Virus record (IMG/VR): IMGVR_UViG_3300030012_000504
Location: 1 to 29,377 of that record
Length of the DNA stretch: 29,377 bases
Strand: one strand, 5' to 3'
Origin: a virus
Below, piece by piece: positions 1 to 29,377 of the stretch. The number at the start of each line of letters is the position of its first letter. The first letter of the stretch is position 1. The translations under genes were made by a program, and so were the position numbers. The notes below the pieces were generated by a model. It worked only from the letters and a program-made list of their open reading frames with translations, was not told the DNA's origin and did not search any database.

Positions 1-3000
1 GAAACTATACTGCACAAGAAATGGCAGATTTTGTTGCTAATACAAAAAGCAATAAAGTAATTTTTGATAAAAATAGTTTATTAAAAGTTGGACCAGATTC
101 TATTAGAAAAAATAAAATAGCTACAGAACAATTTATAGATGATTTAATTTATAGTGGTAGAGCTGAACAAATAGAAGGCACTAATAACTACAAAATTAAA
201 GATAATTTTGAGTTTGATATAGCTAGAAAAGCAGAAGGTTTTAATGAAACACCAGAAGAATTTGGTGCAAGACTTACTGCAGAAGGTAAATTACCTCCAG
301 AAACTATTGCAGAATTAGTAGAAAAAGAAACAAAAAATCAAGAAAAATTATTACCACCTGCAGAAATAGTTCCTAAAACTATTAACTATGCTGAAACTTT
401 ACAAGAGGGTAAAGTTAATAAATTTATTAAAGAACTTAGAGAAAGATTAAATGCTGTAGGTCTTAAAGAAACTGGCATTGTAGTTAGTGATGACATACTT
501 TCTACTAGTACATTACAAAGAGTAGAAGGAAAAATAAAATTTGACCCAAGAGTAACTAGAGCTACAGAAACAGCAGAAGCAGTAGAAGGAGAATATGATA
601 GAAATACAGATACTATTTTCTTATCTCTTAATGCAATAAATCCAGATGGTGGTGCTACAGAAGTAGAAATAGAAGAAAGATTAAGAAAAGTATTAGACCA
701 TGAAATGATTCATGCTTTTAGAGCTAAAGATTTAATTACTGAAAAAGAATATCAATACTTAAAAAAATTAGTTAAAGATAAAAAGTTTCCTAATGACCCA
801 AAAAAAAGAACTTTTTATAAAGAAGCTGTAGATAGAACTAGAAATGAATTAGCAAATAGAAATTTATCTGATGCTTTTAAAGAAGATTATATTGTAGAAG
901 AAGCTATAGCAGAGTTATTTAGAAATAAAGATTTACTAGTAAATACTCCTCCTAAAGTAAATGGTATTTTTAATAAGATAATTCAGTTCTTTAAAACTAT
1001 GGGTCAAGCAATGCGTAGCTCAGGATATAAAAGTGCTACAGAAATATTTAATAATATAGAATCTGGTAGAGTTGGTGCTAGAGAAAGAGGGGTTGTTAGA
1101 ACTACAAGACTCACAGATGCAGGTCGTATTCCTGCTAGTTTTGTTAATATTGACCCTGATAGACCAGCAGAACGACAAAAAATAATTCCTGGTGATGAAA
1201 TAAGACAAACTTTAAAACCTACAGGTATAAGACCTGTATCTATACCAAAACCTGAACCAATACCTCCTACGCCTCCAGCAGGTCCTACAACGCCTCCTGC
1301 AACACCTTCTACAACACCTACAACTATTTATAATACTAAAAAATTAACAGATAAAGAGTATATTGCTGAAAGAAAAAAAATTCTAACAGGATTGCAAGAT
1401 GCAAAAGTATTAGACAAAGCTATCTTTGATAAAGATGGCAATGTAACTAAAACTATTAAAGGTAACTATGATTCTATAAAAATGATGAAATGGTTAATAG
1501 ATAATGCTCCTAGTCAAGATTATAAAATTATTGCACAAAAAGTACATAAATCTTTATTAGCATTAAAAAAACAAGGTAGAACATTTCCTCTTATATTAGA
1601 AGTAGGTAAAAAACAAACTCGTAGAGGTCAAGCTGCTGTACGACCAAGCGATACTAATCCAATGCAACCATATAATTTTCAAACATTTACTATGCTTGTT
1701 AATGATAGTAGTACCAGTAAAGTAAATGCAAGTTCTAATGTATCTCAATGGAGAAGAGGTAATGGAGTTCATTTTGAAGCTTTGTTACATGAAGGAATAC
1801 ATCAAGCTACATTAGCTCAAATATATGCTGCTCAACATAATTTAACTACTAGAGAAGGACCTAAAACATTTACAGAAAGTGCATTAGGTAAAAAAGTAAA
1901 AGCTGCACATAGAGAACTTGCTATACAAGCAAATAGAGTAAAAGATTATTATCAAAAAAGAATGAAATTTTATGATGACCTTTCAGCAGATATAGAAAGA
2001 GGAGACCAATCAGCATTAGAAAAATATAATTCTATTTATAATAATGCACCTAATATAGAAAAAGAAATAGCAGATATTTATATTGCTAAAGATTCACAAG
2101 GTTTCATATATGCTAGAGATAACAACTCTTTTAATGGCGTATCTGTTCAAAAGAGAATATTTAATGATTATAGAATTAAATATCAATTATTTTCTAATGA
2201 AGCTCAGTATAATGAAGATGTTTCAGAGTTATTAACTTTTGGATTAACAAATAGAGACTTTCAAGAAATGCTTGAATATATACCTTTAGGCAAAGATGCT
2301 ACTAATAGTGTATGGAATAAATTTGTAGAAACAATTAGAAAATTATTAGAGATACCTGCAAAATTAAATACAGAATTATCTGCATTTCTTAAAAATGCTT
2401 CTACAGTTTTAGACCTTAAAACAGAAGGTTTAATAGCACCAACTCCTGTAGGAGAAACGGCTGCACCTATAGATAAAGAAATACCTACATTTAGTAGAGC
2501 ATATAAATCTAAAAGAGTAGCACCTGGTCTTTATGAATATAGAGGTTTTGCTATTGAAGATGTAGGAACAAATTATGGGTTACCTCGTAGAGAATGGTCT
2601 TTTGGTAAATTAGAAGAAGGTATGTCTGCAAAAGATGCAAGTGCAGAAACTGGTTTTTATCAAGATAGTACAAATTCTTTAAAAGAAGCAAAAGAATTTA
2701 TTGACAGAGTATATTTTGGAGAAGATACAGGATTTGAGTTACCTACATTTAGTAGACCATTAAAAAAATATCCAACAACACAAAAAGAAATAAATACTGC
2801 ACCAAGAGAAATACTAGAAGAAAGTTTAAATTATCACAATCAATTATTGTTTGAAAAACAAAGAGAACAAACAGTAGATGGTCCTATATTAAAAGATTTT
2901 GAAGAAAGAAGTTTAAATAGAGTTATAAGAAATACATTAGCTATTATAAATAAAACAAAACAAAGATTAAAAGAATTAGATAATGGCATACAGCCACCTT

Positions 3001-6000
3001 TATTTAGTAGACCAGCTCAAGGACCAGATACAAGTAAATTTATTCCTAAAGTAAGTGTATATACAACTGAAGATAGTAAATTTGCTCCTCGTAAACTATT
3101 AAGAAAAGGTGATATAGAACCTGTAGATTTAGATAAAGAAAATATAGATATTTTAATTAGTCATGTTACAGAAGATAGTAGAGGTCCAAAAAATCCTGAT
3201 ACAGGAATAAGACCTTTAATTGATGATATTTTAGAACTTACTAAAAACAATAAGTTAGTAAAACAATCAAAAGATTTTTTAAGAAAGTTTGTTAATAAAA
3301 ATAATAAATTAGTTGTTTATAGAGCAGTAAATGTAAAACTAGACGAAAATTTAAAAAATTATGGTCAATTAGAAACTGACCCATTTGCTAGTACAACTTT
3401 ATCTTATAAAAAAGCACAAAATCTTGGTAAAAATGTAGAAAATATAACAAGAAGAATGATTCTTAATACATTTAAACAACAAGAAAGATTTGAAAAAACT
3501 GGAGACCCTAGAGAGTTTAATCCTTTAAGTTCTATAACGCCTGGAAGTGATTTTGATATTAGAAATAAACAACTTGCTATTAATACTATGCAACGAAATT
3601 TAGAAAGAATACAAGAACTAGGATTACAACCGCAAGATACTGATAGACCTGCTAGTATATTAAGATATGAAATACCATTAGATAGAGTTAAGTTATATTT
3701 ACCTGCTGTAGCTAATAGTATTAGTGATAAAAGTTTTAATAAATATAATAGATATTACTATGAAGAACAAGATTCAGATAAATTAAATGAATTAGCAAAT
3801 AAAATTTTAGAAGAAGAAGGTTATACAAGAGAAGGAAAAACATTTGAACAGCAAAGAAAAGATTATAGTAATGCTCTTGATACAGCTTATGAATATGATT
3901 ACATACCAGAGTTTATTCCTTATGAAGTAACTGGTTTTAGAATTATGAATGAAACTGTTAATCAAGAACTTGAAGTTATTGCAGATTTGCGTGGCATTAA
4001 ACCTGAGTATCAATATATAGAACTTACAAATACTTTAATTAATGATGTTCCATTATTTAGTAGAGGTAGAAGAGATAGTGCAAGAAAATTTAGTGATTTT
4101 TATTATCACATAACTCCTACTCCAAATGTAAGAAGTATTTTACAGAGTTCAATTAATCCTTTAAAACCTTCTAATTTTATAAATGCTAGAACAGGTAATA
4201 GATTTCAAGATGAACCTGCAGTTTTTGCATTTACTAATCCAATAGATGCAATTAAATGGTGGAGTAATATTTCTTCCTCTAATCCTTTGGATACAGAATT
4301 TAACTTCGAAGATTTATCTATATTATTAATAGATAAAAATGCTAATAATTGGACACAAGACCCAGCTAGTATGTCATTTAAAGATAATGTTAAAGAAGAT
4401 TTTAAACTTGTAAATTCTGATGTATTTGGTTTTGGTTTTAATGAACAGCCTACTTCGGTTATAACTACACAACCTGTTCAAGCAAAAGATATTAAAGGTT
4501 CATTAACACTTCCTGATTTATTTCGAAAATTAGGAGAAATGTATGGAACTGTATCAGGAATTGATAAAACAACACCTTATTATGGTTTACGACCAACTCG
4601 TTCAGATGGTAAAGAAGAACAAATTACATATATGAATCGTGTTGCTGAAGCATTAAATCCTATGCCTAATACACAAAAAAATATACAGTTAAAACAAGCG
4701 GTAGAAGAAGCTGAAGAAATAGTTAAACAATCACCTAGAGGTTCAATACCTTATTATAATTTAAATGCTTCAGACACAGCATTAAAAGCTGCTATAGATT
4801 TTAATAAAGACTTATCTGCCGAAAAACCTGATGATATACCTAAGTTTTCAAGACCTACTCTTGATAATGTAGACCCTAAAATTTCAGAAGCAGCAGAAAG
4901 ATTAGGTGGTGAACATAGACCAGATATGTCTTGGGGTGCTAGAACTATTGAAGCAGTTCAAGACCCAGTTACATCTATTAGTTCAGCATTTAAAAACTTT
5001 AGACAAAGCCTTGTAGATAAATTAGATAAAGTAGATAAAGCATTAGTTAAAGCTATACAAAAAAATGAAGAAGTAAGAATAGCAAATAATACTGCAGATA
5101 CAGCAACTATGGCTGCTTTAAGATTAGCAGATAGAGCTAGAGGTTTATTTGCAGGTATGCTTACTAGAGGTTATGTAACTGATGTAATAGATGGTCAACC
5201 AGCTTTAGCAAATGTAAGAGATTTAGAGTTAGAAAATGGAGAAACAGGTGGTTTAATACAAATATTAGCACCACTATTTAGTAATTCTGATGTAAATTTA
5301 GAACAAGTATTTAAATTATATGCTACTTTAAAAAGAGCAAAAACATTTGATGAAACTGGTAGAGAAATAGATACTCCAGTAAAACCTGAAGATTTTGTTC
5401 TTATAGAACAAATAGAACAACAACATCCAGAAGTAGTAGAAGTTTATAACAACTATCAAGAATGGAATAATAAATTAATAGAATTTGCTACTAATAAAGG
5501 TTTATTAGACCCTGAACAAGCTGAAATATGGAGACAACATTCATCATATTATCCATTTTATAAAGATATGATAGATGACACAGGCTTACAAGGACCTAAT
5601 GTAGCAAGTGGTTCTTTACCTAATAATCCATTAAATATAAAAATTACTGGTTCAGAAAAACCGATAGATGCTGACCCTATAGAAGCCATAGCTAGAAACT
5701 CACTATCTATTCTTACAGGAGCATTAAAAAATGATGGTGTTGTAAAACTTGTAAGAGATTTAGAAAAAGTAGGTGAAGCAAAAGAATTAAAATCTCCACA
5801 AGAAATAAAAGCAAATACTTTAAATAGAATATTTGTATTTGAAGATGGAAATAAAAAGTTTTATAAATTAAAAGACCCAGAATTATTTCATGCAATTCAA
5901 GCTATTGGTGGCACAAATGTAGGTCCTATTGCACAAGCATTAGCAATTCCTGCAGGTTTTTTAAGAGATACAGTAACAAGAGACCCAGGATTTGTAGTTG

Positions 6001-7568
6001 TTAATATATTAAGAGATACATTATCTTCATCTATAACTAGTGGTGCTTCATATACACCTTTTATTGATTCAGTAAAAAATATGTTTGGTGATATGGAAAA
6101 CTTAGAAAAGTTTGGTGTGCTTGGTGGTTATGATTTTGCTAATGATGAAGGTAGTGTAAAACAATTTATAACTAGAACCATGAGACAAAAAGGACTAACA
6201 CCAAGTAATGGTATGTCAGCCTCTGGAGCTTTCTTTAAACTATGGGATGGACTAGGAGCATTGACCACTAAATCTGATGGTGCAACTCGTATGGCAGTTT
6301 ATGATGCTGTTTATAAAGATTTAAAAGATGAAGGATATAATGAAGCACAAGCACAATCTGAAGCAGCTTACCAGGCATTAGAAATAATAAATTTTGGAAG
6401 GCGTGGTTTAGACCCAACATTTAGAATTGTTACTGCAGCAATACCATTTTTAAATGCAAGAATACAAGGTTTGGATGTTTTATACAGAGGACTATTTACT
6501 GGTCAATATTCTGCTGTAGAAAAGCTAGGTGCAAATGAAACACTTAAAGATGTTCAATCAAGAATACTAAAAAGAGCATTATTTCGTGCAGGAATTTTAT
6601 CATCTATAACACTAGCTTACTATCTAATGGTACATGATACTGATGAATATAAGAATCTTAAACGAGAAGTAAGAGATGATAACTGGGTTGTTCCTATAGG
6701 TAATGGTAATGCAGTTAAAATACCTATTCCATTTGAAGTAGGTATGTTATTTAAAGCTATACCTGAAAGAGTATTTGATATGACTTTAGGCGATGATGCG
6801 TTTACAAAAAAATCTGCTGATGAAGCATTAACTTCTATAACAAGGCAGTTAGGCACTTCAGCAAATATTCCATTCTTTCAGCCTGGTGCTGGATTTCAAA
6901 TATTAAAACCTATAGCCGAAGTTAGAGCTAATAGAAATAGTTTTACTAATACAGAAATTGTGCCTTACTATCAACAAAAGAAAGAAGCTGGATTACAAGC
7001 AAGGGCGACTACCAATGAATTTGCTAAAGTTATGGGTGAATTTCTTAATATTTCACCTGCAAAGATAGAACACATAATGAGAGGTTATACAGGAACTCTT
7101 GGTGGATATCTATTAACTTTGGTAGATACTGTCACTAGAGGAGCTACAGGAAGCCCTTTACTACCTTCTAACTTTGAATTAGGTAAACTACCAGTTATTA
7201 ACAGACTGTTTCTTGACTTAGATAAAACAGGTGGTTATCAGCAACAGTTCTATGAACTAAGAAATGAAGTTGACAAAGCAGTAGCAACTATCAATTCATT
7301 ACAAAAACAAAATAGATTTGATGAACTATCAGCTTACAGAAGCAATATGCAAGGCTTATTGAATGTCAAAGGTCAAGTGAGAGCGATAGAAAGATACTTA
7401 GATAACTGGAGAAGGCGTAGAGATAGGCTAATGCTAGATGAAAATATATCTGTAACAGTTAAATCAGATATGCTTCGTGAATTAGAATTAGAACGAGATA
7501 TGCGACTAGCTATGATTCCTGAATTAAGAAAACAGGCTGATATCCCTATTTTCAGTCTTAACCTTTAA
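1..7568 (+). CDS. Giant polyvalent-type virion protein, 5' end outside window
   Basis: The frame is open to the left edge, so the first ATG (21) need not be the true start; at least 2,515 residues remain. Residues below count from that ATG. Visible parts: zinc-metallopeptidase motif HEMIH (227-231) with a downstream EEAIAEL (293-299) that could supply a third ligand; Pro/Thr-rich linker ~400-435; a second motif HEGIH (590-594); five PxFSR linkers at 822, 908, 992, 1344 and 1607; an ADP-ribosyltransferase-like segment with VVYRAV (R1101) and FASTT (1122-1126); a second segment starting YYHITP and containing VFAF, resembling the H-Y type of that fold. The ~900-residue C-terminal part resembles the large-polyvalent-protein domain LPD38 (IPFLNARIQGLDVLYR) and has one hydrophobic segment near the 'SSITLAYYLMV' stretch. 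Such proteins are thought to be packaged and injected. Nothing here proves enzymatic activity. Codons are strongly A/T-ending. Confidence 0.85.
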   Translation, partial: NYTAQEMADFVANTKSNKVIFDKNSLLKVGPDSIRKNKIATEQFIDDLIYSGRAEQIEGTNNYKIKDNFEFDIARKAEGFNETPEEFGARLTAEGKLPPETIAELVEKETKNQEKLLPPAEIVPKTINYAETLQEGKVNKFIKELRERLNAVGLKETGIVVSDDILSTSTLQRVEGKIKFDPRVTRATETAEAVEGEYDRNTDTIFLSLNAINPDGGATEVEIEERLRKVLDHEMIHAFRAKDLITEKEYQYLKKLVKDKKFPNDPKKRTFYKEAVDRTRNELANRNLSDAFKEDYIVEEAIAELFRNKDLLVNTPPKVNGIFNKIIQFFKTMGQAMRSSGYKSATEIFNNIESGRVGARERGVVRTTRLTDAGRIPASFVNIDPDRPAERQKIIPGDEIRQTLKPTGIRPVSIPKPEPIPPTPPAGPTTPPATPSTTPTTIYNTKKLTDKEYIAERKKILTGLQDAKVLDKAIFDKDGNVTKTIKGNYDSIKMMKWLIDNAPSQDYKIIAQKVHKSLLALKKQGRTFPLILEVGKKQTRRGQAAVRPSDTNPMQPYNFQTFTMLVNDSSTSKVNASSNVSQWRRGNGVHFEALLHEGIHQATLAQIYAAQHNLTTREGPKTFTESALGKKVKAAHRELAIQANRVKDYYQKRMKFYDDLSADIERGDQSALEKYNSIYNNAPNIEKEIADIYIAKDSQGFIYARDNNSFNGVSVQKRIFNDYRIKYQLFSNEAQYNEDVSELLTFGLTNRDFQEMLEYIPLGKDATNSVWNKFVETIRKLLEIPAKLNTELSAFLKNASTVLDLKTEGLIAPTPVGETAAPIDKEIPTFSRAYKSKRVAPGLYEYRGFAIEDVGTNYGLPRREWSFGKLEEGMSAKDASAETGFYQDSTNSLKEAKEFIDRVYFGEDTGFELPTFSRPLKKYPTTQKEINTAPREILEESLNYHNQLLFEKQREQTVDGPILKDFEERSLNRVIRNTLAIINKTKQRLKELDNGIQPPLFSRPAQGPDTSKFIPKVSVYTTEDSKFAPRKLLRKGDIEPVDLDKENIDILISHVTEDSRGPKNPDTGIRPLIDDILELTKNNKLVKQSKDFLRKFVNKNNKLVVYRAVNVKLDENLKNYGQLETDPFASTTLSYKKAQNLGKNVENITRRMILNTFKQQERFEKTGDPREFNPLSSITPGSDFDIRNKQLAINTMQRNLERIQELGLQPQDTDRPASILRYEIPLDRVKLYLPAVANSISDKSFNKYNRYYYEEQDSDKLNELANKILEEEGYTREGKTFEQQRKDYSNALDTAYEYDYIPEFIPYEVTGFRIMNETVNQELEVIADLRGIKPEYQYIELTNTLINDVPLFSRGRRDSARKFSDFYYHITPTPNVRSILQSSINPLKPSNFINARTGNRFQDEPAVFAFTNPIDAIKWWSNISSSNPLDTEFNFEDLSILLIDKNANNWTQDPASMSFKDNVKEDFKLVNSDVFGFGFNEQPTSVITTQPVQAKDIKGSLTLPDLFRKLGEMYGTVSGIDKTTPYYGLRPTRSDGKEEQITYMNRVAEALNPMPNTQKNIQLKQAVEEAEEIVKQSPRGSIPYYNLNASDTALKAAIDFNKDLSAEKPDDIPKFSRPTLDNVDPKISEAAERLGGEHRPDMSWGARTIEAVQDPVTSISSAFKNFRQSLVDKLDKVDKALVKAIQKNEEVRIANNTADTATMAALRLADRARGLFAGMLTRGYVTDVIDGQPALANVRDLELENGETGGLIQILAPLFSNSDVNLEQVFKLYATLKRAKTFDETGREIDTPVKPEDFVLIEQIEQQHPEVVEVYNNYQEWNNKLIEFATNKGLLDPEQAEIWRQHSSYYPFYKDMIDDTGLQGPNVASGSLPNNPLNIKITGSEKPIDADPIEAIARNSLSILTGALKNDGVVKLVRDLEKVGEAKELKSPQEIKANTLNRIFVFEDGNKKFYKLKDPELFHAIQAIGGTNVGPIAQALAIPAGFLRDTVTRDPGFVVVNILRDTLSSSITSGASYTPFIDSVKNMFGDMENLEKFGVLGGYDFANDEGSVKQFITRTMRQKGLTPSNGMSASGAFFKLWDGLGALTTKSDGATRMAVYDAVYKDLKDEGYNEAQAQSEAAYQALEIINFGRRGLDPTFRIVTAAIPFLNARIQGLDVLYRGLFTGQYSAVEKLGANETLKDVQSRILKRALFRAGILSSITLAYYLMVHDTDEYKNLKREVRDDNWVVPIGNGNAVKIPIPFEVGMLFKAIPERVFDMTLGDDAFTKKSADEALTSITRQLGTSANIPFFQPGAGFQILKPIAEVRANRNSFTNTEIVPYYQQKKEAGLQARATTNEFAKVMGEFLNISPAKIEHIMRGYTGTLGGYLLTLVDTVTRGATGSPLLPSNFELGKLPVINRLFLDLDKTGGYQQQFYELRNEVDKAVATINSLQKQNRFDELSAYRSNMQGLLNVKGQVRAIERYLDNWRRRRDRLMLDENISVTVKSDMLRELELERDMRLAMIPELRKQADIPIFSLNL
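2484..4853 (+). repeat. Five dispersed PxFSR peptide motifs (protein-level repeat)
   Basis: The giant protein contains PTFSR (2484-2498), PTFSR (2742-2756), PLFSR (2997-3011), PLFSR (4050-4064) and PKFSR (4839-4853). A degenerate PIFS sits at its C-terminus. Each copy falls between differently built segments, so they mark domain boundaries. The codons differ between copies, so the repeat is conserved at protein level rather than being a recent DNA duplication. Confidence 0.85.
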
Positions 7569-7886
7569 CATAGCTATATCCTTTTCTTCTTTCAATGGTT
7601 TCAATGTAAAGAAGTCTTTATGTTGTGGATGTCTAGCATGAAATAAACGGGCATAGAAACAGATGTAATCATTACTTATCTTGAAGTCTCCACCTCTAGT
7701 TTCTATCTCATTATGCCAACGAATACGATTGATTATCGCCCAATGCGAATACTTTTTCCTACCACTATTGATAGCCTCCAATGTGTATTGCTCAAACTTA
7801 TCCCAAACTTGTGGATTCTTTTTGTGCCACTCCCACCACTTTCTTTTTCGTTTATCTAACTTTTCTTGTAGTATATCTTTTAGCAT
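7524..7886 (-). CDS. Conserved phage protein of unknown function
   Basis: 120 residues, basic N-terminal half. The core (NPQVWDKFEQYTLEAI... SHWAIINRIRWHNEIETRGGDFKI... YARLFHARHPQ) matches a family of small hypothetical proteins I recall from many phages and prophages; no function is established. The start is well supported by a GGAAGGAG Shine-Dalgarno a few bases upstream. It is the last gene of the leftward recombination operon, and its 3' end overlaps the end of the giant rightward gene by 45 bp. Any terminator for either operon must therefore lie inside coding sequence; I see none. Confidence 0.8.
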   Translation of the reverse strand: MLKDILQEKLDKRKRKWWEWHKKNPQVWDKFEQYTLEAINSGRKKYSHWAIINRIRWHNEIETRGGDFKISNDYICFYARLFHARHPQHKDFFTLKPLKEEKDIAMLKVKTENRDISLFS

Positions 7887-7913
7887 TTGCTCCTTCCCTG
7901 GAATTAATCATTG

Positions 7914-7971
7914 ACTGGTAAATATTTTTTGGAGCTGCAGCCCAGCAGCGTAAAAAATATTATTTACTGGT
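7914..7971. repeat. Long inverted repeat with GC-rich centre and ACTGGT ends
   Basis: Arms AATATTTTTT (7921-7930) and AAAAAATATT (7952-7961) are perfect complements. Inside them GCTGC/GCAGC can form a second stem. Both outer edges carry ACTGGT, so the element has two partial copies of the dispersed TATTTACYRGTAAATA repeat. It fills the only clear gap in the leftward operon, between the RusA stop and the Shine-Dalgarno of the last gene. It lacks the T-run after the stem expected of a canonical terminator on either strand. Confidence 0.75.
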
Positions 7972-8347
7972 CTATTTTTTTTATCACCAATTCACATCTA
8001 GGATTTTCTTTATCAATCCCACCATATTTATAAATAACTTGTTTAATTTGTTTACTACTATCATCTTCTAACACTTCTGCTTTAACTAAAGCATCGCAAG
8101 TAAACTTATCAATAATAGAACAAGGATTACTCACATCCAATCTCCTTTTACTCTTTGCATAATAGGTATAAGTCAATACAACAGGCTCTTCGTATTTAGG
8201 ATAACTAATCCTATTAACTAAATTGTCTGCATAAATCTTCTTGGCATTTGATAGTATTCTGTAGTGGGCATTACGATAGTTGTTTAAGTTAAGGATAAAC
8301 TTCTTATTCTTTGTGTAGTAAACCTCTAAAGGTAAATCAATCTTCAT
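7964..8347 (-). CDS. RusA-like Holliday junction resolvase
   Basis: 127 residues, the usual size for RusA-type resolvases, which cut four-way junctions as dimers using clustered acidic residues. The signature segment is RRLDVSNPCSIIDKF followed by DALVKAEVLEDDSS. The aspartates of LDVSN, IIDKF and EDDSS match the family's metal-binding positions, though the usual DxDN appears as DVSN. The 5' end overlaps the HNH gene by 11 bp. Within an operon that also has an annealing protein and a nuclease, a role in resolving recombination or replication intermediates before packaging is likely. Confidence 0.82.
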   Translation of the reverse strand: MKIDLPLEVYYTKNKKFILNLNNYRNAHYRILSNAKKIYADNLVNRISYPKYEEPVVLTYTYYAKSKRRLDVSNPCSIIDKFTCDALVKAEVLEDDSSKQIKQVIYKYGGIDKENPRCELVIKKIDQ

Positions 8348-8642
8348 CTAATAACTTATTAACTTGTTCTAACAACTCTTCTTCTTTTCCGTAAGCTTCT
8401 TCAAATCTTCTCTTATAAGGATGTCTGCTTATAGGTCTAAATCTATTGCCTTTACGATGATGGTCAAAGCAAAGAGGTAATACTTTAAAATGTGAATCAG
8501 CCTTTGTCTTACCCTCTATGTGATGTATTTCAGCAGGAGTTATACTTCCATTAGTATTTCTACAAACAATGCAACCTAGCTGACTTACCTTGTCCATGTG
8601 TTCAGCTTCTTTCTTTGTTGGTTTTCTTCCTTTTATTGACAT
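8337..8642 (-). CDS. HNH endonuclease
   Basis: 101 residues from the ATG at 8642 (MSIKGRKPTKKEAEHM). Shows CIVC, a zinc-knuckle half, then AEIHHIEG and LPLCFDHHRKGN, the HH and H...H parts of an HNH fold. The layout resembles Ref/NinG-like phage recombination nucleases; the exact family is uncertain. An in-frame ATG at 8729 would add 29 residues, but that stretch overlaps a better-supported small gene in another frame (8602-8742) and has no convincing Shine-Dalgarno, so the shorter form is preferred. Overlaps the RusA gene by 11 bp. Confidence 0.8.
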   Translation of the reverse strand: MSIKGRKPTKKEAEHMDKVSQLGCIVCRNTNGSITPAEIHHIEGKTKADSHFKVLPLCFDHHRKGNRFRPISRHPYKRRFEEAYGKEEELLEQVNKLLDED

Positions 8643-8742
8643 TTTTTCTTTTGTTACCAAATATCTTTTCAAAGTTTTCATCAAACTTATCTTTATCATA
8701 AGGTTTATAAATAGACCCCTTTCCTCCATGCCATTTAGTCAT
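8602..8742 (-). CDS. Small conserved phage protein (WHGGKGS type)
   Basis: 46 residues. It begins MTKWHGGKGSIYKPYD and continues to a KFDENFEKIFG segment. A WHGGKGS start, a Pro-Tyr stretch and an F..N...IFG ending recur in small unnamed proteins of many phages, as I recall. The start shares a TAATG overlap with the stop of the preceding gene, which supports translational coupling. The last 41 bp overlap the HNH gene in a different frame. Function unknown. Confidence 0.72.
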   Translation of the reverse strand: MTKWHGGKGSIYKPYDKDKFDENFEKIFGNKRKNVNKRKKTNKERS

Positions 8743-8942
8743 TATCTATTTCTAATTTTCATTTTTATATCATAAGAATGATTGTTAATAAGTTGTTTAA
8801 AAATTTCTCCCGTTGTGACTCTTCTCCCCGCTTTCTCAGAATAATAATTCCTTAATACAGTTAGGTTTTGATTTGTAATTGGGTCAATTCTAAATTGTAC
8901 GCCTTTTGTATTTTGTTTTTTCTTTTCAAATTTTAGTTCCAT
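8742..8942 (-). CDS. Small ribbon-helix-helix-like protein
   Basis: 66 residues. A Lys-rich N-terminus is followed by VQFRIDPITNQNLTVL, which could be a DNA-contacting beta strand and first helix, then NYYSEKAGRRVTTGEIFKQLI, a plausible second helix. This pattern fits small Arc/MetJ-like DNA-binding proteins but is only suggestive. Start and stop both lie in TAATG junctions with the neighbouring genes (8942 and 8742). No Shine-Dalgarno is obvious, so translation probably depends on reinitiation. Confidence 0.65.
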   Translation of the reverse strand: MELKFEKKKQNTKGVQFRIDPITNQNLTVLRNYYSEKAGRRVTTGEIFKQLINNHSYDIKMKIRNR

Positions 8943-9280
8943 TATGCACCATACCTCTTTCTTTCTTCTCTAGCACTAACCATTTTAGTTCTCCACTCTT
9001 CAAAACCAACCTCTAATGCTTTTAGTTCAACTTTAACAGCACTTAACTGACCTTTAGCAACTGCAACAGCTAACCTAGATTGATATACTTCATCTTTGTT
9101 TTCTGCATAGTTATCTTGTCCAGTAGCAGTTTTAATGCCCTCTGAAAGAGCGACTGCTTTCCACAAAGCAATCACTCTCTTAACATCTGCTTCCGCTTTC
9201 AACAACTCGTATTCAGCTTTCTGCATTAAGGGAGCAACATCCCTTATCTGATTTTGCCAACTCTCTATCTGTTCATCCAT
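8942..9280 (-). CDS. Coiled-coil phage protein of unknown function
   Basis: 112 residues, mostly helical heptad-like sequence rich in Ala, Glu, Lys and Val (YELLKAEADVKRVIALWKAV, then SRLAVAVAKGQLSAVKVELK), ending EEWRTKMVSAREERKRYG. A WRT...R.E..YG ending is familiar from small proteins next to phage recombinases, but no function is established. TAATG junctions at both ends tie it to its neighbours. It probably acts as an oligomer, perhaps with the annealing protein; this is inference from position only. Confidence 0.75.
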   Translation of the reverse strand: MDEQIESWQNQIRDVAPLMQKAEYELLKAEADVKRVIALWKAVALSEGIKTATGQDNYAENKDEVYQSRLAVAVAKGQLSAVKVELKALEVGFEEWRTKMVSAREERKRYGA

Positions 9281-9366
9281 TATCTTGCTCTAAATAAATA
9301 AAATAAACATCTTAAACGCCATTCAGATAAATGGCGTAAGTGTACTGGTATCTTTTGTCTATCCAT
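9280..9366 (-). CDS. 28-residue peptide gene in a TAATG chain
   Basis: A tiny ORF (starts MDRQKIPVHLRHLSEW, ends LFYLFRAR) that exactly fills the gap between two genes. Its ATG overlaps the TAA of the upstream gene (TAATG at 9366) and its TAA overlaps the ATG of the next gene (TAATG at 9280). The peptide is basic, with a hydrophobic LFYLF patch. It may be functional, or may serve only to carry ribosomes across the gap for coupling. It has no recognisable family. Confidence 0.5.
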   Translation of the reverse strand: MDRQKIPVHLRHLSEWRLRCLFYLFRAR

Positions 9367-9629
9367 TATTCAATCCCCATCTTGTTTTTAAAGTGTTCAT
9401 CTCTAGCTTCCTCTATCTTCAAAAACAGATAGTCCATAAGTTGTTCATGGGATGTAGTTCCCATACCATCTTTGACATTTTTGATTTGTTCAATCAAAGT
9501 TCTGTACGCAGACATGAACTCAAAAAATATATACTCGTCTATGTTTTCTTCAATTTGCACCACCAAATCTTTTCCATAGGTATATTTATCATCAGAAATG
9601 ATTTGGGTTTTTCCACTTGGATTTGCCAT
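9366..9629 (-). CDS. Hypothetical small acidic phage protein
   Basis: 87 residues. Mostly helical after residue ~20 (EYIFFEFMSAYRTLIEQIKN, then HEQLMDYLFLKIEEARDEHF), with no motif I recognise. The first 38 bp overlap the end of the 57-residue gene upstream. It ends in a TAATG junction with the 28-residue ORF. Its position among recombination genes suggests an accessory role; nothing more specific can be supported. Confidence 0.68.
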   Translation of the reverse strand: MANPSGKTQIISDDKYTYGKDLVVQIEENIDEYIFFEFMSAYRTLIEQIKNVKDGMGTTSHEQLMDYLFLKIEEARDEHFKNKMGIE

Positions 9630-9765
9630 TATTCTTCCCCCTTTTATTTGATTTATCTAAGTCTAGTGAATCAATGAGCAGATGTTTTTCTATCCACTCA
9701 TTTTTCACTCCCTCTTTCTTTAAAGCATTTTCCAATGCTTTCTTAAATGCTTTTGATTTAGCCAT
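9592..9765 (-). CDS. 57-residue basic protein, overlapping gene
   Basis: Starts MAKSKAFKKALENALKKEG and ends KWKNPNHF. Strongly basic, with an amphipathic Lys/Ala/Leu helix at the N-terminus and a Lys/Asn-rich tail. A strong GAGGAG Shine-Dalgarno lies 6 bases before the ATG and overlaps the stop of the SSB-like gene, so coupled translation is likely. The 3' end runs 38 bp into the next gene in another frame. No family recognised; charge and position make nucleic-acid binding possible. Confidence 0.65.
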   Translation of the reverse strand: MAKSKAFKKALENALKKEGVKNEWIEKHLLIDSLDLDKSNKRGKNNGKSKWKNPNHF

Positions 9766-9776
9766 TACTCACTCCT

Positions 9777-10088
9777 CTAAAATGGAATATCATCATCTGT
9801 AAAGGTATCAACATCATCTGCTTTTTCCTCTACTGGTTCTTCTTTAGGTTCTTCTTTCTTTTGTGGAATGTCTAACCTAGCATACTTGTATTCGTTGCCA
9901 CTCTTAGAAGTTCTATTCCACAAAGCCACTCTTAGTTCTCCAGTTCCGCCCTCTTTGACGATACTAACTAACTCTTTAAGCATATCTCTACTAATCTCTA
10001 CCTTACCAGTCCAATCGGGTTGTTTCTCATTCTGTTTGTAGTTATTAGTGTAGATTGCTCCATCACTTTGATTTTTGTTGTCGTACAT
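9777..10088 (-). CDS. SSB-like protein with acidic DDDIPF tail
   Basis: 103 residues. A compact N-terminal beta-rich segment (DWTGKVEISRDMLKELV, ELRVALWNRTSKSGNEY) is followed by a Lys/Glu/Pro linker and a C-terminal tip DTFTDDDIPF. An acidic tail ending in DIPF is the hallmark by which SSB proteins recruit repair and replication partners. The N-terminal part is shorter than a bacterial SSB OB domain, so it may be another small ssDNA-binding type. A Shine-Dalgarno AGGAG lies 7 bases upstream. It directly follows the annealing-protein gene, as ssDNA-binding genes often do in phages. Confidence 0.65.
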   Translation of the reverse strand: MYDNKNQSDGAIYTNNYKQNEKQPDWTGKVEISRDMLKELVSIVKEGGTGELRVALWNRTSKSGNEYKYARLDIPQKKEEPKEEPVEEKADDVDTFTDDDIPF

Positions 10089-10089
10089 A

Positions 10090-10797
10090 TTATTTCTCCT
10101 CTAGGTTTGATACGATTGTTTTAAGTTCACCATCCAATTCAGCTTTCATATTAGGGAAGTTATCTCTTAATGTAGCTAAGTCTTTAGTGTTAGTTTTATA
10201 GTAAGATGTCATAGAATCTTTAGTTTTATGAAGTTTTGCCAACTCTAAGAAGCTTTTGACAAATAACTCCGCCCATTCTTCTGTGCCATAACCATTATCT
10301 GCTTCAACATCTTCTGTTGGAGTTTCTACTGGTGTTGGCTCTTCCTTAGATTCTGTTTCATCATCTAAGTTTTCTATTTCATCTTCAACATCTTCGGGCA
10401 AATCCTCTCCCGCATAGATGTAATGTCCTAAACCAAACATTGCCAAACACTTAGTTAAGCAACGCATTTTAGAATTGTTTACTTGTGAAGAATTAGGATT
10501 CTTAACAGCATTGTTTTTAAAGTCCATAACACATAGTGTCATTTCTCTAGTTAAGTTATCTATAGATACTCTACATCTAACCTCTCCAGTTCCATCGGGA
10601 TATCTGACATAAGGCACATCATCCTCGCCTTGATAGAATAAGTATTGTGCCTGTGGATAGTGTTCTTGTAGAATACCCCACGCCCACGCCCAAGATAGAT
10701 AAGATAACTTCATCTTCTTTTCTACCTTATCAGAACAATCTATCTTAGATAGCTTGTCCCATACTTCTTTATAAGTAAGTTCTTTATTATCAGCCAT
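10090..10797 (-). CDS. Sak3-type single-strand annealing protein (DUF1071)
   Basis: 235 residues. The conserved core includes MKLSYLSWAWAWGILQEHYP and, further on, MRCLTKCLAMFGLGHYIYAG with EDLPE; these match the DUF1071/Sak3 branch of phage recombinases related to Rad52/Red-beta. Such proteins coat ssDNA and anneal complementary strands during recombination-dependent replication. An acidic, Pro/Glu-rich segment (~135-170) separates the core from a C-terminal helical part. Neighbouring SSB-like, RecB/Cas4-like nuclease and RusA genes complete a recombination cassette. The start lies in an 8-bp overlap with the upstream gene. Confidence 0.85.
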   Translation of the reverse strand: MADNKELTYKEVWDKLSKIDCSDKVEKKMKLSYLSWAWAWGILQEHYPQAQYLFYQGEDDVPYVRYPDGTGEVRCRVSIDNLTREMTLCVMDFKNNAVKNPNSSQVNNSKMRCLTKCLAMFGLGHYIYAGEDLPEDVEDEIENLDDETESKEEPTPVETPTEDVEADNGYGTEEWAELFVKSFLELAKLHKTKDSMTSYYKTNTKDLATLRDNFPNMKAELDGELKTIVSNLEEK

Positions 10798-11143
10798 TAC
10801 TTGCTTCCTCCTTTACTGGAAAAAGATAATCAGCATTCCATTCTAAAGTGTCCCAAGAAACACCTAAAGAAGCATCATGTTTTCTGTCTGTATAATCCAA
10901 TACTTCCATACATTCATCATCAGTCAAATCGGGTCTTAGGTTTTTAATATCATCTATTTCCCAAACAATAGCTATAGAGTTGGTATCATCATAACCATAT
11001 CCATAGTTTCTTTTTTCTTTTACTATATTCCAAGATTTGTCTAATATCTTTTGTGCTTTTTTATCAGTAGATATGCCCTCTTCTACATAAAACATTAAAG
11101 CATTTTCAACAATCTCTATAGCTTTTTTTAGTTCAATATTCAT
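10790..11143 (-). CDS. Conserved hypothetical phage protein
   Basis: 117 residues. The C-terminal half (WEIDDIKNLRPDLTDDECME... VLDYTDRKHDASLGVSWDTL... ADYLFP) matches a small module I recall from unnamed phage proteins, with a pattern of W..DD...RPDLTD and HDA..G..W. No activity is known. A GAGGAAAG Shine-Dalgarno lies just upstream, inside the end of the nuclease gene, with which it overlaps by 4 bp. It also overlaps the annealing-protein gene by 8 bp, so the three are probably translated together. Confidence 0.75.
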   Translation of the reverse strand: MNIELKKAIEIVENALMFYVEEGISTDKKAQKILDKSWNIVKEKRNYGYGYDDTNSIAIVWEIDDIKNLRPDLTDDECMEVLDYTDRKHDASLGVSWDTLEWNADYLFPVKEEASNG

Positions 11144-12027
11144 TTGCTTTCCTCATTATATTGATTACAAAATTCAGCCACATCACAATAGTTAGCACAT
11201 CTAACGCACTCGCCTTTAGCTTCTACGACTTTCAGCAACTTACTATCTTTGTGACCACCTATATACTCATTAGCTTCTTCTTGGGTATCAAGCACTCTAA
11301 CAGCAGTCTTTCTACCTTTCTTTTCCACTCTATAAGTATCTTTTCTTCTCCACCTTTCTTCATCTGTGCATAACGGAAGCTTATCATTGATAAGGTAATC
11401 CACTTCTGCTTCTTGATGGATTGAAACTCTTTGTTTGATGAAAGCTTCTTGCTCTTCATCACTCCATAAATCTATATTTAAAACTGTAATTGGCGATGGC
11501 GGATAATCTCCACCGCTACGAAGATACTGATTTTTGTTCCAGTCCCTCGCTATGGCAATAATATTTAACTGGTCAATAGTTTTTTCTGTTGTCTGCTTGT
11601 AGAGATAAGCATAGATATTAAGTTGTTGTTCCCACTCTACTTTCCCCTCTTTTAAAGCAGAAACAATAGACCATACACTAGTCACTTTGTAATCTTTTAG
11701 AGTATTGCTTTTAACATCTATGCTATCTGTCTGACCACTAACAGTCCAATCCTTAACTATTGCGAACATTCTTTGTTCTGTAATGGTGTCCTCGTTATTC
11801 TCATTGGCTCTTTCTAATATGGTATGAACTGATTGTCCTAGTAGTTTCCATATTTCATCTGATACATCTATCGTAAGCTTGTCGTAATGCTCTTGTGCCA
11901 ATAATCTAATCCTTGGTGGCTGTAATAGACCTGTAGCAGATATAGTAGCCTTACCCCTACTGTAGTTGTCGTTATGAACCGCATTGATAATTTCTTGCGG
12001 TATATTGTGTTTATTCGTATATTTCAA
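11140..12027 (-). CDS. PD-(D/E)XK exonuclease, Cas4/RecB-like, probable Fe-S cluster
   Basis: 295 residues. An N-terminal helical segment has GLLQPPRIRLL and LLGQSVHTILERA. The nuclease core shows VSGQTDSIDV (metal-binding Asp) and LKDYKVTS (the D-x-K part), followed by a helix with EQQLNIYAYLYK (family Q motif). The C-terminus has CVRCANYCDVAEFC, four cysteines suited to a 4Fe-4S cluster as in Cas4 and AddB. The likely role is resection of DNA ends to make ssDNA for the Sak3 protein. It starts inside the end of the 62-residue coiled-coil gene. Confidence 0.85.
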   Translation of the reverse strand: MKYTNKHNIPQEIINAVHNDNYSRGKATISATGLLQPPRIRLLAQEHYDKLTIDVSDEIWKLLGQSVHTILERANENNEDTITEQRMFAIVKDWTVSGQTDSIDVKSNTLKDYKVTSVWSIVSALKEGKVEWEQQLNIYAYLYKQTTEKTIDQLNIIAIARDWNKNQYLRSGGDYPPSPITVLNIDLWSDEEQEAFIKQRVSIHQEAEVDYLINDKLPLCTDEERWRRKDTYRVEKKGRKTAVRVLDTQEEANEYIGGHKDSKLLKVVEAKGECVRCANYCDVAEFCNQYNEESK

Positions 12028-12199
12028 CTTCTAATTTACTTTGGCGTAACTCTAATTCTTCTTTTAATTCGTTTACTTCTACTTGCATACAAAAAACTAT
12101 GTCTTGCATTTTCTTTACCATTTTTTGACTATCAACAAGAATTTTCTTTGCTTTATCTAGTTGTTCTTCAACAATATCCATTTCTCTTATAATCGCCAT
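12011..12199 (-). CDS. Small coiled-coil protein
   Basis: 62 residues, almost entirely heptad-like helix (MDIVEEQLDKAKKILVDSQK, then CMQVEVNELKEELELRQSKL), with charged and hydrophobic residues alternating and no Pro or Gly. The start is supported by GGAGTAGGA just upstream. It overlaps the nuclease gene by 17 bp and the upstream gene by 13 bp. It probably forms a dimer or acts as an adaptor; function unknown. Confidence 0.7.
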   Translation of the reverse strand: MAIIREMDIVEEQLDKAKKILVDSQKMVKKMQDIVFCMQVEVNELKEELELRQSKLEVEIYE

Positions 12200-12429
12200 A
12201 TTCCTACTCCATCTTCTAATTGCCTAACAGTAAACTTATAGTTAGGGTGTTTGTGTGTAAATCTTAAACAAGCATTTCTAATTATTTTTACCTCAGAAGC
12301 TATCTTAGACTTCGCTAGAGGAACTTTTACAGTTTGTCCCTTGTTCATGTCCTCTAAAGGTAAGTCATACTTTCTAGGTTTTCCTACTCCTCTTGGTATA
12401 GGTATGCCATCTTCTATTTTAAATTCCAT
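12187..12429 (-). CDS. Conserved small phage protein of unknown function
   Basis: 80 residues. N-terminus MEFKIEDGIPIPRG, then KYDLPLEDMNKGQTVKVPLA, and a C-terminal part with Arg/His-rich helix and a GIWR end. The pattern '[EDG]IP.P....KY......M..G.' followed by '...G.WR' is typical of a small unnamed family in phage replication/recombination modules. A near-perfect AAGGAGGG Shine-Dalgarno precedes the ATG and lies in the last codons of the preceding gene. Confidence 0.75.
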   Translation of the reverse strand: MEFKIEDGIPIPRGVGKPRKYDLPLEDMNKGQTVKVPLAKSKIASEVKIIRNACLRFTHKHPNYKFTVRQLEDGVGIWRL

Positions 12430-12588
12430 TTACCCTCCTTTTGGTAAAAAATTAAGTTTGGTTTTTAATGCCTTAACATAATTGATATCTACATTAAGCA
12501 TAGTTCTAATGTGAGCCATTTGTTGTGGTGTGATTTTGTCTAACAAGATTTGTAGCAAAAGAATCTCTTTTTCATCTAGTGTTGTCAT
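12430..12588 (-). CDS. 52-residue first gene of the leftward recombination operon
   Basis: Short helical protein (starts MTTLDEKEILLLQILLDKIT, ends KLNFLPKGG). An excellent GGAGGG Shine-Dalgarno lies 8 bases before the ATG, and the stop TAA directly abuts the next start (TAAATG). Its final codons (AAA GGA GGG) also form the Shine-Dalgarno of the next gene, a typical coupling arrangement. No family recognised. It is the first gene after the ~350-nt leader of the operon. Confidence 0.68.
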   Translation of the reverse strand: MTTLDEKEILLLQILLDKITPQQMAHIRTMLNVDINYVKALKTKLNFLPKGG

Positions 12589-12937
12589 ATGCTTTCCCTC
12601 CTAAATGCTAGTTTTTTTTGGTTTGGGAATTGTAAAACTAGCAAAAAGCTGACCCGCAAATATTTGTTTTGTTATTTATCGACATTGAAACACCCTCGCA
12701 ACGAGGAAAAATCAGTCTAGTAAGGCTTTGTTCATATTACCTAGGTCTTACAACCCTTTTACTCTTTTCCTATATGCAAAGCGTGTATCATCAACGAACC
12801 CTTGGCGTGATACATTCCAAGTTATCCCTATACTTTGCTAGGTGGTAAAACTGGAATAGATTTAATAGCTTTCCACTTTTCCGCTAACCTTACAACACCA
12901 AATTTAAACTCTTAGTTAGTTCAATCCTTTGATGTCT
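12589..12937 (-). other. Long structured 5' leader of the leftward recombination operon
   Basis: About 350 non-coding bases between the leftward promoter and the first gene. Inverted pairs seen: GCTAGTTTT (12607-12615) with AAAACTAGC (12634-12642); CCTCG/CGAGG around 12694-12706; and a nested pair, GCAAAG (12776-12781) with CTTTGC (12833-12838), enclosing TGTATCA/TGATACA. The stretch is visibly richer in G+C than its neighbours and has no ORF with a ribosome-binding site. It could be a regulatory leader or a separate small RNA; no known RNA family was recognised. Confidence 0.45.
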
Positions 12938-12943
12938 TATATA

Positions 12944-12971
12944 AGTGTAGATGATGTGTTGATAATGTCAA
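12944..12971 (-). promoter_or_regulatory. Leftward sigma70-type promoter
   Basis: On the minus strand, a perfect TTGACA (12971-12966) is followed after 16 bases by TACACT (12949-12944). Predicted transcription start is near 12937. It drives the recombination operon that begins at 12588. The -35 box lies against the -35 of the divergent rightward promoter, so the two should compete or be co-regulated. Confidence 0.55.
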
Positions 12972-12987
12972 GAGTTTATTGTAATAT
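12959..12987 (+). promoter_or_regulatory. Rightward sigma70-type promoter placing +1 at an ATG
   Basis: TTGATA (12959-12964), 17-base spacer, TAATAT (12982-12987). The expected transcription start falls at or next to the ATG at 12994, and no Shine-Dalgarno precedes that ATG. The mRNA would be leaderless. Confidence 0.6.
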
Positions 12988-12993
12988 ATTTTA

Positions 12994-13287
12994 ATGCTTC
13001 AGACAGACCACATTGATTCAGATACAGACCAAAAAACTTTAGATGGTCTTGTGGTTAAACAAGCTGTTAGAGATGTTGCTAGTAAACATCCTAAGTTATC
13101 TAACGAAGCTTTATTATACTTTATGTCTGATGATTTTTCCAATTTGTGTAAGCGTAATGACATTCAATCAGATGGCATTTTAGAAGCAATTAAGGAATTA
13201 AATACCTATCCAGTATTATCTAAGAAGAGACTTGCAGAAGATGTCTGCGATATTGTTGATAAGTATTTTGGTATATATAGTAAGTAG
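12994..13287 (+). CDS. Hypothetical protein, probably from a leaderless mRNA
   Basis: 97 residues, acidic, largely helical (DQKTLDGLVVKQAVRDVASK, then EALLYFMSDDFSNLCKRNDI and KRLAEDVCDIVDKYF). No family recognised. The ATG at 12994 coincides with the predicted transcription start and lacks a Shine-Dalgarno. It is the first gene of the rightward replication operon, and its stop lies inside the operator palindrome at 13275-13300. Position suggests an early regulatory or replication-accessory role, but no DNA-binding motif is evident. Confidence 0.65.
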   Translation: MLQTDHIDSDTDQKTLDGLVVKQAVRDVASKHPKLSNEALLYFMSDDFSNLCKRNDIQSDGILEAIKELNTYPVLSKKRLAEDVCDIVDKYFGIYSK

Positions 13288-13347
13288 ATACTTACTATAT
13301 TTTAATATTAGGTAGTACATACTACATAGTAAGTATATACATACTAT
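13275..13347. promoter_or_regulatory. Operator cluster: three TAGTAAGTA-type palindromes
   Basis: Dyad 1: 12-base arms at 13275-13286 and 13289-13300 around GA, containing TAGTAAGTA and TACTTACTA. Dyad 2: GTAGTA-CA-TACTAC (13312-13325). Dyad 3: 13326-13347, arms ATAGTAAGTAT and ATACATACTAT with one mismatch. The array ends right before the AGGAGG Shine-Dalgarno of the primase-helicase gene. The same 9-mer recurs before the large terminase gene, so a common protein probably binds both. Confidence 0.7.
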
Positions 13348-13357
13348 AGGAGGTTTT

Positions 13358-15139
13358 ATGTATGTCAATAGTGAAATGGATAAAAGAGATTTTTTAAGCC
13401 ATATAAATAATCAATCACGAACAAGCGGTATGAAGCTTGGTCAACACAAAATATCATGTCTTTCATGTCAAAATGAAAGGAGTAAAAATAAACATGACAA
13501 ACCCTTATCAGTAAACATTGAAGCTGACAAGGTTATATATCATTGTCATCATTGTGGTATGAATGGATTAGTATCAAGGAGAGAGGAATACAAAATGAAA
13601 GCAGTAAAAAAAGAAGTAAAACAAGAGGTAAAAAAACCAGTAGAAGCACCAAAAAATATACCCAATGGCAAAGCTAGTGATTGGTTGCAGGAGAGAGGTA
13701 TAAGTATTACAGCCTCAGAAACAGCAGGTTGCATCCAGACCGAAAAAAATAATAAACCAGTAATAGGTTTTTCCTTTGTTTGCGATGGACAGGTAGAAGC
13801 AGTCAAGTATAGGAGTGCAAATGGTACAAAGAGTTTTTGGTGGGATGGGAACGCACAAAAGCTATGGGGACAACAGGTTTATGATAGCAAATTGCCAACA
13901 TTAGAAAGCACAATTATCATAACCGAGGGAGAAATGGACACATTAGCTATCAAGACAGCCTTTGAGGGTGTAATGAATGTAGATTGTTATTCAGTTCCCA
14001 ATGGTGCTCCAAACAAGATTACTGATAATAAGATAGACCCAAGCGAAGATGGTAGGTTTAAGTATGTATGGAATGATAGAGATAAGTTTGAGGGTGTAGA
14101 AAAGGTAATTTTATGTACAGATTCAGATGAAAACGGAAACATACTAGCAGATGAATTAGCTAGAAGATTAAACAAAGCTAGATGTTATAGAGTAGATAAC
14201 CTTGATTGCAAAGACGCAAATGATGTATTAATCAAACATGGAGCAGAAAAGTTAAGGGATGTAATCATCAACGCAGAACCAATTCCATTACATGGATTAA
14301 ATAATTTAGAGCATTATGCAGATGAATTTCAAAGCTTGTATGAAAAAGGTATGCCAAGTGGTGTATCAACAGGATATCCTAGTGTAGATGAAATATTTAC
14401 CCTATCTACAGGCAATTTAGTTGTCACAACTGGTCATGCGGGAGACGGAAAATCAGCCTTTATAGACCAACTTGTAGTCAATGTAGCAAGGAATAATGGG
14501 TGGAAAACTTGTTTCTGTTCGTTTGAAAAGCCAGTTCAACTTCATGCAGTTCAGTTATCTCAAATCCTTGTAGGTAAGCCATTCTTTGAGGGTTTTAACG
14601 CAAGAATGACCCAAGAAGAAAAAGACTTTGCAGAGACTTGGATAAGAGAACACATATTGTTTCAAGATTATCAAGATGGTGGGTTGCCAACAATAGAAGC
14701 TATCCTAGAAAAGGGAGCAAGTGCAGTTATGAGATATGGTGTTAGGATTTTAGTTATAGACCCTTTCAACTTTATACATACTGAACACAAAGGATTAGAA
14801 ACCGACATGGTTAGTGAAATGCTAACAAAAGTGCAACTGTTTGCAAAACAACATGATGTATTAGTATTCTTTGTTGCACATCCAACTAAGCCATTTATTA
14901 GGGACGGCAAAAAAAATGTTTGTACAGGAGTTGATGTAGCTAAATCATATGCTTGGTTTAGTAAGGCAGATACAGGATTAACAGTCTATAGAGGAGAAGA
15001 GGGAGTTGAAATACATAACTGGAAGGCTCGTTGGGGTTGGCAAGGTAAGTTAGGAAGTGTTAATATGACCTTTAATCCAGTCAATGGGAGATATGCAGAA
15101 ATTGAAGAAGTTGAAGATAACTTTGACTGGGAGTTCTGA
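13358..15139 (+). CDS. Bifunctional primase-helicase (T7 gp4-like)
   Basis: 593 residues. Zinc-binding domain: CLSC (C34, C37) and CHHC (C63, C66). A charged Lys/Glu linker covers ~80-105. The TOPRIM primase core has IIITEGEMDTLA (E190) and LCTDSDENG. The C-terminal DnaB-type helicase has Walker A GHAGDGKS (359-366), Walker B region ILVIDPFNF, and a VFFVAHPTK segment. It should make primers and unwind DNA at the phage replication fork. An AGGAGG Shine-Dalgarno lies 6 bases upstream and an operator cluster just before it. No phage DNA polymerase is seen in this window. Confidence 0.92.
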   Translation: MYVNSEMDKRDFLSHINNQSRTSGMKLGQHKISCLSCQNERSKNKHDKPLSVNIEADKVIYHCHHCGMNGLVSRREEYKMKAVKKEVKQEVKKPVEAPKNIPNGKASDWLQERGISITASETAGCIQTEKNNKPVIGFSFVCDGQVEAVKYRSANGTKSFWWDGNAQKLWGQQVYDSKLPTLESTIIITEGEMDTLAIKTAFEGVMNVDCYSVPNGAPNKITDNKIDPSEDGRFKYVWNDRDKFEGVEKVILCTDSDENGNILADELARRLNKARCYRVDNLDCKDANDVLIKHGAEKLRDVIINAEPIPLHGLNNLEHYADEFQSLYEKGMPSGVSTGYPSVDEIFTLSTGNLVVTTGHAGDGKSAFIDQLVVNVARNNGWKTCFCSFEKPVQLHAVQLSQILVGKPFFEGFNARMTQEEKDFAETWIREHILFQDYQDGGLPTIEAILEKGASAVMRYGVRILVIDPFNFIHTEHKGLETDMVSEMLTKVQLFAKQHDVLVFFVAHPTKPFIRDGKKNVCTGVDVAKSYAWFSKADTGLTVYRGEEGVEIHNWKARWGWQGKLGSVNMTFNPVNGRYAEIEEVEDNFDWEF

Positions 15140-15632
15140 AACATTACAAGTTAATGATATAGGAAGTCCTTATCTACATTTCAGAAACCAAGTTGCAATA
15201 ACCAAAATAGGTAAAAGCAAGGTTGGTAGGGCAATCGTGTTTGACCAACACATCATAGATAAATCTTTCTTACAACAAAAAATTACAGCAGAACAGCACA
15301 ATGTCTGTAATAAATATCTTGAATTGATAGCAAAAAGTGGAGCTTTGGGTAAATCCTTCGGGCTGGGAAAAGAAATATTTACCAGTAATAGTTTTAATCA
15401 AGCTCCGCCAAGAGCCGTCATGCTTTCAAGAATACAGAAAAAGTTAGTGAATGATTGTGGACACAACAAAGAAAAAGTTTTTTGGAAGATTATGATAGAT
15501 AATCCTAAAGAAATATGCGAAACAAAGGAGTTAGTAATGCAAGAATGTTCTAATGCACTACTAACTTTTTGGTATATTAGTCAGAAGAACCCTGTTTCCT
15601 TGTTTCAACAATCCCTTGTAAACCAAGCTTAG
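15084..15632 (+). CDS. Hypothetical protein downstream of primase-helicase
   Basis: Up to 182 residues. The first ATG (15084) lies inside the helicase gene, and no start has a clear Shine-Dalgarno, so the true start may be up to ~20 codons later. The body (FRNQVAITKIGKSKVGRAIV, ITAEQHNVCNKYLELIAKSG, APPRAVMLSRIQ) is a mixed alpha/beta protein of unknown family. The DNA at 15373-15390 contains a copy of the dispersed TATTTACCAGTAAT repeat inside the coding sequence. The 3' end overlaps the convergent RHH gene by 56 bp. Confidence 0.65.
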   Translation: MGDMQKLKKLKITLTGSSETLQVNDIGSPYLHFRNQVAITKIGKSKVGRAIVFDQHIIDKSFLQQKITAEQHNVCNKYLELIAKSGALGKSFGLGKEIFTSNSFNQAPPRAVMLSRIQKKLVNDCGHNKEKVFWKIMIDNPKEICETKELVMQECSNALLTFWYISQKNPVSLFQQSLVNQA

Positions 15633-15840
15633 ATTCATAATTATCACTTGTGATAGCACCGCTAAAGATAGCTTTACCCTCTTGTTCAGCAGTATCTTCT
15701 TCAATAGATATGTTCTGCTTTTCAGCTTCACTATGTATCATATGAATAATCTGCTTATTAAGTGAACGACTTTCTTTTTTAGCTAAAGAATGTGCCAATT
15801 CGTAAGTTTCTTCCGAACATCTAATGAATAGACTTTTCAT
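15577..15840 (-). CDS. Ribbon-helix-helix (Arc/MetJ-type) DNA-binding protein
   Basis: 87 residues from the ATG at 15840, chosen because AAGGA lies 8 bases upstream; an ATG at 15849 would add three residues. The N-terminus MKSLFIRCSEETYELAHSLA and KKESRSLNKQIIHMIHSEAE fit a beta strand plus two helices of the RHH fold, with SLNKQII as the second-helix start. The acidic tail is unrelated to known domains. RHH dimers bind short palindromes, so this is the best candidate in the window for binding the TAGTAAGTA operators. That link is inference. It is second in a two-gene leftward operon. Confidence 0.75.
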   Translation of the reverse strand: MKSLFIRCSEETYELAHSLAKKESRSLNKQIIHMIHSEAEKQNISIEEDTAEQEGKAIFSGAITSDNYESKLGLQGIVETRKQGSSD

Positions 15841-16135
15841 TTTTATCATCCTTATAAATTATCTGCGGACTTTGTTGCACTTCTGCAATAGCGACACTTT
15901 CTCTACCAACTTGATAATACCTATCTTCTTCTAATTGTTTTATGGCACTTTCGACTAACCATTCGTTAGACATAATCAAAGGGTCATCTAAAAGAGATAT
16001 GGCAAAAGCAAGAGCATTTAGTTCAGTTTCAAATATCCATACAAAATGTTTCCATTTAGCACTAGACTTAGTTGAATAAGCATTACTTGGCTCAGGTATA
16101 TCTAAGTGATATGTGTGTCTTATTACCGCATACAT
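15821..16135 (-). CDS. Hypothetical protein, likely leaderless
   Basis: 104 residues (MYAVIRHTYHLDIPEPSNAY, KWKHFVWIFETELNALAFAI, PLIMSNEWLVESAIKQLEED). No family recognised; it looks like a small globular alpha/beta protein. It shares ~20-30 bp with the RHH gene downstream, so the two are probably co-translated. A perfect TATAAT box lies 8 bases before the ATG, so transcription should begin at or within a base or two of the start codon; no Shine-Dalgarno is present. Confidence 0.65.
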   Translation of the reverse strand: MYAVIRHTYHLDIPEPSNAYSTKSSAKWKHFVWIFETELNALAFAISLLDDPLIMSNEWLVESAIKQLEEDRYYQVGRESVAIAEVQQSPQIIYKDDKNEKSIH

Positions 16136-16143
16136 AAGCTATT

Positions 16144-16172
16144 ATTATACTGCAAAATGCTATCAAAGTGAA
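16144..16172 (-). promoter_or_regulatory. Leftward promoter for the RHH operon
   Basis: Minus strand: TTCACT (16172-16167), 17 bases, perfect TATAAT (16149-16144). The predicted start is at 16135-16137, at the ATG of the first gene. A parS-like dyad lies 8 bases upstream of the -35 box, where a bound protein could affect the polymerase. Confidence 0.6.
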
Positions 16173-16180
16173 ATACCCAT

Positions 16181-16196
16181 TGTTCCATGTGGAACA
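16181..16196. promoter_or_regulatory. parS-like palindrome
   Basis: TGTTCCATGTGGAACA: 7-base perfect arms with TG at the centre. It differs by one base from TGTTCCACGTGGAACA, a form of the chromosomal ParB-binding site parS. No ParA or ParB gene is visible in the window. It is the only full copy I saw; a half site (TGTTCCATTG) is near 21512. It may instead be the operator of the adjacent promoter. Confidence 0.5.
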
Positions 16197-16334
16197 TTTA
16201 CACACAGCGTTGTGATGACTGACGCATCTGGAAAAAAAAATATTTACCAGTATCAGGTTTTTCTGGAGTAGGATTTGGTGGTGGGTCAACTATTATAAGG
16301 TGTGTCAACTATCATAGACTATCAAACGACTACC

Positions 16335-16366
16335 AAAAAAAAGGGGATAATCTTGCGACTATCCCC
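16335..16366 (-). terminator. Leftward Rho-independent terminator
   Basis: Minus strand: 7-bp stem GGGGATA/TATCCCC (16366-16360 with 16349-16343), 10-base loop, followed directly by eight T (16342-16335). It lies beyond the end of the ribozyme operon and before the RHH promoter, so it backs up the first terminator or ends a transcript from the non-coding region between them. Confidence 0.8.
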
Positions 16367-16443
16367 TACCTTGGAGGTTTCAATATATGAAAGTTGCATT
16401 TAGAAATAAAGAAAAACTTATGCAATTCTTTGATATTAGATAA

Positions 16444-16650
16444 TCAATATAATGTATTTGATAGCAAATTGCAAGAGTTATATACAACTTTTCCACAGAG
16501 ATATCCACAGCTAGAAAACCAGTAAATATATTTTATGTGCTAGGCTCGAACACGCTAGTAATTGCTATCAGAATATCTCAGGATAAACAATATACTAGTA
16601 AATATTTTATTATTCACCCCTCCACACGCTTCGTATATCCACTTTTTTTA
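16444..16650. other. Non-coding AT-rich region with DnaA-box-like sites; possible origin
   Basis: Two same-strand DnaA-box-like 9-mers, TTTTCCACA (16489-16497) and ATATCCACA (16501-16509), each one or two bases from TTATCCACA. Two copies of the dispersed palindrome follow: ACCAGTAAATATA (16518-16530) and ACTAGTAAATATT (16594-16606). GATAGCA and TGCTATC form an inverted pair ~100 bases apart. The region lies between two leftward terminators and has no credible gene. The surrounding gap 16136-16706 also holds a repeat copy (16239-16253) and a 19-base-spaced direct repeat GTCAACTAT (16285, 16304). Confidence 0.4.
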
Positions 16651-16654
16651 GAAC

Positions 16655-16699
16655 AAAAAAAAAGGCGGGACACCACCTTTTACAGTAGCATCCCGCCTT
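16655..16699 (-). terminator. Strong leftward Rho-independent terminator of the ribozyme operon
   Basis: Minus strand: 9-bp GC-rich stem AAGGCGGGA/TCCCGCCTT (16699-16691 with 16670-16662), 20-base loop, then an unbroken T-run to 16655. It begins 8 bases after the stop codon of the last gene (16707), exactly where the operon should end. Confidence 0.9.
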
Positions 16700-16706
16700 A
16701 ATTTAT

Positions 16707-16973
16707 TTATATATCTTGCACCTCAACTTCTATTATTTGATTATCACTTGTAAATCCAAGATGTTTAGGAAAAGGAAGATTCATATCCGCCCTTTCTTTG
16801 TATAAAACATCTTGCACTTTGTGATTAATTGAAACCAAAGTATTAAAATATTTAACTAGAGCCAAATCAATATCTGATTTTTCTTCTAGTTGCCTATCAA
16901 TCTTTGTATAAATTTCGTTGCAAGTTCCTATGTTTACTTTCAAAGTAAATTCTAATAGTTCTCGATTAGTCAT
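16707..16973 (-). CDS. Hypothetical protein, last gene of the ribozyme operon
   Basis: 88 residues, mainly helical (RELLEFTLKVNIGTCNEIYT, IDLALVKYFNTLVSINHKVQ), ending IIEVEVQDI. No family recognised. Its ATG overlaps the TGA of the preceding gene (ATGA), so translation is coupled. Unlike the five cistrons before it, it has no ribozyme or UUGGAG hairpin of its own. A terminator follows immediately. Confidence 0.68.
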   Translation of the reverse strand: MTNRELLEFTLKVNIGTCNEIYTKIDRQLEEKSDIDLALVKYFNTLVSINHKVQDVLYKERADMNLPFPKHLGFTSDNQIIEVEVQDI

Positions 16974-17191
16974 TCTAAACCCCCCATATCTTTTAATGTT
17001 CCAAAACTATGGGTCAGAACAAATTCATCATCATCTAAATTAGTATCAACTTTTTCTAAATGATGAATTAAAGCATATAATCCCGCCTTTACTCCGCTAT
17101 GTTCAGCTTTAGTATGGCTATCATTTACCCATTCATCATCTGCAATAATATCTTCTGCGATATTTTTGATTCTATCTAAAGTAATTTTCAT
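16970..17191 (-). CDS. Hypothetical small acidic protein behind ribozyme 1
   Basis: 73 residues from the ATG at 17191 (MKITLDRIKNIAEDIIADDE). An in-frame extension upstream exists but reads through the ribozyme and the Shine-Dalgarno hairpin, so it is not coding. The sequence is acidic and helical (SGVKAGLYALIHHLEKVDTN), with no known domain. GGAGGGG lies ~9 bases before the ATG. It ends in an ATGA overlap with the 88-residue gene, so this ribozyme-released mRNA is bicistronic. Confidence 0.68.
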   Translation of the reverse strand: MKITLDRIKNIAEDIIADDEWVNDSHTKAEHSGVKAGLYALIHHLEKVDTNLDDDEFVLTHSFGTLKDMGGLE

Positions 17192-17199
17192 AATAATTA

Positions 17200-17211
17200 C
17201 CCCTCCAAGGG
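17200..17211 (-). promoter_or_regulatory. Shine-Dalgarno hairpin 1
   Basis: Minus strand CCC-UUGGAG-GGG, hexaloop carrying the Shine-Dalgarno, 8 bases before the ATG at 17191. Same loop as the other four leaders, with a different stem. Confidence 0.65.
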
Positions 17212-17226
17212 CAGTTAAAGTTAAAA

Positions 17227-17281
17227 TTCTAATTTCATGCTTTTGCAATCATCAGCCAAGATACACATCTTGATATTAGAA
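17227..17281 (-). ncRNA. Hammerhead ribozyme 1 (type III)
   Basis: Minus-strand RNA. Stem III UUCUAAU (17281-17275) pairs with AUUAGAA (17233-17227), 7 bp. Cleavage site AUA, with A17 at 17274. Stem I UCAAGAU-GUGU-AUCUUGG (17273-17256), 7 bp including one U-G pair. Core CUGAUGA (17255-17249). Stem II UGC-AAAA-GCA between two unpaired U (17248 and 17237). GAA at 17236-17234 followed by A15.1 at 17233. Every invariant hammerhead base is present. Self-cleavage would fall between 17274 and 17273, leaving the stem I hairpin at the 5' end of the mRNA for the 73-residue protein. Confidence 0.93.
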
Positions 17282-17291
17282 ATTTGATGCG

Positions 17292-17329
17292 GGAAGAAAA
17301 AATATTTACTGGTAAATACTTTTTCCTCC
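17292..17329 (-). repeat. 18-bp hairpin at the 3' end of the VWA gene (repeat TATTTACYRGTAAATA)
   Basis: Arms 17329-17312 and 17309-17292 pair over 18 positions in minus-strand RNA; the two non-Watson-Crick positions are G-U. The inner part is TATTTACTGGTAAATA on the plus strand. It lies between the stop at 17344 and ribozyme 1, so after cleavage it would protect the 3' end of the upstream fragment. Confidence 0.8.
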
Positions 17330-17343
17330 ACACCAATTTGCGA

Positions 17344-18714
17344 TTAAAGACTAGACATATCGATACTAACTTTCTCGCCAAAAGGAAGTTCGTCAGTACA
17401 GTAGTTTTCGCCACCAGTTAATGCCCATATTACTGGAACATTTGGCTCAACTTCCGCACTACAAGTTCCATATCCATCTGTGAAATAAATAAAAGCTAAT
17501 ACATCATCAGTATTATCTGTGTATTCATTAAACAAATTAAAAGGCGGTTCAAAATCAGTTCCGCCACCGCCACGAAGTTGAAAGTTTAATTCATCGCAAT
17601 CAAGTTCGTATTCATCCCACCATTCGCCATTACTATTTTTGATAACAGTTGAATCACAATAGCAAACTCTAATCTTATCTATACCGCACTCTTCCGCTAG
17701 GGATTGAGTTTCAGTAGCAAAGATATTAAGTTCTTCTTGGGTCATAGACATACTTGTATCAACCGCAACGACAATCTCGCCACCGCTAGGCTCTTTGTCT
17801 TTACTAGGTAAATTAATACCTCTCCAAGAATGTCGCCTATTCAATCTAGTCCAAGTGGGATTAGTTGAGATAGCAGACTGCAATAAGTCTCGCAATACAT
17901 CAACCCAGTCAACATAAGTCTCATTGAGTTTTTGCACCGCTCCACGAAGTGAACCATCAGAACCACTTCCAATACTATCTAGCTTGTCAGCCATTGTGAT
18001 AGTTCTTTGAAGTTCTTCTTGTAGTTCAGCCATTTCAGTAGGCGATAATTCTTGTCCATTTTCATTAGTTGGAATCCAAACTTCGCCACTAGATTTTGGT
18101 AAGTCAGCAAGTTTCTCTTCAAGAGATTTACCTTTACCATTTCCATTGGCAGTATCGTTGGAATCAGAATCAGAATCAGAATCTATATCTGAATCAGAAT
18201 CAGAATCTGAAGCAGAATCGCCATTACCACTTTGAGAATCAGAATCATCAGAATCGCCATTATCAGATTTAGATTTTAAATCTTCGATAGCTTCGTTTAG
18301 TAAATCTTCATCGTTAGATAAAGTTCTATAAACTTGTTCCGCACTTTGTCCCTTATACCTCATGTCTAATAATCCATCTTTTGGAAGTTCCATATTTAAG
18401 TCGTATGCTATCCAAGAGTTAATTACATAGTCAGTAGCTATGTTCCAAAGTTCGTGATTTCGCTTCCCTTTTCTTAGCGGATGTTCCCAAATAACATGAC
18501 TTGCTTCGTGGACTAATACCGCTTGGATTTCATCATCAGTTATTGATTTAACAAATTCATCATTCCAATAGATATTTACTCCGTCAGTAGCCATTGTTTG
18601 ACATCGCTCATTTTCCTCAATCAAGGTAAGTTTCAATAACATAGTAGCCATACCAACATTACCTTTCATAAGTTTCGCTCTAGCTTTAATCATTCGCTCT
18701 TCACTATTTTTCAT
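17344..18714 (-). CDS. Metallopeptidase-VWA protein (DUF2201/CobT-like), MoxR partner
   Basis: 456 residues from the ATG at 18714. The sequence before it is the Shine-Dalgarno hairpin, so a longer TTG start is unlikely. N-terminal domain: HEASHVIWEH, an HExxH zinc motif (H69-H73), then WNIATDYVINSWI, typical of the DUF2201 putative metallopeptidase. A Ser/Asp-rich linker with repeated SD covers about 155-185. The C-terminal von Willebrand A domain has MIDAS motif DTSMS (D319), GGGGTDF and FIYFTDGYG. Proteins of this build work with MoxR-type AAA+ ATPases in chelatase-like or remodelling complexes; that ATPase is encoded in the same operon. The phage role is unknown. Confidence 0.87.
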   Translation of the reverse strand: MKNSEERMIKARAKLMKGNVGMATMLLKLTLIEENERCQTMATDGVNIYWNDEFVKSITDDEIQAVLVHEASHVIWEHPLRKGKRNHELWNIATDYVINSWIAYDLNMELPKDGLLDMRYKGQSAEQVYRTLSNDEDLLNEAIEDLKSKSDNGDSDDSDSQSGNGDSASDSDSDSDIDSDSDSDSNDTANGNGKGKSLEEKLADLPKSSGEVWIPTNENGQELSPTEMAELQEELQRTITMADKLDSIGSGSDGSLRGAVQKLNETYVDWVDVLRDLLQSAISTNPTWTRLNRRHSWRGINLPSKDKEPSGGEIVVAVDTSMSMTQEELNIFATETQSLAEECGIDKIRVCYCDSTVIKNSNGEWWDEYELDCDELNFQLRGGGGTDFEPPFNLFNEYTDNTDDVLAFIYFTDGYGTCSAEVEPNVPVIWALTGGENYCTDELPFGEKVSIDMSSL

Positions 18715-18718
18715 AATT

Positions 18719-18734
18719 AATTCCTCCAAGAATT
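18719..18734 (-). promoter_or_regulatory. Shine-Dalgarno hairpin 2
   Basis: Minus strand AAUUC-UUGGAG-GAAUU: 5-bp stem, hexaloop with the start of GGAGG, 4 bases before the ATG at 18714. Confidence 0.65.
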
Positions 18735-18748
18735 TTATTTATGAGTTG

Positions 18749-18797
18749 CTGTTTCATAGTTTCCTAATCATCAGTTGCGATACACATCGCAAGACAG
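18749..18797 (-). ncRNA. Hammerhead ribozyme 2 (type III)
   Basis: Minus-strand RNA. Stem III CUGU (18797-18794) with ACAG (18752-18749), 4 bp. Cleavage site GUC, with C17 at 18793. Stem I UUGCGAU-GUGU-AUCGCAA (18792-18775), perfect 7 bp. Core CUGAUGA (18774-18768). Stem II UAG-GAAA-CUA inside a U-U mismatch. GAA at 18755-18753. The stem I sequence differs from copies 1 and 3 at several positions with pairing kept, while loop GUGU and core are constant. The short stem III is the weakest point. Cleavage would fall between 18793 and 18792, ahead of the VWA gene. Confidence 0.88.
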
Positions 18798-18800
18798 TAT

Positions 18801-18838
18801 GCGAAGAAAAATATTTACTAGTAAATAGTTTCCTCCGC
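18801..18838 (-). repeat. 18-position hairpin at the 3' end of the DUF3150-like gene
   Basis: Arms 18838-18821 and 18818-18801 pair in minus-strand RNA at 17 of 18 positions, counting two G-U pairs. The centre TATTTACTAGTAAATA is a perfect palindrome. It lies between the stop at 18851 and ribozyme 2, the same placement as at the neighbouring junctions. Confidence 0.8.
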
Positions 18839-18850
18839 CCACTCATTGGC

Positions 18851-19810
18851 TTACTTCTTATACATATCGTCTAGGAATCCGCCTTTCAATTCATCAACTG
18901 AATCTTTTAAATCATCCGCAAGTTGCTTTCGCTTCTTATCAGTATAATCATCATCATCACGAAGTGAATCGACATCATTTATTTTTGCAAAGACACTAAC
19001 CAAATTTTGGTGTGCTTCCGCTATCGTTTTGTCATTCCCTAGAATGTCAGAATTGATACTTGGAAGAGTATCTAAAAATTGTCTTAACTTATCAAAAGAT
19101 GAGTTCTTAAAGAATCCGCCACCTTTTGTTTTTGGGTCATAAGATTTTAGCTTGTCAGCTAAATGTTCTACTGATTCCAAAAGAGTATCGACAGTAGTTC
19201 GTGTAATTGCTTCAACATTTTTCGTTGCCCTTTTTAATGCGTCTTGTTCAATCTTCTTGCGAAGTTTTTCAGATACATTTAAACGAACATCCTTAGTATT
19301 AAATTGTGGAACAGTACCAAGTTCAAAATCGAATCTAAACTTAGTAGCTATTACATCCTTGCTAGGATAATCAGACAACTTAAATGCTTGTCCAAGTTTG
19401 TGCTTATTCGCTTCAATCAAATTATCATAATTATCAAGAAATGAATCCACTTCCTTTTGGAAGTCAGACTTGGACTCGTTAGCCTTATCCATGAGTCTAT
19501 CAAGTTCTCTATTAGGGCATAGTCGCCACCCACTTAGAACCTTGCCATCATAGTCGCTAGTGTTATCATCCCAAGGGACAGTTAAAGGATAAAAATAGTT
19601 ATACCTAAACTGATTGATAATTCTACGAAAATACTTATTCGTTTCTTTACCAAAAATATACTTAGCGACATGAAGTGAATCATTGTTGGCTTCTTTGTCT
19701 ATTGCTAGACCTTTTCTTAAATCCTTATCTGATTTAATTCCGCTTGGATGTTTCGTTGTGAAACGAACCAAAGTAGCATTTTCAGATAAAGTATTTGTAT
19801 TATTTTTCAT
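18851..19810 (-). CDS. DUF3150-like protein of the MoxR-VWA operon
   Basis: 319 residues. Central part YFRRIINQFRYNYFYPLTVP, WRLCPNRELDRLMDKANE and DFQKEVDSFLDNYDNLIEAN resembles the DUF3150 proteins that accompany MoxR ATPase and VWA genes in phages. The call rests on recalled pattern and on gene order. The rest is helical and charged, including a probable coiled coil ~200-235 (KLRKKIEQDALKRATKNVEA) and an Asp-rich stretch near 290. A TTGGAGG Shine-Dalgarno lies 6-8 bases upstream. It is flanked by ribozyme 3 before and ribozyme 2 after, so it should be released as a single-gene mRNA. Confidence 0.68.
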   Translation of the reverse strand: MKNNTNTLSENATLVRFTTKHPSGIKSDKDLRKGLAIDKEANNDSLHVAKYIFGKETNKYFRRIINQFRYNYFYPLTVPWDDNTSDYDGKVLSGWRLCPNRELDRLMDKANESKSDFQKEVDSFLDNYDNLIEANKHKLGQAFKLSDYPSKDVIATKFRFDFELGTVPQFNTKDVRLNVSEKLRKKIEQDALKRATKNVEAITRTTVDTLLESVEHLADKLKSYDPKTKGGGFFKNSSFDKLRQFLDTLPSINSDILGNDKTIAEAHQNLVSVFAKINDVDSLRDDDDYTDKKRKQLADDLKDSVDELKGGFLDDMYKK

Positions 19811-19826
19811 AATTCCTCCAAGAATT
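19811..19826 (-). promoter_or_regulatory. Shine-Dalgarno hairpin 3
   Basis: Minus strand AAUUC-UUGGAG-GAAUU directly before the ATG at 19810. Identical to copies 2 and 4, but with no spacer to the start codon. Confidence 0.62.
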
Positions 19827-19837
19827 AAAATTAATAA

Positions 19838-19894
19838 ATTCTGATTTCATCATTTTTGAATCGTCAGTTGGAATACACATCCCAATATCAGAAT
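19838..19894 (-). ncRNA. Hammerhead ribozyme 3 (type III)
   Basis: Minus-strand RNA. Stem III AUUCUGAU (19894-19887) with AUCAGAAU (19845-19838), perfect 8 bp. Cleavage site AUA, with A17 at 19886. Stem I UUGGGAU-GUGU-AUUCCAA (19885-19868), 7 bp including one G-U. Core CUGACGA (19867-19861); the C is at position 7, the one core base that is free to vary. Stem II UCA-AAAA-UGA inside a U-U mismatch. GAA at 19848-19846. Stem sequences differ from copies 1 and 2 with pairing kept. Cleavage would fall between 19886 and 19885, ahead of the DUF3150-like gene. Confidence 0.93.
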
Positions 19895-19902
19895 GAGCGG
19901 AA

Positions 19903-19937
19903 AAGGAATATTTACCAGTAAATAATAAATATTCCTT
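19903..19937 (-). repeat. 12-bp hairpin at the 3' end of the MoxR gene (repeat TATTTACYRGTAAATA)
   Basis: Perfect arms AAGGAATATTTA (19903-19914) and TAAATATTCCTT (19926-19937) around a loop that contains the second half of the ATTTACCAGTAAAT palindrome. It lies between the stop at 19954 and ribozyme 3. Confidence 0.75.
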
Positions 19938-19953
19938 AACTCGCCATGTAAAT

Positions 19954-21018
19954 TTAGATTTCTAAATCTTGGTTATCAATCTTGAACTTAGAATATACAT
20001 CGCACTCTTTGAGTTCGCTTCTAAGTCCAGTAATTTTTCTAACAAAGAATATAGAAAATTCTACAGTCGAAAGTTGCTTCAAATAATTCAAAGCATTTTC
20101 AAAGTAGTCATAAACATTACTTTCATTTGCTCCATTAATTGCAGTTGTTAATGCAATCGTGGTCGCATAGCAAAGACCCGCTTCATCTATAACTTCAACA
20201 TCTTTGCCCTTACATATATCAGATATGTTTGGAACATCATTTTGAAGTGAGATAAAGTTCATCAATTCAATAGCTGATTCTTGTCCAACATCGCCCTCGA
20301 ATAATTTTTGCATTAATCGTTTAGGCGGATTCGTTTTCAAAGTATCGCTTAACCTTGTCCAACTTCTTGGACTTGGCTGTGGGTCGTTGCATTTAGGGTC
20401 GAAGTCCCATAATAGTTGGGGCATGAATCTAATAAGACCTTGAACATTTAAGTCAATGTCGTTCTTATCTGCCCACTCTAACCAGTCGTCCACATCGTGA
20501 GTAAACTGGATAGCAGTAGTTCTATCTTGACAATGCCTAAGTATCTTATTCGCACCGCTTCTATCAGTATGTCTATTACCCGCCAAGACAATTTTCCACC
20601 CACTAGGAAAAACATAATCGCCAATTCTTCGCTCTTCGTTTTTACCTTTTGGGTCTAGTAATTGTCCTATCGTTGCTTGGACAGATGAATGTGCTTGTGC
20701 AAATTCGTCCAAGAAAAATAGACCCTCGCCACCTCTAGGCAAGTTGCCTAGAAATGCTTTCTTTTGAGTTCCCTCTTCAATGTAAGGCAACCCTCCCAAA
20801 TCAATAGATTCTACTAACCCAAGTCTAAAAGATATAAAACCAAATTCATCATCTTTAGGACTTACTGAATCAGTAAGAGTTCTATCGTTTGCTAGTTCTT
20901 CCGCAATCTCTTTAACTATTGCGGATTTACCAACTCCAGTACCACCAATTAAGAAAGGAATATTGCTCCCTTTCAAAATATGTAGGCATGAAGTTTTTGC
21001 TTCGCTTGGTTTAAACAT
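19954..21018 (-). CDS. MoxR-type AAA+ ATPase
   Basis: 354 residues from the ATG at 21018; the in-frame sequence before it is the Shine-Dalgarno hairpin. Walker A GGTGVGKS (25-32). The Walker B region GLFFLDEFAQAH near residue 100 is followed by QATIGQLLDP and a sensor-like WKIVLAGNR. PSPRSWTRLSDTL lies in the lid part. These features fit the MoxR/RavA branch, which remodels protein complexes together with VWA-domain partners. The metallopeptidase-VWA gene lies two cistrons downstream. Ribozyme 4 precedes and ribozyme 3 follows this gene. Confidence 0.88.
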   Translation of the reverse strand: MFKPSEAKTSCLHILKGSNIPFLIGGTGVGKSAIVKEIAEELANDRTLTDSVSPKDDEFGFISFRLGLVESIDLGGLPYIEEGTQKKAFLGNLPRGGEGLFFLDEFAQAHSSVQATIGQLLDPKGKNEERRIGDYVFPSGWKIVLAGNRHTDRSGANKILRHCQDRTTAIQFTHDVDDWLEWADKNDIDLNVQGLIRFMPQLLWDFDPKCNDPQPSPRSWTRLSDTLKTNPPKRLMQKLFEGDVGQESAIELMNFISLQNDVPNISDICKGKDVEVIDEAGLCYATTIALTTAINGANESNVYDYFENALNYLKQLSTVEFSIFFVRKITGLRSELKECDVYSKFKIDNQDLEI

Positions 21019-21022
21019 AATT

Positions 21023-21038
21023 AATTCCTCCAAGAATT
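21023..21038 (-). promoter_or_regulatory. Shine-Dalgarno hairpin 4
   Basis: Minus strand AAUUC-UUGGAG-GAAUU, 4 bases before the ATG at 21018. Confidence 0.65.
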
Positions 21039-21052
21039 TTAAGTTTGTTATT

Positions 21053-21071
21053 TGCTATCAGATTGATAGCA
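21053..21071 (-). other. 8-bp hairpin at the 5' end of the cleaved MoxR mRNA
   Basis: TGCTATCA (21053-21060) and TGATAGCA (21064-21071) are perfect complements around a 3-base loop. After ribozyme 4 cuts, the mRNA would begin UUGG and enter this hairpin within about five bases. It could shield the 5' end from RNase E-type decay. Confidence 0.65.
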
Positions 21072-21130
21072 CCAAGACTAGATAATTTCTTATCTAGTTT
21101 CGCCTAAATCTCATAGGCTCATCAGTTGGT
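21071..21130 (-). ncRNA. Hammerhead ribozyme 4 (type I)
   Basis: Minus-strand RNA, with stem I open instead of stem III. Stem I ACCAA (21130-21126) with UUGGU (21075-21071). Core CUGAUGA (21125-21119). Stem II GCCUA/UAGGC with 7-base loop (21118-21102). GAA (21101-21099). Stem III ACUAGAUAA-GAAA-UUAUCUAGU (21098-21077), perfect 9 bp. Cleavage site GUC, with C17 at 21076. All invariant bases and all three helices are intact. The core contains the TGA stop of the upstream gene (21124-21122). Cleavage would fall between 21076 and 21075. Confidence 0.96.
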
Positions 21131-21406
21131 TAATCCATGGATATTTATTTTCCATGAAGCATAAGGTGACCAGTCATATTCTGATAATCCAAAAATCTTT
21201 TCAGCCTTTTGATTATCGAAGAAAGCTACATCATCATTTATTATGTCGTGTAAAATACTTTCGAAACATATCTCGATAATGTAATCTTCATCTTTTGTTT
21301 CTCTAACAATAAAACCTAAATCTTTTCTATATTCAGATAAGTTTTCAGATTCAATCCAGTTCTCAAAAGATTCGTGAACATGATTAATTACTTTTTTAAT
21401 ATTCAT
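21122..21406 (-). CDS. Hypothetical small acidic protein, first gene of the ribozyme operon
   Basis: 94 residues (MNIKKVINHVHESFENWIES, YIIEICFESILHDIINDDVA, FGLSEYDWSPYASW). Acidic alpha/beta protein with no recognised family. GGAGGG in the UUGGAG hairpin lies ~8 bases upstream. Its stop TGA and the next TGA together form most of the CUGAUGA core of ribozyme 4, so a terminating ribosome would physically cover the ribozyme. A degenerate hammerhead-like element lies in its own leader. Confidence 0.7.
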   Translation of the reverse strand: MNIKKVINHVHESFENWIESENLSEYRKDLGFIVRETKDEDYIIEICFESILHDIINDDVAFFDNQKAEKIFGLSEYDWSPYASWKINIHGLTN

Positions 21407-21411
21407 AATTT

Positions 21412-21425
21412 AACCCTCCAAGGTT
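21412..21425 (-). promoter_or_regulatory. Shine-Dalgarno hairpin 5
   Basis: Minus strand AACC-UUGGAG-GGUU, 5 bases before the ATG at 21406. The stem differs from all other copies but pairs perfectly. Confidence 0.65.
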
Positions 21426-21483
21426 ACAGTTTCTTGAACCCCATAATTAGGATTCTCATTCAGCTTGTTAATTCAAGGACTGT
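21426..21483 (-). ncRNA. Degenerate hammerhead-like element 5
   Basis: Minus-strand RNA in type III order. Stem III ACAGU (21483-21479) with ACUGU (21430-21426). Cleavage site GUC (C17 at 21478). Stem I CUUG/CAAG. Stem II GAAUCC/GGGUUC. GAA at 21433-21431. The core reads CUGAAUGA, one base too long, and two extra A precede GAA. An alternative hairpin GGACUG/CAGUCC (21494-21477) would sequester the cleavage site. It may be inactive, slow, or switchable. Confidence 0.45.
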
Positions 21484-21599
21484 TGGAGCAGTCCCAAAAG
21501 TTATATATAAATGTTCCATTGAAATAGCTATTCCCAACTGGGAGCATTTTTACCAATTTTTGTATTATGATTTTTGGAATCAAAAGAACAAATATAATT

Positions 21600-21841
21600 T
21601 CCTTTTGGATTTATGAGTCTTGCAAACTTTTCAGACCTACTCTTCTTTATTGAATTTGTAGTCTCTCTCACACTAGCCACTTTAAGGGCGGATTCAAACT
21701 AGGACTTCGACTTACAAGACTAAATTACTTTGCGAACCTCATCCCTAGTTCTACTGCTAGAACCTCATTCAACTTTACTCTTTTCAGAACCTCTAGGGTA
21801 GTTGGCTACAGTTTAGAGACATAATCGTTTTGGTCTTTGTT
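21600..21841 (-). other. Structured leader of the ribozyme operon
   Basis: About 240 non-coding bases just after the operon promoter. The minus-strand RNA can pair CCCUA (21798-21794) with UAGGG (21747-21743), enclosing hairpin GUUCUA-GCAG-UAGAAC (21763-21748). GUAG-CCAA-CUAC lies just upstream. GAGGUUC occurs three times (near 21735, 21761, 21787). It shares the 12-mer GAAAAGAGTAAA with the other long leader (near 12760). No tRNA or intron fold could be completed. The remainder, 21484-21600, holds a TCCCA/TGGGA dyad (21532-21543) and no gene. Confidence 0.4.
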
Positions 21842-21847
21842 GAGAAC

Positions 21848-21875
21848 ATTATACATGAGTCAGACATCATATCAA
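21848..21875 (-). promoter_or_regulatory. Leftward sigma70-type promoter of the ribozyme operon
   Basis: Minus strand: TTGATA (21875-21870), 16 bases, perfect TATAAT (21853-21848). Predicted start near 21841. It is the only strong leftward promoter I find between here and the terminator at 16655, consistent with one long transcript. A copy of the dispersed palindrome lies just upstream. Confidence 0.7.
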
Positions 21876-21884
21876 CATCATAAT

Positions 21885-21902
21885 AAATATTTACTGGTAC
21901 AT
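21885..21902. repeat. Dispersed palindrome copy at the operon promoter
   Basis: AAATATTTACTGGTACAT, a copy of TATTTACYRGTAAATA with one changed base in the right arm, 10 bases upstream of the -35 box. This placement would suit an operator or an enhancer-like site. Confidence 0.6.
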
Positions 21903-21962
21903 AGTATTCGATAGCATTTTGTGAGCATTATATTTTCTTCATATCTAAGATAAGATTTCAGT

Positions 21963-22442
21963 ATGAGCAAAGAAGAAAAACCAAATCTGAAAGTAGTCAA
22001 AAAAGAAATCGAGTTGACGATAAAGCAAAGGCAGTTCGTGGATGAAATCATTAAGGGCAAGTTGGGTAGTTATAAAGAAGCATATGCAAAGGTCTACGAT
22101 GTTACTCTAACGAAGCAAGGGAAGATTCCCAAGTGGGTGGAAGTCGAAGCAAGTAAGTTAGTTGCGAACCCTAAGATAGCAATAAGCATACAAAGAGCAA
22201 TAGAACGAAAAGAGCAGTCAGCAGTTGCTAGTAGTCTCAGGACAAGAAACTATGTCATAGACCAACTATATCGTGAATCAAAAGAATCAGATTCAGATTC
22301 AGCTAGGATTCGTGCATTGGAATTACTGGGTAAGTCAGTAAGTTTATTCAGCGATGTTGTTGAGACCAAAGAAGCGAGAACAAGCGATGAAGTTGAACGA
22401 GATATTGAAGAGCGAATAGAAGCATTACTTAATAAACAATAG
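21963..22442 (+). CDS. Terminase small subunit
   Basis: 159 residues. LTIKQRQFVDEIIKGKLGSYKEAYAKVYD... EASKLVANPKIAISIQRAIE is the characteristic helix-turn-helix part of Terminase_2-type small subunits, which recognise the packaging site and load the motor. The C-terminal part is helical and acidic (SDEVERDIEERIEALLNKQ), suited to oligomerisation. No Shine-Dalgarno is evident; a TAAGAT box 6 bases upstream of the ATG hints at a very short leader. It is separated from the large subunit by an unusual 527-bp non-coding gap. Confidence 0.82.
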   Translation: MSKEEKPNLKVVKKEIELTIKQRQFVDEIIKGKLGSYKEAYAKVYDVTLTKQGKIPKWVEVEASKLVANPKIAISIQRAIERKEQSAVASSLRTRNYVIDQLYRESKESDSDSARIRALELLGKSVSLFSDVVETKEARTSDEVERDIEERIEALLNKQ

Positions 22443-22831
22443 ACAATCAACAACCAACTATCTAACTGTGCATTGTGTGGGCTGTGTGTGTGCTGTGGGT
22501 GGTGTGATTTTGTGATGCACTACATATATGGGTAGACACAAGATGTAGTATCTCTGGAATGATCAAAAACCACTACATATTGTGTTTGGATTCCGTCACT
22601 ATTAATAGACCCCCTCCCCCCTTTTGTGTGTGCGGGACTCCGACTGTCATATATACATAGTGATTTGCACAGATTATCACTAATTTTCATAGACCCCCCC
22701 CTATGTATTGCATTTTGATAGCATATTTTGTAAGATAATATAAGTTTTTTTGTAGAAAATGGTCAAGGGACCCTAGACCCCCCATAATATTTTACAAAAA
22801 ATATTGTTTTTTCTGTGAAGATGTGTAATTA
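22443..22831. other. Non-coding gap between terminase genes with TAGACCCCC repeats
   Basis: No credible gene. A GT-rich tract is near 22470-22510. TAGACCCCC occurs at 22606, 22690 and 22774, all on the plus strand and ~84 bases apart, each in a run of 5-8 C. The middle one is flanked by CATAG/CTATG (22688-22705). Isolated C-runs are very unusual in this AT-rich genome. Their place between the terminase genes suits a packaging (pac/cos) signal or small-subunit binding array; this is inference. Confidence 0.45.
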
Positions 22832-22840
22832 TGTTAAAAT
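22832..22840 (+). promoter_or_regulatory. Extended -10 promoter candidate for the packaging genes
   Basis: TGTTAAAAT fits TGn plus a near-consensus -10 box; no good -35 box is 17 bases upstream. The predicted start near 22847 is followed within 12 bases by the operator palindromes, the expected place for a repressor. Confidence 0.4.
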
Positions 22841-22858
22841 CTAGCGTGATTTACATCC

Positions 22859-22953
22859 AGTAGGTACCTACTTGTAAGGTATTTACTTACTAAGTGCCAC
22901 TAACTGGTAGGAACTTAGTAAGTTTTTAACTTTAGGAAGTATCTACTTACTAT
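22859..22953. promoter_or_regulatory. Operator cluster upstream of terminase large subunit
   Basis: AGTAGGTACCTACT (22859-22872) is a perfect 14-base palindrome. ACTTACTAAGT (22885-22895) and ACTTAGTAAGT (22913-22923) are perfect 11-base inverted arms. AAGTA-TC-TACTTACTAT (22937-22953) repeats the right half and the 2-base centre of the dyad at 13275. The 9-mer TACTTACTA appears exactly at 22884 and 22944. The cluster ends just before the AGGAG of the gene. Confidence 0.7.
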
Positions 22954-22969
22954 CTAGTATAGGAGATGT

Positions 22970-24466
22970 ATGAGTAACCAAATATTAAGTCAAGTACAAA
23001 ACCTTTCTTTGGATGAAAAGAGAGAGTTATTAGGCTTATTGGATGAATTAGAGGAAGCAAAATCCAGAGAGAAGTGTGCAAATGACTATATGGCGTTTGT
23101 TAGAGAGATGTGGAGTGCTTTTATTCATGGTCCACACCATCAAATTATGGCGGATGCTTTTGAAAGGGTAGCTAATGGCGATTTAAAGCGTCTAATTATC
23201 AATATGCCACCTAGACATACTAAATCCGAGTTTGCATCTTACTTGTTACCTGCATGGTTCCTAGGAAGTAAGCCAGAAAAGAAGATAATACAGACAGCAC
23301 ACACCGCAGAACTAGCTGTAGGTTTTGGTAGAAAGGTTAGAAACCTTGTGGGAAGCAAAGATTTCAAGCGTATATTCCCCAATGTAAGTTTGCAGTCGGA
23401 TTCCAAAGCTGCGGGTCGTTGGAATACGAATAAAGGCGGTGAATATTTCGCTATTGGTGTAGGTGGTGCAGTTACTGGTAAAGGTGCTGACCTACTTATC
23501 ATTGATGACCCGCACTCTGAGCAAGAAGGAGCTTCAGCAGACATAAATGTCTTTAATCGTACCTATGAATGGTACACATCTGGTCCTAGACAGCGTTTAC
23601 AGCCTAATGGTGCGATAGTTGTAGTAATGACTAGGTGGCATAACAAAGATTTAACTGGTCAAGTCATAGACGCTAGTATAAAGCGTGGTGGTGCTGACCA
23701 ATGGGAAGTAATTGAATTACCTGCAATCTTACCTTCTGGTAAACCTTTGTGGGATGCTTTCTGGAAATTAGAAGAGTTAGAAGCTTTAAAGGCTGAATTG
23801 CCTAGTTCTAAGTGGATGGCTCAATATCAACAAGACCCTACCTCTGAAGAGGGTGCTCTTGTTAAAAGAGAATGGTGGAGAACATGGGAAGGTAGAAATC
23901 CTCCTGATTGTGAGTTTATTATTCAATCATGGGATACAGCTTTCTTAAAAACACAAAGAGCTGACTATTCAGCTTGTACTACATGGGGTGTTTTTTATAA
24001 AGAAAATGATGAAGGACTTGTTGCTCCACAATTAATACTACTAGATGCCTATAAAGAGCGTTTAGAGTTCCCAGATTTAAAGAAAACGGCTTTAGAAAAG
24101 TATAATGCCTATAAACCTGATGCTTTCATTGTAGAAGCTAAGGCTGCAGGACTACCTTTAATCTTTGAACTTAGACAAACAGGCATACCAGTACAAGAAT
24201 ATACACCTAGTCGTGGTAATGATAAAATATCAAGAGTAAATGCTGTATCAGATTTGTTTGCTTCAGGAGTTGTTTGGACACCTGAAACTAGATGGGCAGA
24301 AGAAGTTATAGAAGAATTTGCTGGATTTCCTAATATGGAACATGATGATTTAGTTGATAGCAGTACACAAGCATTATTAAGATTTAGGCAAGGTGGTTTT
24401 GTTCCTCTTGATTCAGATGAAGAAGATGAACCACTAGAACATAACAGAACAGCAGATTATTACTAG
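22970..24466 (+). CDS. Terminase large subunit
   Basis: 498 residues. The ATPase domain has a variant Walker A, MPPRHTKSE (79-87), and Walker B LLIIDDPH (D179, D180), followed by VVVMTRWH. The RNase H-like nuclease domain has WDTAF (D322), LLDAYKERLEFPDL, and a C-terminal EHDDLVDS (D459, D460, D463), the expected metal-binding acids. It should pump and cut DNA during packaging. AGGAG lies 4 bases before the ATG, immediately after the operator cluster. The portal gene follows 6 bp later. Confidence 0.94.
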   Translation: MSNQILSQVQNLSLDEKRELLGLLDELEEAKSREKCANDYMAFVREMWSAFIHGPHHQIMADAFERVANGDLKRLIINMPPRHTKSEFASYLLPAWFLGSKPEKKIIQTAHTAELAVGFGRKVRNLVGSKDFKRIFPNVSLQSDSKAAGRWNTNKGGEYFAIGVGGAVTGKGADLLIIDDPHSEQEGASADINVFNRTYEWYTSGPRQRLQPNGAIVVVMTRWHNKDLTGQVIDASIKRGGADQWEVIELPAILPSGKPLWDAFWKLEELEALKAELPSSKWMAQYQQDPTSEEGALVKREWWRTWEGRNPPDCEFIIQSWDTAFLKTQRADYSACTTWGVFYKENDEGLVAPQLILLDAYKERLEFPDLKKTALEKYNAYKPDAFIVEAKAAGLPLIFELRQTGIPVQEYTPSRGNDKISRVNAVSDLFASGVVWTPETRWAEEVIEEFAGFPNMEHDDLVDSSTQALLRFRQGGFVPLDSDEEDEPLEHNRTADYY

Positions 24467-24472
24467 GAGACT

Positions 24473-26932
24473 ATGGCTATAGAAAGACAATTTGTTCCAG
24501 CTACACCAGTTGATGGATTAGTAGAAATGGACCCAGAAGTAGAGGTTGAAACAACAGAAACCGAAGATGGTGGCATGATTGTTGATTTTGACCCAAATGC
24601 ATCTCAAACTATGGATGCTGATTTTAATTCTAATCTGGTAGATTTTATTGATGAAGATGAACTTACCTCTATGGGTAATGAATTAATTAGTGCTTATCAG
24701 TCAGATAAAGATTCAAGGTCAGATTGGGAAGAAACCTATGTTAAAGGGTTAGACCAATTAGGATTAAAAATAGAAGAAAGAACTACACCTTGGGCAGGAG
24801 CTTGTGGTGTATTTCATCCCATGTTGAGTGAAGCTGTAATAAAGTTTCAATCACAAGCTATATCAGAAATATTTCCTGCTGCAGGTCCTGTAAGAACTAA
24901 AATAGTTGGCACTATAGATTCTGCAAAAGAAAAACAAAGTCAAAGAGTTCAAGATTATTTAAATTATCTTTTAACTTATGAAATGACTGAATACAGAAGT
25001 GAAACAGAAAAAATGTTATTTTCTTTACCACTTGCAGGTTCAGCATTTAGAAAAATATATTTTGACCCAACATTAAATAGACCAAGCGGTATATTTGTAC
25101 CTGCTGAAGATGTGGTAGTTAATTATGGTGCAAGTGATTTAGAGACTTGTGAAAGAGCTACTCATGTAATGAAAAAGTCATCTAATGATATAAGAAAGAT
25201 GCAAGTTAATGGTTTTTATAGAGATATAGAACTACCTGATGCTACACCATCATCATCTGATATTACTAAAAAATATAATGAAATGACTGGTGAATCAGAA
25301 AGTTATGACTATGATACACGCCATACTATCTTAGAAATGCAGGTAGATTTAGACCTAAAAGGGTTTGAAGATAAAGATGCTAATGGTCAAGATACAGGTA
25401 TAGCATTACCTTATGTTGTAACAATAGACCATCCTTCAGGCATTATTCTTAGTATTAGAAGAAACTATTACGAAGATGACCCTGCTAAATTAAGAAGGAT
25501 GCACTTTGTTCATTATCAATATCTACCAGGACTAGGTTTTTATGGTTTTGGTTTAATACATATGATTGGTGGTTTAGCTAAATCAGCCACATCAATATTA
25601 AGACAATTAGTAGATGCAGGTACTTTAAGTAATTTACCTGGTGGTTTAAAAGCTAGAGGATTGCGTATAAAAGGAGACGATAGTCCCATTATGCCTGGTG
25701 AGTTTAGAGATGTAGATGTTCCAGGCGGTGCTATTAGAGATAATATTACATTCTTGCCTTATAAAGAACCATCAGGAACTTTATTTCAATTATTAGGTAA
25801 TATAGTTGAAGAAGGTAAAAGGTTTGCCAGTATATCTGATATGAAAGTAGCTGATATGAATAGTCAAGCACCTGTAGGTACTACATTAGCATTATTAGAA
25901 AGAAACATGAAAGTTATGTCTGCTGTTCAAGCTAGACTTCATGCTTCTATGAAAAGAGAGTTTGAAATATTAGTTGGTGTAATAAAAGACTTTACTAACC
26001 CAACTTATCCATATGAAGTTCAAGAAGGACAACAAATAGCATTACAAGATTTTGATAATAGAATAGATATATTACCAGTATCAGACCCTAATGCTGCAAC
26101 TATGGCACAAAGAATTATGCAGTATCAAGCAGCTATGCAGTTAGCACAACAAGCACCACAACTATATGATTTAGGTCAATTACATAGACAAATGCTTGAA
26201 GTTCTTGGTATTAAAGATGCTGAAACAATAGTACCACCACAAGGTGAAGTACCTCCAGTTGACCCAGTAACAGCAGTACAAAATATATTAAATGGTAAAC
26301 CTGTACAAGCTTATGAGTTCCAAGACCATGAAGCTCATATACAAACATTAACTTCTGCACAACAAGACCCTAATGTTCAAGCAAAAGTACAACAAAGTCC
26401 AAATGCACAAGTTATACAAAGTGCTGGTTCTGATTATATTATGCAACATCTTGCATTACAGTTTAGAGACCAAGTTGAAAGAGAGATGGGTGTAGAGTTA
26501 CCTCCAGTAGGAGAACCTTTACCTGCAGATGTAGAAAAAAGAATATCTACACTTGTAGCTGAAGCTGCACAAAGAGTAGCAACTACAAATGCTGCACAAG
26601 CAGAACAAGCTAGAATACAAGAACAAGCACAAGACCCATTAATACTTGCTAAACAAAAAGAACTTGAAATTAAAGAAAAACAAGTTGAAGGTAAGCTAAG
26701 AATTGATGAAAGTAAATTAGCAGTAGATGCAGCTAAAGCTGTAGCTAATAAAGAACTAGAAGAAAAAAGAATTGAAGCTCAACAAGAAACAACTGGTTTA
26801 AAAATGGGACAGCAAATTGCTAGTGATTTGCTAGATAGACAGGAAAGAGAGGAAAATCAAGTATTAAAAGATTACAAAACAGGTATTGACATTGGTAAAG
26901 ATTTAGTTAATGATAGCAAATTGAATGAGTAA
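24473..26932 (+). CDS. Portal protein
   Basis: 819 residues, long for a portal and similar in size to P22-like portals. An acidic N-terminus is followed by DWEETYVKGLDQLGLK, TTPWAGACGVFHPMLSEAVI and PLAGSAFRKIYFDP. The core includes GFGLIHMIGGLAKSATSILR and SDMKVADMNSQAPVG..TLAL, as in podoviral portals. The C-terminal ~200 residues are Gln/Ala-rich and end in a long Lys/Glu coiled coil. The dodecameric ring forms the DNA entry channel and docks the terminase. AGGAG precedes the ATG. The last 8 bp overlap the next gene. Confidence 0.88.
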   Translation: MAIERQFVPATPVDGLVEMDPEVEVETTETEDGGMIVDFDPNASQTMDADFNSNLVDFIDEDELTSMGNELISAYQSDKDSRSDWEETYVKGLDQLGLKIEERTTPWAGACGVFHPMLSEAVIKFQSQAISEIFPAAGPVRTKIVGTIDSAKEKQSQRVQDYLNYLLTYEMTEYRSETEKMLFSLPLAGSAFRKIYFDPTLNRPSGIFVPAEDVVVNYGASDLETCERATHVMKKSSNDIRKMQVNGFYRDIELPDATPSSSDITKKYNEMTGESESYDYDTRHTILEMQVDLDLKGFEDKDANGQDTGIALPYVVTIDHPSGIILSIRRNYYEDDPAKLRRMHFVHYQYLPGLGFYGFGLIHMIGGLAKSATSILRQLVDAGTLSNLPGGLKARGLRIKGDDSPIMPGEFRDVDVPGGAIRDNITFLPYKEPSGTLFQLLGNIVEEGKRFASISDMKVADMNSQAPVGTTLALLERNMKVMSAVQARLHASMKREFEILVGVIKDFTNPTYPYEVQEGQQIALQDFDNRIDILPVSDPNAATMAQRIMQYQAAMQLAQQAPQLYDLGQLHRQMLEVLGIKDAETIVPPQGEVPPVDPVTAVQNILNGKPVQAYEFQDHEAHIQTLTSAQQDPNVQAKVQQSPNAQVIQSAGSDYIMQHLALQFRDQVEREMGVELPPVGEPLPADVEKRISTLVAEAAQRVATTNAAQAEQARIQEQAQDPLILAKQKELEIKEKQVEGKLRIDESKLAVDAAKAVANKELEEKRIEAQQETTGLKMGQQIASDLLDRQEREENQVLKDYKTGIDIGKDLVNDSKLNE

Positions 26933-27128
26933 TGATATAAATGAGCAATCACTATCTACTTACTTAACTAAAAAGTTAAGAGAAATGATGAATGAATGTT
27001 CAGACCATATCTCAACAGGAAGTTGTAAAGACTTTTCTGAATATAAAAGAATGACAGGAGTTATAGAAGGTTTAGCTCTTGCAGAGCGTGAAGTTCTTGA
27101 TTGGAAAGAACGACACTTAAAAGAATAG
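26925..27128 (+). CDS. Small helical protein between portal and GroES-like gene
   Basis: 67 residues (YLTKKLREMMNECSDHISTG, EYKRMTGVIEGLALAEREVL). Helical, with a pattern (C.DHI..G...D...Y....G.I.GL..AE) seen in small unnamed proteins of phage head modules. The start overlaps the portal stop by 8 bp, so translation is coupled. Function unknown; a head-assembly accessory role is possible from position. Confidence 0.7.
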   Translation: MSNDINEQSLSTYLTKKLREMMNECSDHISTGSCKDFSEYKRMTGVIEGLALAEREVLDWKERHLKE

Positions 27129-27148
27129 GAACTCGACACCTTATGTCG
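27127..27148 (+). promoter_or_regulatory. Shine-Dalgarno separated from its ATG by a hairpin
   Basis: AGGA (27127-27130) is 25 bases from the ATG at 27156, too far for normal initiation. CGACA-CCTTA-TGTCG (27134-27148) lies between them. If folded, it would shorten the gap to about 10 bases. No other Shine-Dalgarno precedes this start. Confidence 0.4.
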
Positions 27149-27155
27149 TGCAAAC

Positions 27156-27560
27156 ATGGATAAAGATAAAAAAGTAAATATCCCAAAACCAGAAAGCGTT
27201 AAAAAGCCTGAGCCTACTGCTGAGGTTAAAAGCCAACTACCAATACCTAAAGGATGGAAAATACTTATTGCTATGCCTGAAGCTAAAGAAACTACAGATG
27301 GTGGCATTATCAAAGCTAGTCAAACTAGAGTTGATGAAGAAACATCAAATATTTGTGGTTATGTTTTAAAATTAGGCAAAGAAGCATATGTTGATAAAAA
27401 AAGATTTCCAACAGGTCCTTGGTGTAAAGAAGGTGATTGGGTAATATTTAGAGCTTATTCAGGTACTAGAATGAAAATGTATGGTAAAGAGTTTCGTTTA
27501 ATTAACGATGATACTGTGGAAGCAGTAGTTGATGACCCTACAGGAGTAGTTAGAGCATGA
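27156..27560 (+). CDS. GroES-like co-chaperonin
   Basis: 134 residues. A Lys/Pro-rich N-terminal extension (~30 residues) is followed by a cpn10-like barrel: LPIPKGWKILIAMPEAKETT, a probable mobile-loop segment DGGIIKASQTRVDEETSN, then GYVLKLGKEAYVD and CKEGDWVIFRAYSGTRMKMY, ending with DDTVEAVVDD. Phage co-chaperonins such as T4 Gp31 and related proteins replace host GroES so that GroEL can fold the capsid protein; the position before the head genes fits. Its stop overlaps the next start (ATGA at 27557). Confidence 0.82.
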   Translation: MDKDKKVNIPKPESVKKPEPTAEVKSQLPIPKGWKILIAMPEAKETTDGGIIKASQTRVDEETSNICGYVLKLGKEAYVDKKRFPTGPWCKEGDWVIFRAYSGTRMKMYGKEFRLINDDTVEAVVDDPTGVVRA

Positions 27561-28585
27561 GTGAAAGTATAGAACAAGTTATAGATACAAACGCAGAACC
27601 TGTATCAGAACAAACATCAGAAGATAAATTTTTTGGTGTAGCAAATGAAATCAATACTGAAGTTGCAAAAGATATTGAAATAGAAGTTATTGATGAAAGA
27701 CCAGAAGAGGACCAAAGACCTCCTAAAGTAGAAACTGCAGAAGATGAATCTAGTAATGAAGAAATATTAGATAAAGAAATTGCAGATTATAGTAAAGCTG
27801 CTGGTGAAAGAATTAATAAAATTAAATATGAATTTCATGAAGAACGCAGGGCAAAAGAACAAGCTTTAAGAGAATCTACTGAAGCTACTAAAGTTTTAAA
27901 AACTTTAATGGCTGAAAATCAAAAATTACAAAGCATTGTAAATCAAGGTGGAGATGTATTAAATCAACAAGCACTTAATAATGCTCAATGGGCACGATAC
28001 AATGCACAAGAAAAATTTAAAAAAGCTTATGAAGAAGGTAATGCAGAAGATATGGCTGCAGCACAATCTGAATTAGCACAAGCTACATTAGCTGAACAAC
28101 AAGCTGGTAATTATGCACAACAATTACAAAATAAAGTCTCGCAACAATATGTAGAAACACAACCACAAGTTGAAAAACCTGTTGACCCAGAAATGGATTC
28201 ATGGTCTCAAAAGAATCCTTGGTTTATGGGTAGTGAACCAATCCATAAAGAGATGACATCCTATGCTATGTACATAGACCAATCTTTACAAGCTAATGGT
28301 ATTGACCCTGCAAAAGATAGTCAGAAATATTATTCTGAAGTAGATGCAGGTATGAGAAAACAATTTCCAAATTTTTTTGGTGTACCACAACAACAACCTG
28401 CGGAAGCAGAAGTAGTTATATCAGATACACCGAAAAGACAGGTAGTTAATCCTGTCGCACCCGCTACGAGGAATAGCGGTAAAACCCCTCGCAAAATTCA
28501 TCTGACACAGAGCCAAGTTGCCCTCGCAAAGCGACTTAATATAACGCCTGAGCAGTATGCAAATCAATTATTAAAGGAGAACTAA
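27557..28585 (+). CDS. Probable scaffolding protein
   Basis: 342 residues, very acidic N-terminal third, then a long helical region (YEFHEERRAKEQALRESTEA, EDMAAAQSELAQATLAEQQA) and a Gln-rich middle. The C-terminus is basic, with KIHLTQSQVALAKRLNITPE as a small helical motif. Acidic, coiled-coil proteins with a small basic C-terminal helix, placed between portal and capsid genes, are typical scaffolds. The codons of 28450-28560 are richer in G/C than the rest and include a hairpin CCGCTA/TAGCGG. It starts in an ATGA overlap with the GroES-like gene. Confidence 0.68.
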   Translation: MSESIEQVIDTNAEPVSEQTSEDKFFGVANEINTEVAKDIEIEVIDERPEEDQRPPKVETAEDESSNEEILDKEIADYSKAAGERINKIKYEFHEERRAKEQALRESTEATKVLKTLMAENQKLQSIVNQGGDVLNQQALNNAQWARYNAQEKFKKAYEEGNAEDMAAAQSELAQATLAEQQAGNYAQQLQNKVSQQYVETQPQVEKPVDPEMDSWSQKNPWFMGSEPIHKEMTSYAMYIDQSLQANGIDPAKDSQKYYSEVDAGMRKQFPNFFGVPQQQPAEAEVVISDTPKRQVVNPVAPATRNSGKTPRKIHLTQSQVALAKRLNITPEQYANQLLKEN

Positions 28586-28586
28586 G

Positions 28587-29096
28587 ATGTCAGAATTACC
28601 TGATAATCAAGAAAATATTAAAGCTGAACAAGAATCAGCAGAGCGTACCCCTAGGGAGATAGAGAGCCGAGAGGCTTCCCAGCGTATACAAAGTTGGGAA
28701 AATCCATCAAACTTACCAAATCCAACACCACAAGAAGGGTGGGTATTTAGGTATATCAGAACAAGCCTTTTAGGTAATGCTGATAATCCTAATGTATCAA
28801 GAAAATTGAGAGAAGGATGGCAACCTTGTAGATTAGAGGACCATCCAGAACTTCAAATTCATATGATGGACCACAACTCTGAATGGTCAAAGAAAGGTAA
28901 TGTTGAAATTGGTGGACAACTGTTATGTAAGATGCCAGAAGAAAAAGCGAAAGCTAGAGACGAATATTTTGCTAATTTAGCACAGTCTCAAATGGAATCT
29001 GTAGATAACACTTATTTTAAAGACCAAGATTCTAGAATGGCTACTAAACAAGTTTTTGAAAGAAAATCACGAACAACATTTGGTAAAGATTCTTAG
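28587..29096 (+). CDS. Conserved head-module protein of unknown function
   Basis: 169 residues. Acidic N-terminus, then EGWVFRYIRTSLLGNADNPN, KLREGWQPCRLEDHPE, GNVEIGGQLLCKMPEEKAKA and AQSQMESVDNTYFKDQDSRM. This pattern (GW.FR.IRTS..G..D, REGW.P, G...LCK.PEE) is familiar from uncultured marine podoviruses, where it sits between scaffold and capsid genes, but no role is established. AAGGAG lies 8 bases upstream. The region 28640-28690 is again richer in G/C than its surroundings. Confidence 0.75.
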   Translation: MSELPDNQENIKAEQESAERTPREIESREASQRIQSWENPSNLPNPTPQEGWVFRYIRTSLLGNADNPNVSRKLREGWQPCRLEDHPELQIHMMDHNSEWSKKGNVEIGGQLLCKMPEEKAKARDEYFANLAQSQMESVDNTYFKDQDSRMATKQVFERKSRTTFGKDS

Positions 29097-29133
29097 TTTC
29101 TTATTTTATTAATTATTTGATAAGGAGACAATT

Positions 29134-29377
29134 ATGTCATCAAGTGCAACTCCTCATGGAGCTAGACCAGTTGGTACTATTGTTGGAAGTCCATATCAAG
29201 GAAAAGTTACACATTACAAAATTAAAAATGCATATGCTACAGACATATTCTATGGTGATTTTGTAAAGTGGGGTGATGATAACCCTAATACCACTATCCA
29301 AAAAGATACTGGTACAACATCTTTAACACCTATTGGTGTATTCCTTGGATGTGCTTACACAGACCCATCAACAGGTC
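29134..29377 (+). CDS. Virion structural protein, 3' end outside window
   Basis: The first 81 residues are present (SSSATPHGARPVGTIVGSPY, HYKIKNAYATDIFYGDFVKW, TPIGVFLGCAYTDPSTG). The pattern GARPVG..G.PY, IFYGD.V and IGVF.GC.YTDP matches small structural proteins found next to the major capsid gene in marine phages, possibly capsid decoration proteins; it could also be the start of a capsid protein. AAGGAG lies 6 bases before the ATG. The reading frame is open at the right edge. Confidence 0.75.
   Translation, partial: MSSSATPHGARPVGTIVGSPYQGKVTHYKIKNAYATDIFYGDFVKWGDDNPNTTIQKDTGTTSLTPIGVFLGCAYTDPSTG

Follow-up and report, generated by a model that had tools for sequence, protein, structure and literature searches.

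A Type I Hammerhead Ribozyme at the Stop Codon of an Exchangeable Phage Gene: Position in Relatives and Possible Role

In the phage DNA studied here, a gene of 94 residues reads into a hammerhead ribozyme, and its stop codon is part of the ribozyme core. The question was whether this overlap links translation to mRNA processing, as the first-pass annotation had proposed, or is a by-product of where the ribozyme is placed. Hammerheads that lie between the genes of phages have been on record since 2011, but to our knowledge it has not been clearly explained why one type or another is used. The window, that is, the whole stretch analysed, is the whole 29,377-base record of an uncultured phage that is probably marine. 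Its terminase shared 52-61% identity with those of the Pelagibacter phages HTVC027P and HTVC023P and of two other uncultured or recently described phages.

Hammerhead Ribozymes in the Window

The minus strand carried an operon from 21406 to about 16700, which comprised the 94-aa orphan ORF, a MoxR-like AAA ATPase, DUF3150, DUF2201/VWA, and small genes. The 94-aa ORF (21122-21406, minus strand) is a cargo gene with a good SD, and its protein had no relatives in IMG/VR, PHROGs/Pfam, or cultured phages. The ATPase gene (19954-21018, minus strand; phrog_1297) lies downstream of the type I ribozyme. A structural scanner that required the core, GAAA, UH, and three helices gave exactly four matches in the window, and none in 100 second-order Markov-simulated windows. 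They comprised a single type I copy, with C3 at 21125, and type III copies at 19867, 18774, and 17255. The type III copies, all on the minus strand, were located before the DUF3150 gene (19838-19894), the DUF2201/VWA gene (18749-18797), and a small gene starting at 17191 (17227-17281), and in all three the cut lay 61-73 nt behind the upstream stop.

The 94-aa ORF ends in ATC CAT GGA TTA ACC AAC TGA, followed by a second in-frame TGA, and positions 21119-21130 of the minus strand read ACCAACTGATGA. The codons ACC AA(C) provide the 5' strand of stem I (ACCAA, 21130-21126), which pairs with UUGGU (21075-21071). Next comes the core CUGAUGA (21119-21125), in which UGAUGA occupies 21124-21119 and the first UGA is the stop of the ORF. 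Stem II (GCCUA-UGAGAUU-UAGGC, 21102-21118) has the conserved loop UGARAU, and GAAA is followed by stem III (ACUAGAUAA-GAAA-UUAUCUAGU; 21077-21101 together), a closed hairpin that marks type I; both regions, on the minus strand like the rest, showed covariation. According to the hammerhead rule for H17, cleavage is predicted at GUC^UUGG, between 21076 and 21075 (minus strand). The 5' end of the downstream product would then carry the hairpin GCUAUC-AAUCU-GAUAGC (21053-21071, minus strand; z = -3.6).

The MFE folds of the 73- and 97-nt strands were both the type I hammerhead at 21125 (z = -3.5 and -4.0, respectively). The core CUGANGA...GAAA...UH was present at a three-way junction, the helices covaried, and the open end lay at stem I, as in a type I hammerhead. 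The type I copy would presumably cleave itself in the cell. The results agreed with the first-pass annotation that the core holds the stop of the 94-aa ORF (ACC AAC TGA TGA being the stem I strand plus the core CTGATGA) and that the last codons of the ORF give one strand of stem I. Likewise, the sole type I copy of the window was the sole overlapping copy, the other three being type III and all situated in non-coding gaps.

Conservation of the Ribozyme Structure

Related loci were gathered using the 359-aa ATPase as the query, and the ribozyme was not used in the search. A type I hammerhead was found upstream of the ATPase in most of the 41 loci, and about ten were without it. The relatives are metagenomic contigs, save the named cultured phages; the type I and type III relatives are those among the IMG/VR matches listed, and the family is larger than the sample. 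Since the copies came partly from closely related phages and are not independent, counts are also given by family.

In 20 distinct type I copies, 96.1% of the cells were paired compared with 28-45% in slid controls, and stem I was paired in 41/41 copies; both sets came from the scanner, which requires pairing, so these percentages are inflated, and the compensatory changes are unaffected. In the 20-sequence set, 91 double-change cells were observed versus 31 in shuffles, a level reached in 0/500 shuffles, and both-side changes occurred at 13/19 pairs. Double changes were present at 4/5 and 8/9 of the pairs of helices II and III, respectively, and at one pair of helix I. The covariation signal was carried by helices II and III; stem I varied less, with both-side substitutions at pairs 1-4 among the 41 copies. 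Two close variants, L006 and L011, carried an additional U after A9, and L004 an additional C; a loss of activity is therefore possible in some of the copies.

At gathering thresholds, Rfam gave no match in the window and 12 relatives, and the ribozyme reached none of the thresholds of RF00008, RF00163, and RF03152. The best scores were 30.0 bits for RAGATH-1 (RF03152) against a threshold of 56.3, which is far below it, and 25.6 for Hammerhead_3 against 48.5. The ribozyme resembled RAGATH-1 in its type I-like core and closed stem III but differed from it in the periphery of stem I. The search of the source genome with RF00163 gave no match, but the control search was likewise without a match, so that this negative has no weight. 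The DNA of the ribozyme region gave only chance-level matches to cultured phages. Furthermore, no hammerhead folded in the first 49.9 kb of each of the cultured phages nearest by terminase (HTVC027P, HTVC023P, DSL-LC04, and 023Pt_psg01), nor in 48 bacterial genome stretches fitting a loose hammerhead pattern.

Position of the Stop Codon in Relatives

The survey of stop positions covered 53 non-redundant type I copies for which an upstream ORF could be identified; it used the first stop base relative to C3 and an ORF length cut of 35 codons. These ORFs belonged to 36 families without mutual BLASTP match at 1e-5. The most frequent position was -8 (29/53, in 17 unrelated families), where a UAA abuts the 5-bp stem I. 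This count is conservative; on inspection, at least two of the copies listed as distant or ORF-less, L027 and L028, had a shorter ORF ending at -8. The other positions were -7 in two copies, -9 in two, -12 in three, and further upstream in six. The stop was at +1, on the core UGA, in 4/53 copies (3/36 families), and at +8, on a UAG in stem II, in 7/53; the ORFs of the latter run through the core, and their proteins end in ...PTDD. Altogether, 47/53 of the upstream ORFs stopped between -12 and +8 of C3. The abutment of UAA was kept with the unrelated stem I ATTGA/UCAAU (UAA at -8 in L025, L027, L028, and L031), and L104, which has a 6-bp stem I, had its UAA at -9.

The four core-UGA stops were found where the in-frame UAA is missing, with TTA in the window and CAA in L009, L012, and L063. 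The sequence CUGA holds UGA in one frame, and hence an ORF entering the ribozyme ends there with a chance of 1/3. The observed proportion was 4/11 of the ORFs entering the ribozyme, which equals the chance share and indicates that the coincidence of stop and core was not selected. A single-base sequencing error was considered as the cause of the overlap and rejected: restoring the A of the usual TAAACCAA leads to a frame stopping in loop II and not to a UAA. Such an error is also needless, as L034 has the same TTAACCAA.

The expectation that the stop stays inside the core in relatives was not borne out, for separated stops exist, the core UGA was used in the four copies only, and in L004 (99% identity in the ATPase) about 55 nt and a hairpin separate stop and core. 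The exact overlap is therefore incidental. The conserved rule is a broader one, in which the type I ribozyme regularly stands at or just behind the stop of swappable genes. Of the geometry suggested for translation and processing, the exact overlap was not kept in relatives, and the broader placement was. The position -8 is tighter than tolerance of overlap demands, which the punctuation reading given below does not account for; the further constraint may be the clearing of ribosomes or a common origin of the TAAACCAA word.

Beyond the P-site codon, the footprint of a bacterial ribosome extends about 15 nt in the 3' direction. During termination at the stop, a ribosome would cover stem I and the core, and cleavage might then occur only after translation pauses or ceases. 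Two points agree with this: a ribosome at any of the stops between -12 and +8 would mask the 5' strand of stem I, and ORFs unrelated to one another abut the ribozyme in the same way, also where the stem I sequences are unrelated. However, the position of the stop, which a translation-coupled switch would be expected to conserve relative to the core, varied over this range and beyond it, occlusion at a terminating codon would be brief, and a shared regulatory logic is not obvious for unrelated ORFs. Moreover, compactness and the cut position of type I give the identical geometry, and the sequence evidence does not favour gating over packing. Translation-gated cleavage is considered unlikely. 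A version in which stem I begins where translation ends and termination licenses cleavage would give a protein-free link between translation and processing, serving many unrelated cargo genes exchanged at the ribozyme; this is likewise unlikely. Gating becomes directly testable through the natural variants, whose stops are found at -8, at +1, at +8, or some 55 nt away.

Alternatively, the stop may serve the ribozyme, being kept at or before it so that elongating ribosomes do not unfold it. Each of the three reading frames of the window copy meets a stop in the 5' half of the ribozyme (UAA at -7, UGA at +1, and, for the remaining frame, the UGA of loop II). Where an ORF misses the UAA, the core UGA or the UAG of stem II ends it. 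The UGA in CUGA and that in loop II are, however, there for catalytic or structural reasons, and the seven ORFs stopping at +8 are translated through the core, which makes such clearance of ribosomes improbable as the main explanation.

Ribozyme Type and the Proposed Role

A type I hammerhead is cut 3' of its core and stays on the upstream RNA, whereas a type III hammerhead is cut 5' of its core and stays on the downstream RNA. Only a type I ribozyme can therefore overlap the upstream ORF without harm, and this cut topology accounts for the type I copy alone overlapping an ORF in the window. For the type III copies with an upstream ORF (n = 72), the stop was 34-186 nt before the cut, and overlap with the ORF occurred in 0/72. 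Among genomes with a hammerhead at the DUF3150-VWA junction, 14 had type III and 4 had type I; for the ATPase-DUF3150 junction, the respective numbers were 25 and 1. At the orthologous junctions switched to type I, the UAA again lay directly against stem I, also when the stem differed in sequence. The contrast first noticed in the window, with type I at or just behind the stop and type III at a distance, proved general. Ribozyme type predicts the distance of the upstream stop, also when the type switches at one gene junction. This type-dependent distance would follow from which cleavage product keeps the ribozyme.

Built on the anatomy, the covariation, the stop positions, and the swapping of ORFs at the ribozyme edges, which are read from the sequences themselves, the reading we consider probable is that the type I hammerhead separates the message of exchangeable cargo from the conserved downstream operon, and that, within this operon, the genes are separated from one another by type III hammerheads. 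The ribozymes would cut the polycistronic phage transcript and thus punctuate its messages, the conserved downstream operon consisting of the MoxR-like ATPase, DUF3150, and the VWA protein. With the cut 3' of the core, the upstream message would retain the stop and the whole type I ribozyme and would have the hairpin of stem III as its end; the downstream message would start with UUGG and a hairpin. A type I ribozyme could sit directly on the stop because no part of the ORF would be lost. In the window phage, which has TTA at -8 in place of the in-frame UAA, the ORF runs two codons into stem I to the invariant UGA of CUGA, and the core UGA may act as a built-in fail-safe, a fallback stop. The stop overlap would be a by-product of a type I ribozyme placed right behind exchangeable ORFs.

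Exchange of Cargo Genes and the Ends of Messages

In 7 loci, the homology between the window and its relatives broke at the stem I base (21131-21135), and in 13 loci it did so at the 3' end of the ribozyme (21075-21079); in 13 loci it resumed just after the downstream hairpin (21045-21049). On the other side, it broke near the start codon of the cargo gene (about 21387-21404, 30 loci). The 94-aa gene is one of many ORFs set between two hammerheads, the upstream one being hammerhead-like. These ORFs have been exchanged at the ribozyme edges. With the ribozyme edges as seams for unrelated cargo genes, RNA punctuation could make a phage operon modular. If recombination history alone were at work, the word TAAACCAACTGA would be a homologous seam for cargo swaps, expression would not depend on where the stop lies, and the ribozymes would be passengers or selfish markers. 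This reading fits the breaks exactly at the ribozyme edges and the 36 unrelated ORF families, but it is very improbable: selection for folding is evident from the conserved cores and from the double substitutions in stems II and III, and the stop abutment is also found where orthologous junctions have not been swapped and stem I is different.

In L012, L033, L107, and L141, two or three type I hammerheads were close together with different ORFs upstream, which suggests arrays of ribozyme-separated cargo genes.

The start of the downstream product had a mean folding energy of -7.1 kcal/mol in 54 type I copies, compared with -2.3 kcal/mol when shuffled, and it folded below -4 kcal/mol in 45/54 of them. 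The type III copies were preceded by a strong hairpin, often TTTACNNGTAAA, with a mean MFE of -15.8 vs -6.6 for base-shuffled sequences (76 copies). In the window, such a hairpin surrounds TTTACTGGTAAA upstream of a type III copy (19902-19937, minus strand), and similar ones are at about 18803-18838 and 17292-17330. The downstream product of type III begins with stem I itself. In L025 and L027, a hairpin like that before the type III copies serves as stem III of the type I copy. For the hammerheads as separators of messages, we infer that each cut is flanked by end-protecting hairpins, which would stabilise the messages.

Comparison with Known Hammerheads

Clustered hammerheads of prophages flank single genes in Agrobacterium tumefaciens (ardA), Clostridium scindens, and Azorhizobium, and they cut in vitro and in E. 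coli; it was proposed that long phage transcripts are cut by them to single-gene mRNAs (Perreault et al. 2011, PMC3088659). As in that study, two or more coding-strand hammerheads flanked genes of one phage operon, and the present operon was similar in having several hammerheads of different types between its genes and variable gene identity. It was different in combining a conserved operon with an exchangeable cargo slot and in the hairpins on both sides of each cut. The phrase "stop codon" was absent from the main text of PMC3088659 in a text search, and neither stop overlap nor type-dependent spacing was found there. In a partial coverage of the literature, no precedent beyond PMC3088659 was found for stop-overlapping phage hammerheads, translation coupling, or pelagiphage ribozymes.

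HHphage of the haloviruses HF1/HF2 is a hammerhead that directly precedes a phage gene, and a 5' end has been mapped close to its cut (PMC3088659). The present ribozyme likewise stands just upstream of a phage gene. HHphage differs in being a single variant upstream of a helicase, and the passage on it describes no relation to an upstream stop. In rodents, Clec2 mRNA 3' UTRs hold discontinuous hammerheads (Martick et al. 2008, cited in PMC4041007). They share with the present type I copies a position in the 3' UTR of a protein-coding mRNA, but they are discontinuous and eukaryotic and do not separate cistrons.

Structural Variants and Neighbouring Elements

Six type I copies (L002, L004, L006, L011, L012, and L038) had a three-way-junction insert in stem III, consisting of UUAAACCAGUA-NNN-GUAA-NNN-ACUG plus ACCC..GGGU, with compensatory changes. 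A similar layout was observed in L059, L065, and L104. The insert might be a stabilising or ligand-binding domain. In stem II, a U.U mismatch at 10.1/11.1 usually occurred with A at H17, and G-C with C; the type III counts for the 10.1/11.1 pair and H17 were 55 for UU-A, 4 for UU-C, 7 for GC-C, and 5 for GC-A. Functional coupling and shared descent are both possible reasons for this association.

Between the cargo gene and the divergent gene for the small subunit of the terminase, the region 21500-21950 (minus strand) forms a long leader that is partly conserved among the loci. The leader was without tRNA, tmRNA, or Rfam match, and may be a non-coding RNA with a structure of its own.

A fifth, non-canonical hammerhead-like element was located upstream of the 94-aa gene (21429-21478, minus strand), with the loop GAAUUAA, the core CUGAAUGAG, and AAGAAAC in place of GAAAC. 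Its stem II has the form GNAUCC..GGNUNC, and the element was found in about 45 loci. In the window, it is probably degenerate or altered, and it could be a regulated or decayed ribozyme. A leader hairpin GACUG..CAGUC lies 5' of the element and competes with its stem III. Canonical relatives of the element were present in L046, L063, L104, and L105.
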